Of a stretch of 64,000 bases of DNA, positions 1-64,000 are shown piece after piece. Position 1 is the stretch's first letter. Each line of letters begins with the position of its first letter. The DNA is from Mogibacterium sp. (GTDB lineage Bacteria > Bacillota > Clostridia > Peptostreptococcales > Anaerovoracaceae), in NCBI GenBank assembly GCA_017403955.1, contig JAFRDH010000005.1, forward strand, positions 1 to 64,000, in the 5' to 3' direction. A program made the position numbers and the translations under genes. Below the pieces are notes generated by a model. The model worked only from the letters and a program-made list of their open reading frames with translations, was not told where the DNA came from and made no database searches.

Positions 1-120
1 CTGGCCTCAGAGCACGGCTCTCGCCTCGTGCCGGCTTAACGCAGCGGTACATCATTTCGAGCGTCGCCTGCGGCTCGCTCTCAATGTGGACCGGCTACCG
101 GCAAGTCTCTTCGGCCAGCA
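1..120. repeat. Structured repeat element, copy A
   Basis: A foldable element of about 110 nt with a second copy at 26887-26998. Nested stems can be drawn: CTGGCC (1-6) with GGCCAG (113-118), AGAG (9-12) with CTCT (107-110), GCCGG (30-34) with CCGGC (98-102), CGGT (45-48) with ACCG (90-93), and GAGCG (59-63) with CGCTC (76-80), closed by GCC-TGC-GGC. Unpaired blocks shared with the other copy are CACGGCTCTCGCCTC and ACGCAG. The stems differ between copies but keep pairing, so the fold seems to be selected. It may extend left of the window. I do not recognise the family; a small RNA or a non-autonomous mobile element are both possible. Confidence 0.7.
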
Positions 121-173
121 ATATCCACCCTCTTTAATTGTCCTTAAATTCTATAGCAGGGAGGGAAGAGGAA

Positions 174-203
174 AAGGATCTCAGAGCACGGCTCTCGATC
201 CTT
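174..203. repeat. Truncated copy of the structured repeat, as a hairpin
   Basis: The 17 bases at 181-197 are identical to 7-23 of copy A and form the loop of a hairpin whose arms are AAGGATC (174-180) and GATCCTT (197-203). Only the 5' end of the element is present, so this looks like a deletion derivative. There is no T-run after it. Confidence 0.55.
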
Positions 204-280
204 CCGTATACTATCTTCGATTGGCTGTGATTTTGCTGAAAAAAGGCTCAAAAAAGATTGTATAAAAATTGCTAAACCTA

Positions 281-309
281 TTGCAATCACTTAATTCGGG
301 TGATATACT
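281..309 (+). promoter_or_regulatory. Sigma-A promoter of rpmE
   Basis: TTGCAA (281-286) and TATACT (304-309) are separated by 17 nt. The predicted transcript has a leader of about 100 nt before rpmE, in which I see no recognised regulatory fold. Confidence 0.65.
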
Positions 310-417
310 GTTCAAGCTGTCGCTTTCGCAGGTGACTTTTATAGCATCTGACGGCTGATAATTGGCGGCGACGGTTGGAACGTTTCAATACAATAATTAC
401 AGAAAAGAGGTACCAAC

Positions 418-615
418 ATGAAGGAAGGAATCCATCCTAACTATAAGGAATGTAAAGTTACTTGCGCATGTGGGAATACATTCATGACTCTCTCCAACAA
501 GGACGAGATGAGAGTAGACATCTGCTCTGAATGCCACCCATTCTTTACAGGCCAGCAGAAGTTTGCTAATCGTGGCGGACGTGTTGAGAAGTTTAAGAAC
601 AAATACAACCTGTAA
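418..615 (+). CDS. rpmE: 50S ribosomal protein L31 (zinc type)
   Basis: 65 residues, the usual L31 length. It binds the large ribosomal subunit near the central protuberance and helps bridge the subunits. The zinc-binding cysteines of the C+ type are visible as Cys16, Cys18, Cys36 and Cys39, so this is the zinc form rather than the zinc-free paralogue made on zinc starvation. The start follows an AGAGG ribosome binding site. It is monocistronic: a promoter lies 110 bp upstream and a terminator directly downstream. Confidence 0.97.
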
Positions 616-626
616 TCAAGTATCTG

Positions 627-655
627 AGAGCCGGAGCAAAAGCACCGGCTTTTTT
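627..655 (+). terminator. Terminator of rpmE
   Basis: AGCCGG (629-634) pairs with CCGGCT (645-650), followed by a T-run to 655. Confidence 0.85.
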
Positions 656-759
656 CATGCTCGGATTTTCTGAAAGAATGCTCTGAGCTAGCTGTTATGG
701 TATAATGCAAATAATGTATCGCAATTTATAACTAATCTGAACAGGTGGGGTATAGGTGC

Positions 760-2283
760 ATGGCAAATTATAGAAAAGTAACAGATTTCATCAGTGCGCT
801 CGGCAAGGCCTGTTTGCTGGTGAAGAATGAAGATAGTATATCAGGCAGTGCTGATGCAGAGGTCAGTTCTGTGACTTATAACTCAAAGGAAGCAAGTGCC
901 GGGTCGCTTTTCGTATGTAAGGGTGCGCACTTCAAGGCGCAGTATCTCCAGGATACGATCGACAAAGGGGCTTCGTGTTATGTAACGGCTGTCGAGTACG
1001 GGCTTGGAAATGAGACTTGTCCGGAGATCCTTGTAAGTGATATCAGGCTTGCGATGCCTGTGATCGCGGAGACTTTCTACGGGAAATTGTCAGATGAACT
1101 TACAATGGTGGGCATCACCGGGACAAAGGGCAAGTCGACGACGGCATATTTCATGAGATATATCCTCGATGATTATATGGCTGCAACAGGGGGCAAGCGT
1201 TCGGCTATCTGCTCCGGCATCGATAACTATGACGGAGTTATAGAAGAAGAATCCCATCTCACGACACCTGAGATCATGGAGCTTTATCAGCACATGAATA
1301 ACGCGCTTTCGACAGGGATCAAGTATCTGACGATGGAAGTTTCGAGCCAGGCGCTCAAATACGACAGAGTCGACGGCATCACTTTTGCCGCTGGAGCCTT
1401 CCTTAATATAGGGTCCGACCACATCAGCGCCATTGAGCATCCGGACTTCAACGACTATCTGGAGTCAAAACTCAAGATTTTTGCGCAGTGCCGCAAGGCC
1501 TGCTACAATCTCGACTGCGATGAGCAGAAAAGAGTCCGCAAAGCATCCGGGGCTTGCCCGTGTGTGATCACTTTCAGCGCAAACGATGAGAGTGCGAATG
1601 TGTTCGGCAGCGATATCCGTTCGGAAGAGGGCAAAGTTTCGCTTCATGTACGCGGCAGGGGCATCGAAGGTTACGAGGAGTTCGATGAGGATTTCATGCT
1701 CGGTACGTTCGGTACTATTAATGTAGAAAACGCGCTTGCAGCGATCTCGATGTCGGCGCTTATCGGCGTTCCGCTTGAATATATCAAGTCAGGACTCGCC
1801 AAAGCGAAATCGCCGGGCAGAATGGAAGTTTTCTACAGTGAAGACGGCAAGAGGATCGCTATAGTCGACTACGCTCACAACAAACTCAGCTATGAGCGTT
1901 TCTTCGATACGATCAGGGACGAGTTCCCGGGCAAGAAAATGATCATCGTATTCGGTTGCCCGGGTGGCAAGGCTTTCGCAAGACGTGAGGAACTCGGGAC
2001 CATCGCGGGAAAGAACTGCGTTTACTCGATCATCACAGAAGAAGATTACGGCGAAGAAGATGTCAATAAGATCTGCCGTGAGATCGGTGAGTTCGTAGCG
2101 GCAGCCGGAGGCAAATTCGAGATCATCACAGACAGAGTCGAAGCAATCAAGAAAGCGATCACGCTTATGGATGATGATACGATATTGTTCCTTCCGGGCA
2201 AAGGCCGTGAGACCAGAGAGAAGAGAGGTATCCAGTATATCGACACACCATCGGACGCAGACGTAGTACTGGAGAATCTATAA
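760..2283 (+). CDS. Mur ligase, MurE-like (UDP-MurNAc-tripeptide synthetase family)
   Basis: 507 residues with the three-domain layout of MurE: an N-terminal UDP-sugar domain, a central ATPase domain with the P-loop GTKGKST, and a C-terminal substrate domain. MurE adds the third stem-peptide residue to UDP-MurNAc-L-Ala-D-Glu in the cytoplasm. ATG at 760 is preferred over the in-frame GTG at 745, because AGGTGGGG (743-750) sits 9 nt upstream of it. The C-terminal region has a TEEDYGEED stretch where diaminopimelate-adding enzymes carry DNPR, so the added amino acid cannot be assumed and this may be a MurE paralogue. It has no Mur-cluster neighbours here. Confidence 0.8.
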   Translation: MANYRKVTDFISALGKACLLVKNEDSISGSADAEVSSVTYNSKEASAGSLFVCKGAHFKAQYLQDTIDKGASCYVTAVEYGLGNETCPEILVSDIRLAMPVIAETFYGKLSDELTMVGITGTKGKSTTAYFMRYILDDYMAATGGKRSAICSGIDNYDGVIEEESHLTTPEIMELYQHMNNALSTGIKYLTMEVSSQALKYDRVDGITFAAGAFLNIGSDHISAIEHPDFNDYLESKLKIFAQCRKACYNLDCDEQKRVRKASGACPCVITFSANDESANVFGSDIRSEEGKVSLHVRGRGIEGYEEFDEDFMLGTFGTINVENALAAISMSALIGVPLEYIKSGLAKAKSPGRMEVFYSEDGKRIAIVDYAHNKLSYERFFDTIRDEFPGKKMIIVFGCPGGKAFARREELGTIAGKNCVYSIITEEDYGEEDVNKICREIGEFVAAAGGKFEIITDRVEAIKKAITLMDDDTILFLPGKGRETREKRGIQYIDTPSDADVVLENL

Positions 2284-2379
2284 AAATGACATTCCTGCAA
2301 TTGTGAGATGCTGCAAGTCGTGGTACTCTAAAAGCAGAAAAACCAGTTGTCTCTGAATACATGAAACAAGGAGGAGAAT

Positions 2380-3584
2380 ATGGAGAAAATAAAGACTAGA
2401 ATCGCAACTCTTATACTCAGCTTAGTGGTCATGATGTCCATGTGTTTTGGAGGAATAGCTCCTGTTTTCGCAGACTCCGGAGAAGGTACAGTAGAGAATG
2501 TGGAAACGGAAACAATCACGGATTTTCTTGCAAACGATCCGGGGATTCCATCTACAGTTGTGCCTGACGGAAGTACGATCACCGCAGAAAATTTGAATGT
2601 AAGTGCGGGTACACTTTATCAGTCACCGGTATCGGCTTCGACCACATATTATCATTATAAGATCAAAATGCCTGCAGCAGGCACATTGTTACTGAAATAC
2701 ATCGGCATGGCGCCTTCTACACAGACGGTCAGTGGAGATTTTTACGATACTGTTACAGGCGGAACGCATCAGTATTCCACGACTGCCACTGACGGGACAA
2801 AGATCAGGTGCTATACTGCAGGAGCGGGAGCTGTTCTGGATGTAGAATTCAGTCTGTACTCACCAAGTGCCGCTACAAGTATATATTTCCAGGCTACTTA
2901 TGCACCGAGTGCAGCGAACACTATCCAGCACCTGCAGGTAAGTGGAGCGGCATTTACCGCCATGGCGGCACCGGAAGCTTATCATCACTCACACAGTTCA
3001 AAGTATCGGTACCTGCGAATGGATATCTCTATCTGGATATCGCGGATGCGGTGGACGACTATTCAGTTTATTATAAGGCAAATGGATTCAAAGACTTCGA
3101 GTCTGTCACCAGCAGCGACATACGCCGTGCGATCGGCGTTAAGAAAGGCGTGTATACCTTCGCAGTCAAAACATATTCGCCGATCTATAATATCCGTGTG
3201 AATTTCGTAAAAGTCGCTGAAAACAAATTCGGAGCAAAGAAGAAAAAGGCAGTATCTCTCAAGGCAAAGAAGGCATATAAGGGACTGATCATAACAGATG
3301 CTAAGAAGGCTCACTGGTACAAGTTCAAGAACAAGAAAGTCCACAAGGTCAAGATCACTGTAACCAGCAATCTTTGCAACGGAAGCTCATTAGGCGGCCT
3401 CAGAGTTACGGCATATGGCAAGAAGGGCAAGATCGGAAGCAAGATCATATATGCAGATGCGGCGTCCAGCAGTTTCACTTTGTATACTGTCGGCAAGGGC
3501 AGCAAACTCGCAAAAGGAACTTACTACCTCAAGGTCGAGAGCTACAACGGAGGAAACGGCTACTTCACTGTTAAGTGGAAATAG
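2380..3584 (+). pseudogene. Secreted protein split by a frameshift
   Basis: The first frame (from 2380) starts with a clear signal peptide: Lys-rich n-region, hydrophobic core and an AxA-type end near residue 31. It continues as Thr/Ser-rich beta sequence until about position 2965. The sensible reading then moves to another frame (ending at 3584) that encodes more beta-rich sequence with Lys-rich, cell-wall-protein-like segments. Codons shift from phase 1 to phase 0, which equals loss of one base. A joined product would be about 400 residues. The fold resembles pre-peptidase C-terminal-type beta domains, but I do not recognise the family. It may be a genuine mutation, a phase-variable state or a sequencing error; no classical slippery heptamer is evident. 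Confidence 0.6.
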
Positions 3585-3620
3585 AGCTGAAATACACTGA
3601 AAAAACACATAAGTATGATA

Positions 3621-3647
3621 AAGCCGGCTGAAATGCCGGCTTTTTTC
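3621..3647 (+). terminator. Terminator
   Basis: AGCCGGC (3622-3628) pairs with GCCGGCT (3635-3641), followed by TTTTTT. It separates the secreted protein from prfA. Confidence 0.85.
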
Positions 3648-3711
3648 TGATATAATACTAAATTGGGTTAAAATGTAATTCAGACAAAAACAACTTAGAA
3701 TAGAGGTAGCT

Positions 3712-4779
3712 ATGTTTGACAAACTAGATTTTATAACAGAGAAATATCAGGAGCTGTCAGAAAAGGTCGCTGATCCGGCTGTGATTTCTGATCAGAAGTC
3801 CTGGCAGAAATATATGAAGGAAATGGCTGAGATCGAGCCGATCGTAAAAGCGTACGAAGGCTACAGAAAGATGCAGAGCGATCTTGCTGACGCGAGAGAG
3901 ATCATGGATCTTGAAGATGACGAAGAGATGCGCGAGATGGCCAAGGAAGAAGCCAAAGATCTCGAAGAGAGAATGGCTAAGGCTCAGGAAGATCTCAAGG
4001 TCCTCCTTCTCCCTAAGGACCCTAACGATGACAAGAACGTAATTCTTGAGATCAGAGCAGGTACCGGCGGTGAAGAGGCAGCCCTCTTCGGCAACGATCT
4101 TCTGAGAATGTATCTCAGATACGCTGAGCGCAGAAGATGGAAATCCGAGATCATCGAAATAAGTGATACCGGTATCGGCGGTATAAAGGAAGCCGTTGTC
4201 ATGATCAAGGGTAAGGGCGCATATTCAAGACTCAAATTCGAGTCCGGCGTTCACAGAGTACAGAGAGTACCTGAAACTGAATCATCAGGCAGGATCCACA
4301 CTTCGGCAGCTACAGTAGCTGTACTTCCGGAAGTTGACGATGTTGAGGTCGAGATCAATCCTAACGATGTCAAAGTAGACGTTTACAGAGCGTCCGGAAA
4401 CGGCGGACAGTGCGTCAATACTACTGACTCTGCTGTAAGAATGACGCACCTTCCGACAGGTATCGTAGTCACATGCCAGGATGAGAAGTCGCAGATCCAG
4501 AACAGAGAGAAAGCCATGAGAGTACTCAAGGCAAGACTCTATGACAAAATGGTCCAGGAACAGAACGACAAGATCTCTGCTGACAGAAAGAGCCAGGTAG
4601 GATCCGGAGACCGTTCAGAGCGTATCAGAACATACAACTTCCCGCAGGGAAGAGTCACCGACCACAGGATCAACCTGACACTTTACAAGCTTGAGCAGTT
4701 CCTTGACGGCGATATCGATGAGGCTGTTGACGGACTGATCACAGCAGACCAGGCCGAGAAAATGAGAGATTTCGGCTAG
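3712..4779 (+). CDS. prfA: Peptide chain release factor 1
   Basis: 355 residues, the normal RF1 length. It recognises UAA and UAG in the ribosomal A site and triggers peptidyl-tRNA hydrolysis. The catalytic GGQ is at residues 231-233, and the codon-recognition tripeptide is of RF1 type (PxT, here PET in a VPETES context) rather than the SPF of RF2. The start follows an AGAGGTAG binding site. sua5 follows after 23 nt, so the two are probably co-transcribed. This is a common Firmicutes pairing of translation genes. Confidence 0.96.
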
Positions 4780-4802
4780 AATTATTTTCGGACATATATA
4801 TA

Positions 4803-5837
4803 ATGAACACTTTAAGACTATCAACAACTAACGAAGACCTTGAGAAGGCCGGCGAGATCATCAGAAACGGCGGCCTTGTCGCATTTCCTACAGAGACAGT
4901 TTACGGGCTTGGAGCCGATGCGCTTGATGCAGAGGCGGTCAGGTCTGTTTATGCTGCCAAAGGAAGGCCTTCGGACAACCCGATGATAGTACATATCGCT
5001 GACGCGCTTGAACTCGAGCCGCTCATCAAAGGCGGCCGCAGATCGGTTTCGACGGATGCCCTGAAAATCATCGGGACACTTTGGCCGGGACCGCTGACAC
5101 TCATCTTCCCGAAGTCCGATATCGTTCCGGACGCAACGACCGGGGGACTCGATACAGTTGCGATCAGAATGCCGTCTAATGAGACAGCCCGCAGGCTGAT
5201 TTTGGCGGCCCAAAGACCCGTCGCTGCGCCAAGCGCAAATCTGTCAGGAAGACCGAGTCCTACAACGGCCGAAGATGTTCTTGAAGACATGGATGGCAGA
5301 ATAGATGCTGTCATAATGGGCGAGCAGTGCGACGTCGGTATAGAATCAACGGTTCTCGATGTCACGGGCGATGTGCCGGTCATCCTGAGACCGGGGATCA
5401 TCACAAGAGAGTGGCTCTCCTCGATACTCGGCAAAGAAGTTGTATATGACAAGTCTTTGACGGTAAGGCCTGCAGAAGAACTCGACCCGGAGAATGGTGC
5501 TGCGGAGTCGGATTTCAAGCCGAAATCACCGGGCATGAAGTACAAGCACTATTCGCCTAAGGCCAAAGTCACACTGATCGACTGCACCGAGGATGATTTC
5601 AAGCAAAAGGCAACGGAGCTCGGACTCGTTGCGGTCAGAAACGGCCAGAGACCTGCAATGATAGATTATGGCGATGATGTACGAAAAGCAGCACACAGGC
5701 TTTTTGCCGACCTCAGGGAGCTAGACCGGCAGGGCTATGATATAATCTTCATAAGGACTCTCGAGCAATCGGGACTTGGATTCAGCGTTATGAACCGGAT
5801 GCTCAAGAGTGCAGGCTATGATGTAGTAAAAGACTGA
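4803..5837 (+). CDS. tsaC: Threonylcarbamoyl-AMP synthase (Sua5 form)
   Basis: 344 residues: a YrdC-type domain (about 1-200, with the FPTETVYGLG motif near residue 29 and a KGRP motif) followed by the C-terminal Sua5 domain that the short TsaC form lacks. It makes threonylcarbamoyl-AMP from Thr, bicarbonate and ATP, the first step of t6A37 formation on ANN-decoding tRNAs. No clear Shine-Dalgarno precedes the ATG, so translation may be coupled to prfA 23 nt upstream. Confidence 0.93.
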   Translation: MNTLRLSTTNEDLEKAGEIIRNGGLVAFPTETVYGLGADALDAEAVRSVYAAKGRPSDNPMIVHIADALELEPLIKGGRRSVSTDALKIIGTLWPGPLTLIFPKSDIVPDATTGGLDTVAIRMPSNETARRLILAAQRPVAAPSANLSGRPSPTTAEDVLEDMDGRIDAVIMGEQCDVGIESTVLDVTGDVPVILRPGIITREWLSSILGKEVVYDKSLTVRPAEELDPENGAAESDFKPKSPGMKYKHYSPKAKVTLIDCTEDDFKQKATELGLVAVRNGQRPAMIDYGDDVRKAAHRLFADLRELDRQGYDIIFIRTLEQSGLGFSVMNRMLKSAGYDVVKD

Positions 5838-5885
5838 AAGAGCTAATAAATAACAATCAACATACAATTATAACGGAGGAAGAAA

Positions 5886-6515
5886 ATGGCTAAAGTAATG
5901 GTATTTGATCACCCGCTTATCCAGCACAAGGTTGCAATGATGAGAGACAAGAATACTACGAGCAAGGAATTCAGAGATCTTGCAAGAGAGGTCGCTATGC
6001 TCATGGCATTCGAAGTAACAAGAGATCTCCCGACAAAGGAAGTCGAGATCGAGACACCGATCTGCAAGACAAAGGTCAATATGCTTGCAGGTATGGACGT
6101 TGCTATCGTACCTATCCTCAGAGCAGGCCTTGGATTTGTCGATGGAATGCTGGAGATCATTCCAAATGCCAAAGTAGGACACGTTGGACTTTACAGAGAT
6201 CCAGATACTCACGAGCCTGTAGAATACTACTGCAAGCTTCCTGAAGATATCGACAAGAGAAGAGTTATCATCGTTGACCCGATGCTCGCAACAGGCGGAA
6301 GTGCAGTTGCAGCAGTTGACTTCGTCAAGAAGAGAGGCGGCAAAGATATCAGCTTCATGTGTCTCATCGCAGCACCTGAAGGAATCGAAGCACTCACAAG
6401 TGCACATCCTGATGTAGACATTTATATCGCAGCTAAGGACGAGAAACTCAACGAGAACGCTTACATCGTACCGGGACTCGGAGACGCAGGCGACAGGATC
6501 TTCGGAACAAAATAA
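5886..6515 (+). CDS. upp: Uracil phosphoribosyltransferase
   Basis: 209 residues, the usual length. It salvages uracil with PRPP to give UMP. The PRPP-binding loop ([11 protein letters not shown]) is intact around residues 130-140, and the C-terminal uracil-binding loop (PGLGDAGDR) is present. The start follows GGAGGAAG. It ends in a strong terminator, probably as the last gene of a prfA-sua5-upp run. Confidence 0.96.
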
Positions 6516-6540
6516 CAGATGCCGGAATATGGCCAACAGA

Positions 6541-6565
6541 GCGCGGAGACATCTCCGCGCTTTTT
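6541..6565 (+). terminator. Terminator of upp
   Basis: GCGCGGAGA pairs with TCTCCGCGC across a very short loop, followed by TTTTT. Confidence 0.9.
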
Positions 6566-6574
6566 GCATGCTGA

Positions 6575-6610
6575 AGTGTGTCAGTGAGAACCGTCCCCCA
6601 GTGACACACT
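6575..6610. repeat. REP-like dispersed repeat, copy 1
   Basis: An imperfect palindrome with AGTGTGTCA and TGACACACT ends around the core AGAACCGTCCCC. Related copies are at 16163-16238 (two), 49270-49300, 52359-52389, 53080-53112 and 62992-63022. The form resembles REP elements mobilised by Y1-type (RAYT) transposases; none is encoded in this window. Confidence 0.8.
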
Positions 6611-6623
6611 GCACAATAGGCTC

Positions 6624-6651
6624 TTGACAAATGTGATGAATGAAATAGAAT
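6624..6651 (+). promoter_or_regulatory. Promoter of azlCD
   Basis: TTGACA (6624-6629), a 16-nt spacer and TAGAAT (6646-6651). The expected transcript start lies only about 12 nt before the first azlC start codon. Confidence 0.6.
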
Positions 6652-6669
6652 AGGGGGCAATACGGGGTA

Positions 6670-7374
6670 ATGGGGATCAATATATATATGAAGAAAGATA
6701 TTATAAGGAAGGCATTTATTAAATCTGTGCCGGTCATGGCGGGATATGTTGTTCTCGGCATAGGGTTCGGGATATTGCTAAGGAGCGCAGGGTATGGTGC
6801 GCTCTGGGCTTTTGCGATGAGTGCGCTCATATACGCGGGATCGATGCAATATGTCGGGGTAGGTCTGATAGCAGGGGGCGCGTCGGTAATAACTACAATA
6901 CTCACGACGATAATGGTGAACGCAAGACACCTTTTCTACAGCATATCAATGATCGGGCGTTACAAGGGTGCAGGCAGATTCAAGCCATATCTCATCTTCG
7001 CGCTTACCGATGAAACATATTCGCTGCTTTGCGATGGAGAAACTCCGGATGAGGAGAACGCTGATCTGTATCGGTTCCTGGTTTCATTTTTCAATCAGTG
7101 CTATTGGGTGACCGGAAGTGTTCTGGGAGGATTGCTCGGGGCAGTTATCCCTTTTTCGACAGAGGGGATCGAATTCTCCATGACGGCACTTTTCATTGCT
7201 TCTTTCACAGAGCAGTGGCTCACAAGAAAAGATCACATACCTGCAGTGACCGGATTTGCCGGGACACTGATCTGTCTGCTTGTTTTCGGCAGTGAGAACT
7301 TCCTTATTCCGGCGATGCTTCTTATCACGCTTGTCCTGACGATCCTGAGGAAGAGAGAGGAGGCGGCGGAATGA
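6670..7374 (+). CDS. azlC: AzlC-family branched-chain amino acid exporter, large subunit
   Basis: 234 residues with several hydrophobic helices and the AzlC signature region ([16 protein letters not shown] near the N-terminus, then a conserved NARHLFYS stretch). With AzlD it forms a two-component exporter of branched-chain or related amino acids in the cytoplasmic membrane. An alternative ATG at 6688 is possible, because GG-rich sequence precedes both. Its end overlaps azlD by 4 nt (ATGA), indicating translational coupling. Confidence 0.9.
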
Positions 7375-7682
7375 ATGCGGCAATTCTGGTCGGAACAATG
7401 GCGATAGTCACGATGCTGCTGAGGTTTCTTCCTTTTATAGTGTTTAAGAAGTACACTCCTCAGTATGTGGTTTATCTTGGTAAAGTGCTGCCGCCGGCAA
7501 TCATTGGGATGCTCGTGATCTACTGTCTGAAGGACGTCAGTCTGGTATCAGGGAGTCATGGAATACCTGAACTGATCGCGGCTTTGATCGTTGCAGGCAT
7601 GCAGGCGTGGAAGCACAACTCGCTAATGAGCATTTTGCTTGGAACGGTAATATATATGATGCTCGTGCAGCTCGTATTCTGA
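7371..7682 (+). CDS. azlD: AzlD-family transporter small subunit
   Basis: 103 residues with three to four predicted membrane helices and the PFIVFKK segment usual in AzlD. It is the partner of AzlC. The start codon overlaps the azlC stop. A terminator follows at 7779-7803. Confidence 0.9.
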
Positions 7683-7778
7683 GCGTGATTTTGTACGAAA
7701 AAAGTCCACGTGCAATCAATCGATATGTGGTGGCAGTATCGGACGATAAGGCAAAATATTGGATAACAATGAATTCTG

Positions 7779-7803
7779 CGGAGCTGAAAAGCTCCGTTTT
7801 TTT
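7779..7803 (+). terminator. Terminator of azlCD
   Basis: CGGAGC (7779-7784) pairs with GCTCCG (7791-7796), followed by seven T. Confidence 0.9.
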
Positions 7804-7843
7804 GCGATAGAACTCGTTAAAAAAATATTTTTTCAAAAAATTG

Positions 7844-7872
7844 TTGCACCTTTTCATAGGGAAAGGTATTAT
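7844..7872 (+). promoter_or_regulatory. Promoter of the transketolase operon
   Basis: TTGCAC (7844-7849), a 17-nt spacer and TATTAT (7867-7872). The spacer contains a short dyad, CCTTT and AAAGG. Confidence 0.7.
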
Positions 7873-7882
7873 ATAAGTACCC

Positions 7883-7895
7883 TATGTCAGACAAA
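7883..7895. promoter_or_regulatory. FadR/FCD-type operator, site 1
   Basis: TATGTCAGACAAA matches the FadR-subfamily GntR consensus (yGTM-N-KACr). It starts 10 nt after the -10 box, on the expected transcription start. The same site occurs at 11992-12004 and 15369-15381. The two FCD regulators in this region are the obvious candidates to bind it (inference). Confidence 0.6.
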
Positions 7896-7962
7896 AGACA
7901 AACGGACAAACCGACAATTATCTAACACTTCAAGAAAAGAACCTGTAATGAAGGAGAGAAAC

Positions 7963-8799
7963 ATGAAAGACATTTCCATCAAAGATCTTAAAAACACTGC
8001 AACGGAAATGCGCATGAAGGTCATCGACATGATCTACAAAGCACAATCCGGTCATCCGGGCGGATCGCTGTCAGCAGCAGAATTCGTCACAGCATGCTAT
8101 TTCAAGTACATGAACGTAGATCCGAAGAACCCTAAGTGGGAAGATCGTGACAGAATGGTCCTTTCCAAAGGCCATGTTTGCCCGATCCAGTACGCATGCC
8201 TCGGCACACTCGGATACTTCCCTGAGGAAGTTCTTGACACTCTTCGTAAAGAAGGTTCCCCACTTCAGGGACATCCATCAATGATCAAGTGCCCTGGAAT
8301 CGATATTTCGACAGGATCCCTTGGACAGGGTATGGCTTGTGCAGCAGGTATGGCTCTCGGCGGCAAGATGGCTAAGAAGGATTTCAAGGTCTTCTGCGTA
8401 CTCGGCGATGGCGAAGCACAGGAAGGAATCATCTGGGAAGCAGCTAACACAGCTAACAAGTACAAACTCGACAACTTCATCGTTTTCGTAGACGTCAACA
8501 ACCTCCAGCTTGACGGTACATGCGATGAGGTAATGCCTAACGGAGACCTCGGTGAGAAGTTCAAGGCATTCGGATGGGATGTATTCTACATCAATGGTAA
8601 CGACATGGAAGAAGTCTGTGACGCTATCGATAAGTGCTATGCAGCTCAGAACGGCAACCCTAAGGCAATCATCGGAACAACTGTTAAGGGTAAGGGAGTA
8701 AGCTTCATGGAGAACCAGGTTGGCTGGCACGGTGTAGCTCCTAACGATGAACAGTATGCACAGGCAATGGCAGAGCTCAAGGCTCAGCTGATAGACTAA
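7963..8799 (+). CDS. Transketolase, N-terminal (TPP-binding) subunit
   Basis: 278 residues, corresponding to the first half of a full-length transketolase. Split transketolases are common in anaerobes. The thiamine diphosphate motif starts at GDGEAQEG and ends in DVNN, and GHPGGSLS near the N-terminus is typical. The start at 7963 is chosen because AAGGAGAG lies 4 nt upstream; the open frame extends further upstream without a binding site. It works with the next gene to move two-carbon ketol units in the pentose phosphate pathway. Confidence 0.93.
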   Translation: MKDISIKDLKNTATEMRMKVIDMIYKAQSGHPGGSLSAAEFVTACYFKYMNVDPKNPKWEDRDRMVLSKGHVCPIQYACLGTLGYFPEEVLDTLRKEGSPLQGHPSMIKCPGIDISTGSLGQGMACAAGMALGGKMAKKDFKVFCVLGDGEAQEGIIWEAANTANKYKLDNFIVFVDVNNLQLDGTCDEVMPNGDLGEKFKAFGWDVFYINGNDMEEVCDAIDKCYAAQNGNPKAIIGTTVKGKGVSFMENQVGWHGVAPNDEQYAQAMAELKAQLID

Positions 8800-8826
8800 C
8801 AGGAACTAACACAGGAGGATAGAGTA

Positions 8827-9762
8827 ATGAGTGAACTGAAGAAAATCCCTACACGTAACGGCTTTGGTGACGAGATAGTAGCAGTAGGAAAAGACAATCC
8901 GGATATCGTAGTTCTTGATATAGATATCGGTAAGAGCTGCAAGACTCAGGATTTCAGAAAGCAGCTTCCTGATCAGTATATCAACGTTGGTATCGCTGAG
9001 CAGAATGGTGCAGCAGTTGCAGCAGGTCTTGCAACAACAGGCAAGATTCCATTCGTAGTTACATACGCTGCATTCGGATCAATGAGAATTTGCGAAATGA
9101 TCCGTCAGGAGATTTGCTATACAAATCTCAACGTTAAGATCGCATGCTCCCACGGTGGATTCACACCGGCTAACGACGGTGCATCGCATCAGGCAATCGA
9201 GGATATGGGAATCCTCAGAACAATTCCTAACATTTCAATCATGATGCCTGCTGATTACAATCAGGCACGTAAGCTCGTAAGAGCAGCTGCAGAGAACTAT
9301 GGCCCAATGTATCTCAGATTCACAAGAGATGCTATGGAGCAGGTTTACGGACCAGACGTTGAGTTCGAAATTGGCAAGGCTTATCAGATCCAGGACGGCA
9401 AGGATGTAGCAATCATAGCAAACGGAGATACAGTTTCCCTGGCTATCAAGGCTGCAAAAGCTCTCGAGGAGAAGGGTATTAGCGCAAGAGTACTCGACAT
9501 GCACACAATTAAGCCACTCGACGTAGAGGCTGTTAAGGCATGTGTAGAGGAAATTGGAAAGATCGTTACAGTAGAAGACCACAACATCATCAACGGCCTC
9601 GGAAGCGCTGTATGCGAAGTAGCTGCTGAGATGGGTAAGGGCAAAGTAAAGAGAATCGGAATCCGCGATCAGTTCGGCGAATCCGCTCCTTACGAAAGAC
9701 TCCTTGCTAAGAACGGAATCACTGTAGAGGATATCGTTGCAGAGGCTGAGAAGCTTCAGTAA
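8827..9762 (+). CDS. Transketolase, C-terminal subunit
   Basis: 311 residues: a pyrimidine-binding domain (YINVGIAEQNGAAVAAG near residue 50, which carries the catalytic Glu) and a C-terminal transketolase domain. It pairs with the preceding subunit 27 nt upstream; AGGAGG precedes its start. It could in principle be a DXS-like or other ketolase half, but the paired arrangement and motifs fit transketolase. Confidence 0.92.
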   Translation: MSELKKIPTRNGFGDEIVAVGKDNPDIVVLDIDIGKSCKTQDFRKQLPDQYINVGIAEQNGAAVAAGLATTGKIPFVVTYAAFGSMRICEMIRQEICYTNLNVKIACSHGGFTPANDGASHQAIEDMGILRTIPNISIMMPADYNQARKLVRAAAENYGPMYLRFTRDAMEQVYGPDVEFEIGKAYQIQDGKDVAIIANGDTVSLAIKAAKALEEKGISARVLDMHTIKPLDVEAVKACVEEIGKIVTVEDHNIINGLGSAVCEVAAEMGKGKVKRIGIRDQFGESAPYERLLAKNGITVEDIVAEAEKLQ

Positions 9763-9848
9763 CATAACAATTATCAATAATTGATGAAGAGATCAACATA
9801 GCTTGCGGATCTCATGTGTTTTTCTTCATCAACCTCCTTACATTTTCA

Positions 9849-9879
9849 GACTCCCTGAGACGCAACATCTCGGGGAGTC
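9849..9879. other. Intercistronic hairpin without T-run
   Basis: GACTCCCTGAGA pairs imperfectly with TCTCGGGGAGTC across a 7-nt loop. No T-run follows, so it is more likely an RNA-stability or attenuation hairpin before the phosphofructokinase gene than a full terminator. Confidence 0.5.
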
Positions 9880-9908
9880 TGACAGGCAATTGAACAGGAG
9901 AACCAATA

Positions 9909-11129
9909 ATGAGCATTAAAGGAAACATTATAATTGGACAGTCGGGCGGCCCGACTGCTGTAATCAACTCAAGCCTTGCTGGAGCAATTGAAGCATCCAA
10001 GGCTGCGGGTATAAAGAAAATCTACGGAATGCACTATGGAATAGAAGGATTTCTCCATGAAGATATTATCGATTTGCGTCAAGCTGTAAAAGATTCTGAT
10101 GATATATCTCTCCTCAGGAGAACTCCTTCTGCTTTTCTTGGCTCATGTCGCTACAAACTGCCTAAGATCGAGGGCAATGAAGAAGTTTATGAGAAGATTT
10201 TCTCCATTCTTGAGAAATATGACATTCAGTATTTCCTTTACAATGGCGGAAACGATTCGATGGACACCGTCAAGATGCTGTCGGATTATGCAGAAATGCA
10301 CAACAAGCCACAGAAATTCATGGGAATTCCGAAGACGATCGATAACGACCTTCCTGTAACTGATCACTGTCCGGGTTACGGATCGGCAGCGAAGTATATT
10401 GCTACTTCACTCAAAGAGATCATGGTCGATAATGATTGCTATGGACCATACAGAACTTCGGTATGTATAATTGAGATAATGGGAAGACATGCAGGCTGGC
10501 TTACTGCAGCTGCAGCTCTCGGCGACAACAAGCCGGATCTCATTTATCTCCCTGAAGTCAGCTTCGATCCGGACGACTTCATCAAGAGAATCAAAGAACT
10601 GGCTAAGACCAAGAACGCAATCGTTGTTGCTGTATCTGAAGGCATCAAGCTGGAAGACGGAAGATTTGTCTGCGAACTCGGCAGCAGCAGTGACAAGCTG
10701 GATGCATTCGGCCACAAGCAGCTTTCAGGCGTCGGCGCATATCTTGCAGCAAAAGTCAGCGGTGAGACAGGTATCAAAGCAAGAGCGATCGAGTTCTCAA
10801 CGCTTCAGAGATGTGCTACTCATGTAGTTTCACTTACAGACTCTGATGAAGCATTTAACGTAGGATATCTTGCTGCACAGAAGGCATTCGAGGGCAACAC
10901 CGGATGCATGATCACTATCAAGGTCACATCAAGAGCTCCATATCTTGTAACATACGACCAGTTCGATATTCACGAAATAGCTAACGTAGAACGCAAAGTT
11001 CCATTAGATTGGATCATCAATGACGGAACATACGTAAGCGAAGAATTCATCAAGTACGCACGTCCTCTCATCATGGGAGAACTCGAACCATATTATTCAG
11101 AAGGTGTACCTCAGCATTTATCTTTGTAA
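9909..11129 (+). CDS. pfp: 6-phosphofructokinase, pyrophosphate-dependent type
   Basis: 406 residues of the PfkA superfamily, phosphorylating fructose-6-phosphate to the 1,6-bisphosphate. Two diagnostic positions point to PPi rather than ATP. GGNDS (113-117) has Asp where ATP enzymes have Gly, and PKTIDND has Lys142 where ATP enzymes have Gly. The reaction is then reversible. It lies downstream of transketolase and upstream of a GntR regulator, suggesting one sugar-phosphate operon. Confidence 0.88.
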   Translation: MSIKGNIIIGQSGGPTAVINSSLAGAIEASKAAGIKKIYGMHYGIEGFLHEDIIDLRQAVKDSDDISLLRRTPSAFLGSCRYKLPKIEGNEEVYEKIFSILEKYDIQYFLYNGGNDSMDTVKMLSDYAEMHNKPQKFMGIPKTIDNDLPVTDHCPGYGSAAKYIATSLKEIMVDNDCYGPYRTSVCIIEIMGRHAGWLTAAAALGDNKPDLIYLPEVSFDPDDFIKRIKELAKTKNAIVVAVSEGIKLEDGRFVCELGSSSDKLDAFGHKQLSGVGAYLAAKVSGETGIKARAIEFSTLQRCATHVVSLTDSDEAFNVGYLAAQKAFEGNTGCMITIKVTSRAPYLVTYDQFDIHEIANVERKVPLDWIINDGTYVSEEFIKYARPLIMGELEPYYSEGVPQHLSL

Positions 11130-11165
11130 AGGGACTTAGAGAATTATCAAAGGAGATGAAGAGAG

Positions 11166-11885
11166 TTGAGTCAGGTACCAACTTATATGCAGAATCTTAA
11201 AAAAGAGTCGGTCGTACAAAGTGTGATCAACAGGCTGACCGATGCAATCAAGTCGGGAGAGCTGAAACCCGGGGACAAAATGCCGCCGGAGATAGAGCTC
11301 GCTGAAGCTCTCGGAGTTGCAAGAAGCAGTCTCAGAGAAGCCATCAAAATTCTTTCATATCTTGGAGTTCTCGAAAGCAGAAAATCTGAAGGGACTTTTA
11401 TCTGCAGTGGATTCAGCGAAAGCATGATCGACCCTATGGTCTACGGGATTCTTCTGAATCAGGATTCTTTTGAGAACCTTATGGAACTCAGAGAAATGAC
11501 CGAGGTAGGCATGATGCAGCTTGCTATCGTACATCATAGTGAAGAGGAGCTGGAAGAGCTTGAATCGCTGCTCGATGATATGGAGAAAGCTGTCAATGTC
11601 AAAATAGATCCGGTCGGAACTTTCTTTGAAGCAGATGAGCGTTTCCATGATAAAATCGCTGAAATGGGTAAAAACCCTATGGCGGATAAGATCAACAGAG
11701 TAGTGAGATCCCTGACCTATGACGTCCGTTTCAAGACAGTTTCAATACTGATCACGACCGGCAGGGCAGAGGAACTTATTGAAACTCACAGACGTCTTAT
11801 GGAAGCCATAAGGGACAAAGATACCCGCAATCTCAGTGAGAAAGTCAGGTTCAGCTACTATGAAGAGGAGCTTGACGCTGATTAA
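11166..11885 (+). CDS. GntR-family regulator, FCD (FadR-type) subfamily
   Basis: 239 residues. A winged helix occupies about residues 12-80 (GDKMPPEIELAEALGVARSS and the SLREAIKILSYLGVLE recognition region), followed by an all-helical FCD ligand domain with conserved Asp/His metal positions. It starts with TTG behind AAAGGAGATG. It is closely similar along its whole length to the second regulator at 15435, so the two arose by duplication. Lying between the sugar-phosphate operon and the TRAP operon, it probably senses a metabolite handled by them (inference). Confidence 0.9.
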   Translation: MSQVPTYMQNLKKESVVQSVINRLTDAIKSGELKPGDKMPPEIELAEALGVARSSLREAIKILSYLGVLESRKSEGTFICSGFSESMIDPMVYGILLNQDSFENLMELREMTEVGMMQLAIVHHSEEELEELESLLDDMEKAVNVKIDPVGTFFEADERFHDKIAEMGKNPMADKINRVVRSLTYDVRFKTVSILITTGRAEELIETHRRLMEAIRDKDTRNLSEKVRFSYYEEELDAD

Positions 11886-12217
11886 TGAATGGCATGGTGC
11901 AGCATATAAAATAATTTGCTGTGAAACAAATAACAAATCTCCATTATTATGGATTTTTGATATTAATTAATGTATTATTGCCTTACATAAGTATGTCTGA
12001 CATACGACAACATACATTATGGAATGGGACAGAAAGGTGGTGGTCGCCAGAGGGAAGATATACAGCTCTACAATACGCTCGACAAGACATAAGGGTTGCG
12101 CATTATGTTCTGCAGTATTAACTGAGAGAGAGTACTATTGCTTCCCTTGATGCGGGCACTATCTATTTATTTTATCTGAAAGTAGTACTTGAATCAACGA
12201 TTTTATAGGAGGAAAAA
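11886..12217. other. Intergenic leader of the TRAP operon
   Basis: This 332-bp gap is AT-rich and holds no credible gene. The only clear signal is the FCD operator at 11992-12004. A TATTAT at 11973-11978 could be its -10 box, but no good -35 is visible. The dctP ribosome binding site (AGGAGG) is at the end. Confidence 0.6.
11992..12004. promoter_or_regulatory. FadR/FCD-type operator, site 2
   Basis: TATGTCTGACATA is a perfect dyad matching the FadR-type consensus. It is followed by CGAC, as is site 3. It lies upstream of dctP. Confidence 0.65.
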
Positions 12218-13255
12218 ATGAAGAAGAAATTTTTAGCTCTGCTCATGATGGCGGTACTGGTATTTGCACTTGCAGCATGCGGCGGCGGAAGTGATTCCGG
12301 CTCAGCAGAAGGCTCCGGCGATTCCAACGAATTTGCAGGCGGACAGACATTTACCATCAAGATCGGCCACAGTGACACAACAACTAACCTCATCAATGTT
12401 TCTCTTGAGAATTTCGCTGCTTACGTAGAAGAGCAGTCCGGCGGCGCTGTACAGGTTGACATCTATGCAGCTGAGCAGCTCGGATCAAACGCTGAAATGG
12501 CAGAAATGATCGAGATGGGCTCCCTGGATGCTATGATGATGCCGCAGGGACAGGAAGCTACTCTTGCACCTAAGATCAATACTCTCGGACTCCCGTTCCT
12601 GTTCGATGACTATGAATCAGTATACAAGGTACTTGACAGTGACATCGGTACTGAGCTCGTAGCAGACCTTGCTGATCACAACATGATCCAGCTTGCTTAC
12701 TGGGAAAACGGTCTCCGTCAGACAACTAACTCAAAGCGCCCTCTGAATTCATCAGCTGACTTCAAGGGACTGAAGATCAGAACTCCTGAGGATGCTATGA
12801 CAATGGCTATCTTCAATGCACTCGGAGCTTCCCCATCACCTCTTGCTTTCTCCGAACTCTACCTCGCTCTGCAGCAGGGTACATTCGATGGACAGGAGAA
12901 CCCGGTATCCAACATCTATGCTAACAACTTCCAGGATGTTCAGAAGTATCTTGCTATGACAAACCACAAGTATGAGTGCAAGAACATGATCTTCTCACTC
13001 ACTTCATGGAACAAGTATCCTGAAGACGTTCAGAACCTCCTCCTCGAGGCTGCTAAGACATATGGCGATGAGCACCGTAAGGCTATCGTAGACAGCCAGG
13101 ATCAGATGCTCAAGGAGCTCGAAGAAGCTGGTATGGAAGTAACATATCCTGACACTGAAGAGCTGAAGGCAGCTACTGCTTCTGTATATGATGATTTCTA
13201 TGCACAGAATGACTGGGCAAAGGATCTCGTAGAGAGAATCCAGGCAGCAGAATAA
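12218..13255 (+). CDS. TRAP transporter substrate-binding lipoprotein (DctP family)
   Basis: 345 residues. A lipoprotein signal peptide ends in LAAC (Cys21), then a Gly/Ser linker leads into a DctP/DctB-type periplasmic-binding fold, here tethered outside the cell membrane. The GLKIRTP segment carries the Arg that usually grips the carboxylate of the ligand, so a small organic or sugar acid is likely; the exact substrate is not readable. It is first in a dctP-dctQ-dctM operon, separated from dctQ by a stable hairpin that should favour extra binding protein. Confidence 0.92.
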   Translation: MKKKFLALLMMAVLVFALAACGGGSDSGSAEGSGDSNEFAGGQTFTIKIGHSDTTTNLINVSLENFAAYVEEQSGGAVQVDIYAAEQLGSNAEMAEMIEMGSLDAMMMPQGQEATLAPKINTLGLPFLFDDYESVYKVLDSDIGTELVADLADHNMIQLAYWENGLRQTTNSKRPLNSSADFKGLKIRTPEDAMTMAIFNALGASPSPLAFSELYLALQQGTFDGQENPVSNIYANNFQDVQKYLAMTNHKYECKNMIFSLTSWNKYPEDVQNLLLEAAKTYGDEHRKAIVDSQDQMLKELEEAGMEVTYPDTEELKAATASVYDDFYAQNDWAKDLVERIQAAE

Positions 13256-13302
13256 TTTGCTGAAAACTAATCGAATCATCACATATTAATAAACCAGAAA
13301 AG

Positions 13303-13330
13303 TCGCAAGGGCGTTGATTCGCCCTTGCGA
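13303..13330 (+). other. Hairpin between dctP and dctQ
   Basis: An 11-bp perfect stem (TCGCAAGGGCG with CGCCCTTGCGA, 6-nt loop) followed by TTTAG. It probably acts as a leaky terminator or 3'-end stabiliser, giving more dctP than dctQM. Confidence 0.7.
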
Positions 13331-13359
13331 TTTAGAAAACTGCAGAGAGGAATTGACCT

Positions 13360-13872
13360 ATGAAAAAATTCGACAAAATCTGCGAGGTCATCAATAACAT
13401 CGCTTCTGTAATCACTGTTGCGCTGATGGTGTTCCTGATCCTCCTGATTACTTGGTCCGTATTCAGCCGTTTCGCTCTGAACAATCCTGTTGCATGGCAG
13501 TATGAGGCAACTCTTATCTGCCTGTCATGGATCGTATTTATCGGAATGTCAATGACCTTCCATAATGATGAGCATATGAGGCTGACATTCGTGTCCAATG
13601 CTATGAAGCCAAAGGCACGCGCTTACTGGCTTTCTGCAATGGATATGTTCTGCTTCATCTTCCTTGTTGTAGCTGGTTACCTGTCAATTTCTGTAGTGCA
13701 GAACGCAATGCAGACATTGTACCAGACTATTCCGGTTGCACGTGGATTCTTCTACCTGCCATTCCCGATCGGAGCATTAATGTCACTCTTCCAGATCGTC
13801 AATGTATGCTATAAGAGAATCAAAAAGGCAGATGAGGAAGAGGCTGCAGCTGCAGCTTCAACGGCAAACTAA
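13360..13872 (+). CDS. TRAP transporter small membrane subunit (DctQ)
   Basis: 170 residues with four predicted membrane helices and the SRFALNNPVAWQYE region typical of DctQ. It pairs with DctM in the cytoplasmic membrane to form the Na+- or H+-driven transporter. Its C-terminal tail is rich in Glu and Ala. It is 22 nt from dctM. Confidence 0.92.
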   Translation: MKKFDKICEVINNIASVITVALMVFLILLITWSVFSRFALNNPVAWQYEATLICLSWIVFIGMSMTFHNDEHMRLTFVSNAMKPKARAYWLSAMDMFCFIFLVVAGYLSISVVQNAMQTLYQTIPVARGFFYLPFPIGALMSLFQIVNVCYKRIKKADEEEAAAAASTAN

Positions 13873-13894
13873 TGAAGGCGGGAGGTAATAAATT

Positions 13895-15175
13895 ATGCTT
13901 AAACTAGTACTTCTGGTCATGGGCATCTTCCTTGTCCTCATGATCATGGGTGTACCGATTGGATTTTCACTCGCTATATCCGCACTTACAACTACAATTA
14001 TTACAGGACAGTTTGAGCCTACTGCTATCGTACACCGTATGATCGGTAACGCTTCGTCCTATACACTGTTGGCTATTCCGTTCTTTATTCTCGCCGCAAA
14101 GCTAATGAATACGGGCGGTATAACCCGACGAATATTCCGAGCTTGTTCGGCTCTCATCGGATGGATCCCGGGCGGACTCGGACACGCTAACGTACTTGCT
14201 TCGATCGTATTCTCCGGAATGAGCGGATCCGCTGTAGCTGACGCCGGCGGACTCGGACAGATCGAGGTAGACGCTATGATCGAAGACGGATTTGACCCTG
14301 ACTTTTCTGCTGCAGTAACATGCGCCAGCGCTACGATCGGACCTATCATCCCGCCGTCGATCCCTATGGTAGTATACGGAATGATGACAGAAGTCGCTGT
14401 AGGAACACTCTTCGTCGGCGGTATCGTACCTGGACTCCTGCTCGCTGTAGCAACAAGTATCCTGGTATTCGTTATCTCCAAGAAGAGAAAATACCCTACA
14501 AGAAAGTTCGACTTCAAGGAACTCCTTGTTTCAACCAAAGAAGCTCTGCTTTCACTGATGACACCTGTTATCATCATCGGCGGTATCTGGACTGGTGTTT
14601 TCTCACCGACAGAAGCTGCCTGCATCGCTGTAGTATACAGCTTCTTCCTGTCAGTAATCCTGTACAAAGGTATGACTGTCAGAGAGATTTATGAGGCTCT
14701 TAAGCAGTCTGTTGCTGATGGTGCCGGAATCCTGAACATCATCTGCGGTGCTGCTGCGTTCTCATGGCTCGTAACAATGATGGGCATGACAGACGCTCTT
14801 GCTCACATGCTGACAAGCCTTACAACGAACAAATACATCATGCTGCTGATCCTGAACATCGCATTCCTCATCATCGGAATGTTCATGGAAGCTCTTGCTG
14901 TAATGACAATCACTGTTCCGTTCCTCATCCCGCTGATGTCTTCATTCGGCATCGATCCGGTACATCTGGGCGTAGTTCTCGTACTGAACCTTATGATCGG
15001 TCTGTGCACACCGCCTGTAGGAACAAGCTTGTTCATCTGCGCAAAGACAGCAAGAATCAGGATAGAGGAAATGTACAAAGCTGTACTTCCATTCCTCATT
15101 CCACTGCTGGTTGTACTGTTCCTGATCACTTATGTTCCGGGCTTAGTTACCTGGCTTCCGAATCTTGGACACTAA
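13895..15175 (+). CDS. TRAP transporter large membrane subunit (DctM)
   Basis: 426 residues, about 12 hydrophobic helices, the usual DctM length. Gly/Pro-rich motifs such as GMSGSAVADAGGLGQIE and GLCTPPVGTSLF mark the transport core. It is the last gene of the TRAP operon and is followed by a terminator. Confidence 0.94.
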   Translation: MLKLVLLVMGIFLVLMIMGVPIGFSLAISALTTTIITGQFEPTAIVHRMIGNASSYTLLAIPFFILAAKLMNTGGITRRIFRACSALIGWIPGGLGHANVLASIVFSGMSGSAVADAGGLGQIEVDAMIEDGFDPDFSAAVTCASATIGPIIPPSIPMVVYGMMTEVAVGTLFVGGIVPGLLLAVATSILVFVISKKRKYPTRKFDFKELLVSTKEALLSLMTPVIIIGGIWTGVFSPTEAACIAVVYSFFLSVILYKGMTVREIYEALKQSVADGAGILNIICGAAAFSWLVTMMGMTDALAHMLTSLTTNKYIMLLILNIAFLIIGMFMEALAVMTITVPFLIPLMSSFGIDPVHLGVVLVLNLMIGLCTPPVGTSLFICAKTARIRIEEMYKAVLPFLIPLLVVLFLITYVPGLVTWLPNLGH

Positions 15176-15186
15176 AAAACATACAG

Positions 15187-15224
15187 AAAACTGCCTGCCG
15201 CATTTAATGCGAGCCGGCAGTTTT
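15187..15224 (+). terminator. Terminator of the TRAP operon
   Basis: AAAACTGCC pairs with GGCAGTTTT around an inner GCATTTAATGC hairpin. The flanking A and T tracts could let it work on both strands. Confidence 0.75.
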
Positions 15225-15329
15225 CGATGCTTTAATGCTTATTGGTCAAGCATGTAACAGACTTTTGACCGGTAAATGGCATAATGCGTCATATTAGTTA
15301 TGACAATAATGTAATAAGCATCAAACAGA

Positions 15330-15358
15330 TTGACAATAATCAATCAATTTGTTATGCT
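15330..15358 (+). promoter_or_regulatory. Promoter of the second GntR gene
   Basis: TTGACA (15330-15335), a 17-nt spacer and TATGCT (15353-15358). Confidence 0.75.
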
Positions 15359-15368
15359 TCACATGTAT

Positions 15369-15381
15369 TATGTCATACATA
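15369..15381. promoter_or_regulatory. FadR/FCD-type operator, site 3
   Basis: TATGTCATACATA starts exactly 10 nt after the -10 box, the same geometry as site 1. It would block initiation of the regulator's own gene, suggesting autoregulation (inference). Confidence 0.65.
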
Positions 15382-15434
15382 CGACCTGCGTAATTTTAGA
15401 CAGCAAGTCTTTCGATCAAAAAGGAGATAAAGGT

Positions 15435-16157
15435 ATGGCTCCAACACCAACCTATCTTAAAAGCCTGAAGAAAGAATCAGTAGTACAGAGCGTTATCAAC
15501 CGTCTGACCGATGCTATGCGCAATAAGGAATTAAAACCGGGAGATAAGATTCCTCCGGAACCCGAACTTGCGGAGTCACTCGGAGTAGCTCGCAGCAGTG
15601 TAAGAGAAGCAATCAAGATTCTTACATATCTTGGAGTACTCGAGAGCAAGCGTTCAGAAGGTACATTTGTATGCAACGGATATACGGAAAGTATGATAGA
15701 TCCGATGGTATACGGTATTATTCTCAATCAGGATTCATTTGAGAATCTGATGGAGCTCAGAGAGATGACTGAGGCAGGGATGATGCGTCTTGCTATCAAG
15801 CATCACACTGAAGATGAACTCCTTGAACTGGAGAAGCAGCTTGAAGTGATGCGTGATTCGGTCAAAGATCTTGAGGATCCTGTTAAAGCATTCTTCGATG
15901 CAGACGAAACTTTTCATGACCAGATCGCGTTGATGGGCAAAAACCCTATGGCGGATAAGATCAACAGAGTAGTCAGATCTCTGACATATGCAGTTCGTTT
16001 TGAGACTGTTTCAACTATGATCAAAACAGACAGATCGGACGAGCTGATCGATGCACACAGGCAGCTGCTGGAATCAATAAGAAATAATGATGACGACAGC
16101 CTCAGCAAGAAAGTCAGAGGAAGCTACTTCGAAGAAGAACTTTTAGATCATCATTGA
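15435..16157 (+). CDS. GntR-family regulator, FCD subfamily (paralogue)
   Basis: 240 residues when started at ATG 15435 behind AAGGAGA. It is near-identical in layout to the regulator at 11166, with a winged helix in the first 80 residues and an FCD domain after it. Segments such as KESVVQSVINRLTDA and MVYG are shared. Its own operator overlaps the predicted transcription start. It is followed by rpiB, with an inverted pair of REP repeats in the gap. The two paralogues may respond to different ligands or form mixed dimers (inference). Confidence 0.9.
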   Translation: MAPTPTYLKSLKKESVVQSVINRLTDAMRNKELKPGDKIPPEPELAESLGVARSSVREAIKILTYLGVLESKRSEGTFVCNGYTESMIDPMVYGIILNQDSFENLMELREMTEAGMMRLAIKHHTEDELLELEKQLEVMRDSVKDLEDPVKAFFDADETFHDQIALMGKNPMADKINRVVRSLTYAVRFETVSTMIKTDRSDELIDAHRQLLESIRNNDDDSLSKKVRGSYFEEELLDHH

Positions 16158-16162
16158 AAAAA

Positions 16163-16238
16163 TGTGACATCGGGGACGGTTCTCTTTGACACACTTTCAG
16201 GACTAAAGTGTGTCAAAGAGAACCGTCCCCAGTGACAC
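16163..16238. repeat. REP-like repeat pair in inverted orientation, copies 2 and 3
   Basis: Two copies face each other and form one long hairpin: 16163-16197 pairs almost perfectly with 16205-16238 around a 7-nt loop. This is the tail-to-tail arrangement seen in bacterial interspersed mosaic elements. It sits between the GntR stop and the rpiB ribosome binding site. Confidence 0.85.
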
Positions 16239-16255
16239 TCGAAAGGAGATATATA

Positions 16256-16693
16256 ATGAAAATCGCACTTGGAAGTGACCATGCAGCTTATGAACTCAAA
16301 GAGGCTATTAAGGCTAAAATGGAGAGCGAAGGTCATGAAATTATAGATGTAGGTACTTATTCACCGGATTCCGTAGACTATCCTAAGTACGGACATGCAG
16401 TAGGCAGAAAAGTTGCTTCCGGTGAGGCAGAGCGCGGAATCGCAGTTTGCGGCTCAGGAATCGGCATCAGCATTGCATGCAACAAGGTTCCGGGAATCAG
16501 AGCAGCTCTTTGTACATCCGTTGAGATGGCTGAGATGTGCAGAAGACACAACAATGCTAACGTAGTCTGCATGGGAGCAAGAATGATCAGCCAGGAGCTG
16601 GCATTCGCGATCATCGATACATGGATGACTACAGAATTCGAAGGCGGCAAGCATCTTCGCAGAATCAACGAGATTGAAGACCTTGATTTCTAA
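16256..16693 (+). CDS. rpiB: Ribose-5-phosphate isomerase B
   Basis: 145 residues, the usual RpiB length. It interconverts ribose-5-phosphate and ribulose-5-phosphate. The SDHAAYELK segment near residue 8 and the CGSGIGISIACNK active-site loop (catalytic Cys at about residue 66) are intact. ATG 16256 follows AAAGGAGAT. Its position next to the FCD regulator and close to transketolase fits a pentose-phosphate regulon. A related sugar-phosphate isomerase specificity such as allose-6-phosphate cannot be excluded. Confidence 0.93.
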   Translation: MKIALGSDHAAYELKEAIKAKMESEGHEIIDVGTYSPDSVDYPKYGHAVGRKVASGEAERGIAVCGSGIGISIACNKVPGIRAALCTSVEMAEMCRRHNNANVVCMGARMISQELAFAIIDTWMTTEFEGGKHLRRINEIEDLDF

Positions 16694-16705
16694 ACAAATA
16701 GCAAT

Positions 16706-16734
16706 TTGACACGTTTCAGCTTAAGTGATATTAT
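16706..16734 (+). promoter_or_regulatory. Promoter of the tyrS leader transcript
   Basis: Consensus TTGACA (16706-16711), a 17-nt spacer and TATTAT (16729-16734). Transcription should start near 16741, giving a 230-nt leader before tyrS. Confidence 0.8.
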
Positions 16735-16762
16735 CTCAATATATCGATTCTAAGGAGAGAAC

Positions 16763-16828
16763 ATGAACGTTCGCAGACTTGTAGCAGCTATCTATTATTA
16801 TGATAGGACTTCGACGATCGAAGACTAG
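16763..16828 (+). CDS. Leader peptide with Tyr-Tyr-Tyr (tyrS attenuation)
   Basis: A 21-codon frame starting with ATG, preceded by TAAGGAGAG at good spacing and ending in TAG. Residues 11-13 are three consecutive TAT (Tyr) codons at 16793-16801. The stop codon lies 3 nt before a segment (16832-16838) that can act as the 5' arm of an antiterminator. This is the arrangement expected of a ribosome-mediated attenuator that senses charged tRNA-Tyr. It is too short for routine gene calling. Function is inferred from position and codon content, not from homology. Confidence 0.75.
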   Translation: MNVRRLVAAIYYYDRTSTIED

Positions 16829-16831
16829 TTT

Positions 16832-16904
16832 TGCTGCGACAAGACTCAGAATCGATAGTAGATGTTGATTCCAGCTCCGCAGCACAATGCGGAGCTGTTT
16901 TTTT
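16832..16904 (+). terminator. Attenuator: terminator with competing antiterminator, upstream of tyrS
   Basis: The terminator is CAGCTCCGC (16872-16880) with GCGGAGCTG (16889-16897) and seven T. The competing pair is TGCTGCG (16832-16838) with CGCAGCA (16878-16884), which would break the terminator stem. A ribosome at the leader stop codon would cover 16832-16838 and so allow termination. A ribosome stalled on the Tyr codons would leave it free. GCAGC (16784-16788) can also pair with 16833-16837. No T-box sequence is present. Confidence 0.75.
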
Positions 16905-16969
16905 CAACCAATCGATGAAATTGCAGAGGATCGACTGCACAAGAACAACGAAAGGAAAGGGAAGTATCG

Positions 16970-18304
16970 ATGAAGAATTTAATTCCTGACAGTGTCAGTG
17001 AACACACCAATGTATATGACGTCCTGATGGAAAGAGGACTGATCGAGCAGACCACTAACGGTGAGGCTCTGAGAGAACTGCTCGGCAAAGAGAAGATCAA
17101 GTTCTATATAGGATTTGACCCGACTGCAGATTGTCTGCATGTAGGACATTTCATTCCTATGATCACCATGATGTATATGCAGAAGTATGGTCACACTCCG
17201 GTATTCCTTCTCGGCGGCGGCACCGGTGAGATCGGTGACCCATCCGGAAGAAGTGACATGCGTCAGGTAATGACTATAGATACTATCGACTATAACTGCA
17301 GACAGTTCAAGAAACTCTTCGAGAGATTCATTGACTTCGACGATGAGTGGAAATACGAAGGAAACGAGGGTGTTTACAAGCCTGGTCATCAGAACAGAGA
17401 GCCAAAGCCTGGCTACGCTGTAAGTGTTAACAACGCTGAGTGGATCAGACCTGCTAAGTTCACCGAGTTTGCAAGAGAGATCGGAAGACACTTCAACGTC
17501 AACACAATGCTCAGAGCAGACGCATTCAAGACCAGAATGGACAGAGACGAGGGACTTTCATTCTTCGAATTCTCATACATGTTGCTGCAGGCTTATGACT
17601 TCATGGTAATGGCAAGAGACTTCGATCTTAAGGCGCAGTTCGGCGGAAACGACCAGTGGTCCAACATCATCGCAGGTGTTGATCTGACAAGAAAGACCTG
17701 CGGCAAGGAAGTATTCGGTCTGACAGTTTCCCTGCTGACGACCAGCGAAGGAATCAAGATGGGTAAGACAGCTAAGGGCGCTCTCTGGCTTGACGAATCA
17801 AAATGCCCTGTATACGACTTCTTCCAGTACTGGAGAAACGTTGCTGACGCAGACGTCAATAAGTGCCTGAGAATGCTCACATTCCTGCCAATGAGCGAAG
17901 TCAACAGACTTTCCGCTCTTGAGGGCTCTGCAATCAACGAAGCTAAAGAAGTTCTTGCTTACGAAGTAACCAAGCTGGTACACGGAGAAGAGAAGGCTAA
18001 GCAGGCTCTCGAGACCAGCCGTCAGATTTTCGCAGGCGGCGGAGTTTCCGACGATATGCCTACAGCTGAGATCGAGAAAGCTAAGTTCGAAGGCGATGGA
18101 ATGGGACTTGCTGCGCTTCTCAAGGAAGCAGGACTTGAGCCATCCACATCCGAGGCGTTCAGAACTATCCAGTCCGGCGGCGCAAGGATCAATGGCGAGC
18201 AGATCACAGATAAGAAGTTCGCTGTAACTCTTGACTGCTTCAAGGATGGAGAACTTATCCTCCAGAAGGGCAAGAAAAAATTCAAGAAGATCGTACTCAA
18301 GTAG
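16970..18304 (+). CDS. tyrS: Tyrosyl-tRNA synthetase
   Basis: 444 residues. Class I synthetase of the TyrRS type that charges tRNA-Tyr. The HIGH-like motif is HVGHF near residue 58 and the KMSKS-like loop is KMGKT. The C-terminal S4-like RNA-binding domain (GGARINGEQITDKKF) is complete. The start follows a GGAAAGGGAAG site. The leader contains a Tyr-codon peptide and terminator instead of the T-box usual for Firmicutes. Confidence 0.96.
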   Translation: MKNLIPDSVSEHTNVYDVLMERGLIEQTTNGEALRELLGKEKIKFYIGFDPTADCLHVGHFIPMITMMYMQKYGHTPVFLLGGGTGEIGDPSGRSDMRQVMTIDTIDYNCRQFKKLFERFIDFDDEWKYEGNEGVYKPGHQNREPKPGYAVSVNNAEWIRPAKFTEFAREIGRHFNVNTMLRADAFKTRMDRDEGLSFFEFSYMLLQAYDFMVMARDFDLKAQFGGNDQWSNIIAGVDLTRKTCGKEVFGLTVSLLTTSEGIKMGKTAKGALWLDESKCPVYDFFQYWRNVADADVNKCLRMLTFLPMSEVNRLSALEGSAINEAKEVLAYEVTKLVHGEEKAKQALETSRQIFAGGGVSDDMPTAEIEKAKFEGDGMGLAALLKEAGLEPSTSEAFRTIQSGGARINGEQITDKKFAVTLDCFKDGELILQKGKKKFKKIVLK

Positions 18305-18320
18305 TGATCGATACATTAAT

Positions 18321-18349
18321 AAAGCGTCCGCGGTTTGCGGACGCTTTTT
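18321..18349. terminator. Terminator after tyrS (possibly bidirectional)
   Basis: AAAGCGTCCGC pairs with GCGGACGCTTT across a 5-nt loop, followed by T. The A-tract on the other side may also serve the minus-strand gene ending at 18361. Confidence 0.9.
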
Positions 18350-18360
18350 GCGTGTTCAGT

Positions 18361-18864
18361 TCAGCGAGCTGCAGACCGGATATCTTTGATGACCAGATAC
18401 AGGCATAACGACCGGATGATAAAACCGGATATCTCCGCCGGCAGTCCGAAGGCTATATTCGCATAGATTGGGATAAGACGTATCAGGAGATCCAGAGAAA
18501 TCAGGGCAGCCGCCGCGTAGTGGACTTTGAGTGATAATGACTCGTTGCCCTTCAGTATGTTCCCCGCGAAGATACCGAGTATCAGAGCAACACCCGGGAG
18601 TATGAAGTACACGATACATTCACTTCCGGTGCTGCCGTAAAGATATGAAAGAAGAAATGCTTCGGCTCGCGTAACAGCGGCCATACCCAGATCAAAAAGA
18701 ACAGAGAAAATGTTCTTGCTGTGCAGTATCCCCATATATACCGGAGCGATGAAAATATACGGAAGCGGAAGGATCGAGATGATCTGGAAGATTTTCACAT
18801 ATAACTCTGCACCGGAAATTCCGCGTCTCACATCGAGGCCATAGGTGAGTCGGTATTTGCTCAT
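18361..18864 (-). CDS. Predicted membrane protein of unknown family
   Basis: 167 residues with about four hydrophobic segments and no motif I recognise. A good GAGGAGGTAA binding site precedes the start, which overlaps the stop of the upstream gene by 4 nt. It is third in a TetR-led minus-strand operon, so it is probably controlled by that regulator. A channel, sensor or efflux accessory role would be a guess. Confidence 0.7.
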   Translation of the reverse strand: MSKYRLTYGLDVRRGISGAELYVKIFQIISILPLPYIFIAPVYMGILHSKNIFSVLFDLGMAAVTRAEAFLLSYLYGSTGSECIVYFILPGVALILGIFAGNILKGNESLSLKVHYAAAALISLDLLIRLIPIYANIAFGLPAEISGFIIRSLCLYLVIKDIRSAAR

Positions 18865-19514
18865 GGCATTACCTCCTCGAGAGTTCGGTCAAGATATTTC
18901 TTGTTGAATGTTGGCGATAAAGTATCCTTTTCGGACACGCTGTAAACTTCCTGCTGTGTCACAGGATCAATAAAAATAACAGTTGAACTGCCGTCTTTGC
19001 TGACATCAGGTGAGGTCATGCTGTACAGATCAAAGAGAGAATTGTTCTCAGGATGGTTGACCGGAAGGAAGGTTCCGCTGACGCATACGAGCTCACCGGA
19101 AGCGCATCTCCCTCTCAGAATGGTGTTCCTGCGTACAGGCTCGAGATCGAAAGTACGGGTATCGATCCTGACAAGATCGCAGAGGGTCATGCCGACATCT
19201 GTGTAGGAGTACTTGTTGATATAAAGCTGATCGTCTTCAAGTACAGCTCCCCAGTCCGAGCCGAAGTCACCCTCAACTCGAAGCTCGGCATTACTCTCGA
19301 AGCCTTCATAGATCCCGCTCGGATCGATCGTCGAATAACGCACCCAAAGTAAAGAGTCTCCGGATCGGTCTTCAGCCTCGATCGGGACCATCTGATTCAC
19401 AATAACGATATGTGCAGCCATATCATATAGTTTGACAGTAACAAAAAGCCCCAGCGCAGAGAAGATTATGATCACTGTGAGCAGGGCATTTGTAGAGAAC
19501 TTTGGATTGTTCAT
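18861..19514 (-). CDS. Membrane-anchored extracellular protein of unknown family
   Basis: 217 residues: a short cytoplasmic N-terminus, one hydrophobic helix at about residues 10-30, then a hydrophilic extracellular domain. I do not recognise the domain. It sits between a TetR regulator and a multi-helix membrane protein and is translationally coupled to the latter, so the two probably act together at the membrane. Confidence 0.7.
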   Translation of the reverse strand: MNNPKFSTNALLTVIIIFSALGLFVTVKLYDMAAHIVIVNQMVPIEAEDRSGDSLLWVRYSTIDPSGIYEGFESNAELRVEGDFGSDWGAVLEDDQLYINKYSYTDVGMTLCDLVRIDTRTFDLEPVRRNTILRGRCASGELVCVSGTFLPVNHPENNSLFDLYSMTSPDVSKDGSSTVIFIDPVTQQEVYSVSEKDTLSPTFNKKYLDRTLEEVMP

Positions 19515-19520
19515 AGGTGT

Positions 19521-20174
19521 TTAATTAGTCTGTTCGATCGCACTGTTGACAAGCAGTCTGATGCAGTTGTTGAGGTATGGTTTGTACTCTTCAAGAGGTA
19601 CCGGCTGCTGATACAGGATAACATCGTGGCATGTCGAACTGACAAGTTCAAGCAGAGTGAACAGGAGGAGTTTCAGATCCTTGATCCTGACATTGTACTC
19701 GCCAAGCTTGTTTATAACATATTGCTCGATGTCCAGGTCCGGGTCGGAACTGTTTGACTGCGAGGTCGGGTAGTTCATTCCCGGTGTGGTGCTTCCGGTA
19801 TAGAAGAGTCCCCAGGAGAGATGCTTGGCGATGAACCGCACAAGAAGATCATCCTTTGCGACAACTTCTACAAGATAGTCAATAATATACACGAAGATAT
19901 CTGCAACATCCATCTGGACGTCGGAGTTCTTCATCTGCTCGTCCAGACTGTTGCAAGCCTCCTGAAGAAGCTGACTTGCCGTGCTCTTGATTACCGCCTC
20001 ACGGATATCTGTTTTATCTTTAAAATACAGATAGAAAGTTCCTTTGGCTACGCCGGCCTTGTGAGTTATATCACGTATTGTCGTCTTGATGAATCCCTCT
20101 GTAGTGAATAACTCGTAGGCACTTTCCATGAGCGCGTTCTTTTTCTTTTGTTTATTGATGTTTACTTTACTCAT
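19521..20174 (-). CDS. TetR-family transcriptional regulator
   Basis: 217 residues. The N-terminal helix-turn-helix (about 15-60) has the family pattern TTIRDITHKAGVAKGTFYLYFKDK; the C-terminal ligand domain is not assignable. It starts 18 nt after AAGGAGACG. A 10-bp inverted repeat at 20211-20247 in the divergent gap toward prmA is its likely operator. It heads an operon with two membrane proteins, probably its targets. Confidence 0.92.
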   Translation of the reverse strand: MSKVNINKQKKKNALMESAYELFTTEGFIKTTIRDITHKAGVAKGTFYLYFKDKTDIREAVIKSTASQLLQEACNSLDEQMKNSDVQMDVADIFVYIIDYLVEVVAKDDLLVRFIAKHLSWGLFYTGSTTPGMNYPTSQSNSSDPDLDIEQYVINKLGEYNVRIKDLKLLLFTLLELVSSTCHDVILYQQPVPLEEYKPYLNNCIRLLVNSAIEQTN

Positions 20175-20210
20175 ATGTCCCGTCTCCTTATTCCACTATT
20201 TAACACCTTT

Positions 20211-20247
20211 GAACATTGCAGGTCAAGCGCACAATCATGCAATGTTC
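20211..20247. promoter_or_regulatory. Inverted repeat, likely TetR operator
   Basis: GAACATTGCA (20211-20220) and TGCAATGTTC (20238-20247) form a perfect 10-bp inverted repeat with a 17-nt spacer between the tetR and prmA starts. Confidence 0.6.
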
Positions 20248-20313
20248 GAAAAACAAGTCTATTGAGCGGCGTTCGTGTTATTATATAGAAAACAAAAAGA
20301 AGGAAAAACTGAT

Positions 20314-21273
20314 ATGAAATATAATGAACTGAAAATAAAAGTCGGAAAAAGCGAGCTTGAGCCTGTGCAGGCAATTCTCATAGAAAACGGTTTTGTCAGT
20401 ATGATGATCGATGATCCTGATGACGCAAGGGATATCATGGAGCATCCGGATACATACAAATATGACTATCTGAATGATGAAATCGCATCTGATCTGGAGA
20501 GAATGCCGGTCATCACATTGTACTTCGAGGACAATGAAGAGGGCGATGCGGAAATGGGCAGAGCAGCTTCGCTGTTAAGTGGTCGTGCAGAGGCGATAAT
20601 GCGCTGCAGTGCCGGCGATGATAGCGAGTGGCTGTACAAGTGGCAGGAATTTTTCAAGCCTTCAAGGGTCGGAGAGCGTATAGTAGTCAAACCGAGCTGG
20701 GAGGATTACCAGGCTGAGCCGGGGGACCTTGTCATAGAAATGGATCCCGGAATGGCTTTTGGCAGCGGCCTTCACGGGACGACTTCCATGTGTATCAAAG
20801 GCCTTGAACGCATCCTCGGCGGGACTTCCGATGCAGCAGGCTCCGGGCCATGCAAAGTCCTCGATGTCGGATGCGGGACAGGTATCCTGGCAATAGCCGC
20901 TGCTTTGCTTGGTGCTGAGGAATGTCTGGGCATAGACATTGATCCGGACGCTGTCAGAGTTGCCCAAGAGAATATAGAGAAGAATCATCTTGCAGACAAA
21001 ATCACTGCGCAGTACGGTGATCTTACAGAGGGCGTTGATTACAAAGCAGACATCGTAGTCGCGAATCTTATGGCGGATCTTGTGATCAGGCTGAGTCCTG
21101 CTGCCTACAGACATGTCAATGACGAAGGTTGGTATATTACCTCAGGAATACTGGATATCAAAGAGGAAATCGTGAGCAGGGCAATAGAAGACGCGGGCTT
21201 TGTCATCAAGGATGTATTAAGTGACGGAGAATGGCGTGCCATCATTGCCCGCAAAGAGACGAATGCTATATAA
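20314..21273 (+). CDS. prmA: Ribosomal protein L11 methyltransferase
   Basis: 319 residues from ATG 20314. The N-terminal L11-recognition domain precedes a class I SAM-dependent methyltransferase domain with DPGMAFGSGLHGTT, then the SAM motif VLDVGCGTGILAIAA and VVANLMADL (the NxxA/N motif). It trimethylates ribosomal protein L11. The open frame extends slightly upstream, but AGAAGGA precedes this ATG. Confidence 0.93.
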   Translation: MKYNELKIKVGKSELEPVQAILIENGFVSMMIDDPDDARDIMEHPDTYKYDYLNDEIASDLERMPVITLYFEDNEEGDAEMGRAASLLSGRAEAIMRCSAGDDSEWLYKWQEFFKPSRVGERIVVKPSWEDYQAEPGDLVIEMDPGMAFGSGLHGTTSMCIKGLERILGGTSDAAGSGPCKVLDVGCGTGILAIAAALLGAEECLGIDIDPDAVRVAQENIEKNHLADKITAQYGDLTEGVDYKADIVVANLMADLVIRLSPAAYRHVNDEGWYITSGILDIKEEIVSRAIEDAGFVIKDVLSDGEWRAIIARKETNAI

Positions 21274-21316
21274 TAGGAACAGATATTAAGAGATGCCATC
21301 CGGCAGGAGGAGTATT

Positions 21317-21772
21317 ATGGTCAAAGAGGTTAGTTTGGAAAAAATGCTCAGCGATGCGACTGAGAATTTTACTACAGGATTTATGTGCTCAGAGTCTGTA
21401 CTCGAGGTGCTTAACAGACATTATGAACTCGGTATCGGCGAGGAAGCTATCGCAATGTCCACAGGGTTCCCGTATGGCTTCGGCGATGGCGGAAATGTTT
21501 GCGGAGCTGTTGCAGGCGCTACTATGGCGCTTGGCAAAGTGTTCGGAAGAACTGTAAAAGGAGACCCGGCTTTCAAGAAATGTATCGATATCGTAAGAGA
21601 ACTGAATGATGATGTCGCTGCGGTCTATTCAACCAACATCTGCCCTGAACTTATCAAGGATTATGATTTCTATGATCCTGAGCGCAAGACACACTGCACC
21701 AACATAGTTCATGTCGTGATCAAATCTTTTGCAAAAATCATGGAAAGAGAATGCGGAGTTGCTGTTAAGTGA
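21317..21772 (+). CDS. C_GCAxxG_C_C family redox-type protein
   Basis: 151 residues from ATG 21317, which follows GGCAGGAGGAG. The spaced cysteines that name the family are visible: one near residue 20 (MCSESV), a CGAVAG-type motif in the middle, and later Cys in NICPEL and THCTN. The family is common in anaerobes, often near redox or transport genes, and is presumed to bind metal or undergo disulfide chemistry. Its function is not established. Confidence 0.82.
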   Translation: MVKEVSLEKMLSDATENFTTGFMCSESVLEVLNRHYELGIGEEAIAMSTGFPYGFGDGGNVCGAVAGATMALGKVFGRTVKGDPAFKKCIDIVRELNDDVAAVYSTNICPELIKDYDFYDPERKTHCTNIVHVVIKSFAKIMERECGVAVK

Positions 21773-21854
21773 TTTGGTCAGTTGACGAGTGAACTTATTA
21801 TTAGTAAAATTTGATTGTAACTTAATTGCCAAAAGGGTAAGGAGGATATAGCCC

Positions 21855-22376
21855 ATGGATATGAATGATGTATTAAAACTGATGCTGAACAGTGGCGCTG
21901 CTGAAGAAGTAGGAAAGAAGACAGGTCTTTCCATGACAGATGCTGCAGAGATCATGGAAGATGTACTCCCTATGCTTCTCAAGGGAATGCAGGGTCAGGC
22001 AACCAACAAGCAAACACAGGATAGCTTCCTGAAGGCACTTACTGATCACAGCAAGGACGACACAAGTGATATTGGCAAGTTCATCAAGAATGTAGATACA
22101 GATGACGGAGCTAAGATCGTAAACCACCTCCTCGGATCACAGAAGGAAGAGCTTGCAGCTAAGGCAAAGGCTAAGAGAAAGAGCGCTGTTGACACTAAGA
22201 CTGTACTCAAGATCATGGCTATTCTTGCTCCGCTCCTGATGTCCAAGATGGGCAGCCAGGCTACTGCAAAGAAGGCAGCAAAGAGCAGTTCAAATGATAT
22301 GGTAGATATAGTCAGCGGACTTCTGGACGGAGTAGATGCAGGCGACGTACTCAAGATCGTCAGCAAGCTCATCTAG
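21855..22376 (+). CDS. DUF937 domain protein
   Basis: 173 residues, mostly helical, with the DUF937 pattern of short helices and GLSxxxAxxxMxxVLPMLLKGMQ near the N-terminus. A Lys/Ala-rich central linker separates it from a second helical part. There is no catalytic motif. The start has a GGAGGATATA site. Cytoplasmic, unknown function; it appears to be monocistronic. Confidence 0.75.
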   Translation: MDMNDVLKLMLNSGAAEEVGKKTGLSMTDAAEIMEDVLPMLLKGMQGQATNKQTQDSFLKALTDHSKDDTSDIGKFIKNVDTDDGAKIVNHLLGSQKEELAAKAKAKRKSAVDTKTVLKIMAILAPLLMSKMGSQATAKKAAKSSSNDMVDIVSGLLDGVDAGDVLKIVSKLI

Positions 22377-22490
22377 TATTTATGATGATTATCTTATAAG
22401 AAGCAAAGCGAAGGATGTCATATAAACATGGCATCCTTTGTCTATAGAGGGAAACTATTACATAGGGATAGTACATCGGAGGGGAATAAT

Positions 22491-23687
22491 ATGGACAGAT
22501 TCAGCTGGGAATGCAGGACCAGGGTAAGATTCGGCAAAGGCTGTGTAAGAGAGTGGCTTCCTGATTTTGTCAGGGAGTACGCAATACCGGGCCGCAAGGT
22601 CATGATCGGATACGGCGGTGGTTCGGTCAAAAGGAACGGCTCATTTGATGATGTCATGGCTGTGCTTCAAGAACTTGGTTATCCGGCAGAGGACATTATT
22701 GAGTTTTCCGGGATCATGTCTAACCCTACACTGTCTAAGATGAGAGAGGGTGCAGCGCTTGCGAGGCAGAATGACGTCGGGCTCATAATCGCGATCGGCG
22801 GAGGCTCTGTAATGGATTGCTGCAAAGCGATCTCTGTACAGGCCGGCTATGATGGTGATGCCTGGGAAGATTTCTGGATCAAGGGCAAACCAATGCTTCA
22901 TGATGTGCTGCCTTGCGGTGTCGTGGTAACAATGCCTGCGACAGGGAGCGAAGTCAACGGCTGCGCTGTTCTTACTAATGAAGAGACCAAGATCAAAACA
23001 GACAGAGATTATGCAGAAGCAAATCCTGTCTTTGCTCTGATGGATCCGGAATATACCCTCACTATGCCTATCAGGCAGATGAAGGCCGGCACCTTTGACA
23101 TACTCTCGCATATCATGGAGACATATTTCAGCTTCCCGGTAGAAGACAATCCTGCAGATGATGTGTCGGAAGGCCTGATGATAGGCCTGATAAGAGATTT
23201 CAGGGCTGCACTCAGAGATCCTCAGGACATACAGGCAAGAAGCAATATCATGTGGACTGCCTCGCTTGCAGAGAACCGCATTATCAAAACCGGCAAGACC
23301 AAGGATTTCGAAGCGCATAATATGGAGCATCAGCTTTCTGCTTATACGAACTGCAATCATGGCGAAGGGCTGGCCGTGCTTCACCCGGTATACTACAGAC
23401 ACATCTACAAAGACGGACTCGGCAAATTTGTCCGCTTTGCAGAAAACGTATGGGGACTTAAACGATCAGATTTTGGCAGTGACGAAGAACTCGCGCTTGC
23501 GGGGATCGACGCTCTCGCAGGACTGATCAAAGAAGCTGGAATGCCGGCAAGCCTCAGGGAACTCGGATTCGGCGCAAAAGAGAAAGAACTTCTCCCGGAG
23601 ATCGCTGCATCCTGCTTCATTTCCGGAGGCGCGTTCAGGCCGATGACTCATGAAGAGATTCTTGAGATATATAATGAATGTTGGTAA
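22491..23687 (+). CDS. Iron-containing alcohol dehydrogenase (BdhA-like)
   Basis: 398 residues, the usual length. It belongs to group III (Fe-dependent) alcohol dehydrogenases. The nucleotide-binding GGGSVMDCCKA and the metal-ligand regions FDILSHIME and EHQLSAYTNCNHGEGLA are present. Probable role: NAD(P)H-dependent reduction of an aldehyde to an alcohol, such as butanol, to dispose of reducing equivalents during fermentation. ATG 22491 follows GGAGGGG and is preferred over an upstream in-frame start. Confidence 0.9.
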   Translation: MDRFSWECRTRVRFGKGCVREWLPDFVREYAIPGRKVMIGYGGGSVKRNGSFDDVMAVLQELGYPAEDIIEFSGIMSNPTLSKMREGAALARQNDVGLIIAIGGGSVMDCCKAISVQAGYDGDAWEDFWIKGKPMLHDVLPCGVVVTMPATGSEVNGCAVLTNEETKIKTDRDYAEANPVFALMDPEYTLTMPIRQMKAGTFDILSHIMETYFSFPVEDNPADDVSEGLMIGLIRDFRAALRDPQDIQARSNIMWTASLAENRIIKTGKTKDFEAHNMEHQLSAYTNCNHGEGLAVLHPVYYRHIYKDGLGKFVRFAENVWGLKRSDFGSDEELALAGIDALAGLIKEAGMPASLRELGFGAKEKELLPEIAASCFISGGAFRPMTHEEILEIYNECW

Positions 23688-23722
23688 AATTAACTCCGGT
23701 AGTACAAAGGAGGACAAGATAA

Positions 23723-24358
23723 TTGGATAATGACAGGAGAGATGCCAGAACCTGGGCGCAGGAATGGAGCATCAGGCAGAGGAACCTCAGAATAATCAAA
23801 GTGCTTGCGATCATAGCTATTATCATCGCGCTGTATTTTGTGATCCACTTTATTACCGTCACGGCGACCAGAACGACTTTCCACTCTGTAGAGGAAATGC
23901 GCGCTGCAATGCAGGGAAGATATGAAACGGACTACTGCGAAGACATTGAAATAATCGGGGACGATGTTACTCTGACATATTATGAAATAAGTCACTATGA
24001 CCCTGATTATGCAGAGAAATACGGCTACAGTGAATATGATGATTCTGTTTATGAAGACTCCGTTGAGAAATGGGATTACAGGAATGGTGTGATCAAGTGC
24101 AGATGGATGGATGACCTGATAATCGACAAGCAGGGCAACATCAGATATTACAACCAGACTTTTGTCAAGACAGATGCTGACAAACCTGTCCCGTTCGACC
24201 GCTCGATCCTTGATCAGGACAGCAGCACAGAGGAGCCTGAGGATTATCTCACCGAGGATGAACTGAATGCATTGGACGCTTCTAAGGACAGTCTTGATCA
24301 GACGGAAGAGGCTGCAGAGGACGCAGGAGTTGTTGCGGCAGACGCAAACGGAGCATAA
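23723..24358 (+). CDS. Single-pass membrane protein of unknown family
   Basis: 211 residues starting with TTG behind a strong AAAGGAGG. A basic N-terminus is followed by one membrane helix at about residues 27-48. The extracellular part is rich in Tyr, Asp and Glu and ends in an acidic low-complexity tail. I do not recognise it. It lies in an apparent operon with lplA, which starts 4 nt after its stop and uses a ribosome binding site inside its 3' end. Confidence 0.7.
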   Translation: MDNDRRDARTWAQEWSIRQRNLRIIKVLAIIAIIIALYFVIHFITVTATRTTFHSVEEMRAAMQGRYETDYCEDIEIIGDDVTLTYYEISHYDPDYAEKYGYSEYDDSVYEDSVEKWDYRNGVIKCRWMDDLIIDKQGNIRYYNQTFVKTDADKPVPFDRSILDQDSSTEEPEDYLTEDELNALDASKDSLDQTEEAAEDAGVVAADANGA

Positions 24359-24362
24359 ATAA

Positions 24363-25340
24363 ATGAGACTTGTCGTCATCAAAACGGATATAACAGATCC
24401 ATACAGGAATCTTGCTTGTGAAGAGGCGCTTACGTTCTCTGCCGAGGACGGAGTGGTCACGCTTTTCCTTTGGCAGAATGCACACACTGTAGTGATCGGC
24501 AAGAACCAGAACCCCTGGAGAGAGTGCAATGTCGAGCGCATCAAGGAAGACGGCATCTATCTTGCGCGCAGAATGTCCGGCGGCGGTGCGGTCTACCACG
24601 ATATGGGGAACCTGAATTTCACTTTTATCGCAAGAGACGGCTTTTTCGATATCGAGAAGCAGACCGATGTCATTTTGCTCGCTTGCAGGATCCTCGGGAT
24701 CAAAGCAAACAAGACGGGACGCAATGACCTGACTGTCGAAGGCAAGAAGTTCTCGGGTCACGCATATTTTTCATCTAACGGATACAATTACCACCACGGC
24801 ACTGTGATGATGGATGTCGTTCCTGAGGACCTGCCCAAATACTTAAGAGTTTCCGAGGCCAAGCTGAAGTCGAAGGGCGTGGCGTCGGTCAGATCAAGAG
24901 TGACGAATCTCAAAGAATATCTTCCGGAGATGTCCCGCGAAGATATGATAACTGAGATGCAGGACGCCATGATTAGGGCTGCCGAAAGGACCTACGGGAT
25001 CAAAGCGGAATTTGCTGATATGCCTGAGATCGATCCGGGTTACTATGAGAAGTATTCCTCTGAAGAATGGCGTCTGGGGACTAAGATCCCATTTGAAAAA
25101 GAGATAGAGCACAAGTTCGACTGGGGGGAAGTCGAGATACAGCTTTCTATGAAAGGCGAAACGATCAAAGCCTGCAGGATCTATTCCGATGCACTTGAGA
25201 CAGAAGTTTTCGGAGCAGTGGAGCAGATGCTTACAGGCTGCAGATATGATGCAGGAGATATTTTGAAGCTCAAACTTCCGAGAGGTATATCGGCTACGGC
25301 ATATGATATACTTGAGTTGATCGCATCATCCATAGAGTAG
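24363..25340 (+). CDS. lplA: Lipoate-protein ligase
   Basis: 325 residues. It attaches lipoate to carrier proteins such as GcvH. The catalytic domain has RRMSGGGAVYHD and the lipoyl-AMP-binding Lys segment GRNDLTVEGKKFSGHAY; a C-terminal accessory domain follows. The neighbouring lpdA and the gcv genes indicate that its main target here is the glycine cleavage H protein. GGAG in the 3' end of the preceding gene serves as ribosome binding site. Confidence 0.93.
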   Translation: MRLVVIKTDITDPYRNLACEEALTFSAEDGVVTLFLWQNAHTVVIGKNQNPWRECNVERIKEDGIYLARRMSGGGAVYHDMGNLNFTFIARDGFFDIEKQTDVILLACRILGIKANKTGRNDLTVEGKKFSGHAYFSSNGYNYHHGTVMMDVVPEDLPKYLRVSEAKLKSKGVASVRSRVTNLKEYLPEMSREDMITEMQDAMIRAAERTYGIKAEFADMPEIDPGYYEKYSSEEWRLGTKIPFEKEIEHKFDWGEVEIQLSMKGETIKACRIYSDALETEVFGAVEQMLTGCRYDAGDILKLKLPRGISATAYDILELIASSIE

Positions 25341-25451
25341 TGATTCAAGAGGCCGGATCGAACGGCTCAATAATCATATTATTTCCTATTTCCCCTAACG
25401 CTCTGCCGTGATGAAGGCAGGGTAGAATAAGACTCAAAGAAAGGTGTAATT

Positions 25452-26843
25452 ATGAGCAATTATCAGTATGATCTTCTGATTATCGGCGCTGGCCCTGGCG
25501 GTTATGAAGCTGCATTCTACGCACAGGAACTCGGACTGAAGGTAGCTGTTGCAGAGAAGGATAAAGTAGGCGGAACATGTCTCAACCGCGGATGCATTCC
25601 GACCAAAGCACTGATGCACTCATCTGATGTATACAGAGATGCTGCCCACGGGGCAGAGGTAGGCGTAGAGGTGGATGGCCTCAGAGCTAATCGCGTCAGG
25701 ATCGGCGAGAGAAAAGACGAAGTGCTTGACACCCTGAGAAAGGGAATCTCCGGGCTTCTCAAGAAGAAGAAAATCGACCTTCTCGAAGGAACTGCTACTG
25801 TTGCCGGAGAGAACACAGTAAGCATCACTAATGCACAGGGTGGCACTCTTGTAGCAACTGCAGAGCGTATCCTCGTGGCTACCGGATCAAAACCTTTTGC
25901 TCCTCCTATTCCGGGTCACGATCTTCCGGGCGTTATCGACAGTACTGAGCTGATCGAGATGGGCGGAGAAGAGATCCCTGAATTCGTCATCATTGGCGGC
26001 GGTGTTATCGGAATCGAATTCGCTACTATTTATGCAGACCTCGGAGATCACGTAACAATTATCGAAGGACTGGACAGACTTTTGCCGGTGATCGATAAGG
26101 AAATCGGCCGCAGCATCAAGATGACTCTTGAGAAGAAGGGCGTAGACGTCCACGTCAGCTCACCTGTCAAGAAGATCGAGCAGGACGGCGACAAGCTGGT
26201 AGTAACTCTTACCAACAAGAAGGGTGAAGAAGTTTCGGTCAAAGCAGACAAAGTTCTCATGTGCGTAGGCAGAAGACCTAACACGGCAGGCGTGTTCAGC
26301 GATGATCTCCTCAAGCAGTACCCTGATCTCGCAGACGCAAAGGGATTCATCCACGTTGATGAGCAGTATAAGACAGTAGTTCCAAGCGTATATGCTATCG
26401 GAGACTGCATCGGCGGAGTACAGCTTGCGCATGTTGCATCTGCAGAAGGCCGCAACGCTGTTGCATTGATGACCGGTCATGAAGCAACGATCAACATGGG
26501 AACAGTTCCTAGCTGCATCTACACTGATCCTGAGATCGCTGTAGTCGGAATGACAGCAGATGAAGCAAAGGAAGCAGGAATCGACGTAGTTACCAAGAAG
26601 TATCCTATGTCTGCAAACGGCAAGACGATCATCGCAGGCCTCGACAGAGGTTTTGTAAAGCTTGTTGCAAGAGCAGATGACCACAAGATGATCGGCGCAC
26701 ATCTCCTCTGCGGAAGAGCATCCGACCTCATCGGCGAGCTCTCAGTAGCAATTGGAAGAGGAATGACACTGGAAGAAGTAGCAAACATCATCCACCCACA
26801 CCCATCATTCGCAGAAGCAATCATGGAAGCGGCAAGACTGTAG
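25452..26843 (+). CDS. lpdA: Dihydrolipoyl dehydrogenase (glycine cleavage L protein)
   Basis: 463 residues. An FAD/NAD flavoprotein that reoxidises dihydrolipoyl groups. The N-terminal FAD motif (GAGPGGYEAA), the redox-active disulfide GGTCLNRGCIPTK, the NAD-binding GGGVIGIEFA and the C-terminal HPHPSFAEA (active-site His-Glu) are all intact. There is no fused lipoyl domain. It follows lplA and precedes the convergent gcv operon, so it most likely serves glycine cleavage. Confidence 0.95.
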   Translation: MSNYQYDLLIIGAGPGGYEAAFYAQELGLKVAVAEKDKVGGTCLNRGCIPTKALMHSSDVYRDAAHGAEVGVEVDGLRANRVRIGERKDEVLDTLRKGISGLLKKKKIDLLEGTATVAGENTVSITNAQGGTLVATAERILVATGSKPFAPPIPGHDLPGVIDSTELIEMGGEEIPEFVIIGGGVIGIEFATIYADLGDHVTIIEGLDRLLPVIDKEIGRSIKMTLEKKGVDVHVSSPVKKIEQDGDKLVVTLTNKKGEEVSVKADKVLMCVGRRPNTAGVFSDDLLKQYPDLADAKGFIHVDEQYKTVVPSVYAIGDCIGGVQLAHVASAEGRNAVALMTGHEATINMGTVPSCIYTDPEIAVVGMTADEAKEAGIDVVTKKYPMSANGKTIIAGLDRGFVKLVARADDHKMIGAHLLCGRASDLIGELSVAIGRGMTLEEVANIIHPHPSFAEAIMEAARL

Positions 26844-26868
26844 TTTTTATTTAAAGCGGAATTAATAA

Positions 26869-27019
26869 GACCTCCAAGGGCTTACTTTTCGGTACACGGC
26901 TCTCGCCTCTGCCGGCTTTACGCAGCGGTTCTAAGCTCTGACTTCGTCCTGCGGACTCGTCAGTCACTAAGAACCGGCTACCGGCAAGGTACCTCTAAGT
27001 AAGCCCTTGGAGGTCTTTT
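26869..27019 (+). terminator. lpdA terminator with a very large loop
   Basis: The 17-bp perfect stem GACCTCCAAGGGCTTAC (26869-26885) with its complement at 26999-27015 is followed by TTTTA. Instead of a small loop it encloses about 110 nt, the second structured element. The element seems to have inserted into, or been captured by, the terminator loop. Confidence 0.7.
26887..26998. repeat. Structured repeat element, copy B
   Basis: The same fold as copy A with different stem sequences: GGTAC (26891-26895) with GTACC (26989-26993), GCCGG (26911-26915) with CCGGC (26981-26985), CGGTTCT (26926-26932) with AGAACCG (26970-26976), CTGAC (26938-26942) with GTCAG (26959-26963), and GTCC-TGC-GGAC at the tip. 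Unpaired blocks match copy A. The paired changes are covariation-like support for an RNA or single-stranded DNA structure. Confidence 0.75.
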
Positions 27020-27120
27020 ATAGTGCCGCAGAAAATAAAACCAACAGGCTCGCACGCGGAAGTAAGGGCGGAATGAGGATATGGATACTGAACCGGCATC
27101 ATAATTACAAGATCGAGCAG

Positions 27121-27385
27121 AAACTTCATCCAGTTCGATGCATAAGCGGCACAGATGGCCGAAAGCCGCGGTGGCAAATAATAAGATCATGCATAAACTT
27201 CATCCAGCTTGACACATAAGCGGCACATATGGATGAAGGAGTCAGAGTCATAGGGGCTTGATTGCGCATAAACTTCATCCAGCTCGACACATAAGTGGCA
27301 CATATGGATGAAAGACGCAGTGTTAAAGAACAAATCAGAGCAATATCTTCATCCACCTCGGCCCATAATCAATGCATGTGGCCGA
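27121..27385. repeat. Array of four spaced hairpin repeats (74-75 bp period)
   Basis: TTCATCC begins the units at 27125, 27199, 27274 and 27348. Units 2 and 3 close with GGATGAA (27231-27237 and 27306-27312), giving a 7-bp stem around a conserved loop containing GACACATAAG and GGCACATAT. Units 1 and 4 are diverged and use GGCC-type inner pairing instead. About 30 bp of unrelated sequence separates units. There are no cas genes. Confidence 0.7.
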
Positions 27386-27500
27386 ATTACTATAAGATTG
27401 TTAAAAGGATGTAAAGGCTGACGATGCTGGAACTTGGGCCAGCTATAGCACGTGAACGAGGAAATGGCCCAATGCAGCACGCGCACCAGTATTGCATGCA

Positions 27501-27560
27501 GATAGTTAGAATGAAGATAGTTAGAATGAAGATAGTTAGAATGAAGATAGTTAGAATGCA
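27501..27560. repeat. 15-bp tandem repeat, four copies
   Basis: GATAGTTAGAATGAA occurs at 27501, 27516 and 27531, and with one change at 27546. The unit is a multiple of three, which creates a spurious short frame. Likely a slippage-prone minisatellite. Confidence 0.85.
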
Positions 27561-27631
27561 GGTAATAAGGCAGAAAGTAAGGCGGAAAGTAAAGCATATA
27601 AGGAAGTAAGGTGTATAAAATTACATGTAAA

Positions 27632-27661
27632 AAGCGGAGGCTGTGGAGTCTCCGCTTTTGT
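27632..27661 (-). terminator. Terminator of the gcvH-gcvPA-gcvPB operon
   Basis: GCGGAG and CTCCGC pair around an 8-nt loop, flanked by AAAA and TTTT. Read on the minus strand it follows gcvPB closely. Confidence 0.8.
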
Positions 27662-27696
27662 GGTGTTTGTGTCAGATCACGTTGTTCTGTGTCACA

Positions 27697-29115
27697 TTAT
27701 TCGAATGTGTATCTCAGGTGTGGCTCTCTTGCTGCCTTGGTATCATCAAGTCTCAGTACCGGTGTGGTCTGAGGTGCCATCTGTACACTCTCAGGAGCAT
27801 TGAAGATGCGATCGTAGATCTCGCGGAATGCTTCGATAGCTTCGTCGAGTGTCTCCTTGGTCTCTGTCTCGGTAGGCTCGATCATGAGGGCCTCGTGTAC
27901 GATCAGAGGGAAGTAGATTGTAGGTGGATGGATACCGTAGTCGAGGAGTGCTTTAGCTACATCCAGAGCTGATACGTGAGTCTTTCTGTAGATTGGATCA
28001 AGACCGATTACGAACTCGTGCATGCATGTGGTATCAAAGGCAACCGGATAGATGTCTTTGAGTTTTTCCTGCATGTAGTTAGCATTCAGTACAGCGTTCT
28101 CTGCAAGAGTGTGTACATCCTTGCCGATGGTCAGGAGATATGTATATGCCTTGACCATTACGAGGAAGTTGCCGTAGAAGCCGGTCATGTTGCCGATGGA
28201 CTTCTCAGCTCTTGTGTAATTCTCGCCGTCCTTGCAAACAAGGCCAGGTGCGAATGGAGCCAGGAAATCTTTATAAGCGCAAGGGCCGCTGCCAGGGCCG
28301 CCGCCGCCGTGAGGTGTCGAGAATGTCTTGTGCAGGTTCATGTGGATTACGTCAAATCCGATGTCTGCAGGACGTACGATACCGATTACAGCGTTGAGGT
28401 TAGCGCCGTCATAGTAGCAAAGTCCGCCTGCCTCATGGACGAGTCTTGTGATCTCCATGATATTAGGGTCGAAGAGACCAACTGTGTTAGGGTTGGTCAG
28501 CATCAGACCGGCAGTCTTAGGACCGAGGTGAGCTTTGAGGTCGTCGATGTCGACGGTACCATTCTCGTTCGACTTGATGACGATGGTCTTGTAGCCTGCC
28601 ATTGTTGCCGAAGCAGGGTTTGTGCCGTGAGCAGCATCAGGTACGATGATCTCGTTACGCTCTGTGTCGCCTCTGTCTGTGTGGTAAGCCTTGATCAGGA
28701 GAAGTCCGGTGAACTCACCGTGAGCTCCGGCTGCCGGCTGGAATGTAACACCTGCCATGCCTGTGATCTCACAGAGGAATTTCTCGAGTTCGCCTATGAG
28801 CTCATTAGCACCCTTTACTGTATGAGCAGGCTGAAGCGGATGCAGTTTGGCAAATCCAGGGAGAGCCGCCATCTTCTCGTTGATTCTAGGATTGTGCTTC
28901 ATTGTGCAGGAGCCGAGAGGATAGAATCCGTCGTTGACTCCGTGTGCTCTCTTAGCAAGAGCTGTATAGTGTCTTCCCATCTCGTTCTCGGAGATCTCTG
29001 GAAGATGTGCCTTCTTCTCGCGAAGTGGAACTTCCGGAAGTTTTACAGGAACATCACATGCAGGGAAGATATCTTGTCCTCTACCAGGAATGCTCTTCTC
29101 GAATATTAACTTCAT
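27697..29115 (-). CDS. gcvPB: Glycine dehydrogenase (decarboxylating) subunit 2
   Basis: 472 residues, the C-terminal half of the P protein in its two-subunit form. With GcvPA it decarboxylates glycine and transfers the aminomethyl group to lipoyl-GcvH. The PLP-binding lysine lies in HMNLHKTFSTPHGGGGPGSGP, and the IGSCTMKHNPR-type N-terminal region is present (LGSCTMKHNP here). Its start lies 1 nt after the gcvPA stop, with GGAGGTG inside gcvPA, so the two are translationally coupled. Confidence 0.95.
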   Translation of the reverse strand: MKLIFEKSIPGRGQDIFPACDVPVKLPEVPLREKKAHLPEISENEMGRHYTALAKRAHGVNDGFYPLGSCTMKHNPRINEKMAALPGFAKLHPLQPAHTVKGANELIGELEKFLCEITGMAGVTFQPAAGAHGEFTGLLLIKAYHTDRGDTERNEIIVPDAAHGTNPASATMAGYKTIVIKSNENGTVDIDDLKAHLGPKTAGLMLTNPNTVGLFDPNIMEITRLVHEAGGLCYYDGANLNAVIGIVRPADIGFDVIHMNLHKTFSTPHGGGGPGSGPCAYKDFLAPFAPGLVCKDGENYTRAEKSIGNMTGFYGNFLVMVKAYTYLLTIGKDVHTLAENAVLNANYMQEKLKDIYPVAFDTTCMHEFVIGLDPIYRKTHVSALDVAKALLDYGIHPPTIYFPLIVHEALMIEPTETETKETLDEAIEAFREIYDRIFNAPESVQMAPQTTPVLRLDDTKAAREPHLRYTFE

Positions 29116-29116
29116 C

Positions 29117-30460
29117 TTAGAACACCTCCTTTGCGATAGCTATGACTTCATCGATATCTTCTTTGGTGTTGAGTTCTGTGCAGCACCAGAGGATGCAGTC
29201 TGTGTCGCATCCGGCATCACAGCAGCCGCAGCAGAGCTTGAGTCCGCCCAGAATGCCTTTCTCTTCAAGAGCTGCGAGCAGTTTGTCAGCATCAGGACAT
29301 GTAGTTGCAAACTCATTCCAGAATTCACCTTCGAAGCAGCGCTTCATGCCGATCTTTTCGAGCTCGTCAGCCATATAGTGAGCTTTGGATGAGCAAAGCT
29401 TTGCAACATTCTCAAAGCCCTGAGGACCGATAGTCGAAAGATAGATACCTGCTCTGAGTGCGCACCATGCCTCGTTGGAGCAGATGTTGGAGCTTGCCTT
29501 CTCACGACGGATGTGCTGCTCTCTTGCCTGAATGGTCAGAACGAAGCCTCTTTCGCCTCTTGTATCTACTGTCTCACCGATAAGTCTGCCAGGCATCTGA
29601 CGCATATACTGCTGTCTTGTTGACAGGAATCCGAGGTAAGGTCCGCCGAACTCAAGTCCGAGTCCGAGAGGCTGTCCTTCACCTACTGCGATATCTGCGC
29701 CGATTTCGCCAGGGCTCTTGAGAGCGCCAAGCGCGAGAGGCTGGCAGTACATGATGAACTTAGCGCCGGCATCCTGTGTGATCTTGCAGAGATCTTCAGC
29801 ATCCTCTACGATACCGTAGAAGTTTGGATACTGCATCAGGAAGCAGGAAGCAGCAGGGTCATCTGCGAGAGCTTTCTTGAGAGCTTCCTTGTCGGTCTTT
29901 CCGTCTGCTGCAGGAATGACAACGACTTTGCTCTCTCTTCCGAATGAATATGTGTTGATTACTTTAAGGATCCTCTCATCGAGAGCACCGGATACATAAA
30001 TAGTGCTGTGCTTTCTGTCTTTGCACATCCAGCATGCTTCTGCAGCAGCGGAAGCACCATCGTACATGGAAGCGTTAGCGATGTCCATGCCGGTGATCTC
30101 AGCTATCATTGTCTGATATTCGAAGATCGACTGGAGGATTCCCTGACTGATCTCAGCCTGATATGGTGTATATGCTGTAACAAATTCTTCTTTGTTAGAG
30201 ATTGCGTCGACGGCGGATGGTACATAGTGATTGTAAGCGCCGGCGCCGCGGAAGATCGAACGGAAAATAACGTTCTTTGCTGCGAGTCCCTCAACTTTGC
30301 GGTCTACTTCGATCTCGCTCAGTCCCTCAGGAAGATTGAGTTCGCCCTTGACCTTAGCTTCGTCGGGGATTACTTTAAAGAGGTCGTCGAAATCCTTATA
30401 TCCGATCTCGTTGAGCATTTTCAGTTGCTCTTCCTTGGTGTTAGGAATAAAAGTGCCCAA
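29117..30460 (-). CDS. gcvPA: Glycine dehydrogenase (decarboxylating) subunit 1
   Basis: 447 residues, the N-terminal half of the P protein. It starts with TTG behind AAGGAGGAAATACA. Typical segments include AGAYNHYVPSAVDAI, YTPYQAEISQG and RGERGFVLTIQAREQHIRREKA. The C-terminal part has an unusual cluster of cysteines (LKLCCGCCDAGCDTDC), not needed for the known activity; it could bind metal or be redox-active. It follows gcvH by about 50 nt. Confidence 0.95.
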   Translation of the reverse strand: MGTFIPNTKEEQLKMLNEIGYKDFDDLFKVIPDEAKVKGELNLPEGLSEIEVDRKVEGLAAKNVIFRSIFRGAGAYNHYVPSAVDAISNKEEFVTAYTPYQAEISQGILQSIFEYQTMIAEITGMDIANASMYDGASAAAEACWMCKDRKHSTIYVSGALDERILKVINTYSFGRESKVVVIPAADGKTDKEALKKALADDPAASCFLMQYPNFYGIVEDAEDLCKITQDAGAKFIMYCQPLALGALKSPGEIGADIAVGEGQPLGLGLEFGGPYLGFLSTRQQYMRQMPGRLIGETVDTRGERGFVLTIQAREQHIRREKASSNICSNEAWCALRAGIYLSTIGPQGFENVAKLCSSKAHYMADELEKIGMKRCFEGEFWNEFATTCPDADKLLAALEEKGILGGLKLCCGCCDAGCDTDCILWCCTELNTKEDIDEVIAIAKEVF

Positions 30461-30509
30461 TGTATTTCCTCCTTACATAATCGTCAGTAACTACTTTTCG
30501 ATGAGATTA

Positions 30510-30878
30510 TTATCCTCTGTATTCATCGTATTCGTCAGCAGTCATGAAGTCCTCGCAAGCGGAGATGCTTCCGACCTTGATGAACCATGCGCCATAAGGA
30601 TCGTTGTTGATCAGAGCTGCATCGTCAAGAATGTCTTCGTTGATCTCTAAAACAACACCGGAAACCGGCGAATAAACGTCAGCTACCGCTTTTACGGATT
30701 CAACGTCACCAAAAGGTTCTCCTGCAACGACTTCATCGTCTACCTCAGGAAGGTTAACGAATACGAGGTCGCCGAGCTCACTCTGAGCATAATCAGTGAT
30801 TCCTACATAAGCTTCGTCTCCTTCGAAACGAACCCATTCATCGTCCTTTGTGTACTTCAGTTCTTTTGGATCAATCAT
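30510..30878 (-). CDS. gcvH: Glycine cleavage system H protein
   Basis: 122 residues, started at the ATG giving MIDPKELKY, because AAGGAGAT lies just upstream within an apparent 7-codon extension. The lipoyl-carrier lysine is Lys63 in ESVKAVAD. It shuttles the aminomethyl group between the P, T and L proteins. It leads a gcvH-gcvPA-gcvPB operon. gcvT is not here but is fused to an SHMT domain at 59938. Confidence 0.95.
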
Positions 30879-31173
30879 CGTTTTAATCTCCTTTTTCATA
30901 ATGCATTAGTAATATGAAACACATATAGATAGTGACCTTGCGCATACCCAAAAAAGGCGCAGAGCACACTTTTCTAACATATATTAATAATAGCACCGAC
31001 GCTGCAACAGCGTCAATAATGGGCAAATTACAGAAACGTTGGAAATACAGGCATATAGAACTTTTCTATATATGTACTAAATTAGAACAACAAGTCATGA
31101 AAATGTCTGGCCGGGAACGTCTCAAAATATGTTATTGTGGCAAGTTTTGTCTGAAGATGGTATATTAATTAAC
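30879..31173. other. Divergent gap between gcvH and the CvpA-like gene
   Basis: About 295 AT-rich bp. It holds the predicted minus-strand gcv promoter with an overlapping dyad. I looked for a glycine riboswitch on the minus strand and saw neither the CCGAAGG-type nor the GGACAG-type core. Confidence 0.55.
30987..31016 (-). promoter_or_regulatory. Promoter of the gcv operon with overlapping dyad
   Basis: On the minus strand, TTGACG (31016-31011) and TATTAT (30992-30987) are 18 nt apart. The perfect dyad GACGCTG-CAA-CAGCGTC (30998-31014) covers the -35 and most of the spacer, placing it well for a repressor. Confidence 0.5.
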
Positions 31174-31881
31174 ATGAATATTGAATGGTGGATGTTAGAC
31201 GGATTACTAGGCCTTGTAATACTTATCGCAGTTATCAGAGGTATTATCAAAGGCATAGGAGACACCGTGCTCAGGCTTATCGGCATTGCGGGCGGTGTCG
31301 CGCTTAGCGTGTTCTACTCGTCCAGAGTGGCAGAGTTTATCACAGGAACAGGGCTGAGCATTGTTTTGTATGATCATATTTATGACATTCTCATGCCGGA
31401 AGCTATAGCGGCAGCCGATTCAGCAGGTAATGATGTCGCCAACATGGTCGGACCTGCGGCGACAGATCCAATATCTGAAGCAATGCCTAAGACGTTGGGC
31501 GGTCTTGTAAGCAATCTGACGGACAAGACGGTCAGTGCCGCTGCAGACAGGCTGACAGAGATCGCTATCAGCATTCTCTCTGTTGTAGCTATTATGCTTG
31601 CGGTATGGTTCGTCATGTTCCTTCTCAGAGTGCTGTACAAGAGCCTTAAGAATGAATCGTTTGTGATCGGTTTTGTGGACAGACTGCTCGGAATGGTGCT
31701 GGGACTGATCAGAGGTCTGATCCTTGCATGTATCGTTGCAGCTGCAATGATACCGGTAGCTACGATTTTCGTTCCTGAGAAGGTGCCGGAGATACTTGAA
31801 GCCATGAATGGCACTTATTTTGCCGGAATAATATACGATATCAACCCTGTTATGCTGCTCGTCAAATACGTGATCGGTTAG
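31174..31881 (+). CDS. CvpA-family membrane protein
   Basis: 235 residues from ATG 31174, with four main hydrophobic helices and the CvpA-like N-terminus (LLGLVILIAVIRGIIKGIGDTVLRLIG). The family is an integral membrane protein linked to colicin V production in E. coli and to envelope homeostasis elsewhere; the mechanism is not settled. The ribosome binding site is weak. tadA follows 52 bp downstream. Confidence 0.82.
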   Translation: MNIEWWMLDGLLGLVILIAVIRGIIKGIGDTVLRLIGIAGGVALSVFYSSRVAEFITGTGLSIVLYDHIYDILMPEAIAAADSAGNDVANMVGPAATDPISEAMPKTLGGLVSNLTDKTVSAAADRLTEIAISILSVVAIMLAVWFVMFLLRVLYKSLKNESFVIGFVDRLLGMVLGLIRGLILACIVAAAMIPVATIFVPEKVPEILEAMNGTYFAGIIYDINPVMLLVKYVIG

Positions 31882-31933
31882 TAACGAGTTTTGGTTGATA
31901 TTCCAAGGGGTGTTGTGATAGAATACTTCAGCT

Positions 31934-32431
31934 ATGGTTTTTGATAAAATAGTGTGCTCAAATGATGACGAGCGGTTTATGCTCGAGGCAATGAGAGAGG
32001 CTGCGCTTGCTGCTGACAAGGATGAAGTGCCTGTAGGCGCAGTGATCGTGAAAGGCGGCAGGATCATTGCAAGAGCGCATAATCTTGTTGAAACTTCAGG
32101 CAGGTCTTCGGCGCATGCCGAGATGCTGGCGATAGAGCAGGCAGAGAGCCTGACCGGCGCAAAATGGCTGCCGGAGACGACTATTTATGTCACGCTTGAG
32201 CCATGCAGCATGTGCGCAGGGGCTATGGTGCTTGCAAGAATACCGAGGCTGGTCATTGGGGCAACTGATCCTAAGACCGGAGCGTGCGGTTCAGTACTGA
32301 ACGTAGCATTTAATGAGAGGCTCAATCACAGACTTGAGATCACCAGAGACGTTCTGGCTGAAGAGTGCAGTGAGCAGCTCAAGGAATTCTTCCGCGCAAG
32401 GAGACAGAGAAGATCCGCGGCGGAGCAATGA
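31934..32431 (+). CDS. tadA: tRNA-specific adenosine deaminase
   Basis: 165 residues. It converts A34 to inosine in tRNA-Arg(ACG). The zinc and catalytic motifs HAEM (His and Glu) and EPCSMCAGAM (PCxxC) are intact, and the N-terminal region (FMLEAMREA, EVPVGAVIV) matches the family. The C-terminal tail is basic. No strong Shine-Dalgarno is visible. Confidence 0.94.
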   Translation: MVFDKIVCSNDDERFMLEAMREAALAADKDEVPVGAVIVKGGRIIARAHNLVETSGRSSAHAEMLAIEQAESLTGAKWLPETTIYVTLEPCSMCAGAMVLARIPRLVIGATDPKTGACGSVLNVAFNERLNHRLEITRDVLAEECSEQLKEFFRARRQRRSAAEQ

Positions 32432-32480
32432 GCAGATGATTTAAGATTTTTTACATACTAACAGACGGAGGAGATAATTA

Positions 32481-33338
32481 ATGAAGAGGGGAACTCTGAT
32501 CGCTCTTCTCACAGCGATCATGATTATGGCATGCTCAGTATTCAGCTTTGCAGACGGCGGTCTGGAGCTGGTTTCATCATATCCGGAGGACGGACAGACT
32601 AAGACTTCAATGGAGAACCTCGGTGTGAAGCTCACCTTCAGCAAGCCGATCAATTCAGAAGAGGCCAAGAAGATCGATGAGTCCAAGTTCAAGATCGTAG
32701 ACGAAGACGGAGAACAAGTTCCTATCAAGGTTCTTTTCAGCGATAAGAATGATGGTCTGGTCCTGGTAGTTGCTTACGACGATAACGGATTCATTGCCAA
32801 GAATAATGAAGAATACAAACTGACTATCGCTGCTGATCTTGTTGATAACGACGGCAACGTACTCGGACAGGAGAAGACGATCACATTCAGGACTTACAAC
32901 CAGAGGATCAACAACATGGTCAACATGGGCATGATGTTCGTAATGTTCGGCGGAATCATGATCCTCAGCATTCGTCAGAATAATAATAAGAAAGAAGAAG
33001 AGCAGGAGAAGAACGAGCCTAAGGAAGCGTTCAATCCGTACAAAGAGGCCAAGAGAACAGGCAAGTCAGTAGAAGAAGTCATGGCAGAACAGGCCAAGAA
33101 AGAAGAAAAGCTTGCCAAGAAGAGAGCCCGCAAGAACAAGAATAAGGACGCAGAAGTTCTTCAGGAGAAGAAGATCGAGAATTGCGCTGAACTTCTGAAC
33201 AACGTATATCATGTTCACGCACCTGCACCGACCAACAAAGCAGACAGATCGATCGACGCACTCAGATCTGCAAGAAAGGCTGAAGCAAGAGCTGCAAAGG
33301 CAGCCAAGGCAGAGCAGGCTAAGTCCAAGAAGAAATAG
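32481..33338 (+). CDS. Membrane protein with extracellular Ig-like domain and cytoplasmic basic tail
   Basis: 285 residues: signal peptide or signal anchor (1-26), a Big_5/SbsA Ig-like beta domain (about 28-130, with the SSYPEDG...KLTFSKPI pattern), a hydrophobic segment at about 148-163, then a long Lys/Glu/Ala-rich tail predicted to be coiled-coil and cytoplasmic. The combination suggests a protein linking the cell surface to the cytoplasm, but no function is known. Followed by a terminator. Confidence 0.75.
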   Translation: MKRGTLIALLTAIMIMACSVFSFADGGLELVSSYPEDGQTKTSMENLGVKLTFSKPINSEEAKKIDESKFKIVDEDGEQVPIKVLFSDKNDGLVLVVAYDDNGFIAKNNEEYKLTIAADLVDNDGNVLGQEKTITFRTYNQRINNMVNMGMMFVMFGGIMILSIRQNNNKKEEEQEKNEPKEAFNPYKEAKRTGKSVEEVMAEQAKKEEKLAKKRARKNKNKDAEVLQEKKIENCAELLNNVYHVHAPAPTNKADRSIDALRSARKAEARAAKAAKAEQAKSKKK

Positions 33339-33367
33339 AATAAACTTATCTTAGGATAATAAGATTC

Positions 33368-33391
33368 GGGGGAGCAATGCTCCCCTGTTTG
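33368..33391 (+). terminator. Terminator
   Basis: GGGGAGC pairs with GCTCCCC around AAT, followed by a mixed T-rich tail (TGTTTGTT). Confidence 0.65.
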
Positions 33392-33413
33392 TTAGATGGG
33401 GAAAAAAGGAATG

Positions 33414-34409
33414 ATGATCAGAGACTCGATAGAATTAAAATCATTTGCCAAGATCAATCTTTCGCTGGAAGTGACGGGCAGGAGACCTGACGGATATCAC
33501 AATATCCGGTCATTTATGCAGGGAATTGACCTTTACGATGTGATAAAAATAACACAATGTCCTCAAAATGGAACAAAATACAATTTACCGCATTGCACAA
33601 TTGACGAGGTTGATGTATATTTATGTACGGACGCAAAAACAATTCCTGTCGATATGAGCAATCTTGCTTTCAAAGGTATCAAAGCAGTCCTCGATGAGAC
33701 CGGTTCAGTTGATCCGGAGACCGTCCTTCTGGTAGAACTCCGGAAGATGCTCCCGGTCGCAGCAGGCATCGCGGGAGGAAGCGGCAATGCTGCAGTCTGC
33801 ATGCTCGGACTGAACGCGCTTCTCGGTGATCCGCTCAGTCTCAGAGAACTGATGACGATAGGAACTAAAGTCGGCGCAGATGTTCCTTTTTCACTGATGA
33901 TGAATGCCAGTCTGAATCGTCAGGTACTTGCGGGAACTGACGCATATGAAGGACTGCGCGGACTTGACGAAGCGAAAGCGTCTGCATGGGTAAGCGGAAT
34001 CGGTGAGATCGTCGATCCTGCAGATCCCGTTCCGAGATTTGTCGTTATGGCGAATCCCGGGATCCCGGTTTCTACCAAAGCGGCTTACGAAGCGATAGAC
34101 TCGATCAATGCCGCCGGAAACCGTAAGCCGTGCGGAGAGGACAAGCTGTATATCAATGATTTCGAGTTATACACTCTGAGAGACTATCCTGAAGCAGCCC
34201 GCCTCAAAGCAGTAATGGATCGTGAGATCGGCGCAGATGTCGTACTGATGAGTGGAAGCGGACCGACTATGGTAGCTTATTACACTGATCAGCAAAAGGC
34301 ATTGGTCGGTTTTGACAGACTCAAAGAAATAGCGGACAGAGAGAATAACTGGAGAGTATGGCTGACACGTACAGGGGAAGAGCAGCCGGCAATCGCAACA
34401 GACAGATAA
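33414..34409 (+). CDS. ispE: 4-diphosphocytidyl-2-C-methyl-D-erythritol kinase
   Basis: About 331 residues from ATG 33414; in-frame ATGs at 33396 and 33411 are also possible. A GHMP kinase of the non-mevalonate isoprenoid pathway. The substrate-binding SFAKINLSLEVTGRRPDGYH and the ATP-binding glycine-rich LPVAAGIAGGSGNAA are clear, with SGSGPT near the C-terminus. It is followed by a GntR regulator 25 nt downstream. Confidence 0.9.
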   Translation: MIRDSIELKSFAKINLSLEVTGRRPDGYHNIRSFMQGIDLYDVIKITQCPQNGTKYNLPHCTIDEVDVYLCTDAKTIPVDMSNLAFKGIKAVLDETGSVDPETVLLVELRKMLPVAAGIAGGSGNAAVCMLGLNALLGDPLSLRELMTIGTKVGADVPFSLMMNASLNRQVLAGTDAYEGLRGLDEAKASAWVSGIGEIVDPADPVPRFVVMANPGIPVSTKAAYEAIDSINAAGNRKPCGEDKLYINDFELYTLRDYPEAARLKAVMDREIGADVVLMSGSGPTMVAYYTDQQKALVGFDRLKEIADRENNWRVWLTRTGEEQPAIATDR

Positions 34410-34434
34410 TAGAAATCAAGGAGAGGCACTAGAC

Positions 34435-35118
34435 ATGATGGAAATCCAACTCAAAGTACAGAAACCACTTAAGGATCTGGTATATCTTGAGCTAAAGCAT
34501 AAAATTCTGACAGGAGAGATCGTTTCACAGACAAGACTGATGGAGATCGATCTTTCGGAGAAGATGAATGTGAGCAGAACGCCTATCAGAGAGGCGATCA
34601 AGAGACTGGCAGATGACGGACTGGTCAAGGTTGAACCGAGAAGAGGAGCATATGTAGCTAATATTTCTATCAAGGATATGCTTGATGTCTTTGAAGTAAG
34701 AGAAGATCTGGAAGGCTTCGTAGCGAAGCTTGCCGCAGAAAGAATCACTGAAGACGAGAAGGAAGAACTCAAGAATATTTCGGCAGAGTACGAAGCAGCA
34801 CTCAATCAGGGCAACAAGGAGAGGATCATCGAACTTGATGAGAAGTTCCACAACTTCATCGTATCCTGCAGCGGTAATGAGACTCTGAGCGAGCTCGTCA
34901 ATTATGTACAGGAGCTCTCACTGAGATTCAGATACCTGTACTACAACGATTTCTCACTGTATGAATCAACAGCAGAGCAGCACAACAGGATCATGGACGC
35001 AATCAATAACGGCAGAGCAGAAGAAGCCAGATTTGAGGCTGATGCTCACGTTAAGGCTCTCAAGGAATTCGTCTTCGAGCTCGGCAAGAAGATGGAAGAA
35101 ATGGGCGAGACAGAATAG
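34435..35118 (+). CDS. GntR-family regulator, FCD subfamily
   Basis: 227 residues: winged helix (about 10-80, with VSRTPIREAIKRLADDGLVKVEPRRGAYV) and a helical FCD domain. Start behind GGAGAGG. It is clearly distinct from the two paralogous FCD regulators at 11166 and 15435. Its position directly after ispE suggests co-transcription, though a link to isoprenoid synthesis is not implied by the family. Ligand unknown. Confidence 0.9.
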   Translation: MMEIQLKVQKPLKDLVYLELKHKILTGEIVSQTRLMEIDLSEKMNVSRTPIREAIKRLADDGLVKVEPRRGAYVANISIKDMLDVFEVREDLEGFVAKLAAERITEDEKEELKNISAEYEAALNQGNKERIIELDEKFHNFIVSCSGNETLSELVNYVQELSLRFRYLYYNDFSLYESTAEQHNRIMDAINNGRAEEARFEADAHVKALKEFVFELGKKMEEMGETE

Positions 35119-35145
35119 CCTATTCAGCGTACATTACGTAAATCA

Positions 35146-35173
35146 AAAGCGGATGCCTCGGGGCATCCGCTTT
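35146..35173. terminator. Bidirectional terminator
   Basis: AAAGCGGATGC pairs with GCATCCGCTTT. It lies between convergent GntR and htrA genes and can serve both strands. Confidence 0.85.
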
Positions 35174-35202
35174 ATTGTGCTGTTATTATGCCGGTTAACG
35201 GA

Positions 35203-36543
35203 TTATTCTGTAGCAGTTGATTCTTCGAGCACTGTCTTTATCTCGATTTGCTGTCCCGATCTGCTGATAACTACTGTTGCTGTATCTCCGGCCTTGCATT
35301 CGCGGACTCTTGAAATAAGATCGCTGCTGCTCTTGATCTCATTGCCGTTGAAAGATACGATTCTGTCGCCCTGCTGGAAACCTGCGTTCTGAGCATTCTC
35401 GCCTGTTACTCTTGCAACATATACACCCTCAGATTCGAGATTGTAGTATTCAGCATTTTCTTTTGATACTTCCTGGATCATGATGCCGATCGCAGGCTTA
35501 GCGCTGACTTTGCCATTCTCAACAAGGTCGTTGATGATGTCTGCTACGGAGTTGATAGGAATAGCGAAAGCAAGTCCTTCGATTCCTACGCCTGAACTCT
35601 TGGCATCAACGATACCGATCAGCTCGCCCTTGCTGTTGAACAATCCACCGCCGGAGTTACCGCCGTTGATCGCAGCGTCTGTCTGGATCAGATTGAGCGT
35701 TCTTCCATCGATCGTGAGTCTTCTGTCAAGAGCACTGATGATACCTGTCGTTGCTGTTCCGCCGAGCTGTCCGAGCGGATTTCCGATAGCTACTGCAGTA
35801 TCACCTACGTTGATAGTGCTGCTGTCGCCGATCTCTGCAACTGTAAGTCCGGTAGCGTTTATCTTGATGACAGCAATATCGTTCTCGTTTGATCCGCCGA
35901 CGATCGTTGCCGGATAAGTCTCGCCGTTATGCAGAGTTACCTGGACTTTGTTGGCACCCTGGATAACATGGTAGTTAGTAACAATATAACCTTTGTCATT
36001 AATGATGACACCGGAACCCGCACCCTCGGTTACCTGCATCTGACCGAAGAAATCACGGGCGGTACCTGAAACAAGTATCTCAACTACTGCATTTTCGTTC
36101 TTCTTGACGATCTCAGCGATGGTAAGGTCTCCGTCTGTGGCATCACTCAGTGAAAGCTGCGAGAGATCCTTGGAATCCAGACTCTGACTCTGCGAGTTGT
36201 CAGAACTTCTGCTGAGATTTGCGCCGAGGAAAGCACCAAGCATTGAGCTGACGATCATGGTCAGGATCATGCATAAAACGAGCGCGCCCTTTGTCACATA
36301 ACGTCTTTCGTTGACCGGTCTGACATGAAGCGGTTCAGTATAAGTCTGTTCAGGCGGAGTGTAATCAGGTTCGGATGGCTCTTCCGGTCCTGCCTCTTCT
36401 GCATAAGGATGGACTTCCGGCTCTACCTCCTGAGTAACATTGACATCGATATCATAATCGTCGTTATCGTAGTCCGCGATATTGAAATCATCTGTTCCGT
36501 TGTCATCCCCGAATGAAATAATGTGTCTGTCTCTGTCGTCCAT
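35203..36543 (-). CDS. htrA: HtrA/DegP-type serine protease with PDZ domain
   Basis: 446 residues: acidic cytoplasmic N-terminus (1-84), one membrane helix (about 86-108), a trypsin-like domain with His192 (TNYHVIQ), Asp222 (ENDIAVI) and Ser297 (GGNSGGG), and one PDZ domain (about 335-440). It acts outside the membrane in protein quality control. The Shine-Dalgarno AGGAGGG is 28 nt before the ATG, with a hairpin in between, which is unusual. There is no in-frame start closer to it. Confidence 0.93.
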   Translation of the reverse strand: MDDRDRHIISFGDDNGTDDFNIADYDNDDYDIDVNVTQEVEPEVHPYAEEAGPEEPSEPDYTPPEQTYTEPLHVRPVNERRYVTKGALVLCMILTMIVSSMLGAFLGANLSRSSDNSQSQSLDSKDLSQLSLSDATDGDLTIAEIVKKNENAVVEILVSGTARDFFGQMQVTEGAGSGVIINDKGYIVTNYHVIQGANKVQVTLHNGETYPATIVGGSNENDIAVIKINATGLTVAEIGDSSTINVGDTAVAIGNPLGQLGGTATTGIISALDRRLTIDGRTLNLIQTDAAINGGNSGGGLFNSKGELIGIVDAKSSGVGIEGLAFAIPINSVADIINDLVENGKVSAKPAIGIMIQEVSKENAEYYNLESEGVYVARVTGENAQNAGFQQGDRIVSFNGNEIKSSSDLISRVRECKAGDTATVVISRSGQQIEIKTVLEESTATE

Positions 36544-36580
36544 ATGTCAATTGCACGGCAATTCTGCCGTACCCTCCTTT
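36544..36580 (-). promoter_or_regulatory. htrA ribosome binding site with looped-out spacer
   Basis: On the minus strand AGGAGGG (about 36578-36572) is separated from the ATG by 28 nt. 16 of these form the hairpin ACGGCA-GAAT-TGCCGT (36570-36555), leaving an effective spacing of about 12 nt when folded. A temperature- or protein-sensitive start is possible (inference). Confidence 0.5.
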
Positions 36581-36707
36581 CCTAAAGACATCTATTTGTA
36601 TATATAATCTCTCAGATACTTTAAACTAACTTTAAATTTACAAAACTGTACATATTATATACCTCTTGCTCGAACATGGATAATAATAATTCTAAAATTT
36701 GTCAGTA

Positions 36708-36737
36708 TTGTGTCATTTGGGTCAAGAGTGGTAGAAT
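36708..36737 (+). promoter_or_regulatory. Probable promoter of the DUF1934 gene
   Basis: TTGTGT (36708-36713), an 18-nt spacer and TAGAAT (36732-36737). It would place the start codon about 10 nt after -10, close to leaderless, so confidence is modest. Confidence 0.35.
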
Positions 36738-36746
36738 AGAAACGTT

Positions 36747-37223
36747 ATGAAGAAGAATGTAAATCTAAGGATCACGAGTACTCAATACAGCGAAAATCTG
36801 AAGCCGAGCGGAGAAGCTTTTCTCCGTGAACTTGAGATGGAAGATTCTGTTGAGATCCTTACCGAAGGCACGATGTATCAGAAGAATGACGCAAGATACA
36901 TCACCTACGAGGAGTCAGAAAAGGTCGGTCTTGAGGATATCCGCACGCTGCTCAAACTCAGCAAAGGCAAACTCAGGATCAGGCGTTACGGCAAGGGTGA
37001 TTCCGATGACGGTATGGACATGACACTTGAACCGGGCATCCTTAACATCACCAGATACCAGATGCCGATGATGATGTCTGTCGACCTTGAGATTTACACT
37101 AACAAGCTCGAGGACAACCTTGATGAAGATGGGTACGGAACGGTTTCTGTCGACTACAAGATCAAATTCGACAAATTCTTTTCCAGAAGGAACATTCTCG
37201 AGATCGAAGTAATGCCTTCATAA
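36747..37223 (+). CDS. DUF1934 (YwiB-like) beta-barrel protein
   Basis: 158 residues with the lipocalin-like pattern of DUF1934 (VEILTEGTMYQKNDARYITYEES and a GYGTVSVDYKIKFD C-terminal strand). A small cytoplasmic protein of unknown function. No good ribosome binding site is visible before the ATG. It lies 68 bp upstream of the DUF1846 gene and is probably co-transcribed with it. Confidence 0.8.
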   Translation: MKKNVNLRITSTQYSENLKPSGEAFLRELEMEDSVEILTEGTMYQKNDARYITYEESEKVGLEDIRTLLKLSKGKLRIRRYGKGDSDDGMDMTLEPGILNITRYQMPMMMSVDLEIYTNKLEDNLDEDGYGTVSVDYKIKFDKFFSRRNILEIEVMPS

Positions 37224-37290
37224 TAAGGGGACAAACGGGACTTTGAGAAGCCGGCGGAACCGGAAATACCATTTGCGAAAGAAGGGTGAT

Positions 37291-38802
37291 ATGAAAAAGC
37301 AGGGATTCAGTGCGGAGAAGTACATCGAAGAGCAGTCAAAGTATATCCTCGAGAGGATCAACAGTGGGGAAGGCAGACTGTATCTGGAGTTCGGAGGCAA
37401 GCTTGTAGAGGATAAGCACGCAATGAGAGTTCTTCCGGGATTCGATGAGAATGCTAAGATCAAATTGCTGCAGAAGATGAGCGACAAGGCAGAGATCATT
37501 ATCTGCATCTATGCAGGCGATATCATCAAGAGCAAGACCAGACAGGATTTTGGCATCACATATGATCTGGAAGTCATGAGACTTATCGACGAGTTCAGGA
37601 GCTACGATCTTGAGGTCAACTCTGTTGTTGTCACAAGATATGAATCAGCTCCGTCTGTTGACCAGTTCATCAACAAGCTGGAACGCAGAGGCATCAGGAC
37701 ATACAAGCACATGTACACCAAGGGATATCCGACGAATGTCGATATCATCGTTTCGGAAGAGGGCTACGGAGCCAATCCGTATATCGAAGTCAGCAAGCCG
37801 CTTATCGTTGTTACCGGACCGGGAGGCGGCTCGGGCAAACTCGCGACTTCGCTTTCTCAGGTATATCATGAATACAAGCTCGGACGTAAGGCGAGATACG
37901 CCAAGTTCGAGACATTCCCTATCTGGAACCTTCCGCTCAAGCATCCTGTTAATATAGCATATGAGGCAGCAACAGCAGACCTCAAGGATTTCAACATGAT
38001 CGACCCGTTCCATCTGGACGCTTATGGAGAGACAGCAGTCAACTACAACAGAGACGTTGATGCTTTCCCGGTACTCAGGAGGATCCTCCACGCGATCACA
38101 GGCTCGGACGACGGATACAAATCACCGACTGATATGGGTGTCAACAGATGTGGTTTTGCTATCACGGACGATGAAGTCTGCAGAGAAGCCGCCAAGCAGG
38201 AGATCATCAGAAGGTATCTCATCGCGGAATGCTCATACAGAAAAGGCAACATCGATGCTGCTACCCTCGAGCGCTGCAAGCTCCTCATGGAAGAAGTCGG
38301 AGCAACCAAGTATGACAGACCTGTAGTCGGAGCCGCAGAGGCTTACGTAGATGTCAAGAAAGATCAGGATGCTGACAGATATGAGAATGTTGTAGTCAGT
38401 GCGATCCAGCTCCCTTCGGGATGCATCGTTACCGGCAGATCTTCAAGACGAATGGTCGCTACCGCTGCGATGGTACTCAACGCACTTAAGAAACTCGCAG
38501 GTATACAGGATGATATGCTGATCATTTCACCGACTATCTTCGAGAGTATGGCAAAGACCAAAGTGAATGTTTTCCATGATAAGTCCAGCCTCAACCTTGA
38601 GGAAGTCATCATGGCGCTTACGCTCACCAAGATCACCAATCCGTTCGCAGAGCTCGCACTCAGAGAGATCCCTAATCTTAACGGATGCATCGCGCACTGC
38701 ACGGCTATCCTTTCAGAGAAGGATGAGCAGGCTGTCAAGTCACTCGGCATCGACATAACCTCCAACCCTGAATTCTCGAACAACAACCTTTACTCGAAAT
38801 AA
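37291..38802 (+). CDS. DUF1846 family protein
   Basis: 503 residues from ATG 37291 behind AGAAGGGTG, the usual DUF1846 length. The family is a large conserved cytoplasmic protein of Firmicutes and some other anaerobes. A glycine-rich loop TGPGGGSGKLATSL near residue 170 resembles a nucleotide-binding P-loop. Conserved stretches include DPFHLDAYG and DMGVNRCGF. The biochemical role is unknown. It ends at a branched terminator. Confidence 0.87.
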   Translation: MKKQGFSAEKYIEEQSKYILERINSGEGRLYLEFGGKLVEDKHAMRVLPGFDENAKIKLLQKMSDKAEIIICIYAGDIIKSKTRQDFGITYDLEVMRLIDEFRSYDLEVNSVVVTRYESAPSVDQFINKLERRGIRTYKHMYTKGYPTNVDIIVSEEGYGANPYIEVSKPLIVVTGPGGGSGKLATSLSQVYHEYKLGRKARYAKFETFPIWNLPLKHPVNIAYEAATADLKDFNMIDPFHLDAYGETAVNYNRDVDAFPVLRRILHAITGSDDGYKSPTDMGVNRCGFAITDDEVCREAAKQEIIRRYLIAECSYRKGNIDAATLERCKLLMEEVGATKYDRPVVGAAEAYVDVKKDQDADRYENVVVSAIQLPSGCIVTGRSSRRMVATAAMVLNALKKLAGIQDDMLIISPTIFESMAKTKVNVFHDKSSLNLEEVIMALTLTKITNPFAELALREIPNLNGCIAHCTAILSEKDEQAVKSLGIDITSNPEFSNNNLYSK

Positions 38803-38828
38803 ATCGATTTGAATAGAGCGAATACTAT

Positions 38829-38886
38829 GAGCCTCTCTTATAGAGCAGACCGGCAAACGCCGCTGCCCGGGAGAGGCTCTTTTGTT
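38829..38886 (+). terminator. Terminator with branched stem
   Basis: GAGCCTCTC (38829-38837) pairs with GAGAGGCTC (38871-38879), followed by TTTTGTTG. The loop contains a second hairpin, GCAG...CTGC around GGC-AAAC-GCC. Confidence 0.7.
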
Positions 38887-38946
38887 GTGCTGAATTGCGT
38901 GGCTTCAGGTGCGGATAGGGCGTCGCAGCCCGGCAGAAGTTCAACT

Positions 38947-38985
38947 TTACTGAAAAACGGCATGTTAAGTACGGAATTTCAGTAA
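38947..38985. repeat. 39-bp dyad TTACTGAAA-N21-TTTCAGTAA, copy 1
   Basis: TTACTGAAA (38947-38955) and TTTCAGTAA (38977-38985) are separated by 21 nt. A second dyad at 39210-39248 has identical arms and identical spacing. Confidence 0.65.
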
Positions 38986-39209
38986 TGATCCCGAACAGGA
39001 AGGGCTTGAAGGAGCACGCAGATTCAAAATGAATAAATATGCACTTGTGCTAGTCGTATCGAATGGATCATTTGTGACGAAGATAAGGAGATAAACGGAC
39101 GATTGCTGATCTGCCGGTATATCTGAGATCGCTTCCGAATACTTGACTCAGATGAACGTGCTTTTTTTCTGAAGCATCTCAATAAAATCATGAGATAGTG
39201 ACGACTCGA

Positions 39210-39248
39210 TTACTGAAATTGTGATATGATAAGGCACTTTTTCAGTAA
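39210..39248. repeat. 39-bp dyad TTACTGAAA-N21-TTTCAGTAA, copy 2
   Basis: TTACTGAAA (39210-39218) and TTTCAGTAA (39240-39248), again 21 nt apart. It encloses TATGAT (39225-39230), a possible -10 box for the gene at 39307, so it could act as an operator. Confidence 0.65.
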
Positions 39249-39306
39249 AAATGAAATCCGACTTTATTTCAATCAATCTGTAATCGATGAAAGGAAGTGA
39301 ATACAG

Positions 39307-40146
39307 ATGAATAATATGCAGATAGTTGAAAAATTATTATTGAAAGAGTTGGACCGATGCAAAAATCTTCACTACAGGTTTGCGAAGCGCTTGGGGAGGT
39401 TGGCGTCTTCACCGGTGATGGAAGTGCTGAGTTACACGGAAAAGAACGGTGTTAAGTATTACTCCGAGGTCTGGTATGAGGAGGGGGAGAGAAACTCCTT
39501 GTATCTTGGCACTGATGACAATGCAGAGGTCAGGCACATCAAAGAAAAACATTTTCTGAGAAAGGCGGTTAAGGATTTAGAGAAAAAGATCAAAACCATT
39601 GAAGGATGCATAAAGAAGCTCAGCCTGTTCAGCAGTGCTGACATAAATGAGTGTCTTCCTAAGACATATCGATTGAAGGAAGAGCAATTAAATGAGATAG
39701 AAGGTCCGACAGAAGAAGAGGACTGGTATAAGTCAGCATTAAGGGTGAAGGCATTCCGTGATAAGGAATATGGTATCCGTTATGCAGAGGGACGGAAGCA
39801 TACGACTAAGGATGGAATAAAAATGCGCTCAAAGTCAGAGGTTTCGATCGGGAATGAGTTCCTCGCAAGAGGCAAGAAATACATATATGAACTACCGGTC
39901 TTTATCGGGGGAGTCCTGCTGCATCCGGATTTTGCTTTTTTCTCAGAGCGATTCGGCAGAATGATGTTCTGGGAACATGTTGGAATACTGGGAGATGAGG
40001 GATATATGGAGGATTTCTCGCAAAGGATGGATACGTACACGAAGGGAGGTATGGTACCGTGTGTTGATGTTATATTCACATTCGACGATATCGATGGGAA
40101 TCTTGACACAAGACTGATCCAAAGGCTGCTTGATGAATATGCCTGA
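39307..40146 (+). CDS. Unrecognised protein with a possible PD-(D/E)XK nuclease-like core
   Basis: 279 residues. The first 110 are helical and charged with a KKIKT-rich coiled region. The C-terminal half has RSKSEVSIGNEFLARGKKYIYELP, then LHPDFAFF, then FWEHVG. The E...PDF...EH(x) spacing resembles the core of PD-(D/E)XK nucleases, though a clear catalytic lysine is not certain. Start behind GAAAGG. It is isolated in an AT-rich island with flanking repeats, which suggests an acquired gene. No function is established. Confidence 0.6.
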   Translation: MNNMQIVEKLLLKELDRCKNLHYRFAKRLGRLASSPVMEVLSYTEKNGVKYYSEVWYEEGERNSLYLGTDDNAEVRHIKEKHFLRKAVKDLEKKIKTIEGCIKKLSLFSSADINECLPKTYRLKEEQLNEIEGPTEEEDWYKSALRVKAFRDKEYGIRYAEGRKHTTKDGIKMRSKSEVSIGNEFLARGKKYIYELPVFIGGVLLHPDFAFFSERFGRMMFWEHVGILGDEGYMEDFSQRMDTYTKGGMVPCVDVIFTFDDIDGNLDTRLIQRLLDEYA

Positions 40147-40463
40147 AAAGCAGCTGCATAAGTGTGGAACATAAAAGCAGGAAGTGATAAAGCACAGCAG
40201 ATAAAGCACAGCAGATAATGAGGATGCTCGGAAGATCAGCACATAATAGTATAAAAAATAGTCAATTTTTATTATTTTTACGTTCAAACGACTTTGTTAT
40301 GCTTTAGGTGCAGTTAATAGTGTTAGTAATGACGGAATCGATGCGGTATACTTAATTGCAGGTCACGATTTGCCGGGGTACGGTCGGCGTATTCCGCAAA
40401 AAAGAAACCTGTAAACAGAAGTACGTGATCAGCAAAACCGTGATCAGCAAAAGGAGTTTAGTT
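40147..40463. other. Gap between the nuclease-like gene and folD
   Basis: 317 bp without a credible gene. It contains a 14-bp direct repeat (GATAAAGCACAGCA at 40186 and 40200), an AT-rich stretch, and a second direct repeat (GTGATCAGCAAAA, twice, near 40425-40452) just before the folD ribosome binding site. I see no known riboswitch. Confidence 0.5.
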
Positions 40464-41318
40464 ATGGCAGAAATCCTGAAGGGCGCGCCGGTAGCGGAAG
40501 CACTAAGTGAGGCGATTCGTAATGACGTCGAAGAACTCAAGGCAAAAGGGATCATCCCGACGCTCGCTATCGTCAGAGTAGGAGAAAGGCCTGATGATCT
40601 CGCATATGAGAGAGGCGCGATGAAGAGGGCCGCAAAAGTAGGCGTAGAAGTACGAAATGAGGTTTTTCCGGAAGACATTACACAAGATGATTTCTTCAAG
40701 GAACTCGACCGGATCAATAATGATGACAAGATCCATGGAATATTGATGTTCCAGCCATTACCAAAACATATAAGTACAGCGAAGGCGCGTGAGATGATCG
40801 TTCCGGCTAAGGACATCGACGGATGCACTGCGCTTTCCATGGCAGGCGTATTCACCAACAGCCAGCTTGGTTTCCCGCCTTGTACAGCAGCAGCGGCAAT
40901 GGAGATCCTGCACTACTATGGAATAGATCCTAAGGGCAAGAGAGCCGCTGTCATCGGAAGGTCACTTGTAATAGGAAGGCCTGTCGGCATGATGCTGATG
41001 CATGAGAATGCTACAGTCACAAACTGCCACACCAGAACTGTAGATGTTCCTTCTGTAACAAGAAATGCTGAGATCCTGATCGCGGCGGCAGGTGTTCTCA
41101 GATCGGTAACACCTGAATATGTCAATCCGGACCAGATCGTTATAGATGTAGGCATCAACTGGGACGAAAAGAAGGGCGGGATCGCAGGCGATGTCGACTT
41201 TGATGCTGTTGAGCCGGTCGTCAAAGCGATCACACCGGTTCCGGGCGGAGTCGGTTCTGTCACAAGCACGATCCTGATGCAGCACGTAGTAGAAGCAGCA
41301 AAGCGGATCAGCGAATAA
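40464..41318 (+). CDS. folD: Methylene-THF dehydrogenase (FolD lacking the cyclohydrolase lysine)
   Basis: 284 residues from ATG 40464 behind AAAAGGAG. The fold is FolD: an N-terminal THF domain with Tyr48, and a C-terminal Rossmann domain (VIGRSLVIGRPVGMML, with PVPGGVGSVTS near the end). In the YxxxK motif that carries the cyclohydrolase lysine, the lysine is replaced by Ala52 (YERGA). This enzyme is therefore probably a methylene-THF dehydrogenase only, with cyclohydrolase activity supplied by fchA at 43282. Stated as inference from the known catalytic role of that Lys. Confidence 0.9.
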   Translation: MAEILKGAPVAEALSEAIRNDVEELKAKGIIPTLAIVRVGERPDDLAYERGAMKRAAKVGVEVRNEVFPEDITQDDFFKELDRINNDDKIHGILMFQPLPKHISTAKAREMIVPAKDIDGCTALSMAGVFTNSQLGFPPCTAAAAMEILHYYGIDPKGKRAAVIGRSLVIGRPVGMMLMHENATVTNCHTRTVDVPSVTRNAEILIAAAGVLRSVTPEYVNPDQIVIDVGINWDEKKGGIAGDVDFDAVEPVVKAITPVPGGVGSVTSTILMQHVVEAAKRISE

Positions 41319-41428
41319 GATTTGCAGGTTTTTCGAACGAAATTCGCAGATAACTACGTTGCGTTCGGATATTAGCCGATTTTTGGCCAATAATCAAATA
41401 TGATACAAAAACAGACATAATAAATACT

Positions 41429-41456
41429 TTGAACATTCACATTCATTTGTTATGAT
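41429..41456 (+). promoter_or_regulatory. Promoter of fhs
   Basis: TTGAAC (41429-41434), a 16-nt spacer and TATGAT (41451-41456). Confidence 0.55.
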
Positions 41457-41523
41457 ATGCTTGCACTCAGAAAAAGCGCATAATCATAAGAAAACCACAG
41501 CATCATATGCAGGAGGAAAAGAA

Positions 41524-43200
41524 ATGGCTTTTAAGACAGATATTGAAATCGCTCAGGAATGCAACAAGAAGAAGATTACCGAGATCGCGGCAGTTGCCGG
41601 CATCGATGAAAAATATATCGAACAGTATGGCAATTACAAAGCAAAGATCGATTATTCTTTCCTGAAGGATAACGCAGACAAGGAAGACGGAAAGCTCATC
41701 CTCGTAACGGCTATCACACCTACACCTGCCGGCGAAGGCAAGACAACCACTTCTGTCGGACTTACTGACGGACTTCGCGCGATCGGCAAGAATTCCATCG
41801 TAGCTCTCAGAGAGCCATCACTCGGACCTGTATTCGGAATCAAGGGCGGAGCAGCAGGCGGCGGATACGCACAAGTAGTTCCAATGGAGGACATCAACCT
41901 TCACTTTACCGGTGACTTCCACGCTATCGGAGCCGCAAACAACCTCCTCGCAGCTATGCTCGACAACCATATCCAGCAGGGCAACGCTCTTGGCATCGAT
42001 CCTAAGCAGATCACATGGAAGAGAGCTGTAGATATGAACGACAGACAGCTCAGAAATATCGTTGACGGTCTCGGCGGAAGAGTACAGGGCGTTCCAAGAG
42101 AAGACGGCTTCGAGATCACAGTTGCTTCTGAAGTAATGGCAGTACTTTGCCTCTCCTCAGACATCACTGACCTCAAGGCAAGATGCGGAAGGATCATCGT
42201 AGGATATACATATGACGGCAAGCCTGTAACAGCTCATGACCTCAAGGCAGAAGGCGCTATGGCAGCACTCCTCAAGGATGCTCTCAAGCCAAACCTCGTT
42301 CAGACACTCGAGGGAACACCTGCACTGATCCACGGCGGACCATTCGCTAACATCGCACACGGCTGCAACTCTGTAACAGCTACAAGAATGGCTCTCAAGA
42401 TCGGCGACTATGTTATCACAGAAGCCGGATTCGCAGCAGACCTCGGAGCTGAGAAGTTCCTCGACATCAAGTGCCGCATGGCTGACCTGCACCCAAGCGC
42501 AGTAGTTATCGTAGCTACAGTAAGAGCTCTTAAGTATCACGGCGGAGTTCCAAAGGCAGAACTCAACAATGAGAACCTCGAAGCACTCGAGAAGGGTCTC
42601 CCGAACCTCCTGCAGCACGTAAGCAATATCAAGAACGTATTCGGACTCCCTTGCGTAGTTGCGATCAACGCATTCCCTACAGACACTAAGGCTGAGCTCG
42701 ATATGGTCGAAGCTAAGTGCAAAGAACTCGGTGTTAACGTAGCTCTGTCCGAAGTTTGGGCTAAGGGCGGCGAAGGCGGCAAAGCACTCGCAGAAGAAGT
42801 CGTAAGACTTTGCGAGCAGCCAAATGACTTCCATCAGTCATATGACCTCGACATGTCTATCGAAGATAAGCTGAATGCTATCTGCACCAAGATCTACCAC
42901 GCTGACGGAGTACAGCTTGTAGGCAACGCAGTCAAGCAGATCAAGCAGATCACAGACCTCGGATTTGACAAGATGCCTATCTGCATGGCTAAGACACAAT
43001 ACTCATTCTCTGACGACGCAACCAAGCTCGGAGCACCTAAGGACTTCACAGTAACTGTAAGGAACCTCAAAGTCGCTGCCGGCGCAGGCTTCATCGTAGC
43101 ACTCACAGGCGATATCATGACAATGCCTGGACTGCCTAAGGTACCTGCAGCAGAGAAGATCGACGTAGACGAGAACGGCGTCATCAGCGGCCTGTTCTAA
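41524..43200 (+). CDS. fhs: Formate-tetrahydrofolate ligase
   Basis: 558 residues from ATG 41524 behind AGGAGG. It makes 10-formyl-THF from formate, ATP and THF. The P-loop [16 protein letters not shown] is intact. It is the entry point for formate into the folate pool. Neighbours folD, fchA and focA supply the next two steps and formate movement. Codon use is strongly optimised (GCA, CTC, AAG), suggesting high expression. Confidence 0.97.
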
Positions 43201-43229
43201 ACCGGGTATACAATAATTGGATTTTGCGA

Positions 43230-43258
43230 AAGGTCCTGCCTGATGCGGGCAGGGCCTT
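43230..43258 (+). other. Hairpin between fhs and fchA
   Basis: AAGGTCCTGCC pairs with GGGCAGGGCCTT; no T-run follows and the fchA ribosome binding site is close. Probably an attenuating or mRNA-stabilising hairpin. Confidence 0.55.
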
Positions 43259-43281
43259 CATTTATTCCGGAGGATCACAAA

Positions 43282-43893
43282 ATGGACATGCTTGAAATGA
43301 AGATAAATGATTTTCTTGATAAGCTCGAGTCAGCTGATGCAGTTCCGGGCGGGGGCGGTGCGTCTGCGCTGGCGGCCGCTCTCGGCTCATCTCTTGGGAC
43401 AATGGTCGGCTCACTGACGGTCGGCAAGAAGAAATATGCTGATGTTGAAGAGGATATCAAAGCACTCATGGCTGAGATGACGGAGCTTTCCGACAAGCTG
43501 GCTGCCTGCGTGAACAAGGACGCGGAACTCTTTGCACCGCTTGCCGAGGCATACAGCATCCCTAAAGATGCTCCGGGCAGAGACGAAACGCTTGAGAAGT
43601 GCCTGAGAGACGCTGCTTCCGCTCCGTTTGAGATAATGGAGCTTTGCTGCAGAGCGATCGAGCTGCTTGAAGAGTTCGCTGCCAAAGGCTCAAAGCTGGT
43701 CGTTTCCGATGCTGCGACAGGTGCAGTTCTGTGCAAAGGCGCGATGCTCGGCGCAGCGATCAATGTCAGAGTCAACACAAGGCTCATGAAGGATAAAGAA
43801 TATGCGGCTGACATGGATGCTAAGACAGATGCGCTCATCGCTGAATACTCGAAACGCGCTGAGGCTGTATTCGAAGGGTTTTTCTACAGATAA
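43282..43893 (+). CDS. fchA: Methenyl-THF cyclohydrolase (FTCD/FchA family)
   Basis: 203 residues from ATG 43282 behind CCGGAGGATC. A helical cyclodeaminase/cyclohydrolase family protein with the N-terminal VPGGGGASALAAALGSSL signature. In this setting it should hydrolyse or form methenyl-THF, the step between Fhs and FolD. A formimino-THF cyclodeaminase role is the alternative, but no histidine degradation genes are nearby. It complements the FolD that lacks the cyclohydrolase lysine. Confidence 0.88.
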   Translation: MDMLEMKINDFLDKLESADAVPGGGGASALAAALGSSLGTMVGSLTVGKKKYADVEEDIKALMAEMTELSDKLAACVNKDAELFAPLAEAYSIPKDAPGRDETLEKCLRDAASAPFEIMELCCRAIELLEEFAAKGSKLVVSDAATGAVLCKGAMLGAAINVRVNTRLMKDKEYAADMDAKTDALIAEYSKRAEAVFEGFFYR

Positions 43894-43969
43894 CAATCGA
43901 TGTCAGGACATGATATAATTATTCAGAACGTAACAACTGTTACTTGTGGATCATAGAGAGGTAGTTATT

Positions 43970-44734
43970 ATGGGAGTTAATTCACCTGCTGAAATAGCAG
44001 ATATTTGGATAGGTAACGGAGTCAAGAAGGCGAATCTGTCGATCGGAAAGATGATCGTCCTCGGAATGCTCGCAGGTGCGTTCATCGGATTCGGAGCTTG
44101 CGTATTCGTACAGGCAACAGCTGCAGGCGGCGATGCTTTCCAGTCGATGGCAGCTAAACTGATAGGCGCAGCGCTCTTCCCTGTAGGACTGATGATGGTC
44201 ATCCTCTGCGGAGCAGAGCTTTTCACCGGCAACAACCTGCTGACACTCGCGCTGATGGACAAGAAGATCACAGCGTGCAAAATGGTGAAGAACTGGGTCA
44301 TCGTGTATATCGGCAACCTGATCGGTTCTGTTCTTATCGCGCTTCTGCTCGCAAAGAGTGGATTGTTCGCAGATGCAGCTGCCGAAAGAGCAATGGCTAT
44401 CGCTTCGGCAAAAACATCTATCCCGTTCATGCCTGCGCTGATCAGAGGCATTCTCTGTAATATCCTTGTAGTACTGGCATGCTGGATGCAGGCAGGAGCT
44501 AAGGACCTGATCGGCAAGATCTTTGCTATCTGGTTCCCGATCATGATGTTCGTTTTCGCCGGATTCGAGCACAGTGTTGCAAACATGACATATATCCCGC
44601 TCGGGATCTTCCTCGGAGCAGATGTTACATGGGGCGCTTTCTTCCTGAACAACCTGGTGCCTGTTACGATCGGCAACATGCTCGGAGGAGCTTGCGTGGT
44701 CCCATTCGCATACTACTACGCATACAAGAAATAA
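43970..44734 (+). CDS. focA: Formate/nitrite transporter (FocA family)
   Basis: 254 residues from ATG 43970 behind AGAGAGG. Six membrane helices, with the FNT features CGAELFTGNNL and NNLVPVTIGNMLGG. FNT proteins are pentameric anion channels. The neighbouring Fhs makes formate the likely substrate, with import or export depending on conditions. Nitrite or hydrosulfide forms cannot be excluded from sequence alone. Confidence 0.9.
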   Translation: MGVNSPAEIADIWIGNGVKKANLSIGKMIVLGMLAGAFIGFGACVFVQATAAGGDAFQSMAAKLIGAALFPVGLMMVILCGAELFTGNNLLTLALMDKKITACKMVKNWVIVYIGNLIGSVLIALLLAKSGLFADAAAERAMAIASAKTSIPFMPALIRGILCNILVVLACWMQAGAKDLIGKIFAIWFPIMMFVFAGFEHSVANMTYIPLGIFLGADVTWGAFFLNNLVPVTIGNMLGGACVVPFAYYYAYKK

Positions 44735-44747
44735 CTATAAGCATTTA

Positions 44748-44780
44748 AAAAATGGCGGTCCGCAGTGGATCGCCATTTTT
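44748..44780. terminator. Terminator of focA
   Basis: AAAATGGCGGTCC pairs with GGATCGCCATTTTT with one mismatch, followed by a T-run. Confidence 0.85.
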
Positions 44781-44910
44781 CTTGTACATCTATATTAGAA
44801 TTTCTCAACTGCCTGAATATGGTGGAGCATGGGATAGCAGATCCGGCCAAGTTCAAATTCTGAAGACCGGTATGAGAAAAAATAGTATAAAGAATACGCA
44901 AAATTGATCA

Positions 44911-44939
44911 TTGCAAGAAAGAGTGCTTATTGATAATAT
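44911..44939 (+). promoter_or_regulatory. Promoter of folT
   Basis: TTGCAA (44911-44916), a 17-nt spacer and TAATAT (44934-44939), about 20 nt upstream of the riboswitch. Confidence 0.65.
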
Positions 44940-44958
44940 GTACTCACAAATTACTTAT

Positions 44959-45098
44959 TGGCGAAGTAGGGCGCAGCGCGTCAAGTGCCGCAGGATGGGA
45001 AGTTGCCTGCGGACGAAGGGTCTCCGGTCAGCATTATGATCCGGCCCGCGGTGCTGCATCCGCATCCGTTGCCACACAGGGAGACTTCTTCCGTGGCA
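44959..45098 (+). promoter_or_regulatory. Tetrahydrofolate riboswitch (THF-I) of folT
   Basis: The aptamer runs from 44959 to 45074. Landmarks in order are GAAGTAG, GCGTCAAGTG, GGATGGGAAGTTG, GGACGAAGG and CGCGGTGCTGCATCCGC, which match the THF-I consensus. P1 is TGGC (44959-44962) with GCCA (45071-45074). The 3' P1 strand can instead pair as TGCCAC (45070-45075) with GTGGCA (45093-45098), a plausible expression platform. The downstream gene is a folate transporter, as expected. The remaining 45099-45147 holds only the ribosome binding site. Confidence 0.88.
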
Positions 45099-45147
45099 GA
45101 GGTTAGTTTTTATTCGATTGGCATTTGCCGGAAAGGGGTCTTTTATT

Positions 45148-45720
45148 ATGGGTACTGGGTATGCAAACAGAAATGGACGGAACCGCACACAGCAGCTTGT
45201 TATCGACGCATTGCTCGCAGCGATGTGCGTAGTATTGGGATTCATGTCGATCAGGATCGGCAATATCATGAAAGTCTCTCTCGAAGACTTTCCTGTGATT
45301 TTTGCAGCGCTGATGTATGGTCCGGTCGACGGAATGGTCGTAGCAGCTGTCGGGATCTTCCTTTATCAGCTTCTAAGCTACGGCGTTACGGCAACAACGA
45401 TTCTCTGGATCCTGCCGTTCGTAATAGTCGGAGCGATCGCGGGATTCTATGCAAAGAAATGGAATTTCAACAATAACAAGAAGCAGATCTTCATTATTTT
45501 CCTCATCTGCGAGATCCTGATATGCCTGCTCAATACAGGCGCTATCTACGCAGATTCAAAGATCTACGGTTATTATTATCCGACGATAATCACAGGAATG
45601 ATCGTCATAAGAATGGTCACTGCGGTAGGCAAAGGCGTAGTTCTCGGACTGATTTCTCCGCCGATACTCAAGACAATGTCCCGCGTAACAGGAAACGGCC
45701 GTACCAACGCACAGGGATAA
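45148..45720 (+). CDS. folT: ECF transporter substrate-binding component, folate (FolT)
   Basis: 190 residues from ATG 45148 behind GGAAAGGGG. About six membrane helices with the S-component pattern (IRIGNIMKVSLEDFPVIFAALMYGP, and AAVGIFLYQLLSYG). It binds folate outside and works with the shared ECF energising module, which is not in this window. Assignment to folate rests largely on the THF riboswitch in its leader. Confidence 0.88.
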   Translation: MGTGYANRNGRNRTQQLVIDALLAAMCVVLGFMSIRIGNIMKVSLEDFPVIFAALMYGPVDGMVVAAVGIFLYQLLSYGVTATTILWILPFVIVGAIAGFYAKKWNFNNNKKQIFIIFLICEILICLLNTGAIYADSKIYGYYYPTIITGMIVIRMVTAVGKGVVLGLISPPILKTMSRVTGNGRTNAQG

Positions 45721-45737
45721 CACGCATCTGAACTCAG

Positions 45738-45768
45738 GAGAGCACTTCGCAGGAAGCGCTCTCTTTTT
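45738..45768 (+). terminator. Terminator of folT
   Basis: GGAGAGC...GCTCTC with an inner CTTC-GCAG-GAAG stem, followed by TTTTT. Confidence 0.8.
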
Positions 45769-45790
45769 ATGTGTCGATAATGCTGCTCGG

Positions 45791-45819
45791 TTGCCATTAT
45801 ATCACTGCGGTGATATAAT
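45791..45819 (+). promoter_or_regulatory. Promoter with embedded palindromic operator for the DUF3990/XRE pair
   Basis: TTGCCA (45791-45796), 17 nt and TATAAT (45814-45819). The perfect palindrome ATTATATCAC-TGCG-GTGATATAAT (45796-45819) fills the spacer and -10, so a bound repressor would exclude RNA polymerase. The XRE protein encoded downstream is the obvious candidate. Confidence 0.75.
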
Positions 45820-45840
45820 AAGGCAAAAGGAGACCGGCTT

Positions 45841-46545
45841 ATGCGCAAAACAATCGAATTATTTCACGGTTCGCGGGAGATCGTACGGATCCCGGAATAC
45901 GGCAAAGGCCGTAAACATAATGACTATGGCCTTGGGTTTTATTGTACTGAGAATATTGAGATTGCAAAGGAATGGGCATGCTCTTCTCTCAGTGATGGAT
46001 ATGTCAACCACTATTTGCTGGATGCATCGGATCTACGGATTCTTGACTTAAGCTGTGAGGACTATACGATCCTTAACTGGATAAGTGTACTTACAGCGAA
46101 CCGGCTTTTCCGGCCGGGGACTCCGGTCGCTGGAAGAGCGATAAGATATCTGAGAGAGAACTTTCAAGTCAATGTGAATGCATACGATGTCATCAAAGGA
46201 TACCGGGCAGACGATGCATATTATGATTTTGCAGATGCTTTCCTGAATAATGCGATCACTGTAGAGCAACTGGCGCAGGCGATGTGCCTTGGCAAGCTGG
46301 CGGAGCAGATCGTCATCAAATCACAACGGGCTTTCGACAAGCTCAGTTTCACGGGATTTGAAACGGCCGACAGCAAGATTTACTATCCTGCACGGAAAGC
46401 GAGATTTGACGCTGCGGAAATGCAATACAGGCGACTTAGCGACCAACCTGAAGACGGTTTGTATATGATAGATCTGATACGGGAGAAGGTGAGAAATGAT
46501 GATCCACGCATACCACGAAATGCACCTCAGAAAGGCAATGCATAA
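45841..46545 (+). CDS. DUF3990 family protein, ADP-ribosyltransferase-like (putative toxin)
   Basis: 234 residues. The N-terminus matches DUF3990: an LFHGS motif (residues 7-11), then NDYGLGFYCTENIEIAKEWA. These resemble the R/H-G-S and STS-like/Tyr elements of the ADP-ribosyltransferase fold. The second half is helical, with a YYDFADAFLNNAI segment. It is the first gene of a two-gene operon, and its 3' end overlaps the XRE gene by 50 nt. Expected role: a cytoplasmic toxin modifying a cellular target with NAD. Enzymatic activity is inferred, and the target unknown. Confidence 0.75.
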   Translation: MRKTIELFHGSREIVRIPEYGKGRKHNDYGLGFYCTENIEIAKEWACSSLSDGYVNHYLLDASDLRILDLSCEDYTILNWISVLTANRLFRPGTPVAGRAIRYLRENFQVNVNAYDVIKGYRADDAYYDFADAFLNNAITVEQLAQAMCLGKLAEQIVIKSQRAFDKLSFTGFETADSKIYYPARKARFDAAEMQYRRLSDQPEDGLYMIDLIREKVRNDDPRIPRNAPQKGNA

Positions 46546-47170
46546 TATTGGCGATATGTTTGACTTTGCGATCAATGACCTCGGACTTGACCGGACTGAT
46601 TATGCTGGTATGTTTGCCGGATCAACGATTTGCCGCAGAATTGAGAACGGGGAACCCAAATACCTGATAGGTATGAGCGGAGCAGAACTCGCGATAGATA
46701 TCATTCAGGAGACGACCGGAAGAATAGTCGAAACAGAAGGCGACTTTGCGGACGTTTCCTATGAGCGATCTCCGGATTATTGGTGCGGCTGGGCTTCATG
46801 TTATTATCAGTGGCTGAGAACGATTCCGTACAAGGAATTGTTCCGGATTGCTTCATATGAAGAAATCAGCTTCATGTACAGAACACTGCATGAAGCTGAT
46901 GTGACAAAATTTGCTGAAGTTATGGATCAGAGACGTGCTGTCGGTATCCGGGAAACAAATCTCAAGAGGATACGTACTTCCTATGGCTGCTCGCAAAGCG
47001 AACTCGCACGGATGAGCGGTGTTTCGCTCCGGTCTATACAAATGTATGAGCAGCGGAATAAAGATATCAACAGGGGTCAACTCGAGACAATAGCGAGACT
47101 TGCCAGAGCACTTGGCTGCAGGGCTGAAGACTTGCTTGAACCCGCAGCTATATCCCGAGTTCGAATTTGA
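46496..47170 (+). CDS. XRE-family protein with DUF3791-like N-terminus (putative antitoxin)
   Basis: 224 residues. Residues 1-60 resemble DUF3791-type partners of DUF3990 proteins (FAINDLGLDRTDYAGMF). A middle region of unknown fold follows, and the C-terminal 70 residues form an XRE helix-turn-helix (YGCSQSELARMSGVSLRSIQMYEQ). It begins inside the toxin gene and ends 23 bp inside the convergent thyA. Predicted to neutralise the DUF3990 protein and to repress the operon through the palindrome at 45796-45819. Confidence 0.75.
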   Translation: MMIHAYHEMHLRKAMHNIGDMFDFAINDLGLDRTDYAGMFAGSTICRRIENGEPKYLIGMSGAELAIDIIQETTGRIVETEGDFADVSYERSPDYWCGWASCYYQWLRTIPYKELFRIASYEEISFMYRTLHEADVTKFAEVMDQRRAVGIRETNLKRIRTSYGCSQSELARMSGVSLRSIQMYEQRNKDINRGQLETIARLARALGCRAEDLLEPAAISRVRI

Positions 47171-48008
47171 GCTGAGGCTTGATAGGCGCGTAGTTGACCA
47201 TTTCGAAGTCATCCAGAGTGATATCTGTGAACTCGCATCCGGATTCTTTATGGAGAACAAGCTCCGGAATGGCGATCTCAGCACCTGCGGTTTCTGCCGC
47301 ATCGAGTTCGGCAGCTCTTCTGAGCATCTCATCCGCATTTTCCATATGACGGTCATAGATCTGCTCGTTCGCTACAAAGTGTGTGAAGACACCCGGTTCA
47401 AGGCCCGTCACGCGCGCGATCATCATAAGAAGTGCTGCATACTGGATCTCGTTGATCCCGCCTGCTCCTGAAGCAGTCAGCATATCACCCGACCTCTGGA
47501 CGAGAACCATGTCGAGATAATTGCGGCGGACATTCCATATCGTGAGGAATGCACACGGAGGGAGGCCCGGAGTCTCGCGAAGATCGGATTCCTGCCAGAG
47601 TGAGACGATTTTGCGGCGGCCGTACGGGTCTTTTTTGATATCTGCAATCAGATTATTGATGAGATCGTATCTTTTGACAGTAGCTCCATATCTCTGGCCG
47701 ATCGTTCCATCGCCTATATCCCACGGATCCCACCATGTCACGCCCATTTCCTTCATTTCGGAAAGGACGTTCGTAGGCTTCTGATAGATCGTAAAGATCT
47801 CGCGGATGCCGGTCTTCCATGCCTGATAGCGGAGCGTGCAGATCGGGAATTCGCCTTTGGAAAGATCGTATTTGCGAACAACGTGATTGACACTGATCGT
47901 ATAGGCCGGAGTGCCGTCTTCATAAACCGGACGAGGGTTGACATCCTTGTAACCATTATCGAGGATGTTGTGTATATCGTTAACAAGATACTTATCTGCT
48001 TTGGTCAT
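47148..48008 (-). CDS. thyA: Thymidylate synthase
   Basis: 286 residues from the ATG at 48008, which follows GGAGGATAGC; the frame extends 27 codons upstream without a binding site. It methylates dUMP to dTMP using methylene-THF, which is oxidised to DHF. The catalytic cysteine lies in LPPCAFLTIW, and DIGDGTIGQRYG and RRKIVSLW are present. It overlaps the end of the convergent XRE gene. Its folate demand fits the surrounding one-carbon genes. Confidence 0.94.
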   Translation of the reverse strand: MTKADKYLVNDIHNILDNGYKDVNPRPVYEDGTPAYTISVNHVVRKYDLSKGEFPICTLRYQAWKTGIREIFTIYQKPTNVLSEMKEMGVTWWDPWDIGDGTIGQRYGATVKRYDLINNLIADIKKDPYGRRKIVSLWQESDLRETPGLPPCAFLTIWNVRRNYLDMVLVQRSGDMLTASGAGGINEIQYAALLMMIARVTGLEPGVFTHFVANEQIYDRHMENADEMLRRAAELDAAETAGAEIAIPELVLHKESGCEFTDITLDDFEMVNYAPIKPQLKFELGI

Positions 48009-48141
48009 TATGCTATCCTCCATATGTGTGGTAGAATACTTACTGATTAGGGATGCTATCCGGGCAATATCCCCGGAATCATCTCGCATATTATACCATT
48101 ATTGCTATTGAATATCGAATCATTTCAGGCAGGTTGAACAC

Positions 48142-49440
48142 ATGAAACTGAATGAAGCAATCGAATATATAAACTCTAAAACCTGGAGCCAGTGGCGGCT
48201 TGGTCTTGGCAGGACGTTTGAACTTCTGCGCAAAGTCGGCGACCCGCAGAAAGAGCTGAGGTTCGTGCATGTAGCAGGGACCAACGGCAAAGGCTCGACT
48301 TGCGCGATGCTCGAATCTATCCTCAGAGCCAGCGGATACAAGACCGGAATGTATCCTTCACCTTTTATCGAAGAATTCACCGAGAGGATACAGGTGAACG
48401 GAGTTCCTATCACCGATGACGCGCTCTGCGAACTCACTGAGATCGTCAAAGAAGCTGCGGACTCTATGGATGACCATCCGTCGCAGTTCGAAATAATCAC
48501 GACGATCGGCATGCTGTATTTTGCGCGAATGAAGTGCGATTTAGTCGTGCTGGAAGTCGGCCTCGGCGGAACGTATGACTCGACGAATGTCATCGAATCG
48601 CCGGATGTCTGCGTCATTACAAACATCGGGTTCGACCATACGGAATACCTCGGCAGGACGCTCGCTGAGATCACTTCGTCCAAAGCCGGCATCATCAAGC
48701 CGGGCGCGGATGTTGTTGCATACCCGAATGTCCCTGAAGTCATGAATGTGATCAAAAGTGTGTGCGATGAGAAAGGCTGCAGACTGACAGTTGCGGATTT
48801 TGAAGATATCAGCATTCTCGGAGCAGATCTGACGGCGCAGCATCTCAGATGGCGCGGCAAAATGGATCTCGATCTCCCGCTTGTCGGCGAATATCAGGCG
48901 CGTAATGTCGCAGTCGTACTGACCGCTATAGACGCCCTTATAGAACGCGGATGGAATATAACAGAAGACTCGATCCGCAGTGGCCTCGCTGCAGTAAAAT
49001 GGCCTGCAAGATTCGAAGTAATGGGCACCGACCCGGTATTCATACTCGACGGTGGACACAACCTTCAGTGTGCTGAAGCAGTAGCCGAGTCACTCCGCAA
49101 ATTCTTTCCGGATGGCGGTCTGACACTCCTTATAGGCATGCTGGCTGACAAAGACTACATGTCGGTCCTGCATACGCTTCTGCCATTTGCTGCTAAATGC
49201 TGCTGCGTCACACCGGACTCAGACCGAGCCCTCCCTGCCGCCGAACTCGCCCGGATCGTGTCAACGGATGTGTCACTGGGGACGGTTCTTTCTGACACAC
49301 TTCCGGCAGCCGCTTTCGATTCTGTGGAAGAGGCAGTACGCGAGTGCATCAGCGGCACAGCGCCGGTGCTCGCGTTCGGATCGCTGTATATGGCAGGCGA
49401 GGTCCGTAAAGCATATAGAAAACTGACGGGCAGAAACTGA
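48142..49440 (+). CDS. folC: Folylpolyglutamate synthase / dihydrofolate synthase
   Basis: 432 residues. A Mur-ligase-type enzyme that adds glutamate to folates. The ATP loop VAGTNGKGST is at about residue 52, and GGTYDSTNVIES and ILDGGHNLQCAEA are present. A REP-like repeat (49270-49300) lies in frame near residue 377 and encodes part of a variable loop (VSLGTVLSDTL), apparently tolerated. Start behind GCAGG. Confidence 0.92.
   Translation: MKLNEAIEYINSKTWSQWRLGLGRTFELLRKVGDPQKELRFVHVAGTNGKGSTCAMLESILRASGYKTGMYPSPFIEEFTERIQVNGVPITDDALCELTEIVKEAADSMDDHPSQFEIITTIGMLYFARMKCDLVVLEVGLGGTYDSTNVIESPDVCVITNIGFDHTEYLGRTLAEITSSKAGIIKPGADVVAYPNVPEVMNVIKSVCDEKGCRLTVADFEDISILGADLTAQHLRWRGKMDLDLPLVGEYQARNVAVVLTAIDALIERGWNITEDSIRSGLAAVKWPARFEVMGTDPVFILDGGHNLQCAEAVAESLRKFFPDGGLTLLIGMLADKDYMSVLHTLLPFAAKCCCVTPDSDRALPAAELARIVSTDVSLGTVLSDTLPAAAFDSVEEAVRECISGTAPVLAFGSLYMAGEVRKAYRKLTGRN
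49270..49300. repeat. REP-like repeat, copy 4, inside folC
   Basis: GTGTCACTGGGGACGG followed by TTCTTTCTGACACAC, in reverse orientation to copy 1. It keeps the folC frame open. Confidence 0.85.
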
Positions 49441-49486
49441 TGTTAATCGATGCGCATGTAAGAGAATGCGCCTGAAAGGTACAAAA

Positions 49487-50242
49487 ATGGATACCAGAGA
49501 AATACTCGAAAAGTTTAAGAATGACGAGATCCCTCTTGAGGAGGCACAGAGCTATTTCAGCCGCCAGCCTTTTGAAGAGCTCGGATATGCAAAACTGGAC
49601 ACTCATCGCGAGATCCGTTCCGGTTTTCCGGAAGTAGTTTATTGCAGCAACAAACCGGATGAATTCATCGTCAGGATCTTCAGGACTTTGCTCGAGAAGA
49701 ACGGCGAGGTCTTCGGGACCCGCGCAACAGAGCATCAGTACGAGCTTTTGCGTGAAGCGATCCCTGACATCCGGTACGATCCGGTCTCACATATAATAAA
49801 GAAAGAAAGAGAAAACAAAGAGCGCACGGGCAAGGTCGCTGTGTGCTGTGCCGGAACCGCAGACATCCCGGTAGCTGAAGAAGCGGCGCAGACTGCTGAA
49901 TTCTTCGGATGCAATGTCGTCAGGTTGTTTGATGTCGGTGTCAGCGGGATACACAGGCTTCTGTCCAAAGTCGAAGATGTCCAGGAGGCGAATTGCGTTG
50001 TTGCTGTCGCCGGGATGGAAGGCGCACTCGCGAGCGTCATTGGGGGACTCGTGCGAAATCCTGTCATCGCAGTGCCGACTTCGGTCGGATACGGCGCGAG
50101 CATGCACGGGCTTTCGGCGCTTTTGACGATGATAAATTCCTGTGCGAACGGGATAGCAGTAGTTAATATAGATAACGGATACGGAGCCGGTTATCTGGCA
50201 ACACAGATAAACAGACTTGCGGTAAAGGGAGAGGTTGAATGA
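49487..50242 (+). CDS. larB: Nickel pincer cofactor biosynthesis protein LarB
   Basis: 251 residues from ATG 49487. LarB carboxylates and hydrolyses nicotinic acid adenine dinucleotide to start pincer cofactor synthesis for lactate racemase-type enzymes. The C-terminal PurE-like domain has FGCNVVRLFDVGVSGIHRLL and GMEGALASVIGGLV followed by VPTSVGYG. It overlaps larC by 4 nt. larA and larE are not in this window. Confidence 0.92.
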   Translation: MDTREILEKFKNDEIPLEEAQSYFSRQPFEELGYAKLDTHREIRSGFPEVVYCSNKPDEFIVRIFRTLLEKNGEVFGTRATEHQYELLREAIPDIRYDPVSHIIKKERENKERTGKVAVCCAGTADIPVAEEAAQTAEFFGCNVVRLFDVGVSGIHRLLSKVEDVQEANCVVAVAGMEGALASVIGGLVRNPVIAVPTSVGYGASMHGLSALLTMINSCANGIAVVNIDNGYGAGYLATQINRLAVKGEVE

Positions 50243-51108
50243 AGACTTTATTTGTAGACTGCAGTATGGGGGCTGCAGGAGATATGCTGACTGCGGCTCT
50301 GCTGGAAATAGTGTGCCGCGCAGATGAAGGTGCTGCGGACAATGCCAGGATAGACAAAGCCAAAATGGCCGGTTTTGTTGAACGGTTCAATGAGATCGGC
50401 ATCCCGGGCGTTGAGATGAAGGTCGCTGAAGATGAAAAGCAGGGCATAACCGGGACGCATGTACATATTTATGTGAATGGTGAGGAAGAGCAAGAACCCG
50501 GTGAACACGAGCACCATCATCACGATCATGACCACGAGCACGACCATGAGCACCACCACCATCACCATGATCACGAGCACGAGCATCACCACCACCATCA
50601 TTCTATGGCGGATATCGAGGCTTTGGTCGGTGCGCTTTCCATCGATGAAGAGGTCAAGGCTGATGTCATGAATGTATACAAGCTGATCGCTGCAGCGGAG
50701 AGCAAAGTCCATGGAAAGCCGGTAAGTGAAGTGCATTTCCATGAGGTCGGTACGATGGATGCTGTAGCAGATGTCACGGCAGTATGCATGCTTATACACG
50801 AGATCGCGCCGGAACAGATCATAGCAACTCCGGTGGCGACGGGCTATGGCTCAGTGCGATGCGCACACGGTATACTTCCTGTTCCAGCACCTGCAACAGC
50901 CAATATCCTGCAAGGCATCCCGGCATATTCAGGCGATATCAAAGGCGAACTTTGCACGCCTACAGGAGCCGCCCTGATCAAATATTTCGTAAATAAGTAT
51001 TCCCAGATGCCGCCGATGTGCACCGAAGCGATCGGCTACGGCCTCGGGACCAAGGACTTCCCAAAAGCGAACTGCCTGCGGGTTTTCTATGGAGAATCAG
51101 TAGATTGA
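50239..51108 (+). CDS. larC: LarC-family nickel insertion protein, N-terminal (LarC1) part only
   Basis: 289 residues. The N-terminal LarC1 domain is clear (DCSMGAAGDMLTAALLE, HFHEVGTMDAVADV, GYGLGTKDFPK). A strongly His/Asp/Glu-rich insertion at about 88-122 should bind nickel. The protein ends where LarC2 would begin, and hydF starts 13 nt later, so the domain that holds the CTP site in the known enzyme is absent here. Either LarC2 lies elsewhere or this is a LarC1-only variant. No frameshift into a LarC2 frame is possible in so short a gap. Confidence 0.88.
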   Translation: MKTLFVDCSMGAAGDMLTAALLEIVCRADEGAADNARIDKAKMAGFVERFNEIGIPGVEMKVAEDEKQGITGTHVHIYVNGEEEQEPGEHEHHHHDHDHEHDHEHHHHHHDHEHEHHHHHHSMADIEALVGALSIDEEVKADVMNVYKLIAAAESKVHGKPVSEVHFHEVGTMDAVADVTAVCMLIHEIAPEQIIATPVATGYGSVRCAHGILPVPAPATANILQGIPAYSGDIKGELCTPTGAALIKYFVNKYSQMPPMCTEAIGYGLGTKDFPKANCLRVFYGESVD

Positions 51109-51121
51109 TGGAGAGAGAAAT

Positions 51122-52384
51122 ATGAGTCTAAACAATACGCCTTCCGGCGAAAGAGTGCATATAGGGATTTTCGGCAAGCGCAATGCCGGCAAATCAAGCG
51201 TTATCAATGCTTTGACCGGCCAGAATCTGGCGATCGTATCCGACGTTCTCGGAACGACGACCGACCCGGTCCAGAAAGCGATGGAGCTTTTGCCGCTCGG
51301 ACCGGTCATGATGATCGACACTCCGGGCCTTGATGATGAAGGCGAACTCGGCGAGCTCCGCATCAGAAAAGCATACCAGATGCTGAATAAGAGTGATATC
51401 GCCCTGCTTGTAGTGGACGGATGCGTGGGATTTACGGATGAGGACCTGAGGATCCTGCGCCGCATCCTGGACAAGAAGATCCCGTACGTCATTGTGCTGA
51501 ATAAAGGCGATCTTGTACCTGATGAAAACAAAGACAAAGTGGTCGGTGATCTCAAGGCGTACATGGCGGCTTCTCCGGAAGGATACGATACTGATGCGCT
51601 GCGTATCATGTGGGTCAGCGCGACAGACAAGACGAACATCCACGAACTCAAGGATCTTATCGCCTCGCTGGCGCCGACTGACGATCCGAACCACAGGATC
51701 GTTGCCGATCTGCTTCAGCCGGACGATCTGGTGATCCTCGTAGTTCCGATCGACAAAGCCGCCCCGAAGGGCAGGCTGATTTTGCCGCAGCAGCAGACTA
51801 TACGCGACATACTCGAGGCGGACGCTGTTGCTATGGTCGTCAAAGAGAATGGATATAAGGAAGTCTTCAATTCGCTCGCCAAAAAGCCGAGGCTCGTCAT
51901 CACTGACAGTCAGGTATTCAAACGTGTTGCGATGGAGACACCTGCGGATATTCCGTTCACTTCTTTCTCGGTGCTGTTCGCGCGCTACAAAGGCGAGCTT
52001 GACAGTCTGGTAGAAGGAGCCCATGCGCTCACAGAGCTTCGTGACGGGGATACCATCCTTATCTCAGAAGGGTGCACCCATCACAGGACCTGCGAGGACA
52101 TCGGCACTGTCAAGATACCAAGGTGGATCAGAGAATATACAGGAAAGGATATCAATATCGAGTTCACAAGCGGTACCGAATTCCCTCTCGATCTCGAGAA
52201 ATACAGCCTGATCGTCCATTGCGGCGGATGCATGCTCAACGAGCGCGAAATGAAATACAGGATCAAATGCGCAGCCGATGCAGGCGTCCCGATGACCAAC
52301 TACGGCACCGCCATCGCCCACATGAACGGCATCCTCGACAAAAGCCTCGAAGTTTTTCGTGTCACCGGGGACGGTTCTTTCTGA
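51122..52384 (+). CDS. hydF: [FeFe]-hydrogenase maturation GTPase HydF
   Basis: 420 residues. N-terminal GTPase domain (P-loop GKRNAGKS at 18-25, TPGLDDEGEL, NKGD), a dimerisation domain, and a C-terminal [4Fe-4S] domain with CTHH and HCGGC ligands. It is the scaffold on which the H-cluster 2Fe subunit is built, so the cell should have [FeFe]-hydrogenase. The last eight residues (RVTGDGSF) and the TGA stop come from a REP-like repeat, replacing the native tail. Confidence 0.95.
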   Translation: MSLNNTPSGERVHIGIFGKRNAGKSSVINALTGQNLAIVSDVLGTTTDPVQKAMELLPLGPVMMIDTPGLDDEGELGELRIRKAYQMLNKSDIALLVVDGCVGFTDEDLRILRRILDKKIPYVIVLNKGDLVPDENKDKVVGDLKAYMAASPEGYDTDALRIMWVSATDKTNIHELKDLIASLAPTDDPNHRIVADLLQPDDLVILVVPIDKAAPKGRLILPQQQTIRDILEADAVAMVVKENGYKEVFNSLAKKPRLVITDSQVFKRVAMETPADIPFTSFSVLFARYKGELDSLVEGAHALTELRDGDTILISEGCTHHRTCEDIGTVKIPRWIREYTGKDINIEFTSGTEFPLDLEKYSLIVHCGGCMLNEREMKYRIKCAADAGVPMTNYGTAIAHMNGILDKSLEVFRVTGDGSF

Positions 52385-52389
52385 CACAC
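52359..52389. repeat. REP-like repeat, copy 5, supplying the hydF stop
   Basis: GTGTCACCGGGGACGG followed by TTCTTTCTGACACAC. The TGA at 52382-52384 within it terminates hydF. Confidence 0.85.
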
Positions 52390-52404
52390 TTTGAACCATT
52401 ATCA

Positions 52405-53028
52405 ATGAATAAAATACTGGAAATTGCAGAGTCATATTATATAAACCGCGGGAAACTTATATACTCCTATCGCGGCAACACGTTTCTGCAAGACGGTGAG
52501 TTGTTCGATCCGGATAATGATTATCGCGGACGAATCGATTGCTCCACACTCGTTCATCTTGCACTTGCAGGAATAACTTACGAAAACAGCCCTTATGCTA
52601 CAAAGGACATAAGGGCGTTCTTTGAATTACCGTGCAAATGGATCGTGCATGACTCAAATGATTCGCTGACTGAAGCGGCGTTTTTTGCCGGATACTCAGA
52701 CAGGTCTTCGGATCTACGGCGTGCTTACGGACTGGCAAAATACTGCAGAGAAAATGGTCTGGAGATAGACCTTAGTGCAGGAGCAAGACTTGAACCCGGA
52801 GACCTGGTGTTCTTTCAGGCCGCGCAGCCTGTCATCGAGGAATATTGGAAGTATGGAGCCTGGATGGCGATCTCGCATGTGGGTATTGTTGCGGAAGATA
52901 CCGCATATATGCTGAACGCCACAGGTCGCAGCGATCATATTGCGAACGCCAGGTCCGTGCCTGTCAGATTCACACGTATCGCTGACAGAGGAGTGCCGGT
53001 GCTTGCGGCACGAATAGCGCAAAAATAA
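52405..53028 (+). CDS. NlpC/P60-like cysteine peptidase domain protein
   Basis: 207 residues from ATG 52405. The catalytic Cys is in RIDCSTLVHLAL (about residue 46) and the His in AISHVGIV, the NlpC/P60 (CHAP-like) arrangement. No signal peptide or cell-wall-binding domain is visible, unlike most secreted peptidoglycan hydrolases of this class. It may act inside the cell or use another export route. No good ribosome binding site is visible; it starts 20 nt after hydF. Confidence 0.75.
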   Translation: MNKILEIAESYYINRGKLIYSYRGNTFLQDGELFDPDNDYRGRIDCSTLVHLALAGITYENSPYATKDIRAFFELPCKWIVHDSNDSLTEAAFFAGYSDRSSDLRRAYGLAKYCRENGLEIDLSAGARLEPGDLVFFQAAQPVIEEYWKYGAWMAISHVGIVAEDTAYMLNATGRSDHIANARSVPVRFTRIADRGVPVLAARIAQK

Positions 53029-53079
53029 TACAAAAGTAATCATTTTAGATTATTGCAGGATGTGCATGCTGCTGATAGA

Positions 53080-53112
53080 GTGTGTCATGAAGAACCGTCC
53101 CCAATGACACAC
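53080..53112. repeat. REP-like repeat, copy 6
   Basis: GTGTGTCATGAAGAACC followed by GTCCCCAATGACACAC, just upstream of the 5-formyl-THF cyclo-ligase ribosome binding site. A partial extra CCAATGACAC follows. Confidence 0.85.
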
Positions 53113-53134
53113 CCAATGACACGGAGATATGGAT

Positions 53135-53722
53135 ATGAAGGAATATAAAAAGGTTCTGAGGAAGAGCAGGATCATGGCGCGTGAAGCGCTGAGCGAGGAG
53201 GAGCGGATCGCTTTTTCTGAGGCGATCTCGGCAAGGGTCGCGGGTACAGCGGAATATGCAGAGGCGGAGACTATTTTCGTCTATAAGTGGGTCAAGGGAG
53301 AAGTCAGACTTGACGCGCTGGAAGAGATTGCCCAAAAGGACGGAAAGAGGCTGATTTATCCGCTTTGCATCAGTAAGACTGAGATGCTGGCGATCGAACC
53401 CGGGAATAGTGCGGATGCATGGGTGAGCGGTTACATGGGTATAATGGAGCCGGTCCTTGAAAAAGGGACGGTGATAGATCCTGCAGAGATCGATCTGATC
53501 GTTGCACCATGCTCGTCGTTCGATGAGGAGTGCCGGAGACTCGGAATGGGCGGCGGATTTTATGACAGATATCTGCCAAAATGCAGTAATGCCAAGATCA
53601 TAGCGGTCGCGTTCGAGGTACAGAAGTCGGATGAGATCCCTACCGATGAATACGACTTCCCGGTAGATGCTGTGGCAACTGAGGAAAGGTTGATCAGGAA
53701 ACCACTATTCTCAATGCTTTAA
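53135..53722 (+). CDS. fau: 5-formyltetrahydrofolate cyclo-ligase
   Basis: 195 residues from ATG 53135, which has better spacing to GGAG (53123-53126) than the in-frame ATG at 53129. It returns 5-formyl-THF to methenyl-THF using ATP. The C-terminal substrate and ATP motif RLGMGGGFYDRYLP and the N-terminal basic LRKSRIMAREAL region are typical. It is another folate gene in a window full of them. Confidence 0.93.
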   Translation: MKEYKKVLRKSRIMAREALSEEERIAFSEAISARVAGTAEYAEAETIFVYKWVKGEVRLDALEEIAQKDGKRLIYPLCISKTEMLAIEPGNSADAWVSGYMGIMEPVLEKGTVIDPAEIDLIVAPCSSFDEECRRLGMGGGFYDRYLPKCSNAKIIAVAFEVQKSDEIPTDEYDFPVDAVATEERLIRKPLFSML

Positions 53723-53779
53723 GAAAATATATCGGAATTACTCCAATGTCTGTAATAAAGTAAAAATAGGATAAATCAC

Positions 53780-53812
53780 GGCCAAGATACAACAAGTCTT
53801 GGTCATTTTTTT
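53780..53812 (+). terminator. Terminator
   Basis: GGCCAAGA pairs with TCTTGGTC (one G-T pair) and is followed by seven T. Confidence 0.8.
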
Positions 53813-53938
53813 ACAGGATTTATCCACCTTATACCAGAAGTCAATAGCCGTTAAAAAGGGTGAGAAACGCAACTGCTTCATCGCTCGTAACATACGCAGA
53901 AGAATACAAAGAAATATGTTTTAATGGAATTATAACGG

Positions 53939-53967
53939 TTGATAAATGGAACAAATACGGATAGAAT
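53939..53967 (+). promoter_or_regulatory. Promoter of the XRE-Uma2 gene
   Basis: TTGATA (53939-53944), a 17-nt spacer and TAGAAT (53962-53967). Confidence 0.6.
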
Positions 53968-53994
53968 ATTAGAAATAGCGTAAGGAGAACGATT

Positions 53995-54864
53995 ATGAAA
54001 GTATCAGATCTGAAGGCTCGTAAGCTCGAATTGGGATATACCAATGAGATGATATCGCAGTTGTCAGGAGTTCCACTTGGAACCGTGCAGAAGATTTTCG
54101 GTGGAACGACACAGGCACCGAGATATGAGACGCTCAAGCAGATAGAAATGGCGCTGTTCCCTCCCGGAAGAGGTGTAACAGAACCAAATGTGCAAATCAA
54201 TCATGAAGATGTGGTTCGCAGCAGTTCCATTACAGAACCTGTCTGCGTACGAGAGTCATCAGACCTTGCTTATTATGGCTACAACAATCTTGCCTATGCG
54301 GGCAAGAAGCAGGGAGAATATACGGTAGAAGACATTTTTGCTTTGCCTGATGGCGTTTATATGGAGTTGATAGACGGCTGCCTGTACGACCTTGCTGCTC
54401 CTACAACAGTCCACCAATATCTTATAGGACAGGTATTCAGACAGATAGATAACGCATTACTTGCGAAGGGAAACAAGCACTGCATGCCGCTTGTCGCTCC
54501 TACAGGTGTGCAACTGTTCATGGACAAGAAGAACCTGCTAATGCCTGATCTCATGGTGGTATGCGGAAGAAACAAATTCAACAAGGGTGTAGTATATGGC
54601 GCGCCTGACTTGGTTATGGAAGTGCTGTCTCCGTCAACAGGAGGCTATGACAGGTTGCTCAAGTTAAACAAGTACTGGGAGGGCGGGGTACGTGAATACT
54701 GGATCATAGACCCTAAGAAAGAAGAAGTAATAGTATACTGTTTCGAGAAGGGGACTCCGCCTAAGACCTATCAGTTCGCGGATAATATACCGATCTCAAT
54801 ATCCGATGGAATCATCATAGATTTCAAATTTATTGCTGATCGAATGCATGACTTCTTCGGCTAA
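53995..54864 (+). CDS. XRE-type DNA-binding domain fused to Uma2 (DUF820) nuclease-like domain
   Basis: 289 residues. The first 60 form a helix-turn-helix (LGYTNEMISQLSGVPLGTVQKIFGG). After a linker, residues 105-285 match the Uma2/DUF820 family of PD-(D/E)XK-like proteins: ELIDG, PDLMVVC, then GAPDLVMEVLSPST and KLNKYWEGGVREYWIIDP. Uma2 proteins are widespread and of unknown role. A built-in DNA-binding domain suggests targeting or self-regulation. It is a single-gene unit between a promoter and a terminator. Confidence 0.82.
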   Translation: MKVSDLKARKLELGYTNEMISQLSGVPLGTVQKIFGGTTQAPRYETLKQIEMALFPPGRGVTEPNVQINHEDVVRSSSITEPVCVRESSDLAYYGYNNLAYAGKKQGEYTVEDIFALPDGVYMELIDGCLYDLAAPTTVHQYLIGQVFRQIDNALLAKGNKHCMPLVAPTGVQLFMDKKNLLMPDLMVVCGRNKFNKGVVYGAPDLVMEVLSPSTGGYDRLLKLNKYWEGGVREYWIIDPKKEEVIVYCFEKGTPPKTYQFADNIPISISDGIIIDFKFIADRMHDFFG

Positions 54865-54871
54865 TAGAATT

Positions 54872-54915
54872 AAAAAAGAGGTTGTCGCACTTTAGTAAAA
54901 TGCGGCAACCCCTTC
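54872..54915 (-). terminator. Terminator of dsdA
   Basis: GAGGTTGTCGCA pairs with TGCGGCAACCCC. Read on the minus strand the stem is followed by TTTTTTAATT. It lies between convergent genes. Confidence 0.75.
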
Positions 54916-54925
54916 TGACATAGGC

Positions 54926-56272
54926 TTAAAGATATGTGTTCATGTATTTGTCCCAGATGTCATCCGGTACGAGTCTTCCGCCTGTTGCCCAGCAGATCTG
55001 AGTCGCGTTGGCCATGGCTGATTCATCGAGTCCCCACAGCTCAAGGTAATCTCTGCCGTCCTCGAATTTCATAAGTGAGACCGGACCTGTGAATGCTGCG
55101 CAGCTCGACGGCTCAATGAAGACATCTTCGGTCTCTTTGAGCATTCTCATGTAATCGAAGAGGATCGCGTCTCTTACGGTGAAGTCGCCGGAAACGAGGT
55201 TGCCGCAGAGTCTTGTGACGAGTCCGGAAGGGCTTGCGCAGGCAAGGCCGTCTGCTGCAGACATTCCGGAAAGGCCAAAGTCAGCAACGTTGCTCTCTTC
55301 GTATTTTGCGGAAGCGATTCCGATCAGGACCGATGGGAAGAGTGTTGGCTCGCAGAAGAATACATGCACATCATCTCCGAATACTCTCTTGAGACCGTAG
55401 CAGACTCCGCCCGGAGCGCCGCCGACGCCGCATGGGATATAGACGATCAGTGGATGATCAATGTCTACTTCGATATCCATCTCTTCGAGCTGTCCTTTGA
55501 GTCTCTGTGCAGCAACAGCGTAACCGAGGAAGAGCGGAAGTGAGTATTCGTCATCTACAAAGTAACTGGATGGATCGAGGTCGGAGAGCCTGCGTCCTTC
55601 CTGGACGGCTTTCGAATAATCATCATCATACTCGATGACCTCTACGCCTTTGCTTCTCAGCATATCCTTCTTCCACTGACGGGCATCCGCGGACATGTGG
55701 ACTTTGACCTTGAAACCGAGGAAAGCACTCATGATACCGATCGACAGTCCGAGGTTGCCGGTGGATCCTACCTGTACGGTGTACTTGCCGAAGAATTCTT
55801 TGAAATCATCATCTGCAAATCTTTCGTAGTTGTCTTCTTCAGTGATCATACCTGCATCGAGAGCGAGATCTTCCGCATGCTTGAGAACTTCGTAAATACC
55901 GCCTCTCGCTTTGACCGAACCGGCAATTGGCAGATGCGAATCCATCTTGAGGAGTAGCCTGCCCGGGATTTCCGCATCATAAGTGTTGATCAAAGCCTGC
56001 TGCATTTCGCTGATATCTCTCAGAGGAGATTCGATCAGACCTTCATCCTCAGCAGTCTCAGGGAAACATTTCTTGATATATGGCGCAAATCTGTGGAGCC
56101 GTTTCTCTGCATCGGCAATGTCATCATCACTTACCACCAGCTGGCAGACACCGTCGACCAGATTGAATGGCAGGTGAGCGCCGTTGATCCACAGAGTCTC
56201 TTTCTGATCGGCGATATCCTGAAACACCGGATCCATCTCGATCATTTCTTTTGCATATTCCTTTATGCTCAT
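54926..56272 (-). CDS. dsdA: D-serine ammonia-lyase
   Basis: 448 residues, PLP fold type II, deaminating D-serine to pyruvate and ammonia. The PLP lysine is in SVKARGG, the phosphate-binding glycine-rich loop is GSTGNLGLSIG, and GVGGAPGGVCYG is typical of DsdA. Start behind AAAGGAGACTG. It provides pyruvate from serine in an amino-acid-fermenting context. It is probably co-transcribed with the YczE-like gene upstream on the same strand (36-nt gap). Confidence 0.92.
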   Translation of the reverse strand: MSIKEYAKEMIEMDPVFQDIADQKETLWINGAHLPFNLVDGVCQLVVSDDDIADAEKRLHRFAPYIKKCFPETAEDEGLIESPLRDISEMQQALINTYDAEIPGRLLLKMDSHLPIAGSVKARGGIYEVLKHAEDLALDAGMITEEDNYERFADDDFKEFFGKYTVQVGSTGNLGLSIGIMSAFLGFKVKVHMSADARQWKKDMLRSKGVEVIEYDDDYSKAVQEGRRLSDLDPSSYFVDDEYSLPLFLGYAVAAQRLKGQLEEMDIEVDIDHPLIVYIPCGVGGAPGGVCYGLKRVFGDDVHVFFCEPTLFPSVLIGIASAKYEESNVADFGLSGMSAADGLACASPSGLVTRLCGNLVSGDFTVRDAILFDYMRMLKETEDVFIEPSSCAAFTGPVSLMKFEDGRDYLELWGLDESAMANATQICWATGGRLVPDDIWDKYMNTYL

Positions 56273-56308
56273 TACAGTCTCCTTTCACCTTATATGTATT
56301 CTTATTAT

Positions 56309-56968
56309 TTATTGGCGATTCGTTATCCTCTTCCAGGTATCCACGAGATCTTCATTGACGACATCGCGCGGAACGAATTTGCATACGTAGCAGGCAAACT
56401 GGAAGAAACTTGCCTGCAGGGCTATGACTAATACTGTCCCTATACCGAATGGCGCTCCCATGAGGACGCCGAGTATAAGAGCTGCGATCTCCAGAATGAA
56501 TTTGACAAAACCGATAGGCAGACGCGGCAAGGCTTTGCTCACGATGACCATGAGCGTGTCACGCGGACCCGCGCCAAGACCCGTACGCATATATACTACT
56601 GTCGCAAACGCAATGAGCATCTGGCCGAGCAGAGTGTAGAAAACACCGACTGCAAGGTTTGGCGGAGCAGGGATGAAAGTCAGGATCCTGAGAAAAACAT
56701 CCGAGAGACCTGAGATCAGAAATACGTTGAGAAACGTCCCGACCCCAAGCTTGCCTTTGCCGAGGAAGTCGATGACCAGTATAGCCACGCCGATGGCGAA
56801 CACGCATGTGCCAAAAGTCAGCCCTGTCATATTGGAAAGACCGATGGCCATTGTGTTCCAGCCGTTAGTTCCTGCAGAGCCGGCGAGCACACCAAAAAAG
56901 TTGCCCAATGCGAAAAGGGCCAGCCCGGAAATACAAATTGTCAGTCTTGTAAAATATTCCTTGAACAC
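56309..56968 (-). CDS. YczE/YyaS/YitT-family membrane protein
   Basis: 219 residues with five to six membrane helices. The segments FGVLAGSAGTNGWNTMAIGLS and MRTGLGAGPRDTLMV are characteristic of YczE-like proteins. Function is unknown, perhaps a small-molecule transporter or exporter. Position upstream of dsdA could hint at amino acid transport, but this is only contextual. Confidence 0.82.
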   Translation of the reverse strand: MFKEYFTRLTICISGLALFALGNFFGVLAGSAGTNGWNTMAIGLSNMTGLTFGTCVFAIGVAILVIDFLGKGKLGVGTFLNVFLISGLSDVFLRILTFIPAPPNLAVGVFYTLLGQMLIAFATVVYMRTGLGAGPRDTLMVIVSKALPRLPIGFVKFILEIAALILGVLMGAPFGIGTVLVIALQASFFQFACYVCKFVPRDVVNEDLVDTWKRITNRQ

Positions 56969-57090
56969 AAATGTCTGTTGGTAATTGGAGCTTACCTGAA
57001 TTAATTATAAACGAGCAGCGATGATAACCAATGAACTAAATTGATTTCTATTGTCTTGATTTTGACCGGACGATCAAACAATTCAAACCA

Positions 57091-57504
57091 TCAGTCGAGC
57101 AGTTCGAGAAAAGCAGCAGGTGTTATGGCTGCAACCGGTGAATCGTGATAATCAGCAATATTGCGGGTAATAATATGTTCCATGCCAAAGCTCCGCGCGG
57201 ATGCCATCATGACAGCGTCTTCGTAATCTGCGTTATTCATGTGCAGAGCTCTCAGACAGTCCTCCGAAGTAGTGTCGATTACAGACAGCAGCTGAGTGAG
57301 ATCTGCAAGATACTTCTTAGACTCTATAACGCTGTGAGTGTGGCGGTGGATAATATAGTACAGATCTGTCATGGAATTTGCCGTAACATATCCTCCGAAT
57401 TCATTGTTGGCGACACTTATGAATAAATTAAGAGCATCATCAAAGAAAGGCTCTCTTGCCTGGAGATAGTCGAGGATAACACAAGTATCTATGAGCGCTT
57501 TCAC
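57091..57504 (-). CDS. PIN-domain toxin (VapC-like)
   Basis: 137 residues. The PIN ribonuclease fold is shown by the N-terminal IDTCVILDYL (Asp6), a central acidic residue, DYEDAVMMASA and TRNIADY near the C-terminus. VapC-type toxins cut tRNA or rRNA in the cytoplasm. Its start overlaps the antitoxin stop by 4 nt. The target is not predictable. Confidence 0.88.
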   Translation of the reverse strand: MKALIDTCVILDYLQAREPFFDDALNLFISVANNEFGGYVTANSMTDLYYIIHRHTHSVIESKKYLADLTQLLSVIDTTSEDCLRALHMNNADYEDAVMMASARSFGMEHIITRNIADYHDSPVAAITPAAFLELLD

Positions 57505-57716
57505 TTCGATGCCAGCCTTTCTTCTCTTGCCTCCTCTGCCGTGATGTCAGCAGGGATAATTCCGGCAAGTGACTTGGCGATGCTGACACGATCCTGATAC
57601 GGACTGGTCAGTCTGGCAACGACTTTGCCGTTGCGAGTGATATAGATATCTTCTGTAGCAGCAAGCATGAGATATTTGCTGAGATTCTCTTTGAGTTCAG
57701 TTGCTGTAATAGACAT
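57501..57716 (-). CDS. Phd/YefM-family antitoxin
   Basis: 71 residues. The N-terminal DNA-binding part (MSITATELKENLSKYLML, then EDIYITRNGKVVARL) is typical Phd/YefM. The acidic C-terminal tail should wrap the PIN toxin. Strong AAGGAGG site. It leads the operon under a promoter overlapped by an inverted repeat that it probably binds. Confidence 0.88.
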   Translation of the reverse strand: MSITATELKENLSKYLMLAATEDIYITRNGKVVARLTSPYQDRVSIAKSLAGIIPADITAEEAREERLASK

Positions 57717-57732
57717 TTCAGCGCCTCCTTTT

Positions 57733-57771
57733 TCGTACGATTATTATAATCAAATCGCACGAAATAATCAA
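57733..57771 (-). promoter_or_regulatory. Promoter and operator of the PIN/Phd pair
   Basis: On the minus strand TTGATT (57771-57766), 17 nt and TATAAT (57748-57743). The near-perfect inverted repeat TCGTACGAT (57733-57741) and ATCGCACGA (57754-57762) overlaps the -10 and spacer. Confidence 0.7.
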
Positions 57772-57795
57772 TCTTGCCGTACGTTTTCTGTAGCC

Positions 57796-58689
57796 CTATT
57801 CCAGGTCTGAAGGGAGCAGGGATGATGCGACTATGCAGAGGATTATTATCGCTGAACCTATAATTCCAGCCGTAGAAAGACGTTCTCCAAGGAGTATGAA
57901 TGAGAAAAAGGCGGTCATGACCGGTGCCGTACTCTGGAGGAGCGCGACAGCCCTGTCAGAAATACGCGTGAGCGCAAGATTCTGCAGAAGATATCCGAGA
58001 AGCGTGCAGGTTATTGCGAGATAAAGGATGATCAGCCATGCAAGCGGGGTCACTGAGCCGATCGAAGGTCCGCCCTCGAATATGAGGCATGCGATTATTG
58101 CAAGCACAGATGAGCAGCCTGCCTGAAGTGCAGTAAGGCTGACAGGATCTACATCGTCAAGTGATCTCAGACTGAATACGAGTGCTGCGGCTCTCAGTGT
58201 CGCGTCGCACAGTGTCAGCGCTTCGCCGAGACCGAATCCCGACAGACCGCCTTTTGCACACAGCAAATACAGACCGAAAACAGCGGTGATCTGAATAACA
58301 ATATGCTGCCATCTGAAGTGGGTACGGTAGAAGATAAAAGCGAGAGCCGGAGTCAGAACGACTGAAAGCGATCTTACAAAAGCGATCGAAGTCGCAGCGG
58401 AAAGTGAAAGCGCAACATTGCCGACCAGGTACGCCATACCGATGCATAGACCCGGAACGAGCCAGACCTTCAGAGGAACTGTTCGCACAGTATTTAAAAT
58501 GCGCTGCCGGAAGAACAGCGCAAGCAGAATGAACGCAAGTGAATATCGGATCACCAGCAAAGTGTAAACAGGAGTTACTTCATAGGCGATCTTGGATATA
58601 GGATCTCCGAATCCATATAGCAGCGATTGGAGAATTATTAGAAGCGCAGGCCATGTTGCGCTTATTGCCTTGTTCTTCTTAGTTTCCAT
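57796..58689 (-). CDS. EamA-family (DMT superfamily) transporter
   Basis: 297 residues from the ATG at 58689, with ten predicted membrane helices in two EamA repeats, each ending near a conserved Pro/Gly-rich helix (LLGYLLQNLALTRISDRAVALLQSTAPVMTAFFSFILLGERLS in the second). It is probably an exporter of amino acids or other metabolites. No substrate can be assigned. Confidence 0.87.
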   Translation of the reverse strand: METKKNKAISATWPALLIILQSLLYGFGDPISKIAYEVTPVYTLLVIRYSLAFILLALFFRQRILNTVRTVPLKVWLVPGLCIGMAYLVGNVALSLSAATSIAFVRSLSVVLTPALAFIFYRTHFRWQHIVIQITAVFGLYLLCAKGGLSGFGLGEALTLCDATLRAAALVFSLRSLDDVDPVSLTALQAGCSSVLAIIACLIFEGGPSIGSVTPLAWLIILYLAITCTLLGYLLQNLALTRISDRAVALLQSTAPVMTAFFSFILLGERLSTAGIIGSAIIILCIVASSLLPSDLE

Positions 58690-58871
58690 ATCCGGCAAAT
58701 GAGCGGAGGCTCATAACTATCATAAATATTACGCTTGCAGTTGTTTCCAATATTTTACCCAAATGAATTCGAGTAGGTCAACTGGTGTTAACAAAGATTA
58801 CAAATATGATTTGCTTACAAACAGCCTATATGATAATTTGGGTTGTAGAAAGGGTTTGAAAGGGTAATGGG

Positions 58872-59633
58872 ATGACTGTCACGTGGCTTACTTTCTTAAT
58901 AGTTCTACCACTTACATTCCTGGGTGGATTTATCGAAGCAGTCTCTGGCGGCGGCGCGCTTGTTTCGCTGCCTGCGTATATGATCGCCGGGCTTCCGACG
59001 CATTATGCGATCGCGACCAACAAGCTCAGTGCGATGATGGGTCTTTCGACTGCCACCTTCAGATTTGCCCGAAGTGGTTATATAAAATGGAAGAGGACTG
59101 CGATCTGTCTTGTTGCTGCACTTTGCGGAGGAGTGATCGGTGCAAAACTCTCGCTGATGCTGAGCGATCATTATTTCAAGATCCTGATGCTTTTCCTGCT
59201 TCCTGCAACAGCACTATATATAATGAAGAGCCGCGCCCTTTCTGATGAAAAAGAACCTCTCGGGACCATGCGGACTGTTGTGACAGCCTCAGCGATCGCG
59301 CTTGTAACCGGTATTTACGACGGATTCTACGGGCCGGGCTCCGGAACATTTATGATACTCCTTCTCGCAGGAGTCGCACATCTGGACCTCAAAGAAGCAA
59401 ACGCGACTGCAAAGGTCATCAACCTCACAACCTGCATTTCATCGCTGACGATCTACCTGATCAACGGCAAAGTAGTCATTTTGCTCGGCCTTGCTGCAGG
59501 AGTAATGAGCACACTTGGCGCATGGACCGGAACTACATATTTCGAAAAAGGCGGCGTCAAGGCAGTGAAACCGCTGATGATCATAGTGATAGTGATCTTT
59601 TTCATAAAGATCCTTACAGAAGTGTTGGCCTGA
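58872..59633 (+). CDS. TSUP (TauE/SafE) family membrane transporter
   Basis: 253 residues with about eight helices. The two conserved half-motifs GGFIEAVSGGGALVSLP and GIYDGFYGPGSGTFMILLL are typical of TSUP carriers of sulfite, sulfonates, sulfoacetate or other small anions. The start follows GAAAGGG. It is a single gene ended by a terminator. Confidence 0.88.
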   Translation: MTVTWLTFLIVLPLTFLGGFIEAVSGGGALVSLPAYMIAGLPTHYAIATNKLSAMMGLSTATFRFARSGYIKWKRTAICLVAALCGGVIGAKLSLMLSDHYFKILMLFLLPATALYIMKSRALSDEKEPLGTMRTVVTASAIALVTGIYDGFYGPGSGTFMILLLAGVAHLDLKEANATAKVINLTTCISSLTIYLINGKVVILLGLAAGVMSTLGAWTGTTYFEKGGVKAVKPLMIIVIVIFFIKILTEVLA

Positions 59634-59686
59634 AGGTTATTGGAGTACGAACTCGAAAAGCCCTGTAAGTATTGAAAATACTGATA

Positions 59687-59722
59687 AAAACCCGCCTCGT
59701 GTGAACGTCTGGCGGGTTTTGC
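59687..59722 (+). terminator. Terminator of the TSUP gene
   Basis: AAAACCCGCC pairs with GGCGGGTTTT, then a T-rich tail. Confidence 0.85.
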
Positions 59723-59727
59723 TTTTC

Positions 59728-59757
59728 TTGACCGCTGTAAGTTCAGGGTGCTATAAT
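59728..59757 (+). promoter_or_regulatory. Promoter of the GcvT-SHMT gene
   Basis: TTGACC (59728-59733), an 18-nt spacer and TATAAT (59752-59757), giving a leader of about 170 nt. Confidence 0.65.
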
Positions 59758-59791
59758 TTTTACAAGAATACTTACTTCTAATCGGTTGAAT

Positions 59792-59858
59792 GATCCGGCG
59801 GAGACCTTCTGAACAGAGTTCAACGGGCAAGCAGAACTTTATTCAGCAAGACCGGATC
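59792..59858 (+). other. Structured leader of the GcvT-SHMT mRNA (unknown RNA element)
   Basis: Outer stem GATCCGG (59792-59798) with CCGGATC (59852-59858), inner stem TTCTG (59807-59811) with CAGAA (59832-59836), and the small hairpin GAAC-AGA-GTTC. Unpaired CAACGGGCAAG sits in the middle. It could be a riboswitch-like sensor of a one-carbon metabolite. I do not recognise it. Confidence 0.4.
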
Positions 59859-59937
59859 CGGGCGACCTCTATTTTTCATGTAAGTTAATTATTTTCCCTG
59901 TTTCAATTCTATTTATGTAAGGAGAAAGGAAGAAACA

Positions 59938-62604
59938 ATGGCAGAGCTTAAACGCACACAACTGTACGATGTACATTTAGCTGAAGGCGGCAAAATGGTC
60001 GATTTCGGTGGCTGGGAGATGCCTATCCAGTATCCGGGCGGCATTATCGCAGAGCATCTTTACACAAGACATTTCTGCTCCATCTTCGATGTTTCCCACA
60101 TGGGAAGACTTATCATTGAAGGACCGGACATGGTCAAGTTCCTTCAGCACGTTCTGACCAGCAATGTTGAGTCCCTTGACGTTAACAAGGCTCAGTATTG
60201 CATCATCCCTAATGAGAAGGGCGAAGCTATCGACGACGCCTACCTCTATCGTTTCTCAGAAGAGCGTTATCTCCTGATTGTAAACGCAGGCAACACCGAC
60301 AAGGACCTCGAGCACCTCAACAAGGTAATCAAGGACTACGACTGCACAATGACAAACATCACTGCTGATTGGGCATCCATCGCTGTACAGGGACCTAAGA
60401 GTAAAGAGATCATGATGGTTCTTTCCGGTGGCGAAGCAGTTACAGAGCCTTGGAAGAATGCTCTTAACCACCTCGATCTCGAAGGACATGAAGCATATGT
60501 AGCTAAGACAGGATACACCGGCGAGCCTCTCGGATACGAAGTATTCGTTAAGTCCGAGGATGCTGCATGGCTGTGGAACCGTCTCAAAGAAGAAGGCGCA
60601 AAGCCGGCTGCACTTGGTGCTCGTGACACACTGAGACTCGAAGCAGGCATGCCGCTCTACGGACACGAAATGTATTTCGAACCGGGAGAAGAGCCTAGCG
60701 ACGATGATATCCCAATGCCAATTTTCGCAGTATCTCTGGCTAAGTTTGCTGTATCTTTCTCAGACCGCAAGGGTGACTACATCGGCCGTGAAGCACTGAC
60801 AAAGCAGAAAGCAGCTTTCGATAAGGTAGAGAACAGAGACTACAGCATGAGCGATGTTCTCCCAAGAAGAGTAATGCCTATCGCACTTCTTGACAGAGGC
60901 GTACTCCGTAAGGGAATGGATATTTATAAGGATGGCGAACTGGTTGGTTTCACAACATCCGGAACAATGGTTCCTTACTATAAGACCGAAGGCGAAGGTC
61001 TTGAGAGTGTGATTACCGATGAAGTAGTTAAGAGAGCTATCGGACTTTGCTACATCAACTGCGACATCCTTCCGGATGATGTCGTAGAAGTAGACGTAAG
61101 AGGCAAGAGACTCAAAGCTGTAATTCCTGAGAAGCACCTCGACACAATGGCTCCTCCATTCGCTCGTCCACTTGTTTACGGACATGAGCTCGCTAAGAGA
61201 GAAGACAGCGGCGAAGATTATCTGACAAGAGCATTCACACTCATCAAGAAGGCTGAAGACAACCACCTCTGGAGACAGAAGAACTGCATCAACCTGATCC
61301 CTTCAGAGAATACTCCTTCAAGAGCAGTACAGCTCCTTTGCTCCAGTGACCCAAGTGCACGTTATGCTGAGCACAAGAAGATCAAATCCTTCTATGACAA
61401 GGACATCTTCTATTATCAGGGCACAGGCTTCATCGATGAAGTAGAGCAGCTCGCAGTAGAAGAACTCAAGAAGTACTTTGGCTGCACAGAGGTTGAGACA
61501 AGAGTTATCAGTGGACAGATGTCCAACATGTGCGCTTTCTCAGCTCTCATGGACTGGAAGAACAGACTCGACAAGAAGAACACCCCGAAGAGACTCGGCT
61601 ACGTTCTGAACAACCACATCATCAAGGGCGGACACCTTTCGGCTCAGCCAATGGGCGCTCTGCATGACTACATCGCAATCGACCCTAAGACAGAGAGAAG
61701 CGCAGTTGTCAACTTCCCTGTACTCAAGGACAACATCTTCAAGATCGACGTTGAAGAGACCAAGAAGGTTATCGAGGAATACAAGCCGGAATTCATCATC
61801 TTCGGTAAGTCCATGGTAATCCACAAAGAGCCAGTTGCTGAGATCCGCAAGTTCGTTGACGATATGGGTCTTGAGACAACTATCATGTACGATATGGCTC
61901 ACGTTCTTGGTATCGCAGGCGATTACTTCCAGAAGCCATTCGAAGAAGGTGCTGAAATCGTTACAGGTTCAACACATAAGACATTCTTCGGACCACAGAG
62001 AGGTCTCGTAGCTGTCAACTACAAAGAAGACGAGCTGAAGTACGGTCTGTGGCAGTCAATTGAAAACAGAGCATTCCCGGGCAGCGTATCCAACCACCAC
62101 CTCGGAACACAGCTTGGTCTCCTGATGGCTGCTTACGAAATGAACGCATTCAAGGATGAGTATCAGAAGGCTGTTATCAGCAACGCTAAGAGCTTCGCTA
62201 AGGCACTCAAGGCTGAAGGCCTGAATGTATGTGGAGACCCTGCTAATGATTACACCGAGACTCACCAGGTACTCGTAACTGTAGGATACGGCGAAGGTGC
62301 TGATATCGCTAACAGACTTGAGAAGAACAACATCATCGTTAACTATCAGGCAACACCTGATGAAGAAGGCTTCACAGCATCCGGAGCTCTGCGTATGGGC
62401 GTAAGCGAAATGACAAGATTCGGATTCGGCGAAGCTGAGTTCAAGAAGCTGGCTAGTCTCATGGCAGACTGCATCCTGAGAAACAAAGACGTATCCGAGG
62501 ATGTCAGCAAGTTCAGAAAAGACTACACAACAATGCGTTTCTGCTTCGACGACAAGGAATTCGCAGAAGCACTCGAAGGATTCGCAGGAAAGATCGGATT
62601 CTAA
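59938..62604 (+). CDS. gcvT-glyA: Fusion of glycine cleavage T protein and serine hydroxymethyltransferase-like enzyme
   Basis: 888 residues. Residues 1-430 are aminomethyltransferase: MVDFGGWEMPIQY, FDVSHMGR, the catalytic Asp region IDDAYLYRF and RDTLRLEAGMPLYGHEM. Residues 440-888 are an SHMT-type PLP enzyme: LIPSENTPSRAV, RYAE, DMAHVLG, and STHKTFFGPQRG with the PLP lysine at 681. SHMT features are diverged, with an insertion after RYAEHKK. GcvT releases methylene-THF and SHMT uses it to make serine from glycine, so the fusion could channel methylene-THF. One clean open frame and a good AAGGAG site rule out an assembly join. Confidence 0.93.
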   Translation: MAELKRTQLYDVHLAEGGKMVDFGGWEMPIQYPGGIIAEHLYTRHFCSIFDVSHMGRLIIEGPDMVKFLQHVLTSNVESLDVNKAQYCIIPNEKGEAIDDAYLYRFSEERYLLIVNAGNTDKDLEHLNKVIKDYDCTMTNITADWASIAVQGPKSKEIMMVLSGGEAVTEPWKNALNHLDLEGHEAYVAKTGYTGEPLGYEVFVKSEDAAWLWNRLKEEGAKPAALGARDTLRLEAGMPLYGHEMYFEPGEEPSDDDIPMPIFAVSLAKFAVSFSDRKGDYIGREALTKQKAAFDKVENRDYSMSDVLPRRVMPIALLDRGVLRKGMDIYKDGELVGFTTSGTMVPYYKTEGEGLESVITDEVVKRAIGLCYINCDILPDDVVEVDVRGKRLKAVIPEKHLDTMAPPFARPLVYGHELAKREDSGEDYLTRAFTLIKKAEDNHLWRQKNCINLIPSENTPSRAVQLLCSSDPSARYAEHKKIKSFYDKDIFYYQGTGFIDEVEQLAVEELKKYFGCTEVETRVISGQMSNMCAFSALMDWKNRLDKKNTPKRLGYVLNNHIIKGGHLSAQPMGALHDYIAIDPKTERSAVVNFPVLKDNIFKIDVEETKKVIEEYKPEFIIFGKSMVIHKEPVAEIRKFVDDMGLETTIMYDMAHVLGIAGDYFQKPFEEGAEIVTGSTHKTFFGPQRGLVAVNYKEDELKYGLWQSIENRAFPGSVSNHHLGTQLGLLMAAYEMNAFKDEYQKAVISNAKSFAKALKAEGLNVCGDPANDYTETHQVLVTVGYGEGADIANRLEKNNIIVNYQATPDEEGFTASGALRMGVSEMTRFGFGEAEFKKLASLMADCILRNKDVSEDVSKFRKDYTTMRFCFDDKEFAEALEGFAGKIGF

Positions 62605-62633
62605 GCCGTTCACATCAAAATCTAATGATTTTA

Positions 62634-62660
62634 AGGCCGCCGTCAAGGCGGTCTTTTTTT
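62634..62660 (+). terminator. Terminator of the GcvT-SHMT gene
   Basis: GGCCGCC (62635-62641) pairs with GGCGGTC (62647-62653), followed by a long T-run. Confidence 0.9.
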
Positions 62661-62809
62661 GATGTATTACCTAATTAAGATGTATTATCCAATAAACGGG
62701 ACATCCATTGATCTTCCTCGCAATATTTCTTCTCCCGAGCCTTGCACTGTATTGCTTGACCGGGTCAAGTCCGCAGGGTTTAATGTAAAAATCTCTTGAT
62801 ATATAGTGG

Positions 62810-62843
62810 TTTGTCATGAAAAATGGCGGTTTTTCATGACAAA
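62810..62843. repeat. Perfect 14-bp inverted repeat
   Basis: TTTGTCATGAAAAA (62810-62823) and TTTTTCATGACAAA (62830-62843) around TGGCGG. The half-site TTTCATGACAA recurs near 62917. Confidence 0.8.
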
Positions 62844-62856
62844 GCCAACAGTCGAG

Positions 62857-62962
62857 TGCGATTTTTACAGTAAAAACAACAAAACAGACTTCGAAAAGCC
62901 TGTTTTTCATGTAATTTCATGACAATTCGCCTGATTTCAGCCGGCTTTTACAGTAAATCGCA
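62857..62962. repeat. Nested inverted repeat with TTTACAGTAAA cores
   Basis: TGCGATTT (62857-62864) and AAATCGCA (62955-62962) face each other, and each adjoins a TTTACAGTAAA-like palindrome (62863-62874 and 62946-62957). This could be the end structure of a small mobile element. Confidence 0.5.
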
Positions 62963-62991
62963 GGAGAATTGCTCCGCTGACACTATCCAAA

Positions 62992-63022
62992 ATGAGTCAA
63001 AGAGAACCGTCCCTATTGACAC
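62992..63022. repeat. REP-like repeat, copy 7 (diverged)
   Basis: ATGAGTCAAAGAGAACC followed by GTCCCTATTGACAC; the left arm has changed (GAGTCA for GTGTCA). Confidence 0.8.
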
Positions 63023-63171
63023 CCCACTGACACAACTCATTATAGTGCGGCTGCATCTTTTGTGATGTAATATCCAATTAACAGGCAGAAAGAGTATAAT
63101 ATAGTAGGTAGAATCATAACCGCATTCCGGAACACAATATGCAGGCAAGCGGATCGTGTGGAGAACGAGCA

Positions 63172-63729
63172 ATGAACCTTTTTACAGAATATCCGGAACT
63201 GAATGATGGAATCGTGCAACTCGGGAAAATGACAATTGCCGATGCGGACGCTGTTGCTGACCTTACCTCGCAAGCCCATGTCTATGCGACTTTGCCTACA
63301 TTCCTGTATGAGCTCAAATATGAAGATAAGCGCATGGTGATCACCCTGATGGACCGGGAGTGCTTCGACACGCGCATGTCCATTTTGCTTGGCATCTACC
63401 TTTGCGAGAGACCTGATCAGATGATTGGCATCGCGGAAATATACAACTACAATCCTGACAAAGCCAAAGCATCAATAGGTTACAGGATGAGTGACAAATA
63501 CTGGGGCAGAGGTATTGCAACCAGAGCGACTGTTCTCCTCAGAGACTACCTCATTCAGGAAGCCGGTATCAGAACGATCACCGCACATGTACTGTCTGAA
63601 AATGAAGCCTCCGCACGAGTACTCACCAAAGCCGGATTCAACAGACTCACACTGGAATTGCCGGAAGACTGGGGCTATAACGAACCACTTATGACTGCAA
63701 AATTCGAACTCAAAATGGATGACGACTAG
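63172..63729 (+). CDS. GNAT-family N-acetyltransferase (RimJ/RimL-like)
   Basis: 185 residues from ATG 63172, which has GGAG 8 nt upstream; an in-frame ATG lies 33 nt earlier. The acetyl-CoA loop region is SIGYRMSDKYWGRGIATRATVLL, followed by VLSENEASARVLTKAGF, the pattern of protein or antibiotic acetyltransferases of the Acetyltransf_3 type. The substrate is unknown. It appears to be monocistronic. Confidence 0.88.
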   Translation: MNLFTEYPELNDGIVQLGKMTIADADAVADLTSQAHVYATLPTFLYELKYEDKRMVITLMDRECFDTRMSILLGIYLCERPDQMIGIAEIYNYNPDKAKASIGYRMSDKYWGRGIATRATVLLRDYLIQEAGIRTITAHVLSENEASARVLTKAGFNRLTLELPEDWGYNEPLMTAKFELKMDDD

Positions 63730-63817
63730 GAAGCAGCCACAATACCAATAGAAAAATCAATTGAAAAACAGTGCGCACTCTGTTAAACTAACATAGCGTG
63801 GCACGCAGATAGAACAT

Positions 63818-63892
63818 GCTGATGTAGCTTAATGGCAGAGCACCTCATTCGTAACGAGGCGGTTGGGGGTTCGACTCCCCCTATCAGCTCCA
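63818..63892 (+). tRNA. tRNA-Thr (anticodon CGU)
   Basis: 75 nt including an encoded CCA. The acceptor GCTGAT pairs with ATCAGC, the T-arm is GGGGG-TTCGACT-CCCCC, and the anticodon loop TTCGTAA has CGT at the anticodon position. The anticodon stem CCTCA/CGAGG has an A-C mismatch at its base next to the loop (31-39). Confidence 0.95.
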
Positions 63893-63898
63893 AAAAAT

Positions 63899-63932
63899 GG
63901 CTTCGGAATGATTTCCGAAGCCGTTTTGTTTT
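63899..63932 (+). terminator. Terminator of tRNA-Thr
   Basis: GGCTTCGGAA pairs with TTTCCGAAGCC, followed by GTTTTGTTTTG. Confidence 0.9.
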
Positions 63933-64000
63933 GTCGATTTTTGTTGAAATTCCAACGCTTTCTGACGATGACTATTTTGCCGGATGGCGACGAGAAACGC

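Follow-up and report, generated by a model that had tools for sequence, protein, structure and literature searches.

A leader peptide with three tyrosine codons predicted to attenuate tyrS in a rumen Mogibacterium, and related leaders at aromatic amino acid genes of its family

The DNA analysed here (hereafter the window) is a stretch of 64,000 nt, positions 1-64,000 of contig JAFRDH010000005.1 in assembly GCA_017403955.1, from the rumen bacterium Mogibacterium sp. (GTDB lineage Bacillota; Clostridia; Peptostreptococcales; family Anaerovoracaceae). Upstream of the tyrS gene of this window lie genes for a GntR/FCD regulator (15435-16154) and for rpiB (16256-16690). Between these two genes there is an inverted repeat of 34 nt (16164-16238), 91% complementary and with its arms 7 nt apart, which looks like a small mobile repeat. 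The repeat end, GGGGACGGTTCTC, occurs seven times in the window with up to one mismatch (0.04 expected), including positions 6586-6598, 49278-49290, 52367-52379, 53090-53102 and 63002-63014. Elsewhere the window carries a THF riboswitch (44960-45073; Rfam RF01831, 78.9 bits). The features of the tyrS leader are as follows.

16706-16734, + strand: sigma-70-type promoter of the tyrS transcript, TTGACA-17-TATTAT, agreeing with the consensus at 11 of 12 positions and with TG before the second hexamer
16752-16757, + strand: ribosome binding site AAGGAG of the leader peptide, seen in the sequence 5 nt before the ATG at 16763, with comparable sites in relatives
16763-16828, + strand: leader peptide gene MNVRRLVAAIYYYDRTSTIED, 21 codons from ATG to TAG (stop codon 16826-16828), from translation and from frame-keeping gaps in relatives
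16778-16788, + strand: segment 1, codons 6-9, the 5' arm of protector helix 1:2 (folding, covariation)
16793-16801, + strand: three Tyr codons, the putative regulatory codons (sequence, relatives)
16809-16823, + strand: hairpin CTTCGA / TCGAAG directly 3' of the Tyr codons and nested in helix 1:2 (two-sided changes in all five pairs among 31 leaders)
16832-16843, + strand: segment 2, partner of segment 1 or, via 16832-16838, of segment 3 (folding, switch computation)
16849-16871, + strand: hairpin separating segments 2 and 3, GAATCGATA / TGTTGATTC (folding)
16872-16904, + strand: intrinsic terminator with stem 16872-16897 and a run of seven T at 16898-16904 (sequence, covariation)
16878-16884, + strand: segment 3, CGCAGCA, the upper part of the terminator 5' arm with its loop; segment 4 is the terminator 3' arm
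16970-18304, + strand: tyrS, tyrosyl-tRNA synthetase of 444 aa, the gene predicted to be regulated (TIGR00234, 407 bits against a cut-off of 113.8)

The initial annotation of this region had described a consensus promoter, a 21-residue peptide with consecutive Tyr codons behind a good ribosome binding site, a terminator whose 5' arm can be captured by an antiterminator and a peptide stop codon 3 nt ahead of the antiterminator arm. All of these are present at the positions given for them: TGCTGCG (16832-16838) is complementary to segment 3, and the stop codon of the leader ends 3 nt before segment 2. The same annotation had GCAGC (16784-16788) sequester the antiterminator arm. This motif does pair with GCTGC (16833-16837), and the pairing extends to 10 of 11 pairs between 16778-16788 and 16833-16843. 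The resulting protector helix encloses the Tyr codons together with the hairpin 16809-16823. Since the GCAGC arm is one side of this longer helix, the leader has the complete three-way switch of the trp type. The fold of the leader RNA lies 3.5 sd below that of 200 dinucleotide shuffles. A further proposed pairing joins the 5' end (16742-16751) to 16848-16857. It scores well in the window (z -3.2), yet it is not conserved (mean z -1.05 over 16 leaders), and it was dropped as a conserved part of the structure. In several relatives the place of the hairpin 16849-16871 is taken by differently paired hairpins.

As relatives we used the best 80 of 164 tyrS loci found in a scan of genome contigs; the closest named ones among these 80 come from rumen MAGs under the labels Mogibacterium or Clostridiales. 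A Tyr-Tyr-Tyr frame and a TTGACA promoter were found upstream of tyrS in 18 of the best 80 loci, a lower bound because the upstream sequence is short at some loci (L030, L056). Exact TTGACA, followed by a spacer of 17 or 18 nt, precedes the leader frame in all 19 tyrS leaders examined. The three Tyr codons vary between TAT and TAC only in 16 of 16 distinct tyrS leaders, a conservation that is partly by choice, because these leaders had been selected for a Tyr run. Two other tyrS leaders (L008, L154), found by an RNA model without the Tyr-run condition, also have Tyr-Tyr-Tyr. A Tyr run upstream of tyrS in L025 was rejected as a leader, as it is part of the gene before tyrS. Across 13 aligned tyrS leaders, eight of eight gaps within the frame are multiples of three, as are four of 32 outside it (gaps shared by descent being counted once per row). 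Third codon positions vary more (0.39) than first and second positions (0.24 and 0.22), and the Tyr codons of this alignment vary at the third position only.

The peptide around the Tyr run varies. The cultured species Mogibacterium kristiansenii (L080) and L028, both more distant, have another peptide, HKQAYYYLF, in the same layout, and the leader of L078 reads NNNNYYYY. The segment preceding the Tyr run changes jointly with segment 2, altering the amino acids (GCAGCA to AACAAC in L078), which indicates that the pairing and not the peptide is kept.

In a tree of TyrS proteins (75 of 81 rows, six having been left out as too short) the leader falls in one supported clade of 32 rows. Sixteen of these have the leader, three a remnant (a terminator without the frame) and 13 neither; the fewest changes of the leader label on the tree number five. 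By this distribution the leader is old in the clade and was lost more than once. It is also dispensable, because 13 of the 32 rows lost it and three hold the remnant. Decayed attenuators, with the terminator hairpin remaining and the leader frame lost, are seen upstream of tyrS in L009, L010 and L013. At L008 an intact attenuator is separated from tyrS by ∼1.9 kb (L008:309-2241), a stretch with other frames in it that is perhaps an insertion, and at L007 an inverted repeat related to that of the window at 16164-16238 lies between attenuator and tyrS (L007:2898-2981).

Covariation was measured on two alignments. Among the 13 tyrS leaders the termination-state structure has two-sided changes in 11 of 29 pairs (19 cells against 6.7 in shuffled alignments), and none of 500 shuffles was as high on any of five measures. 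With 31 leaders, in an alignment that was fitted to the covariance model and hence leans towards its structure, two-sided changes are found in 22 of 29 pairs (118 cells, as against 46 after shuffling); none of 500 shuffles was as high on four measures, and five of 500 were for further pair types. Helix 1:2 has two-sided changes in four of seven pairs in the 31-leader, model-fitted alignment and none in the 13 closest tyrS leaders. Helix 2:3 has no two-sided change among the 13 leaders, where 94.2% of its cells are paired; the lack of such changes is expected because its arm has two partners. The check suggested by the initial annotation, an alignment of the leaders of relatives, thus gave kept Tyr codons, a kept frame and covarying helices, but no two-sided changes for helix 2:3 and, for helix 1:2, two-sided changes in the 31-leader set only.

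We computed the behavior of the switch for transcripts ending before the 3' terminator arm, with the ribosome footprint held unpaired, in 50 leaders (three of 53 were not parsed and were left out). With the ribosome on the first Tyr codon 11.7 antiterminator pairs were expected, and on the last 11.1; on the stop codon the number fell to 2.1, and with no ribosome it was 5.8. When the segment between Tyr run and terminator was shuffled, the values for the same four states were 6.0, 5.5, 3.0 and 3.7. Antiterminator pairing was higher with the stalled ribosome than with the ribosome at the stop codon in 49 of 50 leaders, and higher than with no ribosome in 47 of 50. The leader in the window gave 10.7, 10.7, 0.4 and 7.2 in the four states. 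In L028, L078 and L179 there was little difference between the stalled ribosome and the ribosome at the stop codon. Several leaders (including L005, L007 and L011) favour the antiterminator without a ribosome, so the state without translation is not uniformly ‘off’. When uncut transcripts were folded at equilibrium with the ribosome placed at the Tyr codons, 13 of 16 leaders, including that of the window, had the terminator as their minimum-energy structure, and the other three had the antiterminator. The switch must therefore depend on timing, a dependence shared with known attenuators.

The tyrS leader has a translated short frame with a ribosome binding site directly behind the promoter, a run of cognate codons, an intrinsic terminator ahead of the gene, and an antiterminator helix (2:3) and a protector helix (1:2) that exclude each other. 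A ribosome on the regulatory codons covers segment 1, and one on the stop codon covers segment 2, a geometry that is weak in the three leaders with little computed difference. Very probably, this leader attenuates transcription by the ribosome-mediated mechanism of the trp type, with charged tRNA-Tyr as the signal, and is one member of an aromatic regulon. The evidence is comparative or computed: frame, codons, helices and gene associations come from comparison, and from these we infer the stalling of the ribosome, the kinetics and the direction of the cellular response. In the proposed mechanism a ribosome would translate the 21-codon frame while RNA polymerase makes the leader. With ample Tyr-tRNA the ribosome would reach the stop codon and mask segment 2, allowing segments 3 and 4 to form the terminator, with the transcript ending near 16904. 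With scarce Tyr-tRNA the ribosome would be held on the three Tyr codons, covering segment 1; segment 2, then free, would pair with segment 3 ahead of the synthesis of segment 4, no terminator would form and tyrS would be transcribed. If the frame were not translated, segments 1 and 2 would pair, favouring termination.

Leaders of this kind are found at other genes as well. A first covariance model, built from the 13 tyrS leaders, had matches in 54 of 349 genomes of the family (E up to 0.01), with weaker matches before other genes. A second model (R2), built from 31 leaders, had matches in 113 of the 349 genomes (E up to 0.001). Among 393 genomes of the order (E up to 0.01), R2 matched in 86, of which 81 belong to the family and five do not; all five matches outside have E values of 6.5e-4 or weaker. 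Judging from these matches, the regulon appears to occur essentially only in the family of the window.

We inspected 104 places, which are model hits and not a random sample. The leader precedes tyrS at 18 of them, a gene of the tryptophanase/tyrosine phenol-lyase (TPL) family (the lyase gene) at 20, aroF, usually followed by tyrA, at 44 (43 by script and L170), tyrA alone at three and the gene of a TrpX-type binding protein at one (L171); eight lie before other genes or contig ends and 10 have no aromatic frame. The downstream genes were typed with NCBIfam in a few cases and otherwise by phmmer comparison with five reference proteins. One of the eight other places (L188) looks like a chance frame and was rejected as a leader. 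Tyr-run leaders with terminators also precede genes for an AP-endonuclease-like TIM barrel and an HD-domain protein (L175 and L173, both in G061), with no evident link to tyrosine, and a YYYFYF leader precedes a sodium:solute symporter (PF00474; L251, L257), perhaps an aromatic amino acid carrier.

The codon run follows the gene. Phe codons occur in the contiguous run of 40 of the 44 aroF leaders and in none of the 37 tyrS and lyase leaders (0 of 18 and 0 of 19, respectively; Fisher p 7e-19, uncorrected for kinship), and in none of the three tyrA leaders or the single TrpX leader. The YYYYYFF leader L243 was left out of the lyase count, since its gene is broken. DAHP synthase serves Tyr and Phe alike, and tyrS only Tyr. 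We regard this agreement of codon run and gene as the strongest sign, in these comparisons, that the codons are the sensor. In length the runs vary from three to eight. In the window's own genome we found no match to the aroF protein of a relative, no member of the DAHP synthase family and at most weak matches to a TrpX relative. The leader that the initial annotation described for tyrS alone is real there, but it belongs to a broader set: an aromatic regulon across the family that includes the lyase, aroF-tyrA, tyrA and a TrpX-type transporter.

The lyase gene of the window's own genome (G000:C19:21123-22568) lies behind MTKIRVNTAKYYYYYYRSSSGCFAVRSRQVMN and a terminator; R2, which had not been trained on this leader, detects it at E 8.4e-12. 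A relative of the lyase (L160) passes the tryptophanase/TPL subfamily model and scores below the equivalog cut-offs of both TPL and TnaA. The closest solved relatives of the lyase are TPLs, and in the alignment it keeps MERG, FTT and RFFT at positions that we take to be those of the TPL substrate residues. The codon run can be read as a label for the role of a gene, and for this enzyme, whose family scores are ambiguous, it points to tyrosine as the substrate. The lyase gene is present in 25 of 47 genomes of the genus, and it has a Tyr-run leader in all 22 cases where 600 nt or more are available upstream (21 found by script; L285 with a TTG start). Three of the four lyase genes outside the genus have 600 nt upstream, and none of these three has the leader. 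In the 47 genomes, lyase and DAHP synthase (PF00793) occur together in six, lyase alone in 19, DAHP synthase alone in 15 and neither in seven; the two thus tend to be mutually exclusive (p 0.0034, with no correction for kinship or genome completeness). One genome with a DAHP synthase has a broken lyase gene that retains its Tyr-run leader (L243, G005:C14).

TPL normally degrades tyrosine, and a degrading lyase behind the same switch fits poorly with control by starvation. Either the lyase runs in the direction of synthesis, or the leader before it is read in another way than the tyrS leader; the lyase leader thereby raises the question of whether the enzyme makes rather than breaks tyrosine. 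A joint reading, which we regard as possible though somewhat doubtful, is that the family replaced aromatic T-boxes by one mobile attenuator with the codon run tuned to each gene (Tyr only at tyrS, tyrA, lyase and transporter; Tyr and Phe at aroF-tyrA), and that the lyase of the genus, behind five to eight Tyr codons, makes tyrosine and is induced by tyrosine shortage, in genomes from which DAHP synthase was lost. The reaction would then be phenol + pyruvate + ammonia to tyrosine.

The T-box riboswitch is the usual control of tyrS in Firmicutes, and the leader could in principle be a Tyr-specific T-box to which uncharged tRNA-Tyr binds directly. T-boxes do occur in this genus: at least one match was found in 36 of 47 genomes (the gathering score being passed in three), at thrS, at a trpB-like gene and, in some genomes, at asnB (one asnB-type locus, L113, named by HMM). 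The window's own genome has two, before a TrpB-like gene and thrS, with E values of 4.8e-16 and 1.1e-15, both below the Rfam gathering score. Searches with Rfam at gathering thresholds gave none in the 64-kb window, however, and relaxing the limit to E 10 gave no match to RF00230 in the leader region 16690-16990. In the 47 genomes no T-box place shares a contig with tyrS (compared by eye, under strict filters by which weak ones may be lost). T-boxes do not include a conserved, translated frame with Tyr codons. We consider a T-box here extremely unlikely, and already refuted as far as sequence can refute it. The central proposal of the initial annotation, leader-peptide attenuation of tyrS in place of a T-box, is upheld: frame and Tyr codons are kept, the alternative helices are kept and covary, and these searches gave no T-box at tyrS. 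The one other synthetase gene checked for a move to leader peptides, pheS of the same genome, has a promoter and no leader frame. It is very improbable, too, that the region is unregulated, with a constitutive promoter, a plain terminator and a small frame that arose by chance. Several close relatives have no leader or only the terminator remnant (as in L009, L010 and L013), as such an arrangement would allow; the frame-keeping gaps, the covariation and the presence of Tyr-run leaders at Tyr genes in many genomes, with codon content following the gene, speak against it.

A different kind of sensing would be an arrest of the TnaC type, in which the nascent peptide senses free tyrosine and stalls when it is abundant, so that the genes are induced by excess Tyr. 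Such a leader would suit a degradative lyase better, it would accord with the constant presence of the leader before the genus lyase genes (22 of 22), and the motif AAEYYYYYY recurs among the peptides. However, the residues ahead of the Tyr run differ between leaders, with compensating changes in segment 2 (NNNN in L078; HKQA in L028 and L080), and a peptide sequence kept independently of RNA pairing was not found. The variable run length and the change of codons to Tyr and Phe at aroF also argue against an arrest peptide, as does the same element at tyrS and at biosynthesis genes, whose expression would not be expected to increase when Tyr is in excess. We therefore judge an arrest of this type to be very unlikely, and retain attenuation by a ribosome that responds to charged tRNA-Tyr as the preferred reading of the tyrS leader. 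It would mean ribosome-based sensing for a whole aromatic regulon of one Bacillota family, where T-boxes are usual; the same genomes retain T-boxes for Thr, for a TrpB-like enzyme and, in some, for Asn. With leaders intact, decayed or absent among close relatives, the exchange between the two types of sensor is testable.

The mechanism itself is classical. The predicted tyrS switch resembles the trp, his and pheST attenuators of enterobacteria, of which pheST is also a tRNA synthetase operon, in being a trp-type ribosome-mediated switch. It differs from them in that tyrosine is sensed, the host belongs to the Bacillota and the element is shared by tyrS, the lyase, aroF-tyrA and a transporter; kinship in sequence is not apparent. 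Bacillus tyrS, controlled by a T-box riboswitch, has the same gene, signal (charging of tRNA-Tyr) and outcome (terminator or antiterminator), but there the RNA itself senses by binding tRNA, whereas here the translating ribosome would do so. No Tyr leader peptide for tyrS or the lyase was found in the open literature, which is weak evidence because most subscription papers were outside the scope of the search. What did not turn up in the literature is the Tyr specificity, the tuned regulon across a family and a lyase under apparent starvation control. The initial annotation had called a Tyr leader peptide unusual in Firmicutes; this holds for tyrosine in the open literature, but leader peptides are already described there for histidine genes (PMC2965389, PMC9413887). 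These sources describe His leader peptides before hisZ and a hisS paralogue of bacilli, with ‘regular’ leader peptides replacing T-boxes in Firmicutes (PMC2965389), and His attenuators before his operons of the B. cereus group, Eubacteriales and Erysipelotrichales (PMC9413887). Candidate attenuators were also proposed for trpS and leuS in Streptomyces (PMC1262725) and for cysS in Rhodobacterales, along with a Phe-run uORF before aroF of Acholeplasma (PMC8632094). These candidates likewise place a synthetase gene or aroF behind a short frame of cognate codons and a terminator, but they concern other amino acids and lineages, and the element at aroF of Acholeplasma is described with codons for Phe alone. 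The His leaders of Firmicutes are likewise leader-peptide attenuators where T-boxes are usual, but they serve histidine, in other families and in single pathways, whereas the element reported here is predicted to respond to tyrosine and spans charging, synthesis, the lyase and transport.
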